From Anabaena sp. PCC 7108 (GTDB lineage: Bacteria; Cyanobacteriota; Cyanobacteriia; Cyanobacteriales; Nostocaceae): DNA of 64,000 bases. Below are positions 1-64,000 of this stretch, one piece after another. The DNA lies in contig NZ_KB235896.1 of the NCBI RefSeq assembly GCF_000332135.1, positions 2,119,403 to 2,183,402 of the forward strand. Reading direction: 5' to 3'. Position numbers and translations under genes: made by a program. Each line of letters begins with the position of its first letter. Position 1 is the first letter of the stretch. The notes beneath the pieces are model-generated. The model saw only the letters and a list, made by a program, of their open reading frames with translations, did not search any database and had not been told where the DNA came from.

Positions 1-156
1 ATCTGTACCCATTTCTACGAAAGCGAAGCCGCGAACACGGCCAGTTTCCCGGTCGGTGGGAATCTGTACGCGCTTAACTGCACCATATTCTGCGAATACA
101 GCTGTTAGAGCTTCTTGTGTAACTTCGTAAGAAAGATTGCCTACGTAAACTGACAT
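1..156 (-). CDS. RRM-type RNA-binding protein, N-terminal part (runs off the window)
   Basis: The reverse strand starts with ATG at 156 and reads MSVYVGNLSYEV, then RGFAFVEM near the edge. These match the RNP2 (VYVGNL) and RNP1 (RGFAFVEM) motifs of a single RRM domain. It resembles the small cyanobacterial glycine-rich Rbp proteins, which bind RNA and are often cold-induced. Only about 52 residues are inside the window, so the C-terminus and any glycine-rich tail cannot be judged. The family call is secure; the exact paralogue is not. Confidence 0.9.
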   Translation of the reverse strand, partial: MSVYVGNLSYEVTQEALTAVFAEYGAVKRVQIPTDRETGRVRGFAFVEMGTD

Positions 157-589
157 AGATTACTTTGTATCCAAAACCATCGGGTGTAGAGATTTAGATT
201 TTGGAGAGAAGTCTGTAAATACCAAAAGGGAAAAACCTATCAATACTAACAACACACACTGCCGCCAAATCAAGTCTCACCTTTCTATAATTACACATCA
301 GCCCGAAATTTGGGGGAAATTTTTGTAAAATTTTTATAAAAAATTATTTCCGCTCTAGATAACCTCTCGTGACTACAGATTGCATCATTTTCATGTTAGG
401 TAAGAAAGGCAGGGACAAAGAGGGTTTTAGCTAGTTAATTATTCTGCACATTATTGCTCAAACCTTGTTTATTCCTGTCTTCTGCCTCCTACTTTACCCT
501 CAGGATAAATATTCACACCCACATACTTATTACAGATAAGAGTTTGAAAAAGCTGATAGCTGATTGGTGGAGCTTAAATGATGATCAGC
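157..589. other. Intergenic region containing the rbp 5' leader
   Basis: About 430 bases lie between the start of the RRM gene and the end of the lyase gene. No convincing gene is seen. The part next to the RRM gene is AT-rich with runs of A and T around 310-345, as expected for a long leader and promoter. A 66-codon open frame at 454-654 overlaps the lyase gene and has no recognisable protein features. Confidence 0.5.
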
Positions 590-1132
590 CTAAACTTCTA
601 ATCGCTTTTCCAAATATTGACCAATCATCAACTGTTCACCAGCACGGGAAATAATACTCTGTCTGGTGCGATATTTAGTACCAATGAACTTGATTTCTTC
701 CTCAAAAACTGAGCTATTATACTCAGTTCGCAAAGACAGGGTTTGAAAATTGGAGAAATAATATTGAGCCGTGACTGGTTTGGTTGTAGCGAAACCGCGA
801 TCACGGTACAAGACGTTTCCCAAAGCACCAAAAAGCGTACAGCCTTGAGATTCTTTTCTAGCTTTGAGTGTATCAGTACTTTGCCAACTCACTTCTGCAC
901 CACAGGTTAAAATCTCTAGATTTGCCAAATCATGTAACTGAGACAGGTTTTGCAATTCCTCGCAACCTTGTTGTAAAAACCGAATGGTGATGAGACTCTC
1001 TACCTCCTTGGTTTCTCCATGAGGCAGGGTGTAATATCGTCGTTCAGATCGCCACTGTCCTACTGAGGCTTGGAAAAATTCCGCAATCTGCTGTTCATTG
1101 GCAGTTTCGACAATTTGCAGGGATGATGTCAC
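590..1132 (-). CDS. Phycobiliprotein lyase, CpcS/CpeS family
   Basis: Proteins of this family attach phycocyanobilin or related bilins to cysteines of phycobiliproteins during phycobilisome assembly. The segment EFFQASVGQWRSERRYY near the N-terminus matches the start of the lipocalin-like CpcS/CpeS fold, and RDRGFA and GEQLMIGQYLE further on fit the family. I chose the GTG at 1130-1132 rather than the upstream ATG at 1210. It has an AAGGAAGG ribosome site at 1140-1147, spaced 7 bases, and gives about 180 residues, the usual family length. The paralogue (S-type subgroup) cannot be fixed by eye. It is a single gene with no phycobiliprotein genes beside it. Confidence 0.82.
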   Translation of the reverse strand: MTSSLQIVETANEQQIAEFFQASVGQWRSERRYYTLPHGETKEVESLITIRFLQQGCEELQNLSQLHDLANLEILTCGAEVSWQSTDTLKARKESQGCTLFGALGNVLYRDRGFATTKPVTAQYYFSNFQTLSLRTEYNSSVFEEEIKFIGTKYRTRQSIISRAGEQLMIGQYLEKRLEV

Positions 1133-1720
1133 TCTATTACCTTCCTTAAATATATGGTCGCTGTACTCTTGACTTTGTCTGCCAATATTGCTATGAGTAT
1201 AACGTCTCAAAAATCAATCTTTGTTTAATATTCTTAATATATACTCAAAAAGCATATAAATACCAGCCTTAGAGATACATTTTTAGATTCAGGAAATAGG
1301 GAAATAGAAAGAAAATCACCAATTACCTGGCTCTTTTAACCATGACTAATTTCCTATTACCCATTTCCAGAAAAATATTTATACTAATTTTATGATTTCA
1401 TAGTGTGTTAGCAATTATGTACATCTGTGAGACTCATATTTGATTTTTGTGAAAGTGTCCTGCACTTAGCGCTAACAAAACTCAGTAAACATATATCCCT
1501 TCTTTACTATTTCCTTGAACCCTGAGCTATTAGGAATCAAATCAGATGAGTACAGAGAATAATTTTGACAATTTAGTTTAGAAAAAATAGTGATTTTAAA
1601 TACAAAAACTGCCGAAAAAAGATTAAATATTACTTATTTTTCGGTAATTTATAGTATTTAAACTTATTGAATTATCAACAGATGTTGAACTGCAAAGACT
1701 CCCAAATAGGAGAAAAATTC
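1133..1720. other. Intergenic region between divergent genes
   Basis: This AT-rich stretch separates the leftward lyase and the rightward efflux operon, so it should hold both promoters. The ribosome site of the lyase lies at 1140-1147 and that of the adaptor gene (AGGAG) at 1708-1712. Short heptamer-like traces (ATTACC) occur near 1320-1365. No RNA gene or further ORF was recognised. Confidence 0.45.
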
Positions 1721-3106
1721 ATGATTTTGGATGGAAAAAAGCCGAAAAAATCGGTGAAAATACTAACGACCTTAATTACCAGCCCAGTCATGAACAACCA
1801 GACATTATTAATGATTTGTATGTTAGGACTGGCATTGCTGACAGGGAGTTGTGGTTCATCGCCAAAAGAATCAGCTGAAGCTCAATCTCAGCGGACTGGT
1901 GGAAGAGAACGCGCTAATGTGAAAACATCTGTAGATGTAGCGATCGCGCGAACAAGTCCTTTAAACGCCCCAGCAGAGTATATAGGTAACACCACAGCAT
2001 TTCGGATAGTTTCAGTGCGATCGCAAGTAGAAGGGCGACTACTAGCATTAAACCTAGATGTGGGAGATACAGTCCAACGAGGACAAATCATCAGCCAGTT
2101 AGATGATGTTCTCCTCAAGACAGGATTACAGCAAGCAGAAGCAGAACTAGCATCCCGTCAATCAGAAGTCGCCAGGGCTATGACCCAGGTAAGTAATGCT
2201 AACGCCGAAGTAGAAAAAGCGCGTTTAGAAGTAGTACAAGCCAAAGCAGATTCCCAAAGACAACAAAAATTATTGAAAGAGGGCGCAATTTCCGAACAAG
2301 CTGCCCAACAAGCTCAAACCAAAGCTCAAACAGCAGTCCAAGCCCTACAAGCCACCATTGAACAAGTCAGAACAGAAAAGCAAGCAGTCGCCGCCGCCCA
2401 AGGTATAGTATTTGCCCAGCAAGCAGCAGTTTCTGGCGCTAAAGAACGCCGTTCATACTCCCGCCTAATCTCCCCCATTACTGGCATAGTCATAGAAAAA
2501 GTCACAGAACCCGGTAATCTTCTGCAACCTGGAAACGAAGTCTTAAAAATTGGCGACTTCAGTCGGATTAAAGTCGTAGTTCAAGTTTCTGAATTAGAAC
2601 TAGGAAAAATTCAGGTTGGACAATCTGTACAAGTGCGATTAGATGCCTTCCCTGAGCAAACAATAATTGGTAGAGTGGCGCGGATTTCCCCATCTGCCGA
2701 TCCTACAGCCCGTTTAATCCCTATAGAAGTAGTAATTCCCAACAGTGGCGGCAAAATAGGCAGTGGACTACTAGCACGAGTTAATTTTGTTACCGAGACA
2801 CCACAGCGAGTAGTGGTTCCAGAAACAGCAATTAATGGCAACCAGAAAAAAAATCAGTTAGAAAACAACAATGCTAAGGTGTTTATTTTAGAAAAAACCG
2901 ATGGTAAATCCAACGTCAAAGAACGCTCTGTAACTTTAGGGAAAACATCTGATGGCAAAGTAGAAATTCTCTCTGGCTTACAACCAGGAGAAAGTTATGT
3001 GCTTCGCAGTAGTAAGCCTTTAAAAGATGGTGAAACTGTGAGTTTATCAATCTTGTCAGAAAAAGAATCGAAAGCACCGCAAAGAACAAAAAGTAAGAAT
3101 TTGTAA
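1721..3106 (+). CDS. RND efflux periplasmic adaptor (HlyD/MFP family), probable lipoprotein
   Basis: The membrane fusion subunit links the RND pump of the next gene to an outer-membrane channel. A hydrophobic segment ends in LTGSC (Cys44), a lipobox-like site. A lipoyl/barrel half-motif (RSQVEGRLLALNLDVGDTVQ) is followed by a long Ala/Gln-rich alpha-hairpin and the second half-motif (SPITGIVIEKVTEPGNLLQPG), then a beta-barrel domain. The start at 1721 has AGGAG at 1708-1712, spaced 8 bases. Longer frames begin only with TTG at 1667 or with an ATG at 1682 that lacks this site. A shorter start at 1790 would give a more typical lipoprotein signal. It is transcribed with the permease 55 bases downstream. 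Confidence 0.9.
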   Translation: MILDGKKPKKSVKILTTLITSPVMNNQTLLMICMLGLALLTGSCGSSPKESAEAQSQRTGGRERANVKTSVDVAIARTSPLNAPAEYIGNTTAFRIVSVRSQVEGRLLALNLDVGDTVQRGQIISQLDDVLLKTGLQQAEAELASRQSEVARAMTQVSNANAEVEKARLEVVQAKADSQRQQKLLKEGAISEQAAQQAQTKAQTAVQALQATIEQVRTEKQAVAAAQGIVFAQQAAVSGAKERRSYSRLISPITGIVIEKVTEPGNLLQPGNEVLKIGDFSRIKVVVQVSELELGKIQVGQSVQVRLDAFPEQTIIGRVARISPSADPTARLIPIEVVIPNSGGKIGSGLLARVNFVTETPQRVVVPETAINGNQKKNQLENNNAKVFILEKTDGKSNVKERSVTLGKTSDGKVEILSGLQPGESYVLRSSKPLKDGETVSLSILSEKESKAPQRTKSKNL

Positions 3107-3161
3107 ATTGTAGTTAGGAAATTTACTCTGCAAAAAGTAGTTTATTTTTCAATTTTTAAAG

Positions 3162-6100
3162 ATGCAGCAAACAAACAATAGTAGCGGATTTAGTATTAGT
3201 GCTATTTCTATCCGCCAACACATCGGCACACTCATGCTCACCTTGGCTGTGATTGTCATGGGCGTATTTTTCATTATTCGTTTACCTGTAGATTTACTCC
3301 CATCTATTACTTATCCCCGCATTGGGGTACGGATAGAAGCCCCAGGAATTTCTCCAGAAGTAGCAGTTGATGAAGTCACCAAACGTTTAGAAGAAGCCTT
3401 TTCTGCGACTGAAGGTGTAATTCAGGTTTTTTCCCAAACCCGTGAAGGTCAAATTAGTTTGGATTTATACTTTCGACCGGGAGGAAATATTGACCAAGCC
3501 CTTAATGATGCCACAGCATCCTTTAACCGGGCTAGAAACCGATTACCAGATAATATTGGAGAAGCACGGGTATTTAAAATAGATCCTTCTCAATTACCTG
3601 TTTATGAATTTGCAATCACTTCACCCACCCTTAAAGGTGTTGATTTACGAGTTTTTGCCGAAGAAGAACTAGCCCGTGAATTGGGGGTGGTAGAGGGAGT
3701 TGCCGGCGTAAGTGTATCAGGAGGAGTGAAAGAAGAAGTCAGGGTAAATATTGATTTAGACCGCCTCCAAGCCGTTGGTGTGGGTTTGACAGATGTACTC
3801 AATGAACTCCAAAACCGCAATCAAGATATTTCCGGTGGTCGAATTTTAGGAACAAATTCAGAAGCTTTGACCCGGACTGTGGGACGCTTCCAAAGTGCTG
3901 ATGAACTTAATAATCTTTCCTTTGAAGTATCCGCGCCAAATTCTGCTATCAAAAACCGTGTTTACTTGCGCGACTTTGCAGAAGTTATTGATGGGTCAGA
4001 AAAACAGCGCGTCTATGTTTTCCTCAATGGCGAAGAAGCAGTAAAAGTCAGCGTTCAAAAACAGCCTGATGCTAACACCATCAACGTTGTCGATGGCGTG
4101 AAAAAACGTCTAGCAGAACTGCAAAAAGGGGGTGTGATTCCTGTAGAAGCAAGTCTCACAGCTACCTTAGATGAATCAAAATTTATCCGTAATTCCATAG
4201 CGAATGTGACTACTTCTGGGTTAATTGGCTCAGGTTTAGCCGCGATCGCAGTTTTACTCTTTTTGGGTTCTTTACGTCAAACCTTTATTATTGTTGTCGC
4301 CATTCCCCTAGCATCTTTAACAGCAATTATCTTCATGGGTTTATTTGGCTTGTCACTTAACGTTTTTAGCTTAGGTGGTTTAGCATTAGGCGTGGGAATT
4401 GTGGTTGATAATTCCATCGTCATGTTAGAAAACATAGCTGAGGGAATTAGTCAAGTAAAAATTCGCAATCAAGATTCAAAATTATCGGCTGCATCAATTA
4501 TTCAACAATCTGAAGACAGCAGCCGAGAAGTAGAATCAGCTTTAGTTGCTTCCACCAGTACTAATTTAGTTGCAGTATTGCCATTTTTATTAATTGGTGG
4601 TTTTATCTCATTACTCTTCAACGAGTTAATTCTCACCATCAGCTTTTCCGTAGCGGCTTCAATTTTAATCGCCGTTACCGTTGTTCCCATGCTGACATCG
4701 CGCTTATTAAGTCTACCCGTTTCCAGTTCCCTGAATAATTTTTGGCCATTGCGGGTATTTAATAGCCGTTTTGAAGCAGCAACAAGAGCTTATAGTAGTT
4801 TTTTAGGCGGTATATTGCGCTGGAGATTGTTGACAATTGCGATCGCTATTATTGCATTAGGTGGTGGAAGTTTGTGGATAGCTCCTCAAATTCCCCAAGA
4901 AATTCTCCCTCGCATCAATACCGGACAAGTCAACTTAATTGCCCAGTTTCCCCCCGGTATACCCTTAGAAACTAACCAAAAAGTCATGAAAGCTGTAGAT
5001 GACATTCTCCGTCAACAGCCAGAAACGGAATATGTATTTTCTACAGTTGGCGGTTTTCTTTTTGGTAACAATAGCAGTGCTAACCCTCTGCGAAGTTCCA
5101 GTACTATTACCCTTAAACCAGGCTCAAATGTAGAGACTTATGTTGAACGTGTCACCAAAGAATTTAGCAAACTGAACTTAGTAGATATTCGTCTCCGTCT
5201 CACCCCTGGACAAGTGCGGGGTTTAATTCTTAACAACTCCCCTATCCGCAACGCTGATGTTGACATCATTCTCCAAGGAAATGACTCCGACACTTTAGAA
5301 CAAGCCGGTCGGGAATTATTAGCAAATTTAGAACAAAAAGCCACCGCAGTCCGTTTCCGTCCTGACGCAGATGCGCGTCAACCAGAAATTCAGATATTAC
5401 CCGACTGGGAAAGAGTTGCAAAAGTTGGTTTAAATACCAAAGATATCGGAGACACAATCCAGACCGCAATTGAAGGTAGTATACCCACCCAGCTACAACG
5501 CAATAACCGTTTAGTTGATGTCCGAGTACAATTAAACGAAGCTTCTGTACAATCAACTTCTCAGTTAGAGAGATTACCTCTATTTGTGGAAGGTAATCAA
5601 CAAATCCGTTTAAGTGATGTAGCGAAAATTGCCGAAGCTCAAGCACCAGGAGAAATTCAACGGATTAATCAGCGTCAAGTCTTCCTCATAGCTGGTAATT
5701 TGGCAGAGGGTGCTAGTCTCAGTCAAGCCTTAGTTCAAGTTAATAAAGTTCTCGAAAGTGTAGATTTCCCAGCAGGTGTAAGTCGCTTACCCAGTGCGAC
5801 AGCTGAATCTAATCAAGAACTACAAAACTCGCTACAACTCTTAGGGGGATTAGCTATCTTCTTAGTCTTTGTAGTTATGGCTGTACAATACAATTCCCTC
5901 GTAGACCCTTTGGTAATTTTGTTTACTATTCCTCTGGCATTAGCTGGGGGTATTTTTGGGTTGTATATTACTGAAACTGCCATTGGCGCAACAGTAGTTG
6001 TCGGTGCGGTCTTGTTAGTAGGTATTGTGGTTAACAACGCCATTATTATGGTGGAACTAGCTAATCAACTTCGGGAACGAGAACACATTGACCGCAAAAC

Positions 6101-6377
6101 CGCAATTTTAAAAGCCGCACCCCAGCGTTTACGACCTATTTTGATGACAACCATTACCACTGTTTTAGGTATGTTCCCTCTCGCATTGGGAATTGGAGAA
6201 GGTTCAGAATTTCTCCAACCATTGGGTGTGGTCGTATTTTCTGGTTTGTCTTTAGCAACGCTGCTAACGCTGTTTATAATTCCCTGTTTTTATACTCTGC
6301 TACATGATTTAATCGGTGGACGTTGGGCAAAACCTGTAGTTATCAGATTGCGAATTTGGAAGAAAAAATATCAGTAG
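3162..6377 (+). CDS. RND multidrug/solute efflux permease (AcrB-like)
   Basis: This 1071-residue inner-membrane proton antiporter is full length for the hydrophobe/amphiphile efflux family. It has TM1 near residues 20-40, two large periplasmic loops, and two clusters of TM helices (about 340-540 and 870-1050). TM4 carries GVGIVVDNSIVMLEN, where AcrB has two adjacent aspartates. Here the second is Asn, a variant seen in other RND branches. It forms an operon with the preceding adaptor. No outer-membrane TolC-like gene follows, so the channel is probably encoded elsewhere. Substrate unknown. Confidence 0.93.
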   Translation: MQQTNNSSGFSISAISIRQHIGTLMLTLAVIVMGVFFIIRLPVDLLPSITYPRIGVRIEAPGISPEVAVDEVTKRLEEAFSATEGVIQVFSQTREGQISLDLYFRPGGNIDQALNDATASFNRARNRLPDNIGEARVFKIDPSQLPVYEFAITSPTLKGVDLRVFAEEELARELGVVEGVAGVSVSGGVKEEVRVNIDLDRLQAVGVGLTDVLNELQNRNQDISGGRILGTNSEALTRTVGRFQSADELNNLSFEVSAPNSAIKNRVYLRDFAEVIDGSEKQRVYVFLNGEEAVKVSVQKQPDANTINVVDGVKKRLAELQKGGVIPVEASLTATLDESKFIRNSIANVTTSGLIGSGLAAIAVLLFLGSLRQTFIIVVAIPLASLTAIIFMGLFGLSLNVFSLGGLALGVGIVVDNSIVMLENIAEGISQVKIRNQDSKLSAASIIQQSEDSSREVESALVASTSTNLVAVLPFLLIGGFISLLFNELILTISFSVAASILIAVTVVPMLTSRLLSLPVSSSLNNFWPLRVFNSRFEAATRAYSSFLGGILRWRLLTIAIAIIALGGGSLWIAPQIPQEILPRINTGQVNLIAQFPPGIPLETNQKVMKAVDDILRQQPETEYVFSTVGGFLFGNNSSANPLRSSSTITLKPGSNVETYVERVTKEFSKLNLVDIRLRLTPGQVRGLILNNSPIRNADVDIILQGNDSDTLEQAGRELLANLEQKATAVRFRPDADARQPEIQILPDWERVAKVGLNTKDIGDTIQTAIEGSIPTQLQRNNRLVDVRVQLNEASVQSTSQLERLPLFVEGNQQIRLSDVAKIAEAQAPGEIQRINQRQVFLIAGNLAEGASLSQALVQVNKVLESVDFPAGVSRLPSATAESNQELQNSLQLLGGLAIFLVFVVMAVQYNSLVDPLVILFTIPLALAGGIFGLYITETAIGATVVVGAVLLVGIVVNNAIIMVELANQLREREHIDRKTAILKAAPQRLRPILMTTITTVLGMFPLALGIGEGSEFLQPLGVVVFSGLSLATLLTLFIIPCFYTLLHDLIGGRWAKPVVIRLRIWKKKYQ

Positions 6378-6397
6378 GGGCTTATTGCAATACGTGC

Positions 6398-7453
6398 TTA
6401 CACCAATTCTCTATACACTGCTAATGTTTCCTCATGAACACGAGCAATATTCAGCCAATCGAGGTTTTGCTTTGCTCTATATTTCCACTCTTGAAGTGTA
6501 TCTGGTTTACTCAATAATTTGACTAATTCTCCAGCTAAGGCTTGACTATCTTTAGCTGGTACTAAAATTCCAGCTTCTCCATTGTCCAATGCTTCTGGGA
6601 TGCCATCTACCTCTGTAGCAACAATAGCTACCCCTGCTTCTCTAGCTTCTGAAAGTACTAGAGGACAAGGATCTCGGTGAGAAGCCAAAACAAAAATATC
6701 ACAAGCCAGGAGATAACATTGCGGTTCCGGTTGAAATCCTTCAAAATGGATACGATTGCTGACAGAAGTTGCTTGGGCTTGGGCTGCAAACATCTCTCTA
6801 TCTGGACCATTTCCCACTAGATAAAGATGTCCTTCGGGAAACTCTGGGGCAATTTGCTCAAAAGCAGCAATTAACTCGGTGATACCTTTCCTTGTATACA
6901 TTCCCGCTACCGTTGCGATCGCAGGACGTTGTAAATTTAAAGGTTGATAATCTGATATTTTTCGAGTCCGAGGACTTCCCAAAGTCCCATTACGTACTAC
7001 CCGTAATTTATTTTCAGGAATACCACGTTGCACCATTGAAGTTTTCACAGCTTGACTAACAGCAATGACTCTATCTGCTAAACCCATTAATAAGCTAGAA
7101 CGTTGAAATTCATTATGTACTGTGGAAATTAAAGCATATCTATTTTTTAGTCTTAAGATACTTGCTAAAACTATCCCAGTCATCATATGAGCATGAACAA
7201 TATCGGGCTGAAACTGTTGTACAATTTTCCGATAAGCTACTGCTGCTTTAATAATATTGTTCGGGTTCCGACTTTGGTCTATTTCGTAGTGTTTGACACC
7301 AAATTTGTATAATAATGTTTCATACTCTCCCCCACCAGAAATTACAGCTACATCATGACCATTTTTTGCTTGTAAACAGGCAATGTCTACAGCTACATTG
7401 ACGATGCCATTACCGATTTCTTGAACATGATTCAATATGTGGATGATTCGCAT
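6398..7453 (-). CDS. Glycosyltransferase family 4 (GT-B fold)
   Basis: A 351-residue retaining glycosyltransferase. The N-terminal acceptor domain contains DIVHAHMMTGIV. The C-terminal nucleotide-sugar domain has LYLVGNGPDREMF and the family E-x7-E region near HRDPCPLVLSEAREAGVAIVA, followed by EVDGIPEAL. Such enzymes build cell-surface polysaccharide or glycolipid. The neighbours give no hint of the acceptor. The gene converges on the efflux operon with only 20 bases between stops. Confidence 0.88.
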   Translation of the reverse strand: MRIIHILNHVQEIGNGIVNVAVDIACLQAKNGHDVAVISGGGEYETLLYKFGVKHYEIDQSRNPNNIIKAAVAYRKIVQQFQPDIVHAHMMTGIVLASILRLKNRYALISTVHNEFQRSSLLMGLADRVIAVSQAVKTSMVQRGIPENKLRVVRNGTLGSPRTRKISDYQPLNLQRPAIATVAGMYTRKGITELIAAFEQIAPEFPEGHLYLVGNGPDREMFAAQAQATSVSNRIHFEGFQPEPQCYLLACDIFVLASHRDPCPLVLSEAREAGVAIVATEVDGIPEALDNGEAGILVPAKDSQALAGELVKLLSKPDTLQEWKYRAKQNLDWLNIARVHEETLAVYRELV

Positions 7454-8200
7454 TATTTTGGAAATTGATGTTGAAAATTTACAATTAAGTAGAAAGGCAC
7501 AAATAAAGATAACTATGTAATTAAATATGCATTAATAATTGATGCAGGAAAATGTCCCCCCATAATTTTAGGGAGAATCAAACTACAAATTGGTACGTAA
7601 TTTATTACAGATGCTTATCTGACTAAATAAGAACAATACAAAAGAAAATAATCATCCTTATTTTCTACTAATTTCTATGTTCTTCACCAGTTTTATGATA
7701 TTACAATCTATATTTCTGCTCGATGATATACAGCCTGATTTTATTTTTTATATTTTTATAAATGTAATTGAACTCAACCCAAGATTCTCTGATACTGCCA
7801 ACTGTAAAAACTATTTCATGGCAATAATAGAAAAACGTTTATGTATCTTGCGGACGGAGATTGCTACAGCTTGATAGTGTGGGTTAAGCGCACAAAATAA
7901 GATGATAAATATCAAGATTTGCTCCTGTTGCTTTGTAAATCACTATTTACAAAAATGGAAAAATGCGCTAAAATCTGCTGAATTGCATTTTTTAATGAAT
8001 AAGTATATTCTGAGTGCGATTAAGAGAAGCCTTGGAAAGTCATAAAAATTACCAAAATACCTGTCCTTCCCACAAGAAGATACATTGTTCGGCATTTTCA
8101 ACAGCAACCAACATTAATAATCTGAAATAGCTGGACTGTCAGGCAGTTATGGATTTATGATTAGTGATCGTGAGTTTTTTTCGGAAAATTTGGAGAAACT
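7454..8200. other. Intergenic region upstream of rplS
   Basis: About 750 AT-rich bases lie between the divergent glycosyltransferase and rplS, so both promoters should lie here. A 65-codon open frame at 7677-7874 is rich in Ile/Phe, has no ribosome site and no recognisable domain. I do not call it. Nothing else is recognised. Confidence 0.4.
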
Positions 8201-8563
8201 ATGAACGCTCAAGAGATTATTCGCTCAATTGAAGCGGAACAAATAAAATCTGATTTGCCCCAAATTTATGTGGGTGACACAGTAAAGGTAGGAGTAAAAA
8301 TTAAAGAAGGCGAGAAGTACCGCGTTCAACCTTACGAAGGAGTGGTAATCGCTAGACGTAATGGCGGAATTAATGAAACTATTACCGTCCGTAAAGTTTT
8401 TCAAGGTGTCGGTGTTGAGCGCGTATTCTTGTTACACTCTCCCCGGATTGACAGTATAAAAGTATTGCGACGTGGTAAAGTAAGACGCGCTAAACTATAT
8501 TATCTGCGCGATCGCGTCGGTAAAGCTACCCGGATTAAACAAAGGTTTGACCGCTCTTTGTGA
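8201..8563 (+). CDS. rplS: 50S ribosomal protein L19
   Basis: L19 sits at the interface of the ribosomal subunits. At 120 residues it has normal bacterial length. The central [20 protein letters not shown] and the C-terminal [15 protein letters not shown] are hallmark L19 segments. The ATG at 8201 is preceded by GGAG with good spacing. It opens the translation/secretion cluster that continues with tRNA-Trp, secE and nusG, a common cyanobacterial arrangement. Confidence 0.97.
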
Positions 8564-8600
8564 TTCAACCCGCCCAAGCGAGGAGAGAAATCTCAGCCTC

Positions 8601-8630
8601 CAAGCGGCATCTGCCGCTAACTTGCTTTTT
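8601..8630 (+). terminator. Possible terminator after rplS
   Basis: The near-palindrome AGCGGCATCTGCCGCT at 8603-8618 lies within an outer CAAG...CTTG pair and is followed by CTTTTT at 8625-8630. It looks like a rho-independent terminator with an imperfect lower stem. Confidence 0.45.
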
Positions 8631-8714
8631 AAACAAAATTAAGTTACAATCAGAGTCGAAATTGCGTTAGAATAAAAAAAGTTCAGCGCAATGACCGGAA
8701 CAAAGACAGCTTGT

Positions 8715-8787
8715 GCGCTCTTAGTTCAGTTGGTAGAACGCAGGTCTCCAAAACCTGATGTCGGGGGTTCAAGTCCTCCAGGGCGCG
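8715..8787 (+). tRNA. trnW: tRNA-Trp (anticodon CCA)
   Basis: A 73-base cloverleaf. The 7-bp acceptor stem is GCGCTCT / AGGGCGC with discriminator G at 8787. The D arm is GTTC-AGTTGGTA-GAAC. The anticodon stem CAGGT/ACCTG has the loop CTCCAAA, giving anticodon CCA at 8748-8750. The T arm contains GGTTCAAGTCC. The 3' CCA is not encoded. Placement directly upstream of secE-nusG is typical for cyanobacteria. Confidence 0.96.
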
Positions 8788-8972
8788 CTTAAAAGCAAAA
8801 AATACTGCCCGAAACGAAAACGCATCTGCTACAATTGCATTTAGCGTTGAATATTTCGGGTATATTTATTTTTGCTTGCAGCTTATTTGTTTCCATTAAA
8901 TAGGGTCGAAGCTGTAAACCTTGACGAAAACTAGCAAGGTGTGGCTATCTAAGAAATGGGGGGATAACGACC

Positions 8973-9194
8973 TTGGCCAAAAAAAATGAAGCAGAAATGC
9001 CAGAAACAAGCAATGGGTTTAGCTTAAACAATTTCTTCCAAGGAACAAAAGAAGAACTTGAGAAAGTAGTTTGGCCTAGTCGGCAGCAACTGGTGAGCGA
9101 ATCAGCAGCTGTATTGTTAATGGTGACACTCTCCGCATCTTTGATATATTTGGTCGATGGATTGTTTGCGTGGGCAGCAAAACAGGTATTCTGA
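8973..9194 (+). CDS. secE: Preprotein translocase subunit SecE
   Basis: A 73-residue one-TM SecE, the small clamp subunit of the SecYEG channel. The conserved KEELEKVVWPSRQQL amphipathic helix precedes a single membrane span (AAVLLMVTLSASLIYLVD). The frame starts with TTG at 8973 behind a G-rich stretch at 8958-8963. The only other in-frame candidate is an ATG at 8997, which would remove eight residues. The TGA stop overlaps the nusG ATG (TGATG), suggesting translational coupling. Confidence 0.93.
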   Translation: MAKKNEAEMPETSNGFSLNNFFQGTKEELEKVVWPSRQQLVSESAAVLLMVTLSASLIYLVDGLFAWAAKQVF

Positions 9195-9844
9195 TGACTT
9201 CTGCAACAGACGAACCACGGGATACGTTGCAGTCAGAGGAAGCACTAGAAACAGCGCTCAAGGAAGCACGCTGGTATGCAGTGCAAGTAGCCTCAGGCTG
9301 TGAGAAGCGCGTGAAAACAAATTTAGAGCAGCGCATCCAAACCTTTGATGTCGCTGACAAAATCATCCAAGTGGAAATTCCACATACGCCAGCGGTAAAA
9401 ATCCGTAAAGATGGTAGCCGCCAGCATACAGAAGAAAAGGTTTTTCCTGGTTATGTGCTAGTGCGGTTAATTTTAGATCCGGCAACTAAGCAAATTCCCG
9501 ATGATACATGGCAGGTGGTACGAAACACCTCTCACGTAATTAATTTTGTGGGAGCAGAGCAAAAACGTGGCACCGGCAAGGGTCGTGGTCACGTTAAACC
9601 AGTACCACTGAGCAATTCAGAAGTAGAACGTATATTCAAACAAACCAGTGAACAAGAGCCATTAGTCAAAATTGACATGGCAACAGGTGATAAGATCATT
9701 GTACTTTCTGGTCCATTTAAGGACTTTGAAGGCGAGGTGATTGAAGTTTCGCCAGAACGAAGTAAGCTAAAAGCTCTACTCTCGATTTTCGGACGAGATA
9801 CACCAGTAGAATTGGAATTTAATCAGGTAGAAAAACAGAGCTAA
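9194..9844 (+). CDS. nusG: Transcription termination/antitermination factor NusG
   Basis: NusG binds RNA polymerase and links it to Rho or to ribosomes. The N-terminal NGN domain contains WYAVQVASGCEKRVKTNLEQR, and EKVFPGYVLVR is diagnostic. The C-terminal KOW domain has GDKIIVLSGPFKDFEGEV. I start at the ATG at 9194, which overlaps the secE stop by one base, rather than at an in-frame GTG at 9170 inside secE. The product is 216 residues. Confidence 0.96.
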   Translation: MTSATDEPRDTLQSEEALETALKEARWYAVQVASGCEKRVKTNLEQRIQTFDVADKIIQVEIPHTPAVKIRKDGSRQHTEEKVFPGYVLVRLILDPATKQIPDDTWQVVRNTSHVINFVGAEQKRGTGKGRGHVKPVPLSNSEVERIFKQTSEQEPLVKIDMATGDKIIVLSGPFKDFEGEVIEVSPERSKLKALLSIFGRDTPVELEFNQVEKQS

Positions 9845-9850
9845 ATCCAA

Positions 9851-10276
9851 ATGGCGAAGAAAGTAGTAGCGGTCATTAAACTGGCCCTGAATGCTGGAAA
9901 AGCCAACCCAGCACCGCCAGTAGGCCCAGCATTGGGTCAGCATGGCGTTAACATCATGATGTTCTGCAAAGAGTACAATGCCAAAACAGCAGACCAAGCT
10001 GGGATGGTAATACCTGTAGAAATTTCGGTTTTTGAAGACCGGAGTTTTACATTTGTACTCAAAACACCTCCAGCATCAGTATTAATTCGCAAGGCAGCGA
10101 AAATCGAGCGTGGATCTAATGAACCCAATAAAAAGAAAGTTGGGAGCATTACTAGAGCGCAGTTGAGAGAAATTGCTCAAACCAAACTTCCTGATCTTAA
10201 TGCCAATGATATCGATGCGGCAATGAATATTGTGGAAGGAACCGCCAAGAACATGGGCGTAACGGTAGCAGACTAA
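9851..10276 (+). CDS. rplK: 50S ribosomal protein L11
   Basis: L11 forms the GTPase-associated centre with 23S rRNA. Full length at 141 residues, with [21 protein letters not shown] near the N-terminus and the C-terminal RNA-binding domain around [17 protein letters not shown]. It lies 6 bases downstream of nusG in the same operon. Confidence 0.98.
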
Positions 10277-10317
10277 TTTTAAATTTGGCATTGTAGAGTT
10301 AAACACTCAGCTTCAAT

Positions 10318-10338
10318 CCAAAATCTAAAATCCAAAAT
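10318..10338. repeat. Short heptamer array upstream of rplA
   Basis: Three tandem 7-base units read CCAAAAT, CTAAAAT, CCAAAAT. They match the units seen beside ycf4 (58166-58193). They lie in the rplK-rplA spacer, 48 bases before the rplA start. Confidence 0.7.
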
Positions 10339-10385
10339 TTAATTGGGGGAGAAGCGTAACTTCGATATCACCCCAGGAGCAAAAA

Positions 10386-11102
10386 ATGGGAAAGAAAATA
10401 TCACGCCGATTAGAGGCGTTACAAGACAAAGTAGAAGACAGGGATTATACACCTGTAGAGGCTTTAGCTCTGTTAAAAGAGACAGCAACAGCTAAATTCG
10501 CCGAAGCCGCAGAAGCACATATCCGGCTAGGAATTGACCCGAAATATACAGACCAGCAACTGCGGACAACAGTAGCACTGCCTAAGGGTACTGGACAAAT
10601 CGTCCGGGTAGCAGTGATTGCTAGAGGTGAAAAAGTCAACGAAGCTACAAATGCTGGTGCTGATATTGCAGGTTCAGAAGAATTAATTGACGAAATCCAA
10701 AAAGGGCGGATGGATTTTGACAAGCTGATTGCTACACCAGATGTAATGCCACAAGTAGCAAAGCTTGGTAAGTTGTTAGGTCCCCGTGGTTTGATGCCCT
10801 CACCCAAAGGTGGAACCGTAACATTTGACATAGCAAATGCGATCGCTGAATTCAAAGCTGGTAAATTAGAATTCCGTGCTGATCGAACTGGGATTGTCCA
10901 TGTTATGTTTGGTAAGGCATCCTTTGCCCCTGAAGATTTGTTAGTCAACCTCAAAGCGTTGCAAGAGACAATTGACCGTAACCGTCCTTCAGGAGCCAAA
11001 GGTCGTTATTGGCGTACTTTTTACGTCTCTGCCACTATGGGTCCATCGATTAAAATCGATATCAGCGCCCTACGAGATTTAAAACTGAACGAATCAGCTT
11101 AA
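10386..11102 (+). CDS. rplA: 50S ribosomal protein L1
   Basis: L1 forms the ribosomal stalk at the E site and in many bacteria represses its own operon. 238 residues, with the diagnostic [19 protein letters not shown] and a C-terminal [17 protein letters not shown] at 10386 with AGGAG a few bases upstream. It follows rplK by about 110 bases that contain a heptamer array. Confidence 0.98.
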
Positions 11103-11408
11103 TTGGAACATGGGTAATAGTTGAAATACCAATTACCAATTACCAAAATTTAATAGGCAAAGCCGGAGACAGCAGGTGCTAATAACTTAATATCCTGCCT
11201 AGGTTGATGCTTTGATTGCCTGAAATTTTATCAACATATGTATGATAACTGCGGCATTAAAAGTACTACTGTGAAACCCCGGCTAAGATAGTTGGGGTTA
11301 ATTGTTTTCGGTTAGTCAGTAAACAGTAAACAGTAAACAGTGAACAGTAAATAGTAATAACTGATAACTGATAACTGATAAAATTTTGCCCTTGGAGGTG
11401 AAAAAAGT
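11103..11408 (+). promoter_or_regulatory. rplJL leader region
   Basis: About 305 bases separate rplA from rplJ. In many bacteria this position carries the leader bound by L10/L12 for autoregulation. The segment includes AATTACC-type units near 11130-11147 and a nine-unit heptamer array at 11317-11379. A GGAGG ribosome site lies just before the rplJ ATG. I cannot fold it by eye, so the regulatory role is inferred from position. Confidence 0.45.
11317..11379. repeat. Nine tandem heptamers in the rplJ leader
   Basis: The units are CAGTAAA three times, CAGTGAA, CAGTAAA, TAGTAAT, then AACTGAT three times, exactly 63 bases in 7-base register. This is the STRR pattern known from heterocystous cyanobacteria. 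The array ends about 30 bases before the rplJ start, so it must lie in the untranslated leader if transcription starts upstream. Confidence 0.9.
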
Positions 11409-11984
11409 ATGGGTCGAACGTTAGAAAACAAAAAAGAGATTGTCGCTGATCTCAAAGAGACTTTGAGTGAATCAACTTTAGCACTGGTAATTGATTATCA
11501 GGGTTTAACAGTTGCGGAAATCACTGACTTAAGGCGGCGTTTACGTCCTAGTGGCACAGTTTGTAAGGTGACTAAAAACACCTTTATGGGCATTGCCATT
11601 CAAGATCAAGAAAAATGGCAGCCACTGTCGGAACTACTCAAAGGTTCTTCCGCTTTTTTGCTAGTCAAAGAAGATTTCTCATCTGCAATTAAGACTTACC
11701 AAGAGTTCCAAAAAGTTACCAAGAAGACAGAACTTCGTGGTGGCGTTATGGACGGTCGCTTGCTGAAAGAAACTGATGTCAAGGCTTTAGGAGACTTGCC
11801 ATCTAAGGAACAACTCATGGCACAAATTGCTGGAGCTATCAACGCTTTGGCTACCAAAGTGGCTGTGGGTATCAACGAAGTTCCCAGTTCTTTGGCTCGT
11901 GCTTTACAGGCTGTGGCTGAGAAAGAAGAAAGTGGTGCTACTGAAAGTGCTGCCGAAAGTACTACTGAAAGTGCTGCTGAGTAA
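11409..11984 (+). CDS. rplJ: 50S ribosomal protein L10
   Basis: L10 anchors the L7/L12 dimers to the ribosome. 191 residues with the N-terminal [17 protein letters not shown], the conserved [17 protein letters not shown], and an Ala-rich C-terminal helix that binds L12. The last residues are a low-complexity repeat of [13 protein letters not shown]. Strong GGAGG ribosome site before 11409. Confidence 0.97.
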
Positions 11985-12025
11985 AATACTTCATTAGTTG
12001 ATAGATCATGGTCAAGAGTAATAAC

Positions 12026-12053
12026 TAATGACCAATGACTTATTACTAATGAC
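12026..12053. repeat. Four heptamers in the rplJ-rplL spacer
   Basis: Units TAATGAC, CAATGAC, TTATTAC, TAATGAC run in 7-base register between the two genes. This is the same class of repeat as at 11317 and 31715. Confidence 0.7.
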
Positions 12054-12088
12054 TAAATAACTAATCAAACATTACAGGAGTTATATCA

Positions 12089-12478
12089 ATGTCTGCTGCA
12101 ACCGAACAAATTTTAGAACAATTGAAATCCTTGACTTTACTAGAAGCTTCTGAACTAGTTAAGCAAATTGAAGAAGCTTTTGGAGTAAGTGCTGCTCCAG
12201 CTGCTGGTGGTATGATGATGATGGCTGCTCCCGGTGGTGCTGCTGCTGAAGTAGCAGAAGAAAAAACCGAATTTGATGCAGTTCTGGAATCAGTTCCAGC
12301 TGATAAGAAGATTGCTGTCCTCAAGATTGTCCGTGAAATCACAGGTTTGGGTCTGAAAGAAGCTAAAGACTTAGTAGAAGCTGCTCCCAAGCCAGTTAAG
12401 GAAGCTGTAGCTAAAGAAGCTGCTGAAGATATCAAGAAGCGTATCGAAGAAGCTGGCGGTAAAGTAACAATTAAGTAA
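12089..12478 (+). CDS. rplL: 50S ribosomal protein L7/L12
   Basis: The multicopy stalk protein recruits translation factors. 129 residues: an N-terminal dimerisation helix region with [19 protein letters not shown], an Ala/Gly/Met hinge (about 36-55), and the C-terminal globular domain with [25 protein letters not shown] lies before the ATG. It ends the ribosomal/secretion cluster, followed by a clear terminator. Confidence 0.98.
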
Positions 12479-12505
12479 TTCATATTTGATTACTTTTTGT
12501 TGATG

Positions 12506-12540
12506 AAGGAGTCTAACTTTAGACTCCTTTTTTATTTTTT
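12506..12540 (+). terminator. Rho-independent terminator after rplL
   Basis: A perfect 11-bp inverted repeat (AAGGAGTCTAA at 12506-12516, complement at 12519-12529) is followed by an almost pure T tract to 12540. Confidence 0.92.
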
Positions 12541-12879
12541 GTTTTCTGCTTAAACGCAAGACTGCAAAGTTTTGAATTTTGGTTTTGAATTTTGTTAGTG
12601 AAGTCCTCTGTTTGCGTAAGTAGGTAAACAGAAAAATTTAAAGGTATGTGAAGAAAAGTAAATAGGGCTGAAACCCTCTTTCCCCCTGCTCCCTGCCTTA
12701 CCCCAACGACAATTTTTAACGGACACCTGACTTGAAAATAAGACCCCACCCCTAACCCCTCCCCGCTGTTTCGTGGAGGGGAATAAGAAGTTCTTTTTCA
12801 TGTGTTCTGGTGTACACAGTTCATGATGGCTACTTAGTATCTCCGAAAAAATAAGAGGAATTTTGAATTATTTAGTTAT
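12541..12879. other. Intergenic region between rplL and the kinase gene
   Basis: About 340 bases lie between convergent genes. A pyrimidine-rich stretch with CCCCTCCCC and GGAGGGG at about 12755-12780 can pair as a hairpin. The overlapping short open frames on the reverse strand have no ribosome site and no protein-like features. Nothing else recognised. Confidence 0.45.
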
Positions 12880-14754
12880 TTAACATTCTTTAGCACTGGC
12901 AGGACTGACAAAATCATGTAATTCTTCATCCCAAATGCTAATGTAAATAAAATCACAACTTTGCCGCACAATTTGACCTTTAACAGCACCTTGGGTAAAT
13001 GTAAAGTTATCTAATTGACGCTGTTGAATTTGTTGCAGTCCTTGTTTAATTTCTGCTGTGGCTTGTCCATTTAATAAACTATTTAAGGTTGTTTGCATAA
13101 CTTGATTATCTACAGATGAGGCAAAAGCTACTTCAGTTTGCCGCAGTCTACCTGTATCACGGTCAAATAAGTAGCCTAAATCAATTTGCTTAGGTACGAC
13201 TTTATAAGTAACAGCACGAGTATTACCCCATACTCCCCTTAAATCTTTATTTTTGCCAAGAGTCGCTTCTACAGTGCTTCTTGATGTACCTGTAGGAAAT
13301 GCTGGTACATTAAATCTAGTTTGATTTGAACTTAATGTATCAGATAAGTTATTTTCGTTTTCTGCGCTGTTTTCTTTTTTTTTACCCTTGTCTTGCTGTT
13401 GAGGTTTTTTATCTTTGTCTGAATCTTCAACTACTTTTGGTGTAGTTTCTCGTGGCTGTGTTTCTGGTTCAAATGTAGGTATATTGATGGGAGTAGAATT
13501 GCTGGGAGTTATGGCTTCATTTCTAATTGGTGGTGTAAATATTTGCGGAGAGTTATTCTCTGATGAAGGATTAGAATTAACTGGTTGAGTTTGCTGTTGA
13601 TCAGAGATAGTTGGTTGAGTTTGTGGTGTTGCTGGAGAATTTGTTGGCGTTGCCGACGTGCTATTGTCTCTGGTGATAGAGGAGTTTGTAGGTAGTGAGT
13701 TTGTATTTTGTGGGGGACGGATCAAACTAGAAATTGCCACTGCACCAATTAAACTACCAGCAACCAGGCTACCAATAATAACGGCTGGTTTTTGTTGTTT
13801 TATGGGATTGGGAATTTCTCTAATAACTGGATTTGTAGCAGATGACAACACATGAGGAGGACTAAGGCTAATGGTGGCAATATTAGCCTGGGAAGCCGGG
13901 GAAGATGTGTAAGTTTTATTATTAAGACTATGAGCAGATTTTAAAGCATAGAGCATTTTACTAGCAGTGCTATAGCGATCGCTCGGACGTGGTTCAATTG
14001 CTTGAGTGAGTATCTTCACCATTTCTGGGGATATACCAGCAGCGTATTGTTGCCACAGTATTTGCCCCGTCTGCGGGTGAGTTTCTAATTCTTGAGGTTG
14101 TTTACCTGTGAGTAGATAAATCGCCGTCAAGGCTAAACTATAGATATCTGTAGCATAAACTGGACGACCAATAGCTTGCTCACTGGGCATATAGCCTGGT
14201 GTACCTATGACTAGAGATTGCAGGGGCTGTCCTGAAGGATTGATAACTGTACGGATGGTTTCTTTAACTGCACCGAAATCAATTAAAACTGGTTTATTAT
14301 CGTGAGAGCGAAGGATGATATTGTCTGGTTTTATATCTCGATGAATAATGCCTTTGCTGTGAACATAATCTAAAACTGACAGCAAACTTAAAAGAATTTC
14401 CCGAACAGTTGTTTCAGCTATATATCCTTTAGCTTCAACCATTTGCGTTAGCGTTTGACCTTGAATCCATTCTTGAACTAGATAAAATTGACCATTTTCA
14501 GGAAAATAAGCGTAGAGTTTAGGAATTTGGTCACTAGCTTCACCTAGATGTTCCAAGGTAGCAGCTTCTCGTTTAAACCTGTCTTGAATTATCTGATAAG
14601 TTTGTGGATCATTGCTAATCGGTTTGAGTTGCTTAATCACACAGCGACGAAGAGAAGGCATATGGGTATCTTCTGCTAGAAAGGTTTCACCAAACCCACC
14701 AGCACCGAGTACCTGAATAACTTGATAGCGATTGTTTAGCAGTGTTTGTGTCAT
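12880..14754 (-). CDS. Membrane-anchored Ser/Thr protein kinase (PknB-like)
   Basis: A Hanks-type kinase domain spans about residues 10-275: glycine loop LGAGGFGETFLA, a VIKQL lysine, HRDIKPDNII near 137-146, DFGAVK near 159-164, and GTPGYMPSEQ. One TM helix follows at about 322-343, then a Ser/Thr/Asn/Pro/Gln-rich linker. A C-terminal domain of about 150 residues begins at FNVPAFPTGTS and is presumably outside the cytoplasm. That topology suggests the outer domain senses a signal. This C-terminal domain occurs in cyanobacterial kinases but I do not know its ligand. Single gene. Confidence 0.9.
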   Translation of the reverse strand: MTQTLLNNRYQVIQVLGAGGFGETFLAEDTHMPSLRRCVIKQLKPISNDPQTYQIIQDRFKREAATLEHLGEASDQIPKLYAYFPENGQFYLVQEWIQGQTLTQMVEAKGYIAETTVREILLSLLSVLDYVHSKGIIHRDIKPDNIILRSHDNKPVLIDFGAVKETIRTVINPSGQPLQSLVIGTPGYMPSEQAIGRPVYATDIYSLALTAIYLLTGKQPQELETHPQTGQILWQQYAAGISPEMVKILTQAIEPRPSDRYSTASKMLYALKSAHSLNNKTYTSSPASQANIATISLSPPHVLSSATNPVIREIPNPIKQQKPAVIIGSLVAGSLIGAVAISSLIRPPQNTNSLPTNSSITRDNSTSATPTNSPATPQTQPTISDQQQTQPVNSNPSSENNSPQIFTPPIRNEAITPSNSTPINIPTFEPETQPRETTPKVVEDSDKDKKPQQQDKGKKKENSAENENNLSDTLSSNQTRFNVPAFPTGTSRSTVEATLGKNKDLRGVWGNTRAVTYKVVPKQIDLGYLFDRDTGRLRQTEVAFASSVDNQVMQTTLNSLLNGQATAEIKQGLQQIQQRQLDNFTFTQGAVKGQIVRQSCDFIYISIWDEELHDFVSPASAKEC

Positions 14755-14844
14755 GCTCGGTTAGATGCGATATCCGATTCAAATGTATATCAGATACTTT
14801 GACGATGTAGCGGTAAGATGTATCCCTCTTTAGGATGATGAGTC

Positions 14845-15456
14845 CTACTTTCGTTTTTTGTTTGTAGATTGACTAGCCCTTGATTCTAAGGTAAATTCTG
14901 GGATTTCCTCAAGTTCATGTTCACTTAAATTATACTGTTCACAAACCAAACTTAAGCGATTACCAGGAGTTTTCACTGCATTCACAGAATGAGTTAAATC
15001 ACCTTGAAAGTATACCAGTGTATTGCTTTGAGGTTTAATTTGCCCAACTTGGCGTTTAGGGGATTTTAGCACCAATTCTCCCCCATCCATGTTTTCTGGT
15101 ACACGCACATAGAGAACACTAACAAGGCTTGGTGGTTCAATGGTTTTGCAGTAAGAACGCAAAGAACGATCTATGTGCGGATCAACACGAGAACCTTCTT
15201 TTAGCAGCAAAGGATTGAGATAAAAAGCATTACAGTTAGGCTGAATTGCTAAATCTAAATAAGGTTTAAAAAAAGGAAACTTTTCTGCAACTGTTTTTAA
15301 ACCTTGACGCTGAAATACCACAGAAAAGCCTTTGGTGTTGATAAAATCTCGGTTGAGATTGTTAATAGAAAAATAAGGACTAGCTTGGATTTCTCCCCAC
15401 AAATCATTCAGGTAATTATTAGGTAAAACGCTTGTTTGTAGTTGATAGTATTTCAC
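14845..15456 (-). CDS. 2-oxoglutarate/Fe(II)-dependent oxygenase family protein
   Basis: 203 residues. The iron triad can be seen: PHID (H and D) near the middle and LTHSV about 65 residues later. The downstream Arg in PGNRLSLVCEQYNL would bind 2-oxoglutarate. This is the layout of small 2OG-Fe(II) hydroxylases of the prolyl-4-hydroxylase superfamily. The substrate is unknown. The start is GTG at 15456 without a clear ribosome site. The lysine-rich C-terminus is low complexity. Confidence 0.75.
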   Translation of the reverse strand: MKYYQLQTSVLPNNYLNDLWGEIQASPYFSINNLNRDFINTKGFSVVFQRQGLKTVAEKFPFFKPYLDLAIQPNCNAFYLNPLLLKEGSRVDPHIDRSLRSYCKTIEPPSLVSVLYVRVPENMDGGELVLKSPKRQVGQIKPQSNTLVYFQGDLTHSVNAVKTPGNRLSLVCEQYNLSEHELEEIPEFTLESRASQSTNKKRK

Positions 15457-15507
15457 GATGAATAGAAAAAGATATTTCAGTATTTAGTCAAATCAATAAA
15501 CTTGTTA

Positions 15508-16377
15508 TTAACCACGCAAAATTCGCTTAATCATCTGGTTTGCTTGAGAAGCATAACCACCACCAAACAAATTAAAATGATTTAAAACGTGATAAAGATT
15601 ATAAATAGTTTTTCGAGTTTCGTATCCTGAATTTAGGGGAAATACCTCTTTATAACCTTGATAAAAAGTTGGTGGAAAACCACCAAAAAGTTCTGTCATT
15701 GCTATATCAACTTCTCGATCACCATAATAAGTTGCCGGATCAAAAATTACTGGTTCACCATCAACAGTACAACCTGCATTTCCTCCCCATAAATCACCAT
15801 GTACTAAAGATGGTTGGAGATGATGATCTGCCAATAATTCGGGGATAGTAGCTAATAACTGATCTTGCAAGGGGAAACTTCCACCGCGTTGCTTGGCTAA
15901 CTGAAATTGATAACCTAAGCGATATTGAGTATAAAATTCTGCCCAATCATCAGTCCAAGTATTAATTTGTGGTGTTGAACCAATAGTATTATTCATATCC
16001 CAGCCAAAACCATTTTGACTGGTAACTTTGTGCATTGCTGCTAATTTACGCCCCATTTCTTGCCAAGATTTGCTGTCACTATCTACCATTTCTAGCCATT
16101 CCAGCACAATATAACTAAAATTATTAGCAGTTCCCCAACACAAAGGTTGAGGAACAAGGATCGTATTCGTGTTATGTATTTGCTGTAAACCCAGCATTTC
16201 AGCTTCAAACATCCTAACTTGGGATGCTTGGTTAAGCTTCACAAAGTAAGTCAGCTGATCATCACTCACAGCATAACCTTGATTAATACACCCACCACTT
16301 ACGGATAAATGTTGCTGAGTTTGAAATTTTTGGCCAGTTACTTGGCTAATATGAGTATCAATTTCTTGCCAAATCAT
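15508..16377 (-). CDS. Fructosamine kinase family protein
   Basis: 289 residues, normal for the fructosamine-3-kinase/ketosamine kinase family. These cytosolic kinases have an aminoglycoside-phosphotransferase fold and phosphorylate sugars on glycated proteins. SLVHGDLWGGNAG is the catalytic loop (Asp as base) and PVIFDPATYYGDREVDIAM holds the metal-binding Asp. SGGCINQGY forms the nucleotide loop. It lies between the oxygenase and the M16 peptidase on the same strand. Whether it is co-transcribed is not clear. Confidence 0.9.
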   Translation of the reverse strand: MIWQEIDTHISQVTGQKFQTQQHLSVSGGCINQGYAVSDDQLTYFVKLNQASQVRMFEAEMLGLQQIHNTNTILVPQPLCWGTANNFSYIVLEWLEMVDSDSKSWQEMGRKLAAMHKVTSQNGFGWDMNNTIGSTPQINTWTDDWAEFYTQYRLGYQFQLAKQRGGSFPLQDQLLATIPELLADHHLQPSLVHGDLWGGNAGCTVDGEPVIFDPATYYGDREVDIAMTELFGGFPPTFYQGYKEVFPLNSGYETRKTIYNLYHVLNHFNLFGGGYASQANQMIKRILRG

Positions 16378-16477
16378 AGTTTGTTAGGGAGGCGAATTAA
16401 AACTCGCCCTTACTTGTCAGTTGTTAAGAAGAGATTACCAATGGATATTGAAAATGAAGGGTGGGGAAACCCCACCC

Positions 16478-17755
16478 CTATGCTGGTTTGATGACAACTA
16501 CACCATAAGCATTGGGGGAAAGATATTGTTGTGCTGCTTGCAGAAGATGATTTGCATCTTGGGCTTGAATATAATCTGGGTAGTTAAATGCTGGTTCTAA
16601 ATCACCAATTAAAGATTGATAATAACCATATAAGCCGGCGCGATCGCTTGGAGTTTCATTCCCAAACACAAACCTATTGGCTACACGTCGCCGCACACGG
16701 GCAATTTCCGACTCTTTTACCATCTCTGTTTGTAGTATATGCAGATGTTGTGCGATCGCTTCCTCTACTATTGCTAAATTTTCTACATCACACTTGGCGG
16801 AAATAGTAAAGACACCTTGCAACAAATTACTCATATTACTCACAGAAATTGAAGATACCAATCCCCTTTCTTCTCGTAAATCCTGCACTAATCTTGATGT
16901 GCGTCCATGTCCTAAAATTCCCGCAACAACATCTAGCGCATACGTATCATTTAACTCTATCAAACCAGGTACTCGCCAAATCATCACCAATCTGGCTTGC
17001 TGGAGACTTTCATCAACAAATTCCCCACGAACAATTTCTGTAAATGCTGGTTCGGGAATAACTGGTTTCTGTTCTCTGTTGACAGTTGATATTACCTTAT
17101 TTTTACTAAATCCTTCAGCCACAATTTCTAGTAATTCTTCTACAGGTAAATTACCCACAGCTACCGCAGTAATTGATTGTGGTTGATACCAATCAGCATG
17201 AAAATCCCGCATTTGTTGCGGTGTAACTTGAGAAACCACCTCTTCTGGCCCCAGTACCGGACGACGGTAGGGTAAAGAATCAAAAGCAGTTTCCATTACC
17301 CGGCGAAAAGTACGACGACGGGGATTATCTTCTGAACGCCTGATTTCTTCTAGAACTACCAAACGTTCCCGTTCAAAAGCATCACCAGGAATACTGGCAT
17401 TAAATACAACATCTATTTGTAGTGGAGCGAGTTCTGCAAAGTCCTGAGGAGCGGTATTTATATAATAATGTGTGTAATCTTGGCTCGTAGCTGCATTAGT
17501 TACTGCACCTCGTTCTTCAATTCGCCGTTCAAACTCGCCACTAGCTAGTCGCTGTGTGCCTTTAAAAATCATATGCTCTAAAAAGTGAGCCATTCCGTTA
17601 ATCGCATCTGACTCTACAGCAGAGCCAATTTTTACCCATAAGCTGAGGTTAACTGCTTCCACGGGCATTTGTTCGGCGATAATTGTTAAACCATTGGGTA
17701 AATGGTGTAGCGTTGGCGCATTGAGGCGTGGGAATTTGAGCAAAGTTGATGTCAT
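16478..17755 (-). CDS. M16 family zinc metallopeptidase
   Basis: 425 residues, the size of the processing-peptidase-like M16B proteins. The inverted zinc motif HFLEH is at residues 57-61, and the third ligand lies in the VVLEEIRRSEDNPRR region about 75 residues later, so this is a catalytically competent subunit. A second, inactive M16-like half follows (GRTSRLVQDLREERGL). Cyanobacteria usually encode two adjacent M16 subunits. No partner is seen here. Confidence 0.93.
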   Translation of the reverse strand: MTSTLLKFPRLNAPTLHHLPNGLTIIAEQMPVEAVNLSLWVKIGSAVESDAINGMAHFLEHMIFKGTQRLASGEFERRIEERGAVTNAATSQDYTHYYINTAPQDFAELAPLQIDVVFNASIPGDAFERERLVVLEEIRRSEDNPRRRTFRRVMETAFDSLPYRRPVLGPEEVVSQVTPQQMRDFHADWYQPQSITAVAVGNLPVEELLEIVAEGFSKNKVISTVNREQKPVIPEPAFTEIVRGEFVDESLQQARLVMIWRVPGLIELNDTYALDVVAGILGHGRTSRLVQDLREERGLVSSISVSNMSNLLQGVFTISAKCDVENLAIVEEAIAQHLHILQTEMVKESEIARVRRRVANRFVFGNETPSDRAGLYGYYQSLIGDLEPAFNYPDYIQAQDANHLLQAAQQYLSPNAYGVVVIKPA

Positions 17756-17897
17756 TGGTTGTGGTGAGGTGAAGAGCTTTGTTACTTCTCATATCTTACA
17801 ACCCCCTCGATGGTGTAAACCCTGTAGAGACGTTTCAATTCAGATTACTGGCTTCTTAAAGAAGTCGGGGATCTTGTTTTTATGATCAAAGTCCTAT

Positions 17898-18443
17898 TTA
17901 TCTAAATAATCCTATTGATTGCAAACTGCTTAGTAATTGAGCAATACCTTGTGCAGCTAGTCCAACACCAACAGCTAAAGCAGAGGAAATTTCAATAATT
18001 CTTAGCAACCCACTAAACTTATCTTTTGCATCATCTAAATTATCTCTTTGATTTTGAATTTCAATAACTATATTATTATCTTTATGATTCAGAGAATCAA
18101 CTAAATTCTCCATTTTTTTTATATGTCGTTCTTGTGTAGTAATGCGTTTTTTGAGATTTTCTAACTTACCATCCATCTGAGTTTTTATTTCACCAATTTT
18201 TTCTTTACACTCCTCTACATTAGTTTCACGAGTTTGAATTGCTGTTTCTACACTAGCAATTAAGTTATTATCTGAATTTGCATAAACTCCTTTACCACTT
18301 TTCAGCATCTTCAGTTTTTCCTGAAGACTTTCCATATCTTCCTGATACTCTTTTTGTGATTCTCCCAAAGTTTCAATTTGTTTACTATTATCTTTAATTT
18401 CATTTTCTAATTCTTGGCGATCGCTATATTCCATCTGTGACAT
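17898..18443 (-). CDS. Unrecognised coiled-coil protein with a C-terminal hydrophobic segment
   Basis: 181 residues. About residues 5-140 are heptad-rich and charged (Glu, Lys, Gln), predicting long coiled coils. About 151-172 is a hydrophobic stretch rich in Ala, Gly, Leu and Ile that could be a membrane anchor. No family recognised. It is the last gene of a leftward four-gene operon; its ATG is 12 bases after the preceding stop. The tail-anchor topology is an inference. Confidence 0.72.
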   Translation of the reverse strand: MSQMEYSDRQELENEIKDNSKQIETLGESQKEYQEDMESLQEKLKMLKSGKGVYANSDNNLIASVETAIQTRETNVEECKEKIGEIKTQMDGKLENLKKRITTQERHIKKMENLVDSLNHKDNNIVIEIQNQRDNLDDAKDKFSGLLRIIEISSALAVGVGLAAQGIAQLLSSLQSIGLFR

Positions 18444-18455
18444 AATTCTTAACCT

Positions 18456-18833
18456 CTATTTCTTAATTTCCCTAAACATATCTTGCAAATCTACCAAATA
18501 TATGCTATTGACAAAATCTATCATTATTTGGCAATCATGGGCAATATTTTTCAATTCTTCGGCTTCAGGATTAGTGGTAAAATGTAATTGTGCTTTAGCA
18601 ATTAATTTTGATAAATCCTGAAACTTAGATACAATTATCTTTTGTTCTTGCTGCATAGAAGCAACAGTTTTTAATGGAGAAATTCCAGATTTTTCTAATT
18701 CATAAAACCAGTCAGGTGCTAAAATTAGTTCTTCGTAGATTTTCAATAATTGTAAATAAGCATGATTGAAGTTTATAGCTTGATTTGCTAAAGTTTCGTA
18801 AGATAAAACCAGATTTTTAACTGCTATATCCAA
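18456..18833 (-). CDS. Unrecognised small helical protein
   Basis: 125 residues, mostly amphipathic helix, no signal peptide and no cysteines conserved in a motif. No family recognised. It lies between the HerA-like ATPase gene and the coiled-coil gene. A MITE lies in the 128-base gap upstream, so its link to the ATPase transcript may be weakened or regulated by that insertion. The tight gap to the next gene suggests those two products work together. Confidence 0.68.
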   Translation of the reverse strand: MDIAVKNLVLSYETLANQAINFNHAYLQLLKIYEELILAPDWFYELEKSGISPLKTVASMQQEQKIIVSKFQDLSKLIAKAQLHFTTNPEAEELKNIAHDCQIMIDFVNSIYLVDLQDMFREIKK

Positions 18834-18866
18834 AATACTTTTCTCCTATTTATAAAATTTATCAAT

Positions 18867-18951
18867 TGTAGGTTGGGTAGAGCGATAGCGAAACCCAACA
18901 TTCTGTATAATTTGTGAAGCGTTGGGTTTCCTTGCGTCAACCCAACCTACA
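18867..18951. mobile_element. MITE-like palindromic repeat, copy 1
   Basis: 85 bases bounded by perfect 12-bp inverted ends TGTAGGTTGGGT / ACCCAACCTACA, with an inner pair GAAACCCAAC / GTTGGGTTTC. The same ends occur at 62043-62159. It has no coding capacity. It sits between the second and third genes of the HerA-like operon and would form a strong hairpin in the mRNA. Confidence 0.85.
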
Positions 18952-18961
18952 GTTATTTTAC

Positions 18962-21900
18962 TCATATTTGTAAATCACGTTTAACCTTATTAATTTTTGC
19001 TTGCTGAATAGCTAAACTCAACACCTCCGTTAACTTATTTTGTAATTCTTGTTTTTCATTTTGCGGACGTTTTAGAGTCTCTTTTAAAGATGATTCCTCA
19101 ATATCGGTAATGCGTCTTTGTTCATAAGCAAGATTATCTTTTAATTTTTGAATATCCGCAACCTGTGATTCTTTATCTAAAACCTGCGCTAAATTGATTA
19201 TCTGTTGTTGAACACTTTGTAATTGACGAGATGATTTTTGCCAAAGTTGTTGATAATGACTTCTACGAATACGGTTATTTGTATCCAACACTTTTTGATA
19301 GGATTGGTCAAATATTCCCAATTTAATATTTACCAAAGATTGTAATTCTACCAAATCCGTTAAAGTTAAATTACCAGCAAGTTGTAAATGCTTCAAACTG
19401 CGGATATTATTAGCATCAATGCGTCTATCTATTTGCAGTGATAATTCATCAGGAACTGGGTTTAAATCAAAACGTAATTTTCCAGCTAAACGATGAAAGA
19501 TTTCCTGTTTTAAATCTGATAATAAAACTTGTAATCCTGTACAATCTTGAGAAACCTGATTTAACTCCTCCCGAATATCAGTTAAACTTTGATTGTGTTC
19601 TTTATCCAAACGTTGATATTCTTGTAAAGCAGTGGATAGTAAAGTTTCCTGACCTTGAATATACCAAGGACGGGATTTAATCACATCTTTAATTTTATCA
19701 TTGGTAATAGAACTTTCTACCCCTAACTTTTCCTTAGCACTATTTTCATAAGGAATTTTTACCGGGTGGGGACGATACCAACCTTCCATATATAAGAAAG
19801 ATTCACCAGGTTGTAACCGCGCAATTTCTTCCATTTGTGATTGGTCTAAAAGCATCGCTTGACCAATATCTTTTCGATCATCTGCTGACACCAAACGATG
19901 AGCAATTTTCACGTTTGTATTTTTGACAACTTCTGCTGCTACTCCTGTGGGTAATTGGTCAGCAATAATAATAGATTCTCTTAATGCCCGCATTTCTGCT
20001 AACATTCTTGTAACATAATTTGCGGCTTCTTGTTTTGTATTTGCATCTTCAGCGGAGGAAGTACCTAAATTTCTCCCGACTAAATTATGTGCTTCTTCTA
20101 ATAATAAAATATGTTCAGGATTTCCGTCCTTTTCCGTGCGTTGACGTTTGATATATTCTCGAATTTTAGTTAGCAAAAAGAACGTCATCAAATTTGCTTG
20201 GTCTTGGTTTAAATAATCCAATTCTAAAATTGTGGGATATTTCAATAAATCAGCAATTGTCGGACTACTGCGTTGAGTATTTAACATCGCACCCACACCA
20301 CGTTTTAATAAACTACCAATTCTCACTTCTAAAGCTGTTTTCAGGTTAGATTTTACCTCACCTGCGTAATCTTTGGTTTCAAATAAAGCGGTGATTTTAT
20401 CATATAAATCCCGCATGGTGGGAATTTGTAAATTTTCTGGTGTTCCTTCTTCGCTTCCCGTCCATTCCCGGTCATAATATATTTCTTCCAATGCTTCGGA
20501 AAGTAAAGCGGGTAAAGGACCAGAAAGAGGTAACGCACCCCGAAAAGATGCTTCTAAATTAGAAATATGTTCATAAAAAGGAACACCTTGGGAAACTTCA
20601 AAGGGATTAAATCGAAAAGGGGAAATTAAATCATTTCCTAATGTGTAAACTCGTAATTGTTGTGTGAGAACTTTTAAAGATTTGAGAAATTCTATATCAG
20701 CGCGAGTAAATTTACTCAGATTAGGGTTGATAGCCAAAAGTGAACGATATTCAGTTTTCGCAGGTTCAAATACTAAAAATGGGATTCCATGACTCCACAA
20801 CTGAGTTAGTAAATTAAAAGCTGTGGTGGTTTTTCCACTTCCAGGAACACCACAAATAAAAGCGTGTTTATTCAGTTGTTTTAATTCTATTTGTATTTTG
20901 TTTTCTTCACCTCGGTTAATTTCATAACCACCAAAATCAATCCATTGTTTATCTTTATCTAAACTGGTAATATCATTTTCTTGACTAATTCCCGCTACAG
21001 GTGCATCACTGGGTACAACTATGCGAAATAAACCACTAATTTCATTTAATGTTGCGTAGCGGTGTAAAGGTTTTAAATCTAAGACGCGCACACTACCTTT
21101 ACCTGTGATAGAGTCACCACCAAATTCTGCTTCTCCTAATCCTTTATCCCATTCTTCCCAGTGGGTAGCGGTGGAAAGTTTTCCTAATTGGGTAGCTGCG
21201 AGACTGTCTGTAAATGTGGGATGATTGGGAGTGAGAATTACTGTGCGGTAGCGGCTTTTTTTCGTTCCACTTAATAACAATGTTCCTAAAACACTGCGAA
21301 CTGCTAACTCATTTTTTCCCAAAACTTTGAAGCTATAACGAAATAAGCTTTCTGTGAGATAGGAAGATTGATATTTTTCATAAATCCGAGAAACTAATTG
21401 TGCGTTTCTGTCTCCTTCTTTAGCGGAACTCAAACTAGAACCACTACTAGCTTGTCTAAGTTGGGATAACATTTGGTCTAATGCGTTTATCCAATTAGAT
21501 TTTTCTTGTAATGTGGTGGTATCTGGTTGAATAGTTATTTCCAACATTAGGGGACTATTGAAACGAGAAATAACTTGACAAACTACTAACATATCGTTAG
21601 CTTCATCTGCTTCTAATTGCAGTGGTACATAATAATTTGGTAGTCCTTTTGTATTTAGTGATGCTAAGGAATCTTTGGGACGAGTGCTGATAATTTCTTC
21701 GTGTTTGATTGCTTCACCAATACAATTTACCCAACTTAGATTTTGAATTTGGGGGACTTCTGTTTGTAATTCAATTTTATAAAATTGGTTGAGAAATCCA
21801 TCGGTGATAATTTTTTTAATGTCTTCAGTAATTTGAGTTTCGGTATCTGGTGAAATAGGTTCTGATTGACTGACGACTAAATAAATACCCAGTCGTTTAT

Positions 21901-22096
21901 CGAAGGGTGAACCGGGTGTATAGCGATAGCGAATGGAAAAGGTGAGGTTATAAACTCTACCGATATCACTGAGGAGGAGTAAGAAGTCTTTTTGACTGCT
22001 GAGGACTTTTTGACGTACTCCTTGTCCATATTGGGAGGTATATTTTTGGGATTTTAGATCAGGGAGTTGGGGTATTTGGAATATGAGGGGGAACAT
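18962..22096 (-). CDS. HerA/FtsK-superfamily ATPase with coiled-coil C-terminus
   Basis: 1044 residues. A DUF87-type hexameric pump ATPase domain carries Walker A GVPGSGKTT at about 415-423 and Walker B HILLLEEAHNL near 660-668. A conserved DQLPTGVAAEVVKNTNVKIAHRL region follows, where HerA-like proteins place sensor and arginine-finger residues. The first 380 residues form an uncharacterised N-terminal part. About 800-1044 is strongly coiled coil. Typical HerA is about half this size and pairs with the nuclease NurA. No nuclease is next to this one. It starts 10 bases after the stop of the HEAT-like membrane protein gene, so the two are surely co-transcribed. Confidence 0.85.
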   Translation of the reverse strand: MFPLIFQIPQLPDLKSQKYTSQYGQGVRQKVLSSQKDFLLLLSDIGRVYNLTFSIRYRYTPGSPFDKRLGIYLVVSQSEPISPDTETQITEDIKKIITDGFLNQFYKIELQTEVPQIQNLSWVNCIGEAIKHEEIISTRPKDSLASLNTKGLPNYYVPLQLEADEANDMLVVCQVISRFNSPLMLEITIQPDTTTLQEKSNWINALDQMLSQLRQASSGSSLSSAKEGDRNAQLVSRIYEKYQSSYLTESLFRYSFKVLGKNELAVRSVLGTLLLSGTKKSRYRTVILTPNHPTFTDSLAATQLGKLSTATHWEEWDKGLGEAEFGGDSITGKGSVRVLDLKPLHRYATLNEISGLFRIVVPSDAPVAGISQENDITSLDKDKQWIDFGGYEINRGEENKIQIELKQLNKHAFICGVPGSGKTTTAFNLLTQLWSHGIPFLVFEPAKTEYRSLLAINPNLSKFTRADIEFLKSLKVLTQQLRVYTLGNDLISPFRFNPFEVSQGVPFYEHISNLEASFRGALPLSGPLPALLSEALEEIYYDREWTGSEEGTPENLQIPTMRDLYDKITALFETKDYAGEVKSNLKTALEVRIGSLLKRGVGAMLNTQRSSPTIADLLKYPTILELDYLNQDQANLMTFFLLTKIREYIKRQRTEKDGNPEHILLLEEAHNLVGRNLGTSSAEDANTKQEAANYVTRMLAEMRALRESIIIADQLPTGVAAEVVKNTNVKIAHRLVSADDRKDIGQAMLLDQSQMEEIARLQPGESFLYMEGWYRPHPVKIPYENSAKEKLGVESSITNDKIKDVIKSRPWYIQGQETLLSTALQEYQRLDKEHNQSLTDIREELNQVSQDCTGLQVLLSDLKQEIFHRLAGKLRFDLNPVPDELSLQIDRRIDANNIRSLKHLQLAGNLTLTDLVELQSLVNIKLGIFDQSYQKVLDTNNRIRRSHYQQLWQKSSRQLQSVQQQIINLAQVLDKESQVADIQKLKDNLAYEQRRITDIEESSLKETLKRPQNEKQELQNKLTEVLSLAIQQAKINKVKRDLQI

Positions 22097-22106
22097 GGTT
22101 GAATAA

Positions 22107-23720
22107 TTAAATTGATAATAGGTTTAATATTTTGTTTTTTTGATCATTAATGCTATTTCTTTCACTATATTTATTACTTTGAAATTCATTAGTAATATTG
22201 CCAGCAATTTTTATTAGCATTTTAGATATTATTGAAAATATATAACCAAGTACAATTGTTCCAAATATCTGAATCCCTACAGGATTATTATTAGCAATGG
22301 CAATTATAAAAAAAGCAATCATGTATGAAACTATTAAGAATATTGTTTGACTGGATTCTAATTCTTTAATAAATTTCTCTCTATTTTTAATATTTCTTTC
22401 TATAGGTGATAATTGCTCTTCATAAAATTTATTTACTTCACGTCTTAATCTTGATAACTCATCACGTAAGAAATTTAGATAATCATCTAATATTGAATTA
22501 TATTCTTCATTTTCTTCTATATTAATATAGGGAACATTTTGAAAATTGTTTTTTGATATTACTTTTGTGTACACTGAAGTATTTATTGCTTCTATTTCAT
22601 CTATTTTCCTATCAAGTGTAGACTTCATATTTTGAATTTGCTTGTACTTATTTTCACACATATTTTTTCTTTTAGTGATTTCATTTCTCAAACCATTTAA
22701 AAAATTATTGCAATCATCTTTTACTCTATTTCTACCTAATGTTGACAATAAAGTTATCAAATTATTGGCTATAAATTTCAAATTTTTATAAGACTTACCA
22801 TTATAGTACAATTTAGAGTCGTTATTTGCATTAAATTCTTCTTTAATCAAAGAGATAGCAGTTAACAAATCGGGTTGGTAATAATTATTAAACTTACCCA
22901 ACAATGAAACATCTATTTCAGATAAATTATGAGCAGCTATATTTCTAATATTTCGATTTTTACTTTGTAAACAATGAACTTGAGTTTCTATCAAGTCATC
23001 ACGATTTATAACTTGATTGTTGATCTGTTTCATTGCTTCTTGACAAGCAGCCAATTCAAACAATTCATTTTCATCAACTGTTAATGCAGAATTTTCCATA
23101 GATTCCGCTCTTTCTAAACCATGATTTACATCCTTAATCGCTCTCACAACTAAATCGCTAAATATCTTAGTAATTAGTTCTTCGTATTTAGAATCTTGTC
23201 CATAGGACATAGAAGCTGTCTGACTTTTTAATTCGTTTAAATTTCCATATATCCAAAAATTTAAATATTCATCAAAATCATTATTTGATAGTAGATTTTT
23301 ATCCTCCAGTCGTTTCAGTTTAGATTGTATTATTCTGTCAGCAATATTCTTCGGTTCTACCGTTAAATGTTGAGATACAGCAATAAAATCAAACCCCAAA
23401 TTTACAATAGTCGTAGCAGCAGACCAACGAATTAATTCTGTTTGTCCTGACTTTGCTTGCTCACTTAAAATCGCCAACAAATCATCACTTTGCTTCAATC
23501 TTTCCCTAGTATCTACATCCGTAATCTTGCCAAAAGCCTGACTAGTTAAAGCCACCACTGCTTCTAATTTAATATTTCTCAATATTTCTACAAAAGCCTC
23601 AACAGGTGGACCATCACTTGTCGCTAATGCTTCAAATAAATCAATTTGTTCCCCTGCATTTTGACATTTCGGAAAGGCGTTAATGATATCAGCCGCAGTT
23701 CTGAGGCTGGAGTAATCCAT
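22107..23720 (-). CDS. Membrane protein with HEAT-like helical N-terminus
   Basis: 537 residues. The first 300 or so are short paired helices resembling degenerate HEAT repeats (for example IRNIAAHNLSEID and VVALTSQAFGKI). A coiled-coil stretch (about 340-455) follows, then two TM segments at about 459-476 and 481-505 and a short polar tail. No exact family recognised. The gene is visibly more AT-rich than its neighbours and rich in Asn/Ile/Lys codons, hinting at foreign origin. First gene of the operon; probably the membrane platform or sensor for the ATPase (inference). Confidence 0.75.
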   Translation of the reverse strand: MDYSSLRTAADIINAFPKCQNAGEQIDLFEALATSDGPPVEAFVEILRNIKLEAVVALTSQAFGKITDVDTRERLKQSDDLLAILSEQAKSGQTELIRWSAATTIVNLGFDFIAVSQHLTVEPKNIADRIIQSKLKRLEDKNLLSNNDFDEYLNFWIYGNLNELKSQTASMSYGQDSKYEELITKIFSDLVVRAIKDVNHGLERAESMENSALTVDENELFELAACQEAMKQINNQVINRDDLIETQVHCLQSKNRNIRNIAAHNLSEIDVSLLGKFNNYYQPDLLTAISLIKEEFNANNDSKLYYNGKSYKNLKFIANNLITLLSTLGRNRVKDDCNNFLNGLRNEITKRKNMCENKYKQIQNMKSTLDRKIDEIEAINTSVYTKVISKNNFQNVPYINIEENEEYNSILDDYLNFLRDELSRLRREVNKFYEEQLSPIERNIKNREKFIKELESSQTIFLIVSYMIAFFIIAIANNNPVGIQIFGTIVLGYIFSIISKMLIKIAGNITNEFQSNKYSERNSINDQKNKILNLLSI

Positions 23721-23971
23721 ACTGATGGTAGATGTGACAAGTTACGTCCATTGAGAATAACATAGGTAACAACGTAACAATACAGTGCTTATACTTAATT
23801 AACACTTAGTGAAAAATCTTGAATAGATCCAGATTCAGTAGAGGTTTAGCAATGCTTACTTGCGTAAGTCTTAACTAAGTTATTCTATCTATAGGTGGAA
23901 GCTGACTGAGATATTTAATTTTCTATATTATTGTATAATAGATTTATCTTCGTTTTTAAGAGGATTTGTCC

Positions 23972-24427
23972 ATGAAAACAGAAGCTAAGTTAACCCTCTA
24001 CGAAACTGACTTTAATCTCTGGTTAGAACAAACCGCGATTCTCCTGCAAGAAGGCAAATTAGAACAATTAGATATTGAAAATTTACTTGAAGAAATTGAA
24101 GGGATGAGTCGCAAAGAAAAAGATGCTTTAGAAAGTAATCTAATTCGGGTAATTCAACATTTACTTAAGTGGCATTATCAAATAGAAAAACGCTCTCCCA
24201 GTTGGTCTTATAGTATTTTTGAGCACTCTCGCAGACTAAATAAAGCTTTTAAAAATAGTCCTAGTTTGAAGGGTCACTTTGATGCTGTATTTGAAGAATG
24301 TTACTATGAAGCCTGCAAAGCGGCTGCTGTTGAAACCCAACTCCCTTTAGTTACTTTTCCTGAATCATGTCCCTTTACCAAGTCTGATGTTTTGGAAGTT
24401 AATGTTGATGATTATTTAATAGAATAA
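23972..24427 (+). CDS. DUF29 family protein
   Basis: 151 residues. The sequence YETDFNLWLEQTAILLQEGKLEQLDIENLLEEIE followed by SRKEKDALESNL is the typical start of the DUF29 family, which is common in multiple copies in cyanobacteria and has no established function. The ATG at 23972 has AAGAGG at 23958-23963, spaced 8 bases; a TTG two codons earlier is less likely. Transcribed away from the HerA operon. Confidence 0.85.
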   Translation: MKTEAKLTLYETDFNLWLEQTAILLQEGKLEQLDIENLLEEIEGMSRKEKDALESNLIRVIQHLLKWHYQIEKRSPSWSYSIFEHSRRLNKAFKNSPSLKGHFDAVFEECYYEACKAAAVETQLPLVTFPESCPFTKSDVLEVNVDDYLIE

Positions 24428-24541
24428 AATCTAATTTCCGACATTTTACATAAAATTATTTCCGTTTCAACTTTGATTAGTTTTGGGCAGGCAAGATGCC
24501 TACCCCACAAGAATTAGACCACTTCTGTTACTAAATTTTTA

Positions 24542-25270
24542 TCAACTTTTTGCCATTGGTGGAAAAACAGAAAGGCTTTTTGGTACTTCAGGTACTTGAA
24601 CTGATGGTAAAAATTTATCTGCCAACAATTGTTTGAAAGTATTTAAAGAATCTTGCCAATTCTGAACTCTTTGTTGCAAATCCTGTATTTTTTCTGCTGG
24701 GGTGTTACCAGCAAGAGGATAATTGAAGTTACCAGAAAATAAAATAGCAGCCGCTTGTTTTTCAGGAAACTGAACATTTACTTGGCTGATACCCAAGTTT
24801 AGTGTTCCCTGTTTTAAAGGATAAGTTAACTGCAAAGTAGCATTCACTTTTCCTTCTCCAAATTGCTGCCATGAGCCTGGTGATAAAAGTTTACCGCTTA
24901 TGTATTGATACGCATCAGCTTCTGAGTCAAAGGTAGTAAATCCTCTAGGGTTAATTCCTACTGTTTGATACTCTACTTGGGATAGTTTGTCTATGAGGTT
25001 TTGAGTAATTTTAGGTATTAGTACTTCTGCTGTTTGTTTTGTTCCTATACTCTCCAATAACGTTACGCTGTTAGGTTGGGCTACAATTCCCAATCCATTG
25101 GTAAAGAAAATCTGAACTACACCATTGGTATAAGTAGGTTGTTTTGCTAACTCCCAATCTGCGGGAATAACTCCTGTGTATTTCAAGAAATCAGGAGTCA
25201 GAACGGTGGGATTGAGATTTTTGGCGATAATAACGATCGCTAATTCTTGGATTTCAAAATTTTTGCTCAT
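24542..25270 (-). CDS. Conserved hypothetical protein (242 aa)
   Basis: No family name recognised. The protein has no signal peptide or TM segment. It looks like a soluble alpha/beta protein with an N-terminal strand (LAIVIIAKNL) and later GKVNATLQLTYPL, so two related beta-rich halves are possible. The C-terminus is Pro-rich. It diverges from crtD with about 160 bases between starts. Confidence 0.7.
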   Translation of the reverse strand: MSKNFEIQELAIVIIAKNLNPTVLTPDFLKYTGVIPADWELAKQPTYTNGVVQIFFTNGLGIVAQPNSVTLLESIGTKQTAEVLIPKITQNLIDKLSQVEYQTVGINPRGFTTFDSEADAYQYISGKLLSPGSWQQFGEGKVNATLQLTYPLKQGTLNLGISQVNVQFPEKQAAAILFSGNFNYPLAGNTPAEKIQDLQQRVQNWQDSLNTFKQLLADKFLPSVQVPEVPKSLSVFPPMAKS

Positions 25271-25428
25271 AAACCTATGTGCTTTTTGACATTACTAATA
25301 CTGTATACCCAAATACAAGTATAAATATAGCGTTTCCTAAAATTGATTTTCCCAGTTCCCTCTTTCCTTTGCCCAATTTAATTTAAAATTATAAGTAGTA
25401 TTATTAATAATTGTAAAATTAAGTATCA

Positions 25429-26943
25429 ATGCCTAGTCTTTCCCTTAACAAAAATCAATCCCGCGTCATCGTCGTTGGTGCGGGTATAGGTGGACTTACC
25501 GCCGGCGCATTATTAGCCCATAGAGGTTATAGCGTCTTAATTCTCGATCAGGCTTTAGTTCCCGGTGGTTGCGCTTCCACATTTAAACGTCAAGGCTTTA
25601 CCTTTGATGTGGGTGCAACTCAAGTTGCAGGGTTAGAACCTGGAGGAATTCATCACCGCATTTTCTCAGAATTAGGAATTGAGTTACCAGCAGCAACGCC
25701 TTGTGACCCGGCTTGTGCGGTTTATCTTCCTGGGGAGTCTACACCGATTAATGTCTGGCGTGATTCTCAAAAATGGCAGGAAGAACGCCAAAAACAGTTT
25801 CCTGGTAGTGAAGCTTTTTGGCAATTATTAGCAACTTTATTTAATGCTAGTTGGGAATTTCAAGGACGTGATCCTGTTTTACCACCGCGTAATTTATGGG
25901 ATTTAGGACAATTAATCCAAGCGGTGCGTCCGAGTACTTTCATAACTGCACCTTTCACATTATTTACTGTGGGGGATGCTTTACGGTTATGTGGTTTAGG
26001 GAATGATTCTCGACTACGGACGTTTTTGGATTTACAACTCAAGTTGTATTCTCAGGTTAGTGCGGAAGAAACGGCTTTGCTTTATGCGGCTACAGCTTTG
26101 AGTGTATCTCAATTACCCCAAGGATTGTTTCATCTCCAGGGTAGTATGCAAATTTTGAGCGATCGCTTACTATTTGCCTTAGAACGAGACGGTGGTAAGT
26201 TATTAATGCGCCACACCGTCGAAAAAATCAACGTTGAAAATGGCAAAGCTAACGCCGTAGTTATTAAAAATCAGAAAACTGGCGAAACTTGGACAGAATC
26301 AGCAGATCATGTAGTTGCTAACGTCACTGTCCAGAATTTAGTAGAATTATTGGGAGAAAATGCTCCATCTGGATATAAACAAAGAGTAGCCAAACTCCCC
26401 CCAGCTTCCGGTGCATTCGTGGTTTATTTGGGTGTAGACAAAAGTGCGATTCCTGCTGATTGTCCGCCTCATCTACAATTTTTATATGATGCTAATGGAC
26501 CGATTGGGGAGAATAATTCTCTGTTTGTGTCTGTGAGTCATGAAGGAGATGGCCGCGCACCAGAGGGAAAAGCCACAATTATTGCTTCTTCTTTTGTTGA
26601 TTTTACTCCCTGGTGGAATACTCAAGATTATGAAGGGTTAAAACAAAAATTTACCCAAGATGCAATATCTAAACTTTCGCAATATTTCTATTTAAAGCCA
26701 GAAACTATCATTTATGTAGAAGCTGCCACACCTAAAACTTTTGCTCATTTTACCGGCAGAGAAAGCGGTATTGTTGGTGGTATTGGTCAAAGAATTCCTA
26801 CTTTTGGTCCCTTTGGTTTTGCTAATCGTACACCTATTAATAATTTGTGGTTAGTTGGTGATTCAACTCATCCAGGAGAAGGAACTGCGGGGGTGAGTTA
26901 TTCAGCTTTGACGGTAGTTAGGCAAATTCAAGCTCAAGGGTAA
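25429..26943 (+). CDS. crtD: Carotenoid C-3',4' desaturase (CrtD-like FAD enzyme)
   Basis: 504 residues. The FAD-binding GAGIGG is at 17-22, followed by LILDQALVPGGCASTFKRQGF, typical of the phytoene-desaturase superfamily. The C-terminal FAD motif reads NLWLVGDSTHPGEGTAGVSYS. In cyanobacteria the CrtD branch makes the 3',4' double bond of myxol glycosides. The SupFam call is firm. CrtD rather than CrtH or CrtO rests on overall resemblance of VGATQVAGLEPGGIHH and length. Single gene. Confidence 0.82.
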   Translation: MPSLSLNKNQSRVIVVGAGIGGLTAGALLAHRGYSVLILDQALVPGGCASTFKRQGFTFDVGATQVAGLEPGGIHHRIFSELGIELPAATPCDPACAVYLPGESTPINVWRDSQKWQEERQKQFPGSEAFWQLLATLFNASWEFQGRDPVLPPRNLWDLGQLIQAVRPSTFITAPFTLFTVGDALRLCGLGNDSRLRTFLDLQLKLYSQVSAEETALLYAATALSVSQLPQGLFHLQGSMQILSDRLLFALERDGGKLLMRHTVEKINVENGKANAVVIKNQKTGETWTESADHVVANVTVQNLVELLGENAPSGYKQRVAKLPPASGAFVVYLGVDKSAIPADCPPHLQFLYDANGPIGENNSLFVSVSHEGDGRAPEGKATIIASSFVDFTPWWNTQDYEGLKQKFTQDAISKLSQYFYLKPETIIYVEAATPKTFAHFTGRESGIVGGIGQRIPTFGPFGFANRTPINNLWLVGDSTHPGEGTAGVSYSALTVVRQIQAQG

Positions 26944-27106
26944 AATTCTTTTTTTTCACGCAGAGGCACAGAGAAGAGATAACAAAAAAAATGATGACTT
27001 CATAAGTCACTTTTTTAAGTAAATTTAGTTTGTTAAAGTAACAACGTAATGTGTGTAATAATTATGAACAATTGCTCATTTGTATCCTTTATAGAGTTTT
27101 ATCATC

Positions 27107-27748
27107 ATGACTATAGTTTCAGTTCCCGGAGATGCCAATGATAATGACCCAATTAAGAAACTTCTAGATTGGATAGTTAATGTAGGGATAAATGGTTTTA
27201 GTGTTTTACCAGCAGCCAAGAAAGTTGCTGAAGATCATCTATCTGCGTGTGGATACGATAAAGATAAAGCTATAAATTCAATAATTGCTTGGAGAACAGC
27301 CTATGCTGCTGGTACTGGATTTGTAACCGGATTAGGCGGTTTAGCTACTTTACCTATAACTATACCTGCAAGTTTAGCATCATCTTACGCTTTAGCTGCT
27401 AATACTGCTGCTGCCATAGCAAGTGTAAGAGGTTATGATATTGAATCGGATCAAGTTCGTACTTTTGTACTTCTGGCATTACTGGGGGACTCAACTTTAG
27501 AAGTTATGAAGACAGTGGGTGTTAATCTAGGAACAAAACTCACAAAATCACTGATTAGTCAAATACCGGGAAAAGTATTAATAGAAATTAATAAAAAAGT
27601 TGGTTTTAGGTTAATTACTAAAGCAGGAGAGAAAGGAGTTGTCAATTTAATGAAGTTAGTCCCTATAGTTGGAGGTGTAGTTGGAGCGGGCTTTGATGGC
27701 ACATTTGTTAATAAATGTGGTAATGCAGCAAAGAATCTATTTAATTAG
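27107..27748 (+). CDS. EcsC family protein
   Basis: 213 residues with a hydrophobic, Gly/Ala-rich middle (GTGFVTGLGGLATLPITIPA and SYALAANTAAAIASVRGYD) followed by VRTFVLLALLGDSTLEV, the hallmark of the EcsC family. The molecular role is not established. The hydrophobic middle may associate with membranes. It lies 15 bases upstream of the Uma2 gene and is probably co-transcribed with it. Confidence 0.75.
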   Translation: MTIVSVPGDANDNDPIKKLLDWIVNVGINGFSVLPAAKKVAEDHLSACGYDKDKAINSIIAWRTAYAAGTGFVTGLGGLATLPITIPASLASSYALAANTAAAIASVRGYDIESDQVRTFVLLALLGDSTLEVMKTVGVNLGTKLTKSLISQIPGKVLIEINKKVGFRLITKAGEKGVVNLMKLVPIVGGVVGAGFDGTFVNKCGNAAKNLFN

Positions 27749-27763
27749 TCAATAATTTGAAAT

Positions 27764-28399
27764 ATGGTAACAACAGCAACACCCGCAGAAACCAGAGCTT
27801 TACTTGAAAACATCACCTGGCAAACATTTAAAACTATGCTGGCTGAGATGGGTTCAAACCGCACAAACAGAATTACTTATGATCATGGAATAATAGAAAT
27901 TATGACTCCACAAAAACCCCATGAAAACTCAAATCGTCTGATTGAGGTTTTCGTTGGGGTATTGTGTGAAGAGTTAGGATTAGAAGTTAACCGAGTTGGT
28001 TCACTAACATTAACAAGAGATGATTTAGAATATGGTGCAGAACCAGATAGCAGTTATTATATCCAAAATGAGTTATTAGTTAGAGAAAAAGAGAATATTG
28101 ATTTAGCATTTGACCCACCTCCAGACTTAGTATTAGAAGTAGAATACTCCCGACCAAAAATAGATAAATTGAAGCTTTATGCTGCGATGGGAATTCCTGA
28201 ATTTTGGCGTTTTAATGGAACTACATTAAGAATTTACACTCTTACAAACAAGCAATATTCAGAAACTCAAATCAGCCCCACTTTTGCACCTATCTCAATC
28301 AAAGAAATTCCCCGATTTATCGAAGAAAGTAAAAAGATTGGACAAATAGCCGCAACTCGCGTTTTCCGTAGTTGGGTTAGACTTCCATTAAATGAATAA
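27764..28399 (+). CDS. Uma2 family (DUF820) putative endonuclease
   Basis: 211 residues of the PD-(D/E)XK-like Uma2 family, which is hugely expanded in cyanobacteria. EPDSSYYI supplies the acidic residue, and PPDLVLEVEYSRPKIDKLKLY the E and K of the nuclease-like core, ending with GIPEFWRF. Nuclease activity for most members is unproven. Its stop is followed by a bidirectional terminator. Confidence 0.9.
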   Translation: MVTTATPAETRALLENITWQTFKTMLAEMGSNRTNRITYDHGIIEIMTPQKPHENSNRLIEVFVGVLCEELGLEVNRVGSLTLTRDDLEYGAEPDSSYYIQNELLVREKENIDLAFDPPPDLVLEVEYSRPKIDKLKLYAAMGIPEFWRFNGTTLRIYTLTNKQYSETQISPTFAPISIKEIPRFIEESKKIGQIAATRVFRSWVRLPLNE

Positions 28400-28412
28400 T
28401 ATTAAATTAAAC

Positions 28413-28447
28413 AAAAAAAGGGGCTGATTTTACACAGTCCCCTTTTT
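28413..28447. terminator. Bidirectional terminator between Uma2 and the repeat protein gene
   Basis: AAAAAGGGGCTG at 28415-28426 pairs with CAG-T-CCCCTTTTT at 28435-28447 (one bulged T). There are T runs on both strands beyond the GC core, so it can serve both converging genes. Confidence 0.8.
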
Positions 28448-28458
28448 CCAATTACCCA

Positions 28459-30552
28459 TTACAACCCATCACTAGTTGGAGATGGCTGAGATTGCTCAAT
28501 TTTAGGCGATAACTCAGGCGATGATTCAGGTGACGCTTCTGGTGATGACTTAGGAAGAATAAATTGTCGCCAAGTTCTAATTTGTTCTTGGGCATCTCTA
28601 TAAGCAGCACTACCACGTGGAATCAACCGAGCCGTAGCAATACTTCTAGCAACATCAACCTCACTTTGAGAGCGTGCCATTTGCAACAATTGTTGACTCC
28701 ATTGATCAATAGCTACGTTCGCATCCATACGTAAGACGTTACGATTTGATACCCGATCCGCTAACTTGATCGCCTCAGCTAAAGCTTCTGGTGTCCCAGA
28801 AATTGCCACTTCTCGTGCTTTTGTCCAGTTGTCTTTCGCCCGGATTTGTTCTTGCCAAGTATCAACTGCTGTTTGGGCTTCACCTGCAAGCGCCCGTCCT
28901 GACGAAGCGATTTTTTGAGCTTCTCTAACAGCAGTATTTAAATCACCACTATCAGCGATGATGCGTGCTTGATCTAGATAAGGTTGATCTTGAATTTGCT
29001 GAATCTTAGCTGTCCAAGTCCGAATTTTTTTCCTTGCTTCTGGATATAAAGCACGACCAGATCGGATTTGACCTGCTTCCGCGATCGCAGATTGTAAGGA
29101 GCTAATATCTTCTAATAAAGCTATTTGTTCAGCACGCTCTAAATAAGGTCGATCTTCGATAGACTCCACTTGCCCACGCCAACGTCCCATCTCCTGCCTA
29201 GCTTCACTAGCACGGGGGTTACTATCGGGAATCATCTGTACTTCAGAAATGGCGGCAGTTAACTCGTTAATTGTGCCTTGACTGGCTAAATTTCGGGCTT
29301 TTTCTAAACGAGAAACATCTTCAATTTCTAATTGCCAACGAGCAATTAGTTGTTGGGCTTTGTCATAAATTTCTCTAGAAGCATCTATTTGTTGCGCTTG
29401 AGAAATGGCTGCTTCTAAACCAAAAACAGTACCTGTCCAAGCACTTCTTTGTGCTTCACCCAAAACAATAAAATCATCGATTTCAGTTTGTAATGAAGCA
29501 ATTGGCGGAATTTGTCTGACAATTTCTAGGGCTGTATCGGCATCTCGATTTTTGATTTTCGCTTGTGCCAAGTTCAGCATCTTGCGCCCAAATTCGGGAA
29601 TCAGTTCCTGTGCTTTTTGATGTAGGTAACTATCTGGTTTAATCGACTCTGCCAGCTTAATAGCTTCTAGTAAGTTATTGACTGAGCTATTTGCTGCTAG
29701 ATTTTCAGCTTTATAAAGCTTATCTCCATCTTCCCGCGCGGTAACAATAATGTTATTTAATTGATCGTACTTGGTAGTCGCCCAATATTTATTGTTAACG
29801 CGCAACAGTTTAGATGACAGCATAAAAGCTGATTGCCAATGCCTTTCGCGCAGTTCTTTTTCTGATTCTTGATAGATTTCTTCTGCTTTTGACCAAATGG
29901 ATTGCCATTTGGTAATTTGCTCTTCTACTAGTTTATGAGCTTCTAAGTCTGCGGGAATTTGACGAGCCGTAGCGATCGCTTCCTCTAAATTCCCGGCTTG
30001 GAAACTCTGATCAGCAAGCTGCAAAATATCCCGTGACCATTCTTCTAAAAAAGTATTAATTTGTCCCCTGAGTGGGTGATTTTGTGGCAGTTCCTTAACC
30101 AGAGCGATCGCTTGTAGCAAGTCACCTATAGTTTGCTTAGAAGCTGCTAACTGACCGCAATGTAAGCGTACTGAAGCACTTGCCAAAGGCCAAAAAATCT
30201 TTGGGCAGTTTGGTGCTGATGGTAACTTTAAGAGCATCGCTACTGACAAAAATGCCACACTACCGGGAACTAATGTTAGTAACACTGACCAAAATACCCA
30301 GCCTTTCATCCAACGAGGCATTCTTTCAGTCAGGTTACTGAAGTTAAAAGTTTCGTCTGAATGGTTAATTATAGGTAATCCTTCGGTATCGTTCTCTTTT
30401 CTCTGCTTCACTGACTTAGAGTTAGAACCAGTAGCTGGGACACCAGATGCTTGAGTTTTCCCAACTTGTGAAGTTGGGGAGATTTTTGTCTTTTGCTCTG
30501 GCTTTCTTGCTCTGGCTGGAGACCAACTGTCTGGAGTATCTCGCTCTGTCAT
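28459..30552 (-). CDS. Membrane-anchored helical repeat protein (697 aa)
   Basis: Residues 1-80 are polar and disordered. One TM helix lies at about 86-110 (VFWSVLLTLVPGSVAFLSVAMLL). Beyond it, repeated modules of about 45 residues follow the pattern A-x2-I...A...I..W...I, giving an all-helical solenoid. A Ser/Pro/Glu-rich tail ends the protein. Homologues in cyanobacteria are often labelled chromosome segregation ATPase, but I see no Walker motifs. Function unknown; the solenoid suggests a scaffold. Confidence 0.75.
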   Translation of the reverse strand: MTERDTPDSWSPARARKPEQKTKISPTSQVGKTQASGVPATGSNSKSVKQRKENDTEGLPIINHSDETFNFSNLTERMPRWMKGWVFWSVLLTLVPGSVAFLSVAMLLKLPSAPNCPKIFWPLASASVRLHCGQLAASKQTIGDLLQAIALVKELPQNHPLRGQINTFLEEWSRDILQLADQSFQAGNLEEAIATARQIPADLEAHKLVEEQITKWQSIWSKAEEIYQESEKELRERHWQSAFMLSSKLLRVNNKYWATTKYDQLNNIIVTAREDGDKLYKAENLAANSSVNNLLEAIKLAESIKPDSYLHQKAQELIPEFGRKMLNLAQAKIKNRDADTALEIVRQIPPIASLQTEIDDFIVLGEAQRSAWTGTVFGLEAAISQAQQIDASREIYDKAQQLIARWQLEIEDVSRLEKARNLASQGTINELTAAISEVQMIPDSNPRASEARQEMGRWRGQVESIEDRPYLERAEQIALLEDISSLQSAIAEAGQIRSGRALYPEARKKIRTWTAKIQQIQDQPYLDQARIIADSGDLNTAVREAQKIASSGRALAGEAQTAVDTWQEQIRAKDNWTKAREVAISGTPEALAEAIKLADRVSNRNVLRMDANVAIDQWSQQLLQMARSQSEVDVARSIATARLIPRGSAAYRDAQEQIRTWRQFILPKSSPEASPESSPELSPKIEQSQPSPTSDGL

Positions 30553-30711
30553 CTCTCACACCAAATTAATTGAATAGCGGTCTGTGTTAGACCGATAATT
30601 CTATTTTCGCCATAGTAGCTTTCTTTAACGCCATTAAAAAGCTATTTTTTCAAGACTTATCCTCACAGATACCATTTACGATTTATGAGCATAGTATCAT
30701 TTTATACTTAA

Positions 30712-31611
30712 TTAGCCAGAAGATTCAGCCTGCAAATCAACAATTAGTTGAGCCAGATGATCGCTACTAGCTTGGTAAACTTTGCCACAAAAATCACAAG
30801 TTGCTTCCGCACCGTCATCTTTAATAATCATGTCTTGCAGTTCTGCTTCTCCCAATATCTTGAGCGCCCCTAGCACCTTATCAAAGGAGCAACCACAATG
30901 GAAGCGTAGCATCTGGCTTTCTGGAAATATGTTCAAACCCATATCTCCCAGTAGATCACCCAAAATTTCAGTTAACGTCTTTCCAGCTTGTAATAATGGC
31001 GTAAACCCCGATAATTGAGAAACTCTGGATTCTAGCTTTGCCACTAAGGCTTCATCTCTAGCCGCTTTGGGTAATACTTGTACTAGTATACCCCCAGATG
31101 CTGTAACGCCACCTAATCCCACAAACACACCCACAACCAAAGCTGAAGGAGTTTGTTCTGAAGTTACCAGGTAATGAGCAACATCATCGCCAATTTCACC
31201 AGAAACCAGTTCTACTGTACTAGAGTAAGGATAACCATAGCCGATATCTCGAACAATATACAGATAGCCATTACCTACAGCACCGCCAACATCTAGTTTA
31301 CCTTTAGCATTAGGAGGTAATTCTACTGTTGGATTTCCTACATAACCGCGTACCGTGCCATCTAAGCCTGCATCTACTAATATACCACCTAAAGGACCAT
31401 CACCTTTGACCCTGACATTGACCCTAGACCCAACACGCTTCATACTAGAAGCCATTAATAAACCGGCTGACATAGTTCTCCCTAGTGCAGCTGTAGCTAC
31501 ATAAGAAAGCTGATGCCGCATTCGTGCTTCTTCTGTTAAGCGTGTGGTGATCACACCTACTGCACGAATTCCCCCATCGGCTGCTGTAGCGCGAATTAAC
31601 TGATCCGCCAT
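30712..31611 (-). CDS. hslO: Redox-regulated chaperone Hsp33
   Basis: 299 residues, full length. Hsp33 is a cytosolic holdase activated when oxidation releases its zinc. The zinc switch is intact: CGC near residue 240 and CDFC about 30 residues later. The N-terminal half has the usual GRTMSAGLLMASSMK. ATG at 31611. Confidence 0.97.
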   Translation of the reverse strand: MADQLIRATAADGGIRAVGVITTRLTEEARMRHQLSYVATAALGRTMSAGLLMASSMKRVGSRVNVRVKGDGPLGGILVDAGLDGTVRGYVGNPTVELPPNAKGKLDVGGAVGNGYLYIVRDIGYGYPYSSTVELVSGEIGDDVAHYLVTSEQTPSALVVGVFVGLGGVTASGGILVQVLPKAARDEALVAKLESRVSQLSGFTPLLQAGKTLTEILGDLLGDMGLNIFPESQMLRFHCGCSFDKVLGALKILGEAELQDMIIKDDGAEATCDFCGKVYQASSDHLAQLIVDLQAESSG

Positions 31612-31714
31612 GAAAACCTTACAATTCTTAATAAGATGACTTTTTTATTGTAAGTTCTCTGGGGACTAGGCGGTGGGAATATGGGGAGGTAAATAAGCCT
31701 CTTTCCTCTTTCCT

Positions 31715-31770
31715 AATTACCAATTACCAATTACCAATTACCAATTACCAATTACCAATTACTAATTACC
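31715..31770. repeat. Eight tandem AATTACC heptamers abutting a start codon
   Basis: Eight perfect 7-base units (the seventh reads AATTACT) end at 31770, immediately before the ATG at 31771. STRR-type repeat. The array occupies the position where a ribosome site would be. Confidence 0.95.
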
Positions 31771-32157
31771 ATGCTAGGTACTTTTCAACAAAGCCAAATA
31801 CGTATCGAAATTGAAGCATCAGTAAATGCCATTCATGACAGTCTACTGCAACCCACGCAACTACAAAAATGGCTCTTAGGACAAAGTTTTTCTCCCGGAA
31901 TGCCGGAAGAACTGCAAACTGGATTTCAGTTTACTACTTCCACTGGGTTAATTCAAATACATCATCATGTTGAGGTCGCCAAACCCAATTGTCTGCGTTT
32001 GTTACTCAGTAACGGTATTGATGGTTTTCACGAGTGGTACTGGGGAGAAGGTTGGGTACAGTCTCGACTAGAAGGTGTGTCAATTTTACCCTTGAAGTTA
32101 GGACAAACTCTAAACCTGTTAAGTTTACGTCAGTTTTTAGGAAGTGAGAAAAAATAG
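31771..32157 (+). CDS. SRPBCC-fold protein
   Basis: 128 residues. The pattern IRIEIEASVNAIHDSLLQPTQLQKWLLGQSF resembles the first strand and helices of the SRPBCC/polyketide-cyclase-like ligand-binding fold, and PNCLRLLLSN gives a later strand. Ligand unknown. The ATG follows directly on an eight-unit heptamer array with no Shine-Dalgarno site, so translation initiation must be unusual or weak. No other in-frame start upstream looks better. Confidence 0.72.
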   Translation: MLGTFQQSQIRIEIEASVNAIHDSLLQPTQLQKWLLGQSFSPGMPEELQTGFQFTTSTGLIQIHHHVEVAKPNCLRLLLSNGIDGFHEWYWGEGWVQSRLEGVSILPLKLGQTLNLLSLRQFLGSEKK

Positions 32158-32214
32158 TCCAAAATGCAGAAGCAAGGTGTTAAAAGTGAAAGCTGGTTGA
32201 TATTTAATTTCCAA

Positions 32215-32643
32215 TTACTTGGCTGTTTTCACCACCAAAACTGAACAATTAGCTTCTTCCATCACTTGAGTACTAACAGAACCTTGAACAATTCTTTTCA
32301 TTCCTGTTAAACCACGACTACCAATCACAACTAAATCTGCTTTATGAATGTTGGCTAGTCGCACGATTTCAACAGCAGGATCACCATTAACCAGTTCTAT
32401 TTCACTTGGAAATGACAACTGTTTTTGGTAAGATTGCAGATTTTTTTCAATATGTAAATAACAAACATTAGGTGACTCAGGGTGAGGACGATCAGCGGGT
32501 AATTCTATTTCTGAGTCTGCCGTAGGAAATACATGACAAAGAATAACTTTGGTGTTCGATGACAGTACCAAATGATTTAAAGCCTTAATTACTCGATCTG
32601 CAATTTCCGAGCTATCCAGAGCTACTAAAATAGTTTTTAACAC
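32215..32643 (-). CDS. Universal stress protein (UspA family)
   Basis: 142 residues. The ATP-binding pattern G-x2-G-x9-G-S/T is present (GSRGLTGMKRIVQGSVS), and the N-terminus TILVALDSSEIADRV is typical. This indicates an ATP-binding cytosolic Usp. Specific role unknown. Confidence 0.95.
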   Translation of the reverse strand: MLKTILVALDSSEIADRVIKALNHLVLSSNTKVILCHVFPTADSEIELPADRPHPESPNVCYLHIEKNLQSYQKQLSFPSEIELVNGDPAVEIVRLANIHKADLVVIGSRGLTGMKRIVQGSVSTQVMEEANCSVLVVKTAK

Positions 32644-32924
32644 CGCTTTTGTTTCCTCAAAAGTAGACCTATAAAATTGTCACATAGGGATTTTGATTAG
32701 TTTTCAGACTAACTGATTTCCCAAATGTGAGCTTTATTTTAGTTTATTAAAGTCACACACTTACTACCCCTAAATAGTACAAAATGGCGTAAATCAAGTA
32801 AAAATTAAAAATTACTGAAAAGCTTGTGTAATTTGCTTTTTCAAGTGTTAATTTTCAATTCTTCTCTACGATGCTAGTGAGTAAAGTTTGTCAAGTGCAT
32901 TAAGCAAAAACAATGCCTAATAAA

Positions 32925-34244
32925 TTACTCTTCAACTCTTCGTCTCACTGAATCAGCATGAGAAGGTAATCCTTCAGCATTAGCTAGTACGTCAATTGCA
33001 CCAGCAACGTTTTGTAATGCAGTTGGTGAGTATTGTATTATACTGGAGTGCTTAAGGAAAGTTTCCACGCCCAAAGCAGAAGCGTAACGGGCAGCACCGG
33101 AGGTCGGTAAGGTGTGGTTAGGGCCTGCTAAATAGTCACCTACTGCTTCTGGTGTTGAGTAGCCCAGAAAGATAGCCCCAGCGTGGCGAATCTGAGAAAC
33201 TAAAGACCAAGGATCTTTAACTTCTAATTCTAGGTGTTCAGGAGCAAATTCATTTGAGAGTTCTGCAGCTGCTTCTAGGGATTCAACTACAACAATTAAG
33301 CCATAGTGAGCGATCGCTTTTTCTGTGTCTATCCGTCGAGGGTGATCTACTAATTGTCTATCTACGGCTAATTGGACGTTTTTCGCCAAACCAGCATCTG
33401 TTGTCAACAAGATTGCCGCTGCCATTGGATCATGTTCAGCTTGTGCCAATAAATCCGCCGCCACGTGTGCCGGATTAGCTGTTTCATCGGCAATAATCAG
33501 TACTTCGCTCGGACCTGCTAATGAATCAATACCCACTGTTCCATAGACTAATTTCTTGGCTAAGGTGACATAGATGTTACCAGGCCCAGTAATTACATTG
33601 ACTTTGGGAATCGTTTCTGTTCCATAGGCCAGAGCCGCGATCGCTTGAGCGCCTCCAACACGATAAATTTCTTGTATCCCTGCTTCTTGGGCAGCTACCA
33701 AGACGGCTGGATTAATCGCTTTACCTGCACCAGGTGGTGTTACCATTACCACACGTGGTACACCAGCTACTTTCGCTGGAATCGCATTCATTAGCACTGT
33801 ACTGGGGTAGCAGGCGCGACCACCAGGTACGTATAAACCCGCCTTATCTACGGGGGTATAGCGTTTACCGAGTACTACTTCATCATCGCCAAAGTGTACC
33901 CAGCTTTTTGGTACTCGCTGTCGGTGAAATGCTTCAATTTGACTGCTGGCCAGTCGAATTGCCTGGAGCAAATCCTTCGATACCTGCTGGTAGGCTGCAT
34001 CCAGTTCTGAACCTGTCACCCTTAATTCTTCGGGCTTCAGGGTTTGATTGTCAAATTCGGCAGTATAATGCAATACAGCTTTGTCGCCTTGGCGTTTCAC
34101 TGCTTGCAACACTTCCCGCACCGTTGCTTCTTTGTAAAGCAATTGTTCATCGTGGGTGCGATCGCCTTCGGCGCGTCGGAGACGTTCACAGATACGTTGA
34201 AGTTCTGAGCTAACGTCTGCCTGCTGAGTAATAATTCGCAGCAT
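32925..34244 (-). CDS. hisD: Histidinol dehydrogenase
   Basis: This enzyme oxidises L-histidinol to L-histidine in two NAD-dependent steps, ending histidine synthesis. 439 residues. Signature segments include YVPGGRACYPSTVLM, GPSEVLIIAD, QAEHDPMA (zinc ligands), EFAPEHLEL (catalytic Glu-His pair) and GPNHTLPTSG. Start ATG at 34244. No other his genes nearby, as usual in cyanobacteria. Confidence 0.97.
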   Translation of the reverse strand: MLRIITQQADVSSELQRICERLRRAEGDRTHDEQLLYKEATVREVLQAVKRQGDKAVLHYTAEFDNQTLKPEELRVTGSELDAAYQQVSKDLLQAIRLASSQIEAFHRQRVPKSWVHFGDDEVVLGKRYTPVDKAGLYVPGGRACYPSTVLMNAIPAKVAGVPRVVMVTPPGAGKAINPAVLVAAQEAGIQEIYRVGGAQAIAALAYGTETIPKVNVITGPGNIYVTLAKKLVYGTVGIDSLAGPSEVLIIADETANPAHVAADLLAQAEHDPMAAAILLTTDAGLAKNVQLAVDRQLVDHPRRIDTEKAIAHYGLIVVVESLEAAAELSNEFAPEHLELEVKDPWSLVSQIRHAGAIFLGYSTPEAVGDYLAGPNHTLPTSGAARYASALGVETFLKHSSIIQYSPTALQNVAGAIDVLANAEGLPSHADSVRRRVEE

Positions 34245-35058
34245 GGAGTAAGGACAATGCCAAAACTATAAATATTCCGGTTTGAGAATTAGCTTTGCTT
34301 TTGATCCACTGGGGGAGTAAGCTTATTCCAACCCTCTCTTCTAGCTTAACCTGGATTTTTTTGATACTCCCAGATTTGCCAACAGATGATTTGCTTAAAA
34401 ACAACTTTTTTATTCCTGCCAGCTGATGAATTTAGCGACAGGGATTTTATCTGAGTCTTTCCACAGCCGATACAAAAAAGCTAACTGATGCTAACAAGAG
34501 CCAGCTTTTTTTCCTGATTCACCAGTTCGACTACGCTCACTGAACTCCTAGTAGTGTCGGCACTGTCTAGTCCACAGGCTTTAATATCGGGTGTATCTCA
34601 CCCTACTATTGGTGTATTTAGGTTTGGTTATCACCTCAAATACCTATCAATAATAGCATTTTTCTCTCTGCCGACCAGCTTTTTAAGGATTAAAGTCTCA
34701 ATTTTTCTGTCAAAAAGTAGAGATAAATCTTGATTAAATGTGAGTATTTGTTAGCTTTTGTTAGTAAAACACTAACTAGCTGTTAACCCCTGCTTTTAGG
34801 TATAGAGAATATTAATATTTATGTATTTGTGTTGATATTAGCTGGATGTGGAGCATCTCCATCCCTGCACAATTTTTCCTTGTTTCCACCTCTACAGTCC
34901 TCTTAAACCTTAAATTTCTGATGGTCACTGCTGGAGTTTATAGCAATTTGTGATTGTTGGTGAGATTTTTTGCAGAAATTATAACATTGGCAATTTGGAT
35001 GCTATACTAGTAAGCCTAGTAGTGTGTGTACATATTAATAGTCTTTTTGGAATTGACC
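34245..35058. other. Intergenic region between hisD and rpsT
   Basis: About 810 bases between divergent genes. A hairpin with AAAAAAGCT and AGCTTTTTTT arms lies at 34474-34513 and could end a rightward transcript, though no gene leads into it. The stretch AGTTCGACTACGCTCACTGAACT near 34525-34547 is palindromic at its ends and resembles dispersed repeats of Nostocales. A 64-codon reverse frame at 34210-34404 overlaps the hisD start and is not called. Confidence 0.4.
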
Positions 35059-35346
35059 GTGGCGAATACAAAATCTGCTCTTAAACGCGCCGAAATCGCA
35101 GAACGTAACCGACTGCGTAACAAATCATACAAATCAGCAGTAAAGACGCTGATGAAAAAGTACTTTGGTGCTGTTGAACTCTATAAAGCTAATCCTACCC
35201 CAGAACTAAAGCAAGCAGTGGATGCCCGGATGTCCGAAGCTTATAGCAAAATTGATAAAGCTGTAAAGCGCGGTGTACTTCATCCCAACAACGGGGCTAG
35301 AAAGAAATCAACATTAGCTCATAGACTTAAACCACTTAACGTTTAG
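35059..35346 (+). CDS. rpsT: 30S ribosomal protein S20
   Basis: S20 binds 16S rRNA early in 30S assembly. I start at the GTG at 35059, which gives [18 protein letters not shown], the usual first residues, and a 95-residue protein. The open frame extends 11 codons upstream but those are not S20-like. It heads the rpsT-tatD-rpoB-rpoC1-rpoC2 order typical of cyanobacteria. Confidence 0.95.
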
Positions 35347-35382
35347 TCAATAGTTCAGTAACAAACTGACAACTGACAAACC

Positions 35383-36168
35383 ATGCAACTGATAGACACC
35401 CACGTACATCTCAACTTTGACCTTTTTCAGCCAGATTTAGCAACTGTGCGATCGCGTTGGCAAGAAGCAGGAGTAGTACATTTAGTTCATTCCTGTGTTC
35501 ACCCTGAAGAGTTTGCCAGTATTCAAGCCATAGCACATCAGTTTCCTGAACTCAGTTTTGCTGTAGGCTTACATCCTCTAGATACTGCCAAATGGCATCA
35601 AGAAACAGCAGATAAAATCAAATTTCTCGCTAATTCTGATGCCAAGGTGGTAGCGATTGGGGAAATGGGACTGGATTTTTACAAAGCAGATAACTATGAA
35701 GCACAAATCATAGTATTTGAAGCGCAACTAGCGATCGCATCCGAACTAAATTTACCAGTGATCATCCATTGTCGTGACGCAGCAGTAGCTATGAAAGAAG
35801 TTCTGCAAAAATGGCGGAATAGTCAAGGAGAAAAGGTGCGGGGTGTAATGCATTGTTGGGGTGGAACTCCAGAAGAAACTCAATGGTTCCTCGATTTAGG
35901 CTTCTACATCAGCTTCAGTGGGACAGTCACTTTCAATAAAGCTAAATCCATACAAGCATCCGCTGCTATGGTAAATAGCGATCGCCTATTAATTGAAACT
36001 GATTGCCCTTTTCTGGCTCCTGTACCCAAACGAGGACAAAAACGTAATGAACCTGCTTATGTCCGTTATGTAGCAGAGCAATTAGCTAACTTACGGGGGG
36101 AAACTGTAGAGACAATTGCACATCAAACCACCGAAAATGCTTGCCAACTATTTGGTCTGTCCTTATAG
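35383..36168 (+). CDS. TatD family metal-dependent hydrolase (putative DNase)
   Basis: 261 residues. Metal ligands are visible in order: DTHVHLNF (HxH), GEMGLDFY (Glu), VIIHCRDA (His), VMHCWGG (His) and [10 protein letters not shown] (Asp). TatD-like enzymes are 3'-5' DNases or related phosphoesterases. Starts 36 bases after rpsT and probably shares its transcript. Confidence 0.94.
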
Positions 36169-36213
36169 ATAACAATCAATCTGGGATGTAGCCCTTGGCT
36201 TATTCAGCATTTA

Positions 36214-36238
36214 AAGAAAGCAATCCCCCTGCTTTCTT
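36214..36238 (+). terminator. Possible terminator hairpin after tatD
   Basis: A perfect 9-bp stem (AAGAAAGCA / TGCTTTCTT) with a 7-base loop lies 45 bases after the tatD stop. No strong T tract follows, so it may act as a pause or processing site. Confidence 0.4.
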
Positions 36239-37037
36239 CCGACTATTTTGTAGTAGGCTGATAAAAAATAAGACGAAGTATGGCAAGAATGTGCTAATAT
36301 TATTCCCTCAAAAACATTTTACTTGCGCCATAATGGTGAAGGAAGGAACTTGTAAACTCTCAGAGAGCTAATTTTTTTACGCCGTTATTAACTCGACCGT
36401 CGTAATGGGAGATTTTTAAACATTTTTCAGATAAAAACCGAAATTACACGGACAGATATCTATCTCTACAAGCAGATGCTCTCAGTAGACAATCAACCGT
36501 GGACACCTAAAGTTTAGTTGGGATCTTTGTGCAGCAGTGGATTTTTTGTGTATTGAACCTATAAATAGAAAATTCTTAAACGTAATAGCCTTGTGAGTAA
36601 AATCCAGCTAAATAAATCCATCCTGATTCCGATCCGTATCTCGCGGATTATTCAGATTTGGGATCTCACTGTGAGTATAGATGAGGTTTTATAAAGATAC
36701 AAGGAATGTAGACCAGCGTAGATTGACTGACGCTTTGTTTGCAGGGGAAGTGAGGATGTGGCCAATCAAAAACTAGGAATATATCAACCATAGTCCAAAT
36801 GTTGAAATAATTCCCTAGATGTATTTTATTGCTGCTTGCTTCCAAATCAAAGGCGATGTCCCACTTAAAAAAATCGCCCATTCCAGATTTAATTGCTAAA
36901 AAGAAGCTCTTTGTCTGTCACCAGCAGGTAGACAAGAAGAGTTCCCCAACAGCTAATAACACGAGCTTATGGTTTTTTGAACATCATCAAGAGCAGTGTT
37001 CAAGAGATAGTTTAACCAGGTTGACAAAGGTAGAGGC
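36239..37037. other. Long rpoB upstream region
   Basis: About 800 bases without a supported gene. It probably holds the rpoBC1C2 promoter and a long leader. A 70-codon frame at 36829-37041 overlaps the rpoB start, has no recognisable domain and is not called. No clear hairpin-terminator pair was found. Confidence 0.45.
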
Positions 37038-40000
37038 ATGACTAACGAAACATATATGGAACCAGCCTTTCTGTTACCGGACTTGATTGAAATCCAGCGT
37101 TCAAGCTTTCGTTGGTTTTTAGAAGAAGGGTTAATAGAAGAGCTAAACTCCTTTAGTCCAATTACAGACTACACTGGCAAACTAGAACTGCACTTTTTAG
37201 GAAACAACTACAAACTCAAAGAGCCAAAATACAGCGTCGAAGAATCCAAACGCCGAGATAGCACCTACGCAGTGCAGATGTATGTCCCCACACGCTTACT
37301 GAACAAAGAAACCGGGGATATCAAAGAACAAGAAGTATTCATCGGCGATTTGCCCTTGATGACTGATCGCGGTACGTTTATTATCAATGGTGCAGAGCGA
37401 GTCATCGTCAACCAAATAGTGCGGAGTCCTGGAGTTTACTACAAATCAGAAATTGATAAAAACGGACGAAGAACATATTCAGCCAGCTTAATTCCTAACC
37501 GGGGTGCATGGCTGAAATTTGAAACAGACCGTAATGACTTGGTGTGGGTACGCATCGACAAAACCCGCAAACTATCGGCACAAGTACTGCTCAAAGCTTT
37601 AGGTTTATCAGATAACGAGATATTTGATGCCCTACGTCACCCAGAATATTTCCAAAAAACCATCGAAAAAGAAGGGCAGTTCTCTGAAGAAGAAGCCCTG
37701 ATGGAATTGTATCGCAAACTGCGTCCAGGGGAACCACCCACAGTCTTAGGTGGGCAACAACTCCTAGATTCTCGCTTCTTTGACCCCAAACGCTATGACC
37801 TAGGACGAGTTGGTCGGTACAAACTCAACAAAAAATTGCGGCTATCAGTCCCCGACACCATGCGCGTGTTGACACCGGGGGATATCTTAGCAGCAGTTGA
37901 TTATCTCATCAACCTAGAATATGACATCGGCAACATAGACGACATTGACCACCTGGGAAATCGCCGAGTTAGAAGCGTCGGTGAACTACTGCAAAACCAA
38001 GTCAGAGTAGGTTTAAACCGCCTAGAGCGCATTATTCGAGAACGGATGACCGTATCAGATGCCGAAGTCCTCACCCCTGCCTCTCTAGTTAACCCCAAGC
38101 CCCTAGTAGCAGCCATCAAAGAGTTCTTTGGTTCTAGCCAATTGAGCCAGTTTATGGATCAGACCAATCCCCTGGCGGAACTGACCCACAAACGCCGACT
38201 CAGCGCCCTAGGCCCAGGAGGATTAACGAGAGAAAGAGCCGGCTTTGCAGTCCGAGATATTCACCCTAGCCACTACGGACGCATCTGCCCCATTGAAACT
38301 CCAGAAGGCCCCAACGCCGGACTGATCGGTTCCCTGGCTACCCATGCTCGTGTTAATCTATACGGCTTTTTAGAAACACCCTTCAGACCAGTGGAAAACG
38401 GTCGGGTGCGGTTTGATGTCCAGCCGGTATACATGACCGCCGACGAAGAAGACGACCTAAGAACAGCCACAGGCGACATTCCCCTAGACGAAAACGGCTA
38501 CATCAAGGGTCCCCAAGTTCCAGTTCGCTATCGCCAAGATTGGGCAACTACCACACCTGAACAGGTAGACTATGTAGCAGTTTCCCCAGTCCAGATAGTC
38601 TCCGTCGCCACCAGCATGATTCCCTTTTTGGAACATGACGACGCAAACCGAGCGCTGATGGGTTCCAATATGCAACGTCAGGCAGTCCCCCTGCTTAAAC
38701 CAGAACGTCCTCTGGTTGGGACTGGTTTAGAAGCCCAGGGCGCGAGAGATTCGGGGATGGTAATAGTTTCCCGTACTGATGGTGATGTCACCTATGTAGA
38801 TGCAGCCGAGATTCGGGTCAGAGTCAGAGAACCCTTAACAGAAACAAACACCCAACACCCCCCCAAAGAAGTTAGATATGTTCTTTCCAAATACCAACGT
38901 TCTAACCAAGATACCTGTCTGAACCAAAAACCATTGGTGAGAACTGGTGAAAAAGTCGTAGCCGGTCAGGTTTTGGCGGATGGTTCTTCCACAGAAGGGG
39001 GAGAACTGGCATTAGGTCAAAATATTGTCGTCGCTTATATGCCCTGGGAAGGTTATAACTACGAAGATGCAATTTTGATTTCCGAGCGTTTGGTGCAAGA
39101 TGATGTCTACACTTCCATTCATATCGAAAAATATGAAATCGAAGCTAGACAAACCAAACTCGGTCCAGAGGAAATCACTAGAGAAATTCCCAACGTCGGT
39201 GAAGATGCTCTCAGACAATTAGATGAACAAGGCATAATTCGCATTGGTGCATGGGTAGAAGCTGGGGATATTCTTGTGGGAAAAGTCACTCCCAAAGGTG
39301 AATCTGACCAACCTCCAGAAGAAAAACTCCTCCGAGCTATCTTTGGGGAAAAAGCCCGTGATGTCCGTGACAACTCCCTGCGGGTTCCCAATGGTGAAAA
39401 AGGTCGGGTCGTAGATGTGCGTTTGTTCACCAGAGAACAAGGTGACGAACTGCCACCGGGAGCAAATATGGTAGTGCGGGTCTATGTTGCCCAAAAACGC
39501 AAAATCCAAGTCGGCGACAAAATGGCAGGAAGACATGGTAACAAAGGGATTATTTCCCGGATTCTCCCTGCCGAAGATATGCCCTACCTACCCGACGGTT
39601 CCCCTGTGGATATAGTTCTCAACCCCTTGGGTGTACCCAGTCGGATGAATGTTGGTCAGGTGTTTGAATGTTTATTAGGTTGGGCAGGCCATAATCTAGG
39701 AGTCAGATTTAAGATTACTCCCTTTGATGAAATGTATGGGGAAGAGTCTTCCCGCCGGATTATTCATGGCAAACTCCAAGAAGCCAGAGACGAAACCTCG
39801 AAAGACTGGGTTTATAACCCCGATAATCCGGGGAAAATAATGGTTTACGATGGTCGGACTGGGGAACCCTTTGACCGTGCCATTACCGTGGGTGTCGCTT
39901 ATATGCTGAAGCTGGTGCATTTAGTAGATGACAAAATCCATGCCCGTTCTACTGGTCCTTATTCTTTGGTGACTCAGCAACCTTTGGGGGGCAAGGCTCA

Positions 40001-40364
40001 ACAAGGTGGTCAAAGGTTTGGAGAAATGGAGGTATGGGCGCTGGAGGCTTTTGGCGCTGCTTACACTTTGCAGGAGTTGTTAACTGTTAAGTCTGATGAT
40101 ATGCAAGGGCGCAATGAAGCCCTCAACGCCATTGTCAAGGGCAAAGCTATTCCTCGTCCGGGAACTCCAGAATCTTTCAAAGTATTGATGCGCGAGTTGC
40201 AATCCCTAGGCTTAGATATTGCCGTCCATAAAGTCGAAACCCAAGCGGACGGTAGTTCCCTAGATGTAGAAGTTGACCTAATGGCAGACCAAGCCACCCG
40301 GCGTACCCCACCGAGACCCACCTATGAGTCACTTTCTCGTGAGTCATTGGAAGAGGAAGAGTAA
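37038..40364 (+). CDS. rpoB: DNA-directed RNA polymerase subunit beta
   Basis: 1108 residues, the second-largest catalytic subunit. Diagnostic segments: [22 protein letters not shown], the rifampicin-region [46 protein letters not shown], and [10 protein letters not shown]. The rifampicin pocket residues look wild type. First gene of the polymerase operon. The C-terminus has the conserved [15 protein letters not shown]. Confidence 0.99.
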
Positions 40365-40379
40365 CAATTAAAAATTATT

Positions 40380-40433
40380 AATTAAAAATTAAAAATGAAG
40401 AGTGAAAAACCTCTTAATTCTTAATTTTTAATT
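40380..40433. repeat. AT-rich inverted repeat in the rpoB-rpoC1 spacer
   Basis: Two 23-base arms, 40380-40402 and 40411-40433, are complementary except for about three positions, with an 8-base loop. The arms are built from ATTAAAA-type units. The spacer of 117 bases is otherwise low-complexity A/T. Confidence 0.75.
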
Positions 40434-40481
40434 GATAGTTATCCTCTTTTTTAAATTTTAAATTTTTCATTTTTAATTGTC

Positions 40482-42359
40482 ATGAGATCCCCCCAAACTA
40501 ATCAGTTTGACTACGTAAAAATCGGACTGGCTTCCCCAGAACGCATTCGAGCCTGGGGTGAGCGAACTTTACCCAATGGTCAAGTTGTGGGTGAAGTTAC
40601 CAAACCAGAAACTATTAATTACCGCACTCTCAAACCAGAAATGGATGGTTTGTTCTGTGAGCGGATTTTTGGACCAGCTAAAGATTGGGAATGTCATTGT
40701 GGTAAATACAAACGTGTTCGCCATAGAGGCATAGTTTGTGAACGCTGTGGTGTAGAGGTGACAGAATCACGAGTCCGTCGCCACCGCATGGGTTTTATTA
40801 AACTCGCCGCTCCTGTTGCCCATGTGTGGTATCTCAAGGGCATTCCTAGCTATATTGCTATTCTTTTAGATATGCCCCTGCGGGATGTTGAACAAATCGT
40901 TTACTTCAACTCCTACGTAGTTCTCGCCCCCGGCAACGCCGACACCCTCACCTACAAACAACTCCTCAGCGAAGACCAGTGGTTAGAAATCGAAGACGCA
41001 ATTTATAGCGAAGATTCTCTCCTAGTCGGTGTAGAGGTAGGCATTGGGGCAGAAGCACTGCTGCGACTATTGGCAGATATCAACCTCGAACAAGAAGCCG
41101 AAAACCTGCGGGAAGAAATCGGCAACGCCAAGGGACAAAAACGCGCCAAACTGATTAAACGTTTGCGGGTAATTGATAACTTCATCGCCACGGGTTCTAA
41201 ACCAGAATGGATGGTTATGGCAGTGATTCCTGTCATTCCCCCTGACCTGCGCCCCATGGTGCAACTCGACGGCGGTAGATTCGCCACCAGCGACTTAAAC
41301 GATTTATACCGGCGGGTGATTAACCGCAACAACCGTCTAGCTAGACTCCAAGAAATATTAGCCCCAGAAATCATCGTCCGTAACGAAAAACGGATGTTAC
41401 AAGAAGCCGTTGATGCCCTCATAGACAACGGTCGTCGAGGACGGACAGTAGTAGGCGCAAACAACCGCCCCCTCAAATCCCTTTCCGATATTATTGAAGG
41501 AAAACAAGGACGCTTCCGTCAAAACCTCTTAGGTAAACGGGTGGATTATTCTGGGCGTTCAGTCATAGTCGTTGGACCCAATCTGAAAATTCACCAATGT
41601 GGATTACCCAGAGAAATGGCTATTGAACTGTTTCAACCCTTTGTGATCAATCGGTTGATTCGTTCTGGCATGGTGAACAACATCAAAGCCGCCAAAAAAC
41701 TCATTTCTCGCAACGACCCCAGCGTTTGGGATGTGTTGGAAGAAGTGATTGAAGGGCATCCGGTGATGTTAAACCGCGCCCCCACCCTACACCGTTTAGG
41801 GATTCAAGCCTTTGAACCAATATTAGTCGAAGGCAGAGCCATTCAACTCCATCCTCTAGTCTGTCCAGCCTTTAACGCCGACTTTGACGGTGACCAAATG
41901 GCAGTTCACGTGCCTTTGTCATTAGAAAGCCAAGCCGAAGCCAGACTGTTGATGTTAGCTTCTAACAACATTCTTTCCCCAGCCACCGGCAAACCCATCG
42001 TCACCCCTAGCCAAGATATGGTATTGGGAGCATATTATTTAACTGCCGAAAATCCCGCCGCCACCAAAGGTGCAGGTGGTTACTTCGCTTCCTTGGATGA
42101 CGTGATTATGGCATATCACCAAGACCAAGTAGAGCTTCATGCCTATATATATGTGCGGTTTGACGGCGAAATGGAAACCAGCCATCCTGACACTGAACCT
42201 CTAGAAGTAACTGAAAACAACGATGGCACTAAAACATTGTTGTATAAATTCCGTCGTGTCCGCCAAGATGCCCAAGGAGAATTGATTTCTCAATATATCT
42301 ACACTACTCCCGGTCGAGTGATTTATAACAAAGCCATTCAAGAAGCACTGGCAAGTTAG
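40482..42359 (+). CDS. rpoC1: DNA-directed RNA polymerase subunit gamma (split beta', N-terminal part)
   Basis: 625 residues. In cyanobacteria and plastids beta' is split and this is the N-terminal part. The zinc ribbon [20 protein letters not shown] is near residue 70-92 and the catalytic magnesium loop [12 protein letters not shown] near 466-477. ATG at 40482. It follows rpoB after a repeat-filled spacer. Confidence 0.99.
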
Positions 42360-42363
42360 TACC

Positions 42364-42411
42364 GAGACACGGAGAAAGAGGGACGCGGGGACACGGGGAC
42401 ACGGAGACAAG
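42364..42411. repeat. Octamer array in the rpoC1-rpoC2 spacer
   Basis: Six 8-base units run GAGACACG, GAGAAAGA, GGGACGCG, GGGACACG, GGGACACG, GAGACAAG. A complementary arm (CCGCGTCCTCTTCC) occurs about 75 bases later near 42484-42497, so the spacer can fold. The same octamer family appears at 48087-48134. Confidence 0.85.
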
Positions 42412-42543
42412 GGAAAGAGTAAAGAGATATGAGGACACGGGAAAGAGGGACAATCTCTGCGCGTCACAGCGTATCCCCAACACCGCGTCCTCTTCCTTCC
42501 CCGTACTTATTAAGTATTAATTTTTAATTGGAGCCAAGCGACT

Positions 42544-45500
42544 ATGATTTTTCGTAACGTTGTTGTTAATAAAGGTCAACTGAGAAATTTAATCTCCTGG
42601 GCGTTTACTCATTATGGAACAGCCCGCACTGCTGTAATGGCGGATAAACTCAAAGACTTAGGCTTTCGCTATGCCACCAAAGCCGGAGTATCCATCAGTG
42701 TAGATGATCTCATGGTTCCACCTTCCAAGCGATCGCTCCTAGAAGCCGCAGAAGAAGAAATTCTCAGCACCGAAGCTCGGTTTAAACGTGGTGAAATCAC
42801 CGAAGTTGAACGCTTCCAAAAAGTTATCGACACCTGGAACGGAACCAGCGAAAGCCTCAAAGACGAAGTAGTCGCCCACTTCAAAGCCACAGACCCCCTC
42901 AACTCAGTCTACATGATGGCCTTCTCTGGAGCCAGAGGCAACATCTCCCAAGTTCGACAATTAGTAGGAATGCGGGGACTAATGGCAGATCCTCAAGGGG
43001 AGATTATTGACTTACCGATTAAAACCAACTTCCGAGAAGGACTCACCGTCACCGAATATATTATCTCCAGCTATGGAGCCAGAAAAGGACTGGTAGATAC
43101 CGCACTCCGCACCGCCGACTCAGGATATCTCACCCGCCGACTAGTAGACGTATCCCAAGACGTAATCATTCGGGAATTTGACTGTGGCACCACCAGAGGC
43201 ATACCCCTACGGGACATGACCGAAGGAGCTAAAGTCCTGATTCCCATTGGCACAAGACTCATGGGCAGAGTAGTTGGCGAAGACGTAATTCACCCCACCA
43301 CCGGAGAAATCATTGCCCCCCGCAACACCCCCGTTTCCGATGACCTAGCCGCAGTCATACAAGCAGCTAAAGTCAAAGAAGTCTTAGTCAGAAGTCCCCT
43401 CACCTGTGAAGCCGCCCGTTCAGTCTGTCAACACTGTTATGGCTGGAGTTTAGCACACGCCAAAATGGTAGATTTAGGGGAAGCAGTGGGGATTATTGCT
43501 GCCCAGAGTATCGGCGAACCGGGAACCCAGTTAACCATGCGGACATTCCACACTGGGGGAGTATTCACGGGAGAAGTTGCCCAACAAGTGCGATCGAAAA
43601 TAGATGGCACAGTGAAGATATCTCGCAAGCTGAAAACCCGTCCTTATCGCACCCGTCACGGCGAAGACGCACTGTATGCAGAAACCAACGGACTCTTAGA
43701 AATTCAGAACCCCAAAACCAAGACCCAAGGGGGAGAATTAGATACAGCAACAGAAAGCAAGCAACAAGAAATTCAAGTTACCCAAGGTTCTACCCTATAT
43801 ATTCATGATGGGCAGAAGGTGAAACTGGGGCAGCTATTAGCAGAAGTTGCCTTGGGAGGCAGAACCACCCGGACTAACACCGAAAAAGCCGTCAAAGACG
43901 TGGCATCTGACCTAGCAGGAGAAGTGCAGTTTGCGGATGTAGTTTCTGAACAAAAAACCGACCGTCAGGGCAACACCACCACAACAGCCTCCAGAGGGGG
44001 ATTGATTTGGATTCTTTCTGGAGAAGTATATAACCTGCCCCCAGGTGCGGAGTTAGTAGTCAAAAATGGTGACAGCATTCAAGCCAATGGTGTATTAGCT
44101 GAAACCAAACTGACAAGTATTCATGGTGGGGTAGTGCGACTGCCAGAAATTATCCCTGGTAAAGCCACCAGAGAAATCGAAATTATCACTGCTTCGGTGG
44201 TTTTAGACCAAGCTACGGTGACAGTTCACAGTTCCCAAGGGCGGAATAATTATTTAGTCCATACAGGAGAAGGTTACAGGGAACAGGTGACAGGTGACAG
44301 CGGGAACAGGGAAGAAGGGAATAGAGAAGAGATAATAGAAAATTCTTCTTCTCTGTCACCTGTCACCTATCACCTGTCACCTTCTTCCCAGACATTCAAC
44401 CTCCGTGCTACTCCTGGAACAAAAGTGCAGAATGGTCAAGTAGTCGCAGAGCTAATTGATGACCGTTATCGCACCACCACCGGAGGATTTTTGAAGTTTG
44501 CTGGCATAGAAGTTCAGAAAAAAGGCAAGGCCAAGCTGGGCTATGAGGTAGTAACAGGCGGCACAATGTTGTGGATTCCTGAAGAAACCCACGAAGTCAA
44601 CAAAGACATTTCACTGCTGATAGTAGAAGATGGGCAATTTGTGGAAGCCGGTACCGAAGTTGTTAAAGACATCTTCTGTCAAACCAGCGGGGTAATAGAA
44701 GTTACTCAAAAGAACGACATTTTGAGAGAAGTAGTGATTAAGCCCGGTGAACTGTTGATGGTTGACGACCCAGAAGCAATCATGGGGCGCGACAACACCT
44801 TTATCCAACCAGGAGAAGAACTGCTGGGAGTAACCGCTACAGAACTGCGCTATATTCAATATATAGAATCTCCTGAAGGACCCGCCCTGTTAAGTCGTCC
44901 TGTAGTTGAGTTTGAAGTTCCCAGTAACCCAGACCTGCCCTCCACAACCTCAGTTAGTCAACAAACAGGACGCTCGATTCAACTGCGAGCCGTGCAACGT
45001 CTGCCCTATAAAGACTCCGAACGAGTTAAATCAGTAGAAGGAATAGAACTGCTACGGACTCAGCTAGTTTTAGAGATTGAGCAAGAGGGAGAACAAGATC
45101 ATAGTTCTTCCCCATTAGCCGCAGATATTGAACTAGTTCCAGACACAGAAAATCCCGAAATCCAGAGATTGCAGCTAGTTATATTAGAGTCTTTAGTGAT
45201 TCGTCGAGACATAGCCGCAGATGCTACTCAAGGAGCAACCCAAACCACCCTAGAAGTTGAAGATGGATTAAACATTGTCCCTGGCTCAGTGGTAGCACGG
45301 ACACAGATATTGTGTAAAGAAGGCGGCATAGTCAGAGGAGTGCGAAAAGACGCAGAAGCAGTACGCCGTTGTTTAGTCTTACGCGACAATGACATGATCT
45401 CCATTTCTACCACCACCCCACCTAAAGTTAAAAAGGGCGACTTGTTAGTAGAAGGAACAGAAATCGCCCCCGGTGTTTTAGCTTCAGAATCTGGACAAGT

Positions 45501-46788
45501 GGTATCAGTAAAGGCAGGTGACAGGTTACAGGTGACAGGTGACAGTAAAGAAGAAAGTTCTTCCCTTACACCCCACAGCCCACAGCCCACACCCTATTCA
45601 ATCACGCTGCGCGTTGGTCGTCCCTACCGAGTCAGTCCTGGAGCCGTATTGCAAATAGAAGATGGGGACTTGGTACAACGGGGAGACAACCTCGTGTTAT
45701 TGGTGTTTGAACGAGCCAAAACCGGAGACATTATTCAAGGTTTGCCCCGGATTGAGGAACTATTAGAAGCCCGTAAACCAAAGGAAGCTTGTATATTGTG
45801 CCGTCGTCCGGGATTGGTGAAGGTGGTATATGGAGACGGTGACGAAATCACCAGCATTACCCGTGAAGCTTACGCTATCAAGGTTGTAGAATCAAACGGA
45901 GTCATCACCGACTATCCCCTCGGACCCGGACAAAACCTGATGGTTCCTGACGGGGCTAATGTTTTAGCAGGTCAACCGCTGACAGACGGACCCTCTAACC
46001 CCCATGAGATATTAGAAATATTCTTTAGTCTCGGTTCAGAAGATGGTATCTATGCCTGTGCTAGTCATGCCTTGCAAAAAGTGCAGAGTTTCTTGGTGAA
46101 TGAAGTGCAGATGGTTTATCAGTCCCAAGGAATTGACATCGCTGACAAACACATAGAAGTAATTGTCCGGCAGATGACTAACAAAGTTCGCATTGATGAT
46201 GGTGGCGACACGACTATGTTGCCAGGAGAACTGGTAGAACTACGACAAGTAGAACAAGTCAATGAAGCTATGTCTATCACTGGTGGTGCAAAGGCACAAT
46301 ATACGCCTGTGTTGTTGGGTATCACTAAGGCATCTCTGAATACCGACAGTTTCATATCAGCGGCATCCTTCCAAGAAACCACGAGAGTCTTAACGGAAGC
46401 TGCTATTGAAGGTAAATCTGACTGGCTGCGAGGCTTGAAAGAAAACGTAATTATTGGGCGATTGATTCCTGCTGGGACGGGCTACAACACCTATGAAGAG
46501 ACAACAACAATTGATGACTATGGAACCGACCTAGGGACGGGAGTATTAGACGAAGTTGATGATGCCTTAGATATGGTGTTAGACGACCGCACAGCCAAGC
46601 TCTATAATCTTGATGTTCCCAGTCTAGGGGATGGTACTTATGGAAGCAGAAAAGAGCAGAAGTCGGTGTTAGATGATGATGACGATGATTTGATTGCTGA
46701 TGAGGTCAGTGATTTGGTAGAGGAAGAAGAAGAGGAAGAAGAAGATGACTATGATGATGATGGTGACGATGATTACGACGAAGAATAA
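42544..46788 (+). CDS. rpoC2: DNA-directed RNA polymerase subunit beta' (split, C-terminal part)
   Basis: 1414 residues. It carries the second zinc site ([11 protein letters not shown]), the trigger-loop region [18 protein letters not shown] near 320-345, the large cyanobacterial insertion (SBHM repeats) in the middle, and an acidic Asp/Glu tail. It looks longer than related proteins (about 1350 residues in Anabaena by my recollection). Two low-complexity inserts at about residues 577-616 and 992-1017 are translations of tandem heptamers and remain in frame. Last gene of the operon. Confidence 0.98.
44272..44381. repeat. Inverted pair of heptamer arrays inside rpoC2
   Basis: Left arm: GGTTACA, GGGAACA, GGTGACA, GGTGACA (44272-44299). 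Right arm: TGTCACC, TGTCACC, TATCACC, TGTCACC (44354-44381), the reverse complement family. The core contains GGGAA-rich and TTCTTC-rich segments. The whole unit is translated in frame. Confidence 0.92.
45517..45592. repeat. Second heptamer array inside rpoC2
   Basis: GGTGACA, GGTTACA, GGTGACA, GGTGACA (45517-45544), a short core, then CCCACAG, CCCACAG, CCCACAC (45572-45592). In frame, translated as a Ser/Thr/Pro/Gln-rich segment. Confidence 0.9.
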
Positions 46789-46806
46789 AGCTAACAGTTA
46801 ATCATT

Positions 46807-46844
46807 AAAAAGGCAGAAGAAATTTCATCTTTTGCCTTTTTTTT
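46807..46844 (+). terminator. Terminator of the rpoB-rpoC1-rpoC2 operon
   Basis: A 14-bp stem (46807-46820 with 46828-46841, one G-U wobble) encloses a 7-base loop and ends in a T run. It lies 18 bases after the rpoC2 stop and just before the IS630 remnant. Confidence 0.92.
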
Positions 46845-46860
46845 GCTCATCTAGCAATAA

Positions 46861-48054
46861 TAAGCTATCGCGCTTTTAATTTGCACAAATAGAATTGCCC
46901 TTATTTTTGACCTTTCGTCCCCAAAAAATAATAAGTTCTCCCTGATTTAGTAATTTATCTAAAAGAGATTTTAGCTCGGCTACCGACTGGAAGAGTCGAT
47001 GTGCAATGTATTCTTTGCAGGAATGCCAGACTAATTCAATGAGATTATAATCAGGACTATAGGCAGGCAAGAATTCCAAAATAATATTGGGTAAATTTTT
47101 CTCAATTTCAGCACAAATATCTTTGCGCTTATGGTAACTAGCATTATCGAGAATGATGATAATTTTTGGACCTAAAGTCGCAAAATCTTCTGAGGAATAT
47201 CCTTGGAAAATCCATTCTTGTCGGACAAATTCATATAGTTGCTTTAATTGTTCATAAAAGGTGTCACCATTACCCTTGTCAACAAAGTAACATAATCGCT
47301 TTTTATCAAAAAGACGTAGACCACCCATAATATTTACTCGACCCTTACTACGTTGCCCTGTGACTTTTTTTCTTTGACCTTTTTTACCCCAAGTTTTTCT
47401 TCTTAACTGGAGTTTAGACTAAATCCACTTTCATCTCAAAACCATATCTGTAAATGATTTGGGTTCATTTTAGCTATTGCTATATATTTTCTAAATCTTT
47501 CTTTAAATTCATTTCTCTTGGCTAGATTCTGTCTGTCTTCTAGACTGTACTTTGCCCAGAGATAAACGTACTTTTTTCGCTGTAATATCTTCCTTATTTG
47601 TGAACCTGTTAGTTTAATTCCTGTTTGTTCTCCTAAATATGTTGCTAATCTTTCTCCTGTCCATCTGCCAAACTCATATCCCAACTCTTTTGGCTCTTTT
47701 TCTACCGTTTCTATTAATTTATCTAGATACTCTTGTGTGACCTTTCTATACTCTCTTTTTCTTCTTCCATCTTCTAAACTTTCTATTTTATCTGGGTCTC
47801 CATGCACACACCAGTGCGCTACTGTGCGGCGTGAACAGCCTATTATTCTAGCTATTTCTTCTTGCGTCTTACCATCATTCATTAGTAAAAATATTAAAGC
47901 TCTTTCTCTTATCTCTGCTTTGGGATTTTGTTTCAATATTTTTTGCAAATGCTGTTTTTTCTCTAAACTCAGAAACCCTTTTGCTGGCATTACACCCTCT
48001 CCTTCTTGTTCCTCTGGTATCTTATTATATGCAATTTATAGGCGCGACAGCTTA
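46861..48054 (-). mobile_element. IS630-type insertion sequence, decayed
   Basis: About 1.19 kb bounded by imperfect inverted ends: TAAGCTATCGCGCTTTTAAT on the left, and on the right the reverse strand reads TAAGCTGTCGCGCCTATAAA. Both ends start with TA, the target duplicated by this family. It encodes a two-piece, inactivated transposase. It inserted right behind the rpoC2 terminator. Confidence 0.88.
46876..47990 (-). pseudogene. IS630 family transposase, disrupted
   Basis: The N-terminal part (47990 down to 47436) has a helix-turn-helix (TQEEIARIIGCSRRTVAHW) and a winged-helix region (GYEFGRWTGERLATYLGEQ). After QIWF comes an in-frame TGA at 47436-47438. The next residues, DESGFSL, carrying the first catalytic Asp, continue in the same frame, but about 20 bases later (near 47412-47414) the frame shifts. 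The C-terminal part then carries IIILDNASYHKRKD (second Asp) and LPAYSPDYNLIELVWH (third acidic residue). With one stop and one frameshift it cannot make a full protein without two recoding events. Confidence 0.9.
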
Positions 48055-48086
48055 TTCTGTCCGGTTAAAGACTTATCATTAGGGCT

Positions 48087-48134
48087 GATGCGGAGATGCG
48101 GAGACGCGGGGACGCGGGGACGCGGGGACGCGGA
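48087..48134. repeat. Six tandem octamers next to the IS630 remnant
   Basis: GATGCGGA twice, GACGCGGG three times, GACGCGGA once, in exact 8-base register. It lies 32 bases outside the right end of the insertion sequence. Same family as the rpoC1-rpoC2 spacer array. Confidence 0.9.
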
Positions 48135-48257
48135 GAATTTTTTTGATCAGCAATTAGCCGGACTTGACATAACCCAATACTTTTAAATTAAATTTAAATT
48201 AAATTGCGTAGCTTGGATTAAAAAACGTTCACCTTTGCGGAGCGTGGCGAAGCCATA

Positions 48258-48267
48258 ACCCAACCTA
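48258..48267. repeat. Possible MITE remnant end
   Basis: ACCCAACCTA matches 10 of the 12 bases of the MITE end seen at 18940-18951 and 62148-62159. It follows a GC-rich segment (GCGGAGCGTGGCGAAGCC). No matching left end is seen, so this is at most a degenerate copy. Confidence 0.4.
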
Positions 48268-48438
48268 GAATTATTCTTAACTTAATAGTATTGAACAATA
48301 ACCTTGATCTACATTTTGAAGTAGTCACATCGTTTCTTAATGAAGAGGTCATTTATCTGTTGTTATAGAAATATTGCATGAAACGTTTCTACCAAATAAA
48401 TTTGACGCAACTTCACATAGAATTGGTATTAGTTTTAA

Positions 48439-48831
48439 TCAAAAATTAGTAACCGTCACACTCAGCCCCGAATCAAGCCGAGGAACCTTTAAATACTCGA
48501 CAGGTTCTACATTCTGACCTATCGACTCATTCACTGATGGACATGATTGAAAAAAAGTTTCTGGATTGTTGATGTACTTCAGCGGGTTAATTTTTTTACA
48601 TTCTGGATCACTTACTCTCAAACTTGAGTTAACACTCGAATTAGTGATATTATTCCACTTACTTTTAATTGTAGCTGGTTCAGTTACTAAATCTGCCGCC
48701 TGATTGCGTTCATTTTTAATAGTAGACAATGGTTGAGGAGAAGCATCAGCGCGAGGAGTAATAGCTATACCTGGGTTGGGTATAGCAATCGTACCAATCA
48801 CAATGGTTAAGGTTAAAAAAGAAAATTTCAT
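48439..48831 (-). CDS. Secreted hypothetical protein (130 aa)
   Basis: The N-terminus MKFSFLTLTIVIGTIAIPNPGIA is a clear Sec signal with a likely cleavage site after Ala near residue 23. The mature part is polar with two cysteines (PECKK and QSCPS) that could form a disulfide. No family recognised. No operon partner. Confidence 0.6.
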   Translation of the reverse strand: MKFSFLTLTIVIGTIAIPNPGIAITPRADASPQPLSTIKNERNQAADLVTEPATIKSKWNNITNSSVNSSLRVSDPECKKINPLKYINNPETFFQSCPSVNESIGQNVEPVEYLKVPRLDSGLSVTVTNF

Positions 48832-49243
48832 AATTCACTTGATTAAGATTTAAGACTAGTGAAAAAATTGTAACCAGCCAGTTGTAAACACTGGACACGC
48901 AAAGCTATTGTAAACTAAATTGCAAGTTTCTTTTGGAAGTATTCAAGTTGGGTGCTAATTTTTATTTTTAAAACTCCATTAAACTTTAAAATTCTTAATC
49001 TGACTCTCTCCTTTCTATTGGTGACAGAAGTACCATAATCCAATAGGCTATTCTTTAGATAGCAATTTTACAAAAACTTCGTATTTAAGACCTATTCCAC
49101 CCCACAGCATAGTTTAGATAACTTTTGCCGATGAGATGAAGAGTAAGGTGCAGAGATGTTACGATGATTCTCAACGTAACCACGTGCAGAATCTTCTGAC
49201 ACTCAATCATCACTCAGTCTTCTATAAAAATCTGTAACGAAAA
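48832..49243. other. Intergenic region between divergent hypothetical genes
   Basis: About 410 AT-rich bases with both promoters presumably inside. No RNA gene, strong hairpin or ORF was recognised. Confidence 0.4.
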
Positions 49244-49664
49244 ATGCCTCTAAAAATTGTTCAGAACTTTGATAGTAGTTTTATACTCGAACCTGAAGCT
49301 AAAGCAACTCTGTTTAAATTATTAACAGGGGAATCATTCTTAAGTCAAATTTGTCAAAACTTACAATGGGAAAAAGTAGAATTTACAGAACTTCTTTTTC
49401 AGCCAAGTCCCTATAGTTTAGATACACCAAAAGGGATGCCAACAGAATTTGAACAATATCATGCATCTAGTGAATACACAATCATTAATGTCCCACCAAA
49501 TTTTATGTTTAATGCTAAAATTTTCCGACCTAGTCGCCTTTGTGCCGTTTACCGAAAAACGGCTGAATAAAGCAATGATAAAAATTGGATATTTTTATAT
49601 TTGGGATTATCCAATTACAAATGACACAAATAAATATTCAGAGGGAACAGGAAGCAACTCTTAA
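49244..49664 (+). pseudogene. Hypothetical protein, probably frameshifted
   Basis: The frame starting at 49244 reads 108 codons to 49570. After NFMFNAKIF it becomes RPSRLCAVYRKTAE. In the other frame the same bases read DLVAFVPFTEKRLNKAMIKIGYFYIWDYP and continue to 49664, which looks more protein-like. A single-base indel near 49520-49530 would join MPLKIVQNF...NAKIF to this tail in a 130-140 residue protein. No family recognised. It may equally be a genuine 108-residue protein. Confidence 0.5.
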
Positions 49665-49673
49665 CAGAAAAAA

Positions 49674-49693
49674 CTCATGTTTAAAAACATGAG
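49674..49693 (-). terminator. Hairpin with a T run on the reverse strand
   Basis: A perfect 9-bp stem (CTCATGTTT / AAACATGAG) with a 2-base loop. On the reverse strand it is followed by TTTTTT, so it would end a leftward transcript. No leftward gene is known immediately to its right. Confidence 0.5.
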
Positions 49694-49829
49694 ATTGAAA
49701 TAATGACACTGTTTTTTTCGTGCTACGCATCTCAAAAAAAAGGATGTTTTTTGACTGAGATGTAAACTCAGAACTAAAGTTTTTTATTTGTTCCCTGTTC
49801 CCTTCTTTTGTAAAGTTTGAATCTTCATT

Positions 49830-50375
49830 ATGACTAACGAAACAAATATTCCTACTCTAGACAGTTTAGAATATGTAGCTTACATCGATGAGCAGGGTGA
49901 ATTGCCAGAAAATTTCAATGGAAAAATAGGAGTTTATGCTATTTTTGATCAAGAAAAAAAACTCAAATTTGTAGGTTATTCCCGTGATGTTTATCTTAGT
50001 CTCAAACAGCATTTAGTCCGACAGCCTAAATATTGTTATTGGGTGAAAGTACAAACTATTCAGCGTCCTAACCGCACAATTTTAGAAAATATTGAAAATG
50101 CTTGGATTGATGAAAATGGTAATATTGATTTGAGAAATGTAGAAAATAAAGAAACATGGACTAATCCTATTAATACTAAGGAACTAATGACAATTGAAGA
50201 ACAAACTAATTATCAAAATCAACTAATTGATGATTTAGATAAAATGAAAATTCTCAAAAATGTAGCGCGACGAGTTGAGGCAGAAGTTTTATCCGTATTA
50301 GCAGCACGAGGTGTAAAAACCCAAATTCGGTTTAATCCTAAATTAAAAGAACAAGGATTGCTAGATTTAAAATAA
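49830..50375 (+). CDS. GIY-YIG nuclease family protein
   Basis: 181 residues. The domain core at about 33-70 reads GVYAIFDQEKKLKFVGYSRD, the GIY-x-YIG pattern with Val and Phe-Val variants, followed by the helix with Arg. An acidic ENIENAWIDENG could hold the metal-binding Glu. The C-terminal 60 residues are helical and unfamiliar. Related proteins occur in cyanobacteria and plants. Whether this one still cuts DNA is uncertain. Confidence 0.8.
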   Translation: MTNETNIPTLDSLEYVAYIDEQGELPENFNGKIGVYAIFDQEKKLKFVGYSRDVYLSLKQHLVRQPKYCYWVKVQTIQRPNRTILENIENAWIDENGNIDLRNVENKETWTNPINTKELMTIEEQTNYQNQLIDDLDKMKILKNVARRVEAEVLSVLAARGVKTQIRFNPKLKEQGLLDLK

Positions 50376-50500
50376 GAATAGACTCAAATTTGGGAGAATT
50401 ACAAATATTTTCAAAACTCAAAAATTTAAATTAACTGAAGTTTTGATTTTTATAAACGCCTTGTGTTCCCATATCCGAGAAACTACGGTAAGCTAAATAC

Positions 50501-50872
50501 ATGAACTACGAAATAGCCCGTAAACTACTCATAAACCAAACCACGGATGATGAAAAATCAGATGCATTGTTAAATCATCTCAAGCAAGGAAAACTCCCTG
50601 TACCCGGTCAAATTACCTCAATTTTATTAGCCTTGAAAGTGGTCTTTGAAACCCTGAAAGAAAGTCCTAGCTTAGATAAAGAATTAGCCTTTGCCTTATA
50701 TAAATTAGGTATTAAAGCTTTACAGTTATTCGCTGCTGGACGCAAAGTAGGCGTTGACTGGCCACCACTACTTAAAGAAGATTTACAACGCATTTCTCTA
50801 GCGGCAGAAAGTATATTTTCCGGCAGATGGGAAACTCTACCCACTGGAGGTAAGCTCAAGGATGAAGGATGA
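50501..50872 (+). CDS. Conserved cyanobacterial hypothetical protein (123 aa)
   Basis: An all-helical soluble protein with GKLPVPGQITSILLALKVVFE and a C-terminal VDWPPLLKEDLQRI. I recall this as a conserved protein in Nostocales without a defined function. No motifs for catalysis. ATG at 50501. It converges with the next gene. Confidence 0.72.
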   Translation: MNYEIARKLLINQTTDDEKSDALLNHLKQGKLPVPGQITSILLALKVVFETLKESPSLDKELAFALYKLGIKALQLFAAGRKVGVDWPPLLKEDLQRISLAAESIFSGRWETLPTGGKLKDEG

Positions 50873-50916
50873 AGCAGTTAGAGAAAATACTGGGTTCATA
50901 CTTCAAACTTTTACTT

Positions 50917-51528
50917 TTAACGGGTTCTGAGTTCTGCTTCTAACTTATCCAGATCAGATTTAAGAAAAACTGTTATTTGACCGCTCAAAGCTTTACCTTG
51001 CCTGGGTTTAGCAATTTCTACCCAATAAGCATAGCGATCGCCAATTCGTAATTCTCCCTTTAAAGCCTCACGAATTGGGGTTTTTGCTAAACGTGCCTGA
51101 TTAATTGCACTTTGGTTAGGATACTCGTAAACCATCTGGGCGCGATTAAAATCTTGGTAAATATCCAAGCTATAAATGACCCGTAAAGATTCCTCAAGAC
51201 GCTGAAGTGTCACACCATTCACACCATCATACATACTCATCCGCTCAGTACGAATTGTGCTGCGGTCTTTAGTAAATGTCACCTTACCCGGAGGTAATAC
51301 GGACGCTTGAAAAGTGAATCTTTGGGCGGCGGTATCACTTTTACTGACAAACAATCGCTCCCCACTCCTAGGTCGAAGCGTTGGATGGCCTTGAATCCAG
51401 GTTGTTACTTCCTCTGTGCTTTCTCCTGGTAACGCCTGGGCTGGAGAGTTAAGTATAATTTCCCCAGATAAACAAGGTATAAGGGAACAAGACAAAATTA
51501 AAAAATTACGCAGAGATTTTTTTAGCAT
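50917..51528 (-). CDS. Exported conserved hypothetical protein
   Basis: I start at the internal ATG at 51528 because MLKKSLRNFLILSCSLIPCL forms a Sec signal peptide with likely cleavage after PAQA. The upstream ATG at 51603 would put 25 unrelated residues in front. The mature part of about 170 residues is beta-rich, with LRPRSGERLFVSK and a C-terminal RYAYWVEIAKPRQGKALSG. No family recognised. Confidence 0.7.
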   Translation of the reverse strand: MLKKSLRNFLILSCSLIPCLSGEIILNSPAQALPGESTEEVTTWIQGHPTLRPRSGERLFVSKSDTAAQRFTFQASVLPPGKVTFTKDRSTIRTERMSMYDGVNGVTLQRLEESLRVIYSLDIYQDFNRAQMVYEYPNQSAINQARLAKTPIREALKGELRIGDRYAYWVEIAKPRQGKALSGQITVFLKSDLDKLEAELRTR

Positions 51529-51666
51529 TTTTCTACTGAGATCGCAATTACCCCTTGAAAGGTAACAAAAAAGGGATGAACATAGTTTTCCCAATTTTTC
51601 CATAGCAATGAACTTTATCCCCAGATTGATCTATTATTCAGTACGGCAAAGCTAAAATGATTACTA

Positions 51667-52698
51667 TTAACACGGTAATATTGCCACTTTAATTACCTTA
51701 CGTGCCTTCATATCAGCAAACACCTGTTCTAAATCTTTTAATGGCCGCTGTTCACTGATTAATAACTCAAAAGGAATTTTCCTACTAGCTATTAGTGACA
51801 ACGCTGACCCTACATATTCAGGTGTATTGTGAAAAACACCTTTTATGGTTAATTCACTATAATGTAGCTGTTCTGTATTTACACTAATCTTCGTATTTCT
51901 AGGACAACCACCAAATAAATTTACAGTTGCACCGGGACGGGCGCAAGCGATCGCTGTTTCCCACACACTAGGAACACCAGTAGCTTCTATAACTATATCC
52001 GCACCCCAGCCGTTAGTTAATTCCTTGACCATACCGGGAATATTCGCAACTTGATGATAATTAAAAGTCTTTACTGCACCTAATTTTCTGCCAATTTCTA
52101 GCCTTTGGTCATTACCTCCCCACAGCAAAACCTCAGCTTGCTTTTCTCCTGCTAAAACCGCCACAAACATTAAACCAATAGCTCCATCTCCCAGCACAAC
52201 TACCCTATCTTGAGGTTTAATATGGGAACGAGCAATACCATGTAAAACACAGGATAGAGGTTCAGTCATAGCTGCCAATTCCAATGGTAAGTCATTAGAA
52301 ACAGGCAACATATTGTGTTCTACAATCGGTGCGGGAATTTTCAAATATTCGGCAAAAGTACCATTATTCCACGTCAAATTAGGACAAAGAGAATATTCTT
52401 GACGTTGACAAAAAAAACATTTCATGCAAGGTGCAGAATTATTAGCAACAATTCTGTTACCTACCTGCCAATGATCCACACCAGCACCTACAGCCACAAT
52501 TGTTCCCGCTGCTTCATGACCAAATAGCGTAGGTGGTGTCAACATTTTCGCATGGCCTCCACGCCGCCAGACCTTCAAATCCGTACCACAAGTAGTAGCT
52601 ACTCCCACCTGAATCACGACTTCCCCATCTCTTGGAGTTGGGTCAGCGACTGTTTCTAGGCGTAAATCTTCCTGTCCATAAAGTAAAGCTGCTAACAA
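51667..52698 (-). CDS. Zinc-dependent alcohol dehydrogenase (MDR superfamily)
   Basis: 343 residues. Catalytic zinc ligands lie in TTCGTDLK and GHEAAG. The structural zinc Cys set is CMKCFFCQRQEYSLC. The nucleotide-binding motif VVLGDGAIGL is intact. It belongs to the threonine/sorbitol dehydrogenase-like branch. The true substrate cannot be told from sequence. Confidence 0.9.
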   Translation of the reverse strand: MLAALLYGQEDLRLETVADPTPRDGEVVIQVGVATTCGTDLKVWRRGGHAKMLTPPTLFGHEAAGTIVAVGAGVDHWQVGNRIVANNSAPCMKCFFCQRQEYSLCPNLTWNNGTFAEYLKIPAPIVEHNMLPVSNDLPLELAAMTEPLSCVLHGIARSHIKPQDRVVVLGDGAIGLMFVAVLAGEKQAEVLLWGGNDQRLEIGRKLGAVKTFNYHQVANIPGMVKELTNGWGADIVIEATGVPSVWETAIACARPGATVNLFGGCPRNTKISVNTEQLHYSELTIKGVFHNTPEYVGSALSLIASRKIPFELLISEQRPLKDLEQVFADMKARKVIKVAILPC

Positions 52699-52774
52699 AG
52701 CTGTTCACCCAAGAATGAAGCTGTCAACTGATTTTACAAAAAAATGCGCCAACTATAAAATTCTCCCTGATTTG

Positions 52775-54991
52775 CTAAGGCAATGTTTGCTTTACCTTCG
52801 GAAGTCGTTTAATTCCCTGGGGAGGAATCCCCGTAAACCGAATCAAAAAATGATTTTCCTCAACAGTCGATTTTTTCATTACTTTGGCATAAATATCTGG
52901 TACTTCCGTAGATAGTGCTGTTTCTGCTAATAAGTTAAGTTTAAGATTACTTAATAGCTGTAAATCAAAATTAGCGCGTAGTTGTGCGCCGTTCTCTGAT
53001 ACTCCAACTATTGCACCTGTAAATATTTTACCATCTACGTGTTTGCCATGTAAAACAATAAATTTAACAGGTAATTCTTCACTTAAAATATCTATATTTT
53101 CATTAACTTTTGGTAAAAATAAATTATATTTTTCACCAATACCACCTATTTCATAAACAGTAATAGGATGTTTTATGCCTTTGGGTTCTACTTGTAATTG
53201 ATTATCAATTCTCAAATCAATATTGGCATCTTTCCAAGTATGCTCAGAAATAAGAATTTGTCCCCCCACCGTATATGATTCAATCCGAGCAGCTAAATTC
53301 ACATGACTGCCGATGACCGTGTATTCAGCACGTTTTTGGGAACCAATATTTCCGGCTACAACTTCACCTGTATTAATGCCAATTCCCATTTCTAGAATTG
53401 GGAGATTCATTTGCTGATTTTTTTCATTTACCTGTCGCATTGCTAACTGCATAGCTACAGCACAAGCAATCGCTCTTTGAGAATCATCTTCACGACAAAT
53501 AGGCGCACCAAACATTACCAAAATTCCATCGCCCATAAAATCATTAATCGTACCTTTGTGGTGATTAATCACATCTGTCATCGCTTCCAGATAAAGATTA
53601 AGAATTTTGACTACCTGTTCTGGGGGAAATTCTTCAGAAATAGCTGAAAATCCCCTGATATCAGATACTAGAATTGTGACTTTTCTGCGTTCTCCTCCTA
53701 GCTTCAAACCAGAAGGAGTTTCTATTAAATTAGCAACCACTTCTTCTGTCAGATAACGCCCAAAGGTTTTTTGCAAACTGGCAGCACTATGGGCAATATA
53801 CTGGGTAATAGCGATGGTTGCTCCTGCTAATCCTAAAGCTGGTGGTACTACAGGAATCCACCATCCAATTAAAAACGCTAGGAAACAGCAACCAATCAAA
53901 GCAATACCAAGCACAGAAATGTTAACAATAATAAGAAGAATGTTGTGGCGTTGCTGCCAAGATAATATAGCGCCAATAGTTGACCATAAAAAAATCCACA
54001 GCCATTCAAAAGGCTCATTTCCACACTTAATTAGTGGACGATCATCTAGAGCAGAACTTAAAATTTGACTAGTTAAATTAGCATGAATTGTTACACCTGC
54101 CATCCGTTCTGGCGCAGCAAATACTTTACTACTGTAAGGTGTAGAAAAAGTATCTCTCAAACTCTCCGCAGTTGAACCAATAATTACTACTTTTCCTCGC
54201 ATCAAATCTGGCTGAATACGGTTTTCTAGAACTGCAGTCAGGGAGACTGTGGGAAACTGCTGTATCCTTCCCCGGTAGTTTAATAATACTTGGTAGCTGC
54301 CAGCATTGACCCCGACATAACCACCATCATTAGCTTGAAATCTAGGAAAAATCCCCTTACCTAATTGTAAGTAATTTGGGTTAGTGGTAGCTGCTTTTTC
54401 TGTAATTCCATCCAATGCTAAATAGGTTAATGCTAGTTTTAAACTAAAACTTTCTAGGAAATTATCATCATCTGCAAACAGGTACAGCATTCCTCGACGG
54501 ACTTTACCATCTCCATCTACAGGTACGTCATTTCCCCCTACCTGCTGACGTTGCTTCAAGATAGGTGGTGGTTCTACGAGAGAACTATCAATACTCTGAA
54601 AAACTTTTTGGACTCCAATCAAGTTGGGGGTAGACTCAAATACCTTCACTAAGTCTTGATTACCAGGATTGACAACTAAGTTACGATAAATGTCTAACCC
54701 GATGGCTCTCGGTTGCTGTTGCTTAATCTTATTTAATAAGCTGGCAAGTACTGCATCGGAAATAGGCCAACGCTTCTGTTTATTAATATCTGCTTCATTA
54801 ATTTCAACTATAACTATGCGGTTGTCAACTGGCTCTTGTGGACGAAGCAGAAAAAATTGATCCAAGGCTGTCAATTCTAGAGACTGAAGTAATCCACTCA
54901 AGCGTAAGGCGATCACAATAAATGTGACATTGGGAACAGCAATTAAAACCCCACGCCATTCCCATATTCGCTGTTTCAGCTTTTCCCACAT
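52775..54991 (-). CDS. Adenylate cyclase with CHASE2 sensor and PilZ-like tail
   Basis: 738 residues. TM1 (about 15-35), extracellular CHASE2 domain (about 36-320), three TM helices (about 327-395), then a class III cyclase catalytic domain (about 432-600). Metal Asp residues are in SDIRGFS and DFMGDG. EYTVIGSHVNLAARIES has Ser where many cyclases have Asp, as in the class IIIb group that includes bicarbonate-responsive cyanobacterial cyclases. A C-terminal 95 residues (about 640-735) resemble PilZ but lack a clear RxxxR. It starts 9 bases after the DUF928 stop. Product is probably cAMP. Confidence 0.88.
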   Translation of the reverse strand: MWEKLKQRIWEWRGVLIAVPNVTFIVIALRLSGLLQSLELTALDQFFLLRPQEPVDNRIVIVEINEADINKQKRWPISDAVLASLLNKIKQQQPRAIGLDIYRNLVVNPGNQDLVKVFESTPNLIGVQKVFQSIDSSLVEPPPILKQRQQVGGNDVPVDGDGKVRRGMLYLFADDDNFLESFSLKLALTYLALDGITEKAATTNPNYLQLGKGIFPRFQANDGGYVGVNAGSYQVLLNYRGRIQQFPTVSLTAVLENRIQPDLMRGKVVIIGSTAESLRDTFSTPYSSKVFAAPERMAGVTIHANLTSQILSSALDDRPLIKCGNEPFEWLWIFLWSTIGAILSWQQRHNILLIIVNISVLGIALIGCCFLAFLIGWWIPVVPPALGLAGATIAITQYIAHSAASLQKTFGRYLTEEVVANLIETPSGLKLGGERRKVTILVSDIRGFSAISEEFPPEQVVKILNLYLEAMTDVINHHKGTINDFMGDGILVMFGAPICREDDSQRAIACAVAMQLAMRQVNEKNQQMNLPILEMGIGINTGEVVAGNIGSQKRAEYTVIGSHVNLAARIESYTVGGQILISEHTWKDANIDLRIDNQLQVEPKGIKHPITVYEIGGIGEKYNLFLPKVNENIDILSEELPVKFIVLHGKHVDGKIFTGAIVGVSENGAQLRANFDLQLLSNLKLNLLAETALSTEVPDIYAKVMKKSTVEENHFLIRFTGIPPQGIKRLPKVKQTLP

Positions 54992-55000
54992 AACAGTCAG

Positions 55001-55750
55001 TTATTCATTCTTGGTCTGACAAGAATCGAGTAATGGCTCAGACAGGATATTATTTAATCCCACTGATGTCAATAATTGTCTCCAATTTAGCTTGACTACT
55101 AAGTCATTTGGCTGAGTACAGCGTAACTCTACTGAAGTAGTTAAAGCTTCATACCAAATGCCGGATTCTGCGTAAATAGCTGGTAGTTGCCGTAGGGTTG
55201 CTTTTGCTAAAGTATCTGATAAGGATGGGTCTACTTGGGTACGTTGTACTAGACCTGCTACATAAGGATTGTTGCTGGAGTCTTCGGCATCACAAATTAT
55301 TGTTAGATCCCAGCGGTAGGTTTTACCTACTGCTAATTCAGGTGTATTTTTAGGGAGAGTAAAGCTAAAAATTCCTGGTTGTTCGGGAAGCTTTATATCT
55401 GTTTCATAAAATGGTTGTTCATCTCCATTTGTCTTGATAGTAAACTGGGCGGTTTTGACTGGGAGAGTAGACACAGACCAATAAAATGTAGGATGCCCAT
55501 TTAAAGTCAGCCCTAATTTATCGGCAGGGATTAAGGGAATTATTTCTTTTTTGCCTTGGAGACATGAGGCACTTCGAGTGGCAGCACCTACTGTTGGGGG
55601 ATTTGGATCTTTCCCTCTTTGCGGCTTAAATGTCTGACTAATTTGCCAAGTTTTTAGTGTTGGTTGTGACTGAGCTAATACTGGTGCTGTGTTAGTATAT
55701 GTAGTCAAAGAAACTACTAGTAAGTATAAAGATGCCTGAAGCCATTTCAT
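55001..55750 (-). CDS. DUF928 family exported protein
   Basis: 249 residues. A signal peptide (ending near APVLAQS) precedes IPLIPADKLGLTLNGHPTFYW, typical of DUF928, and RWDLTIICD with later WYEALTT. DUF928 genes commonly sit next to CHASE2-domain genes in cyanobacteria, as here. This suggests the protein is the extracytoplasmic partner of the CHASE2 sensor (inference). GGAGAG ribosome site before the ATG. Confidence 0.85.
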   Translation of the reverse strand: MKWLQASLYLLVVSLTTYTNTAPVLAQSQPTLKTWQISQTFKPQRGKDPNPPTVGAATRSASCLQGKKEIIPLIPADKLGLTLNGHPTFYWSVSTLPVKTAQFTIKTNGDEQPFYETDIKLPEQPGIFSFTLPKNTPELAVGKTYRWDLTIICDAEDSSNNPYVAGLVQRTQVDPSLSDTLAKATLRQLPAIYAESGIWYEALTTSVELRCTQPNDLVVKLNWRQLLTSVGLNNILSEPLLDSCQTKNE

Positions 55751-56008
55751 CGTTATTCTCTCCTTAATTATTTTTTTGATACTCCAATACTTAGATTTAC
55801 AAGTATTTTTAACTCTTTAAAAGTCCAAAGCTTGGCTCTAGTTTTACTAACTGGATATGATGAGATACAGTCTGTTCTTAATGTTTTACGAACCAGCCTT
55901 GATTATTTAATAATTTTTTATATACAAGGGTTAAAGTCTTGCAGACGTAAATTTTCTGAGGGAAAGTTCCCTCTTATAATCTCAAATTGATTACTCAGTA
56001 ACAAAATT

Positions 56009-57154
56009 TTAATTACTTAAAGCGATCGCAGCATTTTGTCCACCAAAGCCAAAACTCAAACATAGTGACCTCTGTATTTCACTATCTCTTGCTGCTGTAA
56101 CAAAATTTAAATCAAATTCTGACTGTTGTAATCCCACACAAGGCAGTAATATTTTATGCTTTAAACCCAAGAGCGAGAATGCTACTCCTAAAGATCCCGA
56201 TGCTCCTAGTGTATGCCCCGTAGCACCTTTGGTGGAACTAATGGCTATTTTTTGAGTAAATAAAGACTGTATAATTTGGCTTTCTATCAGGTCATTGAGG
56301 AGAGTCGCTGTACCATGAGCATGAATATAGTCTATGTCTGCTGATTTTAAGCAACTACGTTCTAAACATTGCTTGATGGCTGCGATCGCACTTTTAGCTT
56401 CTGGTTCGGGTTTATTAGCATGATATCCGTCCGCTGTCAACCCAAAACCGAGGATTTCACCATAAATCTTGGCTTGGCGTTGCTTTGCCAATTCCGCAGA
56501 TTCGAGAACAAACACAGCTCCACCTTCTCCTAGTACTAAGCCTTCTCGATGTAAATCAAAAGGATAAGCGCCCGTTTTTGCCAAAGCACCCATTTGCTGG
56601 AACCCGGAAATGGTGAGAGGTGTAATTGGTGCTTCTACTGCACCAGCGATCGCTCTTTGATATTGCCCAGTTTGAATCCCAAAAGCCGCTTGAGAAATTG
56701 CCCAAATTCCTGTAGCACAAGCCGCCATTGGGGCTAAAACTGTCCCTGTTGCCCCGATTTTTCTGGCTACAGCGATCGCATTCATGTGCGGTAAGGTATT
56801 TAACCAATTTTCTAAATTCAAGGGTGTTTGACGGGCATTTTGACCATACATTTGTCGCGTCCATCGCTCCCATTCTGCTTGATAACTACGACTAGAACCA
56901 ATTACCACCGCACAGTCAGGTAAAGGTGCTATTAATTCAGCATCTTGCAAAGCAGAAGTAACAACCATCTGAGTTAGGGTATTCAAATCAGATGGTTGTT
57001 CAGCAATTAAGCCTAAAGGAATTATTCCTAGTTCTGGAAAAGGTTGATGTAATTTAATGCCCGTTTTACCCGCTAACAAATTTTGCCAGCTATCTTCTAA
57101 GTTTTTGCCTAAAGCGGAAACTAGACCAATACCAGTAACAACAACCTTAATCAA
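56009..57154 (-). CDS. Beta-ketoacyl-ACP synthase (FabF-like)
   Basis: 381 residues, slightly short of FabF (about 415). The Cys-His-His triad is visible: Cys146 in MAACATGIW, HAHGTATLLND, and KGATGHTLGASG. GFGGQNAA closes the fold. It condenses acyl chains with malonyl-ACP. Starts with TTG at 57154 with tandem ATTTTAG heptamers, not a ribosome site, immediately upstream. A second fatty-acid pathway or secondary-metabolite role is possible. Confidence 0.87.
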   Translation of the reverse strand: MIKVVVTGIGLVSALGKNLEDSWQNLLAGKTGIKLHQPFPELGIIPLGLIAEQPSDLNTLTQMVVTSALQDAELIAPLPDCAVVIGSSRSYQAEWERWTRQMYGQNARQTPLNLENWLNTLPHMNAIAVARKIGATGTVLAPMAACATGIWAISQAAFGIQTGQYQRAIAGAVEAPITPLTISGFQQMGALAKTGAYPFDLHREGLVLGEGGAVFVLESAELAKQRQAKIYGEILGFGLTADGYHANKPEPEAKSAIAAIKQCLERSCLKSADIDYIHAHGTATLLNDLIESQIIQSLFTQKIAISSTKGATGHTLGASGSLGVAFSLLGLKHKILLPCVGLQQSEFDLNFVTAARDSEIQRSLCLSFGFGGQNAAIALSN

Positions 57155-57181
57155 TTTTAGATTTTAGATTTTAGATTTTAG
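57154..57181. repeat. Four ATTTTAG heptamers at the ketoacyl synthase start
   Basis: Four perfect tandem units in 7-base register; the first overlaps the TTG start codon of the ketoacyl synthase gene on the reverse strand. Confidence 0.9.
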
Positions 57182-57223
57182 CAGTTGCCAGCAGGTTTTT
57201 GACTACTGACAACTGATCACTGA

Positions 57224-57982
57224 CTACTGTGAAGTTCTCAAATTCTCAGCGCCTTTAGTGACTTTAGCAGAATCAATTTTATCGCCCTGCTTGATTTTGT
57301 TAACTACATCAAAGCCTTGAGTGACATGGCCAAAAACAGCGTAGTTACCATCCAAGAATCCCAAATCAGCTAAAGCAAAATAAAACTGAGAAGAAGCTGA
57401 ATTAGGCATTTGCGATCGCGCCATTGCTACCGCTCCTTGCTTATGCTGTAACTCAGGCTGCTCAGTAATAGTCTGTCCGTAAATGGGTTGTTTCGCGTTT
57501 TTTGGCTTAATTTCTAAGGGTATACGGCGTTCACTTCCGGTTTTGGGGTCTATATAGCCACCAGTTCCATTTCCTTTAGGATCTCCACCTTGAGCCACAA
57601 ACGGTTGAGGATCAAGCACAACGCGATGAAATACCAACCCGTCATAAACACCCTTCTGCACCAAATCAACGAAGTTACCCGCAGTGATTGGTGCATTATC
57701 ACCATCTACTTCGATGGTAATTGGTGAGCCTTTAACTGTCATCACCACAGTAGCTTTGCCTTTAAGCCGTGGTAAATCTTTAATTCCTGGAATACTCTCA
57801 GTACTAGTTTTTGATACTGTTGTTGCTTCAGTAGTTGACTGGGAGCTGGCCTCAGTTGCATTTGAGGTAGCTGTCGAAGTGGGAGATGTATTAGAAGCTA
57901 CTTTTTCAGGTGAACATCCTCCCAACATCAGACCACCAATCATCAACAGAAGCACTAAAAATTGTGGAAATTTTAATCGCAT
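57224..57982 (-). CDS. Cyclophilin-type peptidyl-prolyl isomerase, lipoprotein
   Basis: 252 residues. A lipobox LGGC (Cys23) predicts a lipid-anchored, extracytoplasmic protein. A Ser/Thr/Ala-rich linker (about 28-65) is followed by the cyclophilin domain with [20 protein letters not shown] and [24 protein letters not shown]. It catalyses proline isomerisation in the periplasm or thylakoid lumen. Confidence 0.95.
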
Positions 57983-58025
57983 TGCTAGTTAATGACTCAA
58001 CCAGAGTATCTTACCTTCTTTCCAA

Positions 58026-58053
58026 ATTTTAGATTTTGGATTTTAGATTTTAG
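58026..58053. repeat. Left heptamer array in the ycf4-cyclophilin spacer
   Basis: ATTTTAG, ATTTTGG, ATTTTAG, ATTTTAG. It is the inverse of the array at 58166-58193, so the two can pair. Confidence 0.88.
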
Positions 58054-58165
58054 ATTTAAAATTCTCATAGTCCGGCTATTGCATCAGAGTTAAAACAATA
58101 GATAACATCAGAATTTGCTGTTCTCAGAAGGTAGATGTTCGATTTACCATCAATCCAAACCTGAT

Positions 58166-58193
58166 CCAAAATCCAAAATCTAAAGTCTAAAAT
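58166..58193. repeat. Right heptamer array abutting the ycf4 stop
   Basis: CCAAAAT, CCAAAAT, CTAAAGT, CTAAAAT, the reverse complement of the left array. The array ends one base before the ycf4 coding end, at 58194. Confidence 0.88.
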
Positions 58194-58763
58194 TTACAAT
58201 CCTTCTAAGGGTACTCCCAAAAATCTTGCCAACTCAGCACCTTGAGTCTCCAAATCAGCTAAAGATAACGGTTGACCTACCCGCGTCAGGGGGATGTCTC
58301 TTCGTCCTTTAACCCTCAGATAAAGAGCGCGTTGGGGATTTAAACCTTCTTTAATAGAAATACGCACAGATTGTACATCTTGGATGCGATTTTCAATCTC
58401 AATTTGGCGGTTTTTACCAGGAAAACCCCAGCGGAAGATTTTGAATTTGCCAGTTTCCTGATTAAATTCGTTGTAACCACCGCCAACGTCCCATAAAATC
58501 ACTAACCAGAGGTATAAGGCTAACAGCACACCAGCAGTGCCGTATAAACCCATTACCAATCCTTGAGGGACAAATATCAGTTGAGTTGCATCAGTGACTA
58601 TGAGCAAATTAACTTTGAGATAGCTGGAAATGCCAGCCAGCAAAAAGCCACTTGCTCCCAAAGAAACGATAGTTGCCCACCAGTAGTTGCTAAACCGACG
58701 AGAACCGAGAACGTTTTGATGCAAGAGGCTATCGCCTTTATTAATCGTTGTTGATGCCGTCAT
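58194..58763 (-). CDS. ycf4: Photosystem I assembly protein Ycf4
   Basis: Ycf4 aids assembly of photosystem I in the thylakoid membrane. I start at the ATG at 58763 (MTASTTINKGDSL), which has AAGG at good spacing and gives the usual length of about 189 residues. Two TM spans (about 20-45 and 60-90) precede a soluble part ending in ELARFLGVPLEGL. Divergent from psbD. Confidence 0.93.
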   Translation of the reverse strand: MTASTTINKGDSLLHQNVLGSRRFSNYWWATIVSLGASGFLLAGISSYLKVNLLIVTDATQLIFVPQGLVMGLYGTAGVLLALYLWLVILWDVGGGYNEFNQETGKFKIFRWGFPGKNRQIEIENRIQDVQSVRISIKEGLNPQRALYLRVKGRRDIPLTRVGQPLSLADLETQGAELARFLGVPLEGL

Positions 58764-59192
58764 GGAACTACCTTGGCCTGTGAGATATTCTCTCTCAAAG
58801 TCTGCCACTTGAGCAGTGTGTATTGCAAGTTGTAAGATTATGAGAAAATGTGTGTCAAATTGTTAAAATTCTGATATTCATATATTTATATAGTTTGAAA
58901 TATCTGATTACCTTCTGCATCTACAGCACAAACCCGGACGAATGTGATAAGTTAAGAATCATTAAGCTACTACAAGCTAGATTACTAGTGAATGGCACGT
59001 GTAATGGCATAATCCTGAGAAATACCCAACTACTCACGTTGTAAATTCTCAGCATTTTAGCCGCTTGTTAAGGGCTAAGTGTGTCAATAAAAACGTTGAA
59101 TTCTTCGCGGCAGTCACTCATGGGATGTTATCCCCAGATTGCACAGACTTAAAAAACGTGGCAATTTTAGTAAAAAAGAGGATTGTAGTTCA
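58764..59192. promoter_or_regulatory. psbD upstream region
   Basis: About 430 bases between divergent ycf4 and psbD, holding both promoters and a psbD leader. Very AT-rich from 58850 to 58920. A 64-codon frame at 58850-59044 is not supported. No -35/-10 pair can be assigned with confidence. Confidence 0.45.
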
Positions 59193-60248
59193 ATGACCAT
59201 CGCAGTTGGACGCGCCCCTAGTAGAGGGTGGTTTGACGTACTAGACGACTGGTTAAAGCGCGATCGCTTCGTATTCGTAGGTTGGTCAGGAATATTATTA
59301 TTCCCCTGCGCCTTCCTCGCACTAGGCGGTTGGCTAACCGGTACAACCTTCGTCACATCCTGGTACACCCACGGATTAGCATCCTCCTACCTAGAAGGAG
59401 CTAACTTCCTCACCGTAGCAGTATCCACACCAGCAGACAGCATGGGACATTCCCTACTGTTGCTGTGGGGACCAGAAGCTCAAGGCGACTTCACCCGTTG
59501 GATTCAACTAGGTGGCTTGTGGCCTTTCGTAGCCCTACACGGAGCCTTTGGATTAATCGGCTTCATGTTGCGCCAATTTGAAATTGCCAGACTAGTAGGG
59601 ATTCGTCCTTACAACGCTCTCGCTTTCTCCGGTCCCATTGCCGTATTCGTCAGCGTCTTCCTGATGTATCCCTTGGGACAATCTAGCTGGTTCTTTGCAC
59701 CCAGCTTTGGAGTAGCAGCAATCTTCCGCTTCCTCTTATTCCTGCAAGGTTTCCACAACTGGACACTTAATCCCTTCCACATGATGGGCGTAGCAGGTAT
59801 TTTGGGCGGTGCATTACTTTCTGCTATTCACGGTGCGACAGTAGAAAACACCTTGTTTGAAGACGGTGAAGGCTCCAACACCTTCCCCGGTTTCAACCCC
59901 ACCCAAGCTGAAGAAACCTACTCCATGGTGACAGCAAACCGTTTCTGGTCACAGATTTTCGGAATTGCTTTCTCCAACAAGCGCTGGTTACACTTCTTCA
60001 TGTTATTTGTACCAGTTACAGGCTTGTGGATGAGTTCTGTCGGTATCGTTGGTTTAGCATTAAACCTGCGAGCTTATGACTTCGTTTCCCAAGAATTACG
60101 GGCAGCAGAAGACCCAGAGTTTGAAACTTTCTATACCAAAAACATTTTGCTGAACGAGGGTATCCGCGCTTGGATGGCTCCTCAAGATCAACCCCACGAA
60201 CAGTTCGTATTCCCAGAGGAGGTTCTACCACGTGGTAACGCTCTCTAA
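59193..60248 (+). CDS. psbD: Photosystem II D2 protein
   Basis: D2 forms the photosystem II core with D1 and binds pheophytin, the Q-A quinone and P680 chlorophyll. The ATG at 59193 ([13 protein letters not shown]) gives 351 residues, the expected length. Five TM spans. His in the [17 protein letters not shown] region and TMs fit the cofactor ligands. The last 17 bases overlap psbC. Confidence 0.99.
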
Positions 60249-61620
60249 TAAAACATCAGTAATAGGCGGTGGACGTGACCTAGAATCAAGCGGTTTTGCT
60301 TGGTGGTCTGGTAACGCTCGCTTAATTAACCTATCCGGTAAACTACTTGGCGCTCACGTAGCCCATGCTGGTTTGATTGTCTTCTGGGCTGGAGCAATGA
60401 CTTTATTTGAAGTTGCTCACTTCATTCCAGAAAAGCCTATGTACGAACAAGGCTTAATCCTCCTACCTCACCTCGCCACATTAGGTTGGGGCGTTGGAGT
60501 AGGTGGTGAAGTATTCGACACATTCCCCTACTTTGTAGTTGGTGTACTGCACTTAATTTCCTCTGCCGTACTCGGTTTTGGCGGTATCTATCATGCCGTC
60601 CGTGGACCCGAAACCTTAGAAGAGTATTCCTCTTTCTTTGGTTATGACTGGAAAGACAAGAACAAGATGACCAACATCATCGGCTTCCACCTAATCATCT
60701 TGGGTAGTGGTGCGCTGTTATTGGTGCTGAAGGCTATGTTCTTCGGTGGTGTTTATGACACCTGGGCTCCAGGTGGTGGTGATGTTCGTGTGATTACTAA
60801 CCCCACACTGAACCCAGCTATCATTTTTGGATATTTGATTAAGGCTCCCTTCGGTGGCGAAGGCTGGATTGTCAGCGTCGATAACATGGAAGATGTTATT
60901 GGTGGTCACATCTGGATTGCTTTAATTTGTATTTCCGGTGGTATCTGGCACATTTTCACTAAGCCTTTTGCTTGGGCGCGTCGCGCTTTCATCTGGTCCG
61001 GTGAAGCTTACCTATCCTACAGCTTGGGTGCTTTGTCCTTGATGGGCTTTATTGCTTCCATCATGGTTTGGTATAACAACACCGTTTACCCTAGCGAATT
61101 TTTTGGTCCTACCGGTCCTGAAGCTTCTCAAGCACAAGCTTTAACCTTCTTGATTCGTGACCAACGCTTAGGTGCTAACGTCGGTTCTGCTCAAGGTCCT
61201 ACCGGTCTGGGTAAATACTTGATGCGCTCTCCTACTGGTGAAATCATCTTCGGTGGTGAAACCATGCGCTTCTGGGATTTCCGTGGTCCTTGGTTAGAGC
61301 CTCTACGTGGTCCTAACGGTCTTGATTTGGAAAAAATCAAGAATGATATTCAGCCTTGGCAAGCTCGTCGCGCTGCTGAATACATGACCCATGCTCCTTT
61401 GGGTTCTTTGAACTCTGTAGGTGGTGTAGCCACTGAAATCAACTCTTTCAACTACGTGTCTCCTCGTGCGTGGTTAGCTTGTTCTCACTTCGTGTTAGGT
61501 TTCTTCTTCCTCATTGGTCACTTGTGGCACGCAGGTCGCGCCCGCGCTGCTTCTGGTGGATTTGAGAGAGGTATAAACCGCGAAAATGAACCAGTTATGT
61601 ATATGGGCGACCTAGACTAG
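60232..61620 (+). CDS. psbC: Photosystem II CP43 chlorophyll protein
   Basis: CP43 is an inner antenna that also contributes a ligand to the manganese cluster. It starts with GTG at 60232, overlapping psbD by 17 bases, and gives 462 residues, as in other cyanobacteria. Six TM spans; the [14 protein letters not shown] lumenal segment is the manganese-cluster-facing region. Followed by a clear terminator. Confidence 0.99.
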
Positions 61621-61647
61621 GTTTGGCTCAGATTTATTTCATCTTAT

Positions 61648-61678
61648 AGCTCTTGCTTTGCAGCAAGGGCTTTTTTTT
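61648..61678 (+). terminator. Terminator of psbD-psbC
   Basis: A 10-bp stem AGCTCTTGCT / AGCAAGGGCT (one G-U pair) with loop TTGC, followed by eight Ts. Confidence 0.93.
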
Positions 61679-61756
61679 ATGGTTTGTTTGGCTTTGAATA
61701 TGACACAATTTAATCATTAACACTCTTTCTAAAATATATAAAATAGGAGGCAAATT

Positions 61757-61942
61757 ATGATGGAAAACTTAAATTTTGATACTTTGCAATGGACAGCAGA
61801 AGCCCAAGTAAAGTTAAAGAATATTCCTTTTTTTGTCCGCACCCAAGCTCAAGCAAGAATTGAGCAATTAGCACGAGAAGCAGATCAAGAAGTAGTGACA
61901 GTGGAACTGGTTGAAAAAGCTAGATTAGAGTTGGGACAGTAA
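61757..61942 (+). CDS. Small stand-alone PCP-reductase-domain protein
   Basis: 61 residues. The pattern W-x2[28 protein letters not shown] followed by [14 protein letters not shown] matches the PCP_red domain found at the C-terminus of light-independent protochlorophyllide reductase subunit B. Here it stands alone. GGAGG at 61746-61750 serves either the ATG at 61757 or that at 61760. Linked to the photosystem genes by position only; it lies beyond the psbC terminator. Confidence 0.85.
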
Positions 61943-62042
61943 ATGAGTAAAATCTAGCAAATGGTAGAAGGGCAATTAAAAAAGCAGTGCGGAAGTGGGT
62001 GAGGGGATAAAGTAAGCTATAATCAATACCTTGTCCATTTTC

Positions 62043-62159
62043 TGTAGGTTGGGTTAAGCGACAGCGCAACCCAAGGCATTTGTTGGGTTTCATGCTGATT
62101 GCTCCGCGTTCACGCAGTGTCCCGCAGGGATACGTTTACGTTCGACAACCCAACCTACA
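62043..62159. mobile_element. MITE-like palindromic repeat, copy 2
   Basis: 117 bases with the same perfect 12-bp ends TGTAGGTTGGGT / ACCCAACCTACA as copy 1. Its core is longer, with a TCCC-GCA-GGGA hairpin. Its right end touches the truncated ATPase gene. Confidence 0.85.
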
Positions 62160-63080
62160 AATCAAGGCTTTTTCCAATTTGGACAAGGAAAGTCTATTGA
62201 AACTACATTAGGAAATATTGAACTTGATGCAGAAGATGTAAATGATATTATTGCTTCTTTAAAAACCATCAAATTTCAAAAATATATTGTATTAGAAGAT
62301 TTCCATTATCTTGATACAGATACTCAAAAGGATTTTGCAGTTGCATTAAAAGCATTTCATGAAGCGTCTGAATTTTGCTTTATAATTATAGGCGTTTGGT
62401 TAGAAGAGAATAGATTGATTGTATACAATGGGGATTTGGCTGGACGCGTCATTGCAATAGATGCTGACCGTTGGATTCCTAAAGATTTGACAGAAGTAAT
62501 TAAGAAGGGTGCTAAATTATTAAATATTGATTTTACAGAACACTTTATAAAAACTCTTATTAAAGAATCTTTTGATAGTGTTTATATAGTTCAAGAAGTT
62601 TGTGCTGAAGCTTGCCGTCAAGAAGAAGTAAAAGAAACACAAAATACACATCGTGTCATTGGTACTAAATTGTTTGTACATGAACTAATCAAATCTGTTG
62701 TTAATCGAGAAAATGGGCGATATACATCTTTTCTCCACAACTTTTCTGAAGGTTTTCAAGGTACACAACTTGAAATGCATAAATGGCTTCTTTACGCCGT
62801 ACTTACAGTAGAATTAACTGAATTAGAGAAGGGACTTCGTTATGCACAAATACGGGAGATACTCCAATTGCATCATCCCCAAAAAACAGGACTTAATCCT
62901 GGAAATTTAACTCAATCTTTAAAATCAACAGCTTCGCTTCAAGTTAAGAAATATCTTAAACTAATAATTCTTGATTATGACGAGACAAACAAACGCTTAA
63001 ATGTGGTTGATAGAGGTTTTTTAATCTGGCTTGCTAATCAAAATAAACGAGAACTATTAACTTCAATTGAATTGGTTTAG
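62160..63080 (+). pseudogene. AAA/STAND-like ATPase, 5'-truncated
   Basis: From 62160 the frame reads FGQGKSIETTLGNIEL, then YIVLEDFHYL (a Walker B-like stretch), FCFIIIGVW, LIVYNGDLAGRV, to a stop at 63080. No ATG or ribosome site is found before it, and the upstream reading frame enters the MITE with a stop at 62055. The first possible start is a TTG at 62415 that would omit Walker B. So the N-terminus with the P-loop is missing. Family of ATPases of unknown function. Confidence 0.7.
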
Positions 63081-63140
63081 TTAAGTAGGGTGTATTAACA
63101 CAACGTAAGAGCTAGAATTAATTTACAACAAGCTTTAACT

Positions 63141-63974
63141 CTATCCCCCCACGTTCATCGCTGCTAAAAAAGCCTTTTGACTCACATCTTTATAAACTAC
63201 TTGCAAATATTTCATCACCAAATCACCAGCAGGTGAATTAGTTTTATTTTCTTCATCTTTTGCTAAAGGAATTGTACCTAATACAGTTAATACTGTCTCA
63301 CTAACAGCAGGTGAAATTACTACTAAAGACGATTCTAACGGCTCATTATATTGCCAAAAATCATCTATTTTAATAGCATATTCAGGTTGAGAAAGTTTTT
63401 GTTGAATTGCTGATTTTTCCTGAATTTTTTCTACATTTTTAGTATTACGTAAATGGCGTAAATCACTGATAATTTGCTCTTTGGTACGTCCCCGTAATTG
63501 AAATAAAACAAATGGGTCTTCACTGAATCTGTCACCTAACTGATAATAAACAGCACCTACGTGTTTGCAAGGATTGACTTTATCAGGACAAGAACATTTA
63601 CTGTGAACGTCACCTAAAGTAAAAGGAAATAAAGAAAGACCATTACTTGTAAAAACTTCTTCTATATTTTGTGGCATTTCTCCCGCTAGTAACTTAGCAG
63701 CATAGATTGCCTTTTTGGACATAGTTTCAATTACATAACCCCATTCTTCATCACTAAAAGGGTCAAGAGAAAGAGAAACTTTATAAGGTTCGGCTTCACT
63801 ACCTTGAACTCTGGCTAATACTTTTGCTCCTTTAAATTCAATACTCAAAACATTTCCTTGTCTAGAATAGGTTCTAGCCCTTTCTAACCGTTTTTTAAAC
63901 CGATAGGCATCTAGTAAATCCAGCCACTGTTGTGACCACCATTCTCGACTTGCTTGCAAGGTATCATTAGTCAT
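63141..63974 (-). CDS. SWIM zinc-finger protein
   Basis: 277 residues. The motif CSCPDKVNPCKH (CxCx6CxH) near residues 127-138 is a SWIM zinc finger, which in other proteins binds DNA or partners. The N-terminal REWWSQQWLDLLDAY is typical of the family, which is often encoded next to SNF2 helicases. The region upstream, where a helicase might lie, is outside the window. Confidence 0.88.
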   Translation of the reverse strand: MTNDTLQASREWWSQQWLDLLDAYRFKKRLERARTYSRQGNVLSIEFKGAKVLARVQGSEAEPYKVSLSLDPFSDEEWGYVIETMSKKAIYAAKLLAGEMPQNIEEVFTSNGLSLFPFTLGDVHSKCSCPDKVNPCKHVGAVYYQLGDRFSEDPFVLFQLRGRTKEQIISDLRHLRNTKNVEKIQEKSAIQQKLSQPEYAIKIDDFWQYNEPLESSLVVISPAVSETVLTVLGTIPLAKDEENKTNSPAGDLVMKYLQVVYKDVSQKAFLAAMNVGG

Positions 63975-64000
63975 AAGTCAAAGTTTGTTAAAGATAATTA

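What the first reader, a model, noticed from the sequence alone, without database searches (positions are those of the whole stretch)
17898..23720. Unrecognised four-gene operon: membrane HEAT-like protein, HerA-type ATPase with coiled-coil tail, and two small helical proteins
Seen: four leftward genes with gaps of 10, 128 (holding a MITE) and 12 bases. The ATPase has Walker A and B and HerA-like downstream motifs but is twice the usual size, with a 240-residue coiled-coil tail. Both the first and the last gene encode membrane segments plus coiled coils. Known: HerA-type ATPases in bacteria often pair with NurA, SIR2 or DUF4297 effectors in DNA repair or phage defence. Here no nuclease is seen. 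Inference: a membrane-tethered DNA or filament pump, possibly a defence or conjugation-related system without a known effector.
Basis: partly seen in the sequence, partly recalled or inferred. Interest (0 to 1): 0.7.

Follow-up and report, generated by a model that had tools for sequence, protein, structure and literature searches.

The report
Mobile cyanobacterial toxin-export-like motor operon
A jumping four-gene cassette in cyanobacteria encodes a membrane-tethered molecular motor whose relatives sit beside genes for bacteria-killing toxins, so it is probably one form of a protein-export machine not yet described.

Summary
The four leftward genes A-D exist as described. They form a conserved, mobile cassette: present or absent at one site within a genus, elsewhere in other genera, horizontally transferred, sometimes decayed. 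The decisive clue lies outside the window. The ATPase's N-terminal 390 residues recur in 20 cyanobacterial loci with an FtsK-type motor; A's adaptor domain is found at 17 of them, the other 3 being cut at contig ends. There the next two genes are a small helical hairpin and the same hairpin fused to varying domains (EndoU, MafB19 deaminase and others), with CdiA_C, EndoU and Imm1 genes alongside: polymorphic toxins. One HerA-type relative, which lacks A, shares a toxin-like domain with an FtsK-type locus. Best reading: a membrane-anchored, ATP-driven export machine of type VII-like logic, with C and D in place of hairpin and toxin. Export is inferred; C and D show no homology to the hairpins and no toxin domain, so D as a membrane-active effector is a guess. 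Defence is the main rival. AlphaFold models were too poor to use.

The parts
22107..23720 (-). gene A, 537 aa: N-terminal HEAT-like adaptor (about 1-195), helical/coiled-coil body, membrane region 454-507, conserved end KILNLLSI
   Evidence: adaptor homologous to the upstream protein of FtsK-class loci (hhalign E 6.6e-24; a profile of window-type A only finds it at 17 of 20, E 8.9e-24 to 1.8e-9)
18962..22096 (-). gene B, 1044 aa motor: N-domain (about 1-390, family signature), HerA/DUF87 ATPase (about 396-780), long helical tail (about 799-1043)
18456..18833 (-). gene C, 125 aa small protein read as all-helical, TTG start
   Evidence: strong hits only in genomes with a window-type motor or its relic (9 of 388), plus two weak hits
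17898..18443 (-). gene D, 181 aa coiled-coil protein with hydrophobic C-terminus (143-174)
18862..18956 (.). MITE-like inverted repeat between B and C, not part of the system
   Evidence: 37 matches in own genome; L003/L058 has a HicAB-like pair in this gap (read by eye)
23721..23807 (-). conserved DNA directly upstream of A; a guess for the cassette's promoter side
   Evidence: DNA match to L018, where the cassette sits elsewhere in the chromosome, starts at 23807 and ends at 17894

Best explanation
Genes A-D are a horizontally mobile cassette encoding one form of a cyanobacterial, membrane-anchored, ATP-driven protein-export machine. B is the motor: its N-domain is the family's signature, and its HerA ring would use ATP to drive substrate. 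A is the membrane platform: its HEAT-like N-terminus would dock B, and its coiled coil and membrane region anchor the machine; relatives add FKBP or another C-terminal module after the membrane segment. C and D take the place of the hairpin chaperone and hairpin-toxin of the FtsK-class loci, so C is read as substrate chaperone/adaptor and D as the exported or membrane-inserted substrate, perhaps a membrane-active effector. Shown: gene set, homology of A and B across both motor classes, toxin and immunity domains at relatives, mobility, co-occurrence. Inferred: that the motor moves protein, the docking of A and B, and the roles of C and D.
For: B residues 2-423 match the 684-aa FtsK-type motor of L020 (blastp E 1.2e-48). 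A matches L020's upstream protein (E 1.2e-5; profile-profile E 6.6e-24), and a profile made of window-type A alone finds the partner at 17 of 20 FtsK-class loci, the other 3 being cut at contig ends. FtsK-class loci: 20 of 20 have a hairpin-fused protein downstream and 20 of 20 the small hairpin. Pfam above cut-off: EndoU and MafB19 deaminase in 2 of 8 fused proteins scanned (7 whole, 1 by its C-terminal part); CdiA_C, EndoU and Imm1 in neighbouring genes. HerA-class locus L073 encodes a protein whose C-terminal domain is 40% identical (E 2e-40) to that of the fused protein at FtsK-locus L078. C and D accompany B at 8 of 8 intact window-type loci. C gene: 9 strong genomes of 388, all 9 with the motor or its relic. 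Island: operon at this site in G598, not at this site in G597, G572, G599; dS of B to L058 0.285 against 0.973 for the flanking M16 gene.
Against: C and D show no detectable homology to the hairpins, and no toxin domain or immunity gene is recognised in the window cassette. The host genome has no hairpin protein at E <= 1e-5. HerA and FtsK motors form two separate clades on the N-domain tree, so function may have diverged. The toxin-bearing HerA relative L073 and the other distant HerA loci (L074, L081-L085) have no A-type adaptor within the stretch searched. Of the 8 fused proteins scanned, 6 have no Pfam hit above cut-off. In G048 D remains intact although B is a relic and A is absent from the 9 kb seen, which does not look like a self-toxic effector. 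No outer-membrane component was noticed at any locus, though none was searched for systematically. HerA-type ATPases of other families are defence proteins. AlphaFold models failed (mean pLDDT 44.6 and 50.0), so no structural test was made.
Confidence: 0.5

Rival explanations
1. An anti-phage or anti-plasmid defence cassette: the HerA ring senses or pumps foreign DNA and A and D act at the membrane to depolarise or kill the infected cell.
For: PADLOC mad8 (1.4e-17) and HerA models hit B's ATPase domain; island with presence/absence between species of one genus; A's membrane region and D's C-terminus are the least constrained parts; a different HerA ATPase lies near csm6 on a Photobacterium plasmid.
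Against: No known HerA partner (NurA, SIR2, DUF4297) or other mads gene recognised among A-D or the six flanking genes tested. The PADLOC hits cover only the common ATPase domain. The family's signature N-domain and A's adaptor domain are shared with toxin-immunity loci.
Confidence: 0.27
2. A toxin-less, resistance-like derivative: the cassette keeps motor and partners but serves protection (C/D as immunity or antitoxin-like proteins) or a membrane housekeeping role.
For: No toxin domain recognised in the window; decayed copies keep D (G048) or C and D (G127) after loss of A and of part or most of B.
Against: B is under strong purifying selection (dN/dS 0.10-0.12), so the motor itself is in use; patchy distribution and mobility argue against housekeeping.
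Confidence: 0.13
3. A DNA pump of a conjugative or mobilisable element.
For: HerA/TraG-like ATPase; VirB4-like and related genes follow the cassette in L007 (by eye).
Against: TrwB, SXT_TraD and FtsK matches of B are below curated cut-offs; no relaxase or pilus gene noticed by eye beside the window cassette; L007 is 1 of 8 loci and those genes are not part of the cassette.
Confidence: 0.05

Closest known systems
Type VII secretion systems (T7SSa/b; EccC/EssC, WXG100, LXG toxins)
   Same: FtsK/HerA-superfamily motor, small helical partner, and in the FtsK-class relatives an N-terminal helical domain fused to varying toxin-like domains with an Imm1 gene in one case and immunity-like genes in others
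   Different: Window motor is HerA-type with one recognised ATPase domain and no membrane helix; membrane function sits in A; C and D are not homologous to the hairpins; host is a diderm. WXG100 similarity of the relatives' hairpins is weak (6 of 26, best E 0.0088)
Cyanobacterial 'mobile T7SS' note in Zhang et al. 2012 (PMC3482391, passages seen)
   Same: Solo WXG proteins with a distinct YueA-like ATPase reported for lineages that include cyanobacteria
   Different: That ATPase is said to have three HerA/FtsK domains with only the middle one active, and T7SS toxin neighbourhoods are said to be confined to Firmicutes, Actinobacteria and Chloroflexi; the relatives here have one recognised C-terminal FtsK domain and toxin domains nearby. 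Whether they overlap is not settled
HerA defence ATPases and MADS8
   Same: ATPase domain (mad8 1.4e-17; HerA models)
   Different: N-domain, tail and partners differ; no MADS or HerA effector gene recognised nearby
CedD (NCBIfam NF053655, DNA-translocating ATPase)
   Same: ATPase domain similarity (3.5e-21)
   Different: 75.5 bits against a cut-off of 600; Ced partners not searched for
CDI and other polymorphic toxin systems
   Same: CdiA_C, EndoU, MafB19 and Imm1 domains at the relatives' loci
   Different: None of these domains in the window cassette; a two-partner (CdiB-type) transporter was not noticed at the relatives' loci but not searched for systematically

Membership tests
N-domain motor family (defined here) | N-domain of about 390 aa fused to a HerA- or FtsK-type ATPase | tested here: met
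N-domain motor family (defined here) | HEAT-like adaptor/membrane partner in the operon | tested here: met
N-domain motor family (defined here) | two small helical proteins downstream | tested here: met
   8 of 8 window-type loci; equated with the FtsK-class pair by position only, not by homology
Type VII secretion system | membrane-bound EccC/EssC FtsK-type ATPase | tested here: not met
   DUF87 25.0 bits above cut-off, FtsK_SpoIIIE 16.9 below cut-off 24; no membrane segment in B
Type VII secretion system | WXG100/LXG helical hairpin substrate | tested here: not met
   no WXG100 hit for C or D; no homology to the relatives' hairpins
Type VII secretion system | motor-dependent protein secretion | not testable with these tools
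   needs a secretome experiment
Polymorphic toxin system | toxin domain fused to a constant export domain | tested here: not met
   not in A-D; met in FtsK-class relatives
HerA-NurA / HerA-SIR2 / HerA-DUF4297 | partner nuclease or effector gene | tested here: not met
   A-D by Pfam, NCBIfam and PADLOC; six flanking genes by PADLOC only
MADS | other mads genes beside mad8 | tested here: not met
CedD | curated score cut-off | tested here: not met
   75.5 of 600 bits
Conjugation coupling protein | TrwB/TraD profile above cut-off | tested here: not met
   15.6 of 20.5 and 15.0 of 366 bits
Conjugation coupling protein | relaxase nearby | tested here: inconclusive
   looked for by eye only

The most novel reading that the evidence does not exclude
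The N-domain motor, HEAT membrane platform and small helical partners define a new class of protein-secretion machine of diderm cyanobacteria that convergently or distantly repeats type VII logic, exists with two interchangeable motors (HerA or FtsK), and in the HerA form of this window exports or inserts a small coiled-coil, membrane-active effector (D) instead of a hairpin-fused toxin.
Probability: 0.33. Interest if true: 0.87.

Novelty: new variant of a known kind. Interest (0 to 1): 0.67.

Why it matters
If the export reading is right, cyanobacteria have a dedicated, mobile machine for competition that is neither T5SS/CDI, T6SS nor canonical T7SS, and would extend type VII-like export to cells with an outer membrane. 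It also shows the same N-domain fused to HerA or FtsK motors, a direct handle on how pumping ATPases are recruited to protein instead of DNA. The loci give candidate toxin-immunity pairs and empty-site strains for tests.

Tried and rejected
Phage origin: no support; the N-domain scan of viral contigs confirmed none of 31 candidate stretches, and the two phage-collection hits start at residue 341 and 391, so cover the ATPase part. Plasmid origin: 43 of 72,556 plasmid records match, and the 40 listed all begin at residue 341 or later; for the FtsK-type motor of L020, 162 records match and the 20 listed begin at residue 327 or later.

C or D as WXG-like hairpins: no support. PDB profile search of the hairpins (102 sequences at E up to 10, 60 shown): top row a designed repeat protein (6.3e-10, 0 stretches passing alone, taken as a repeat artefact), then three IbpA adenylyltransferase sequences (5e-4 to 6e-4, a helical stretch, not followed up), designed and coiled-coil proteins, and a weak HP0062 match (E 0.19). 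Not used as evidence.

D family: weak extension to the ~290-aa coiled-coil proteins of L081-L084 (hhalign E 2.3e-6, probability 89), against probability 1 for another coiled-coil pair; coiled coils make this uncertain.

Structure: both AlphaFold jobs used, models too poor, so no fold search was made. RNA: no Rfam family at gathering score in 17000-24500. Literature: seven searches, of which only the listed top rows were seen (for example 20 of 116, 20 of 80, 20 of 31); none of the listed papers looked like a description of this set; the last two searches were poorly chosen (no result, and 12 off-topic rows of 8,571).

Tree caveat: motor labels there were by length, confirmed afterwards for all cores by blastp of the two ATPase modules and by Pfam for 10 of them (L075 passes both FtsK, 46.6 bits, and DUF87, 24.5 bits; L081 passes both DUF87, 53.9 bits, and FtsK, 28.8 bits). 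L070 (near copy of L069), L085 and L086 were dropped; for L059, L060, L074, L081 and L083 the extracted span runs into the ATPase; long branches meet.

Co-occurrence caveat: the Fisher test for C left out G555, whose window-type motor is broken and which is not among the genomes with a C hit; the honest count is C in 9 of 10 genomes with a window-type motor or relic. Genomes are related, so p-values overstate independence. For hairpins: 21 of 25 hairpin genomes are among the 34 N-domain genomes of 388; of the other four, G503 is cut at a contig end and G367, G359 and G229 carry hairpin pieces or hairpin-fused genes without a motor in the stretch seen.
Full report
OBSERVATION. The window holds four minus-strand genes: A 22107-23720 (537 aa), B 18962-22096 (1044 aa), C 18456-18833 (125 aa) and D 17898-18443 (181 aa), with gaps of 10, 128 and 12 bases. 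B has Walker A at residue 416 and Walker B at 662 and passes the Pfam cut-off for DUF87, the HerA central domain. Its tail is predicted as long helices, the more confident part of a poor model. A has a membrane region at 454-507; D has a moderately hydrophobic C-terminus whose strength varies among relatives. A, C and D match no curated family above cut-off (PADLOC: none for A or C, coiled-coil-type hits for D). The B-C gap holds a MITE-like repeat with 37 matches in the genome, itself included.

CONSERVATION AND MOBILITY. C and D follow B in 8 of 8, with two variations: L059 has an extra gene between B and C, and L058 has a HicAB-like pair there (L059's C and D assigned by position and alignment). 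A homologue of A is beside them in 6: upstream in 5, downstream in L017. L058 is cut at a contig end, and L060 has a dynamin-family GTPase upstream instead (Pfam Dynamin_N 2e-16). At the window's chromosomal site, same-genus G598 has the operon, G597 has the two flanking genes next to each other, and G572 and G599 have other genes there. G572 also lacks the N-domain genome-wide; G597 and G599 were checked only at this site. L018, from another genus, carries the cassette at another place; its DNA match runs from 87 bases upstream of A to just past D, with gaps inside A. B's dS to L058 is 0.285 while the flanking M16 peptidase's is 0.973: horizontal transfer. Within one pair (window and A. lutea) dS is 0.64 for A, 0.29 for B and 0.14 for D, and A's first 88 codons are far closer than its rest (0.31 against 0.60-0.88), so the cassette is a mosaic and A's body is exchanged or diverges quickly. 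B is under strong constraint (dN/dS 0.10-0.12); the membrane end of A and the end of D are the least constrained. Decayed copies exist: G048 keeps a 63-residue relic of B, a C with a stop and an intact D; G127 keeps a truncated B with intact C and D; G555 keeps broken B pieces and is not among the genomes with a C hit.

THE KEY LINK. B's N-terminal domain gives no Pfam hit. Searching it (alignment A1, which contains both motor classes, so E-values of its own rows are self-matches) finds 34 of 388 genomes of the order, relics included, and 9 of 292 of the phylum sample, all in the same order. Independently of A1, window B residues 2-423 match L020's motor at E 1.2e-48. In 20 loci (L020, L021, L061-L072, L075-L080) the N-domain is fused to an FtsK/SpoIIIE-type ATPase, 667-695 aa in all: blastp of the two ATPase modules separates the classes without overlap, and Pfam agrees for the 4 FtsK-class motors scanned (L020, L021, L075, L080; L075 also passes the DUF87 cut-off) and 7 HerA-class relatives (L081 also passes the FtsK cut-off, with the lower score). 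Upstream sits a HEAT/coiled-coil/membrane protein. A profile built from window-type A alone finds it at 17 of 20 (E 8.9e-24 to 1.8e-9); at L021, L062 and L067 the contig ends there. Profile-profile comparison gives E 6.6e-24. Some of these proteins end in a C-terminal module after the membrane segment that I read as SPOR-like by eye (no Pfam support in the four scanned, L020, L061, L068 and L080); among window-type loci L018 ends in FKBP. The distant HerA loci L073, L074 and L081-L085 have no such adaptor in the stretch searched.

TOXINS AT THE RELATIVES. At 20 of 20 FtsK-class loci the motor is followed by a small hairpin protein (71-78 aa, L067 listed as 92 with an upstream start) and a 225-317 aa protein that repeats the hairpin and adds a varying C-terminal domain (L069 and L070 hairpins seen). 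Eight fused proteins were scanned with Pfam, one of them (L071) by its C-terminal part: L067 EndoU (3e-11) and L080 MafB19 deaminase (4e-9) pass cut-off, L079 GIY-YIG is just below (8.6e-4), L062 and L071 have other sub-threshold hits, and L020, L021 and L078 have none of note. Neighbouring genes give CdiA_C (L020, 8e-12), EndoU (L063, 5e-10) and Imm1 next to the L080 deaminase (1.2e-13); five other immunity or cassette candidates had no hit above cut-off. L021's C-terminal domain recurs as a separate gene in L069 (78% identity), the cassette exchange typical of polymorphic toxins. A HerA-type relative, L073, encodes a protein whose C-terminal domain is 40% identical (E 2e-40) to that of L078's fused protein (no Pfam hit, read as a nuclease by eye), so one locus of the HerA branch has toxin-like cargo too, though it lacks A. 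Hairpins occur in 25 of 388 genomes, 21 of them among the 34 N-domain genomes. The window's own genome has none at E <= 1e-5, and one copy each of C and D, apart from a weak coiled-coil hit to D.

MECHANISM. I infer that A anchors the machine in the membrane and docks the motor, that the motor's ring pulls or pushes helical substrates, and that C and D occupy the chaperone and substrate roles. For D, a coiled coil with a small-residue-rich hydrophobic end recalls T7SS effectors that permeabilise membranes through a C-terminal glycine zipper, such as TelE (PMC10434224, abstract read); this is analogy only. Sequence gives no homology between C or D and the hairpins. On the N-domain tree HerA and FtsK motors are two sides of a branch with 100/99 support, so one exchange of motor suffices on this sample, and functions may have diverged with it.

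KNOWN SYSTEMS. [quoted passage not shown] the window fails both as tested. Zhang et al. 2012 (PMC3482391, passages) mention mobile T7SS versions in lineages including cyanobacteria with a three-domain ATPase; this differs from the one-domain motors here, but the relation is not settled. HerA defence partners were not recognised. No paper describing this set appeared among the rows listed by searches of the open-access library; most subscription papers and bioRxiv are not covered.

VERDICT. What this branch carries across the membrane, if anything, is open.

Noticed in passing
L020, L021, L061-L072, L075-L080: FtsK-class loci: hairpin plus hairpin-fused toxin-like proteins and immunity cassettes, apparently an undescribed polymorphic toxin system of cyanobacteria; deserves its own study.
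   Followed up: partly
L162, L163, L166: Arrays of hairpin-fused toxin-like and immunity-like genes without a motor in the stretch seen; L162 also has a HEAT-adaptor-like fragment (read by eye).
   Followed up: partly
L018:6349-8766: Gene A homologue fused to an FKBP-type peptidyl-prolyl isomerase at its C-terminus (Pfam 1.6e-37).
   Followed up: no
L060:10017-11426: Dynamin-family GTPase in the place of gene A beside B, C and D.
   Followed up: partly
L059:10862-11836: Extra gene between B and C: MshEN domain followed by a copy of A's HEAT-like adaptor (E 3e-53).
   Followed up: partly
L026:8355-11234 (own genome, G000:C2 about 3393355-3396234): Second HerA-like ATPase of 959 aa with its own downstream genes; not found by the N-domain search.
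   Followed up: no
L022:6793-7563; L111:9461-10180: Different cyanobacterial HerA loci with predicted zinc metallopeptidase proteins, weakly similar to Peptidase_Mx1 and, in L111, to a lethal-factor-type domain (all below cut-off).
   Followed up: no
L167:2863-3328; L003:3406-3885: HicA/HicB-like pair (read by eye) beside C in two genomes, where the window has a MITE.
   Followed up: no
L160: Photobacterium plasmid HerA ATPase beside a DUF2357 protein and near csm6, a defence-like setting for another HerA branch.
   Followed up: no
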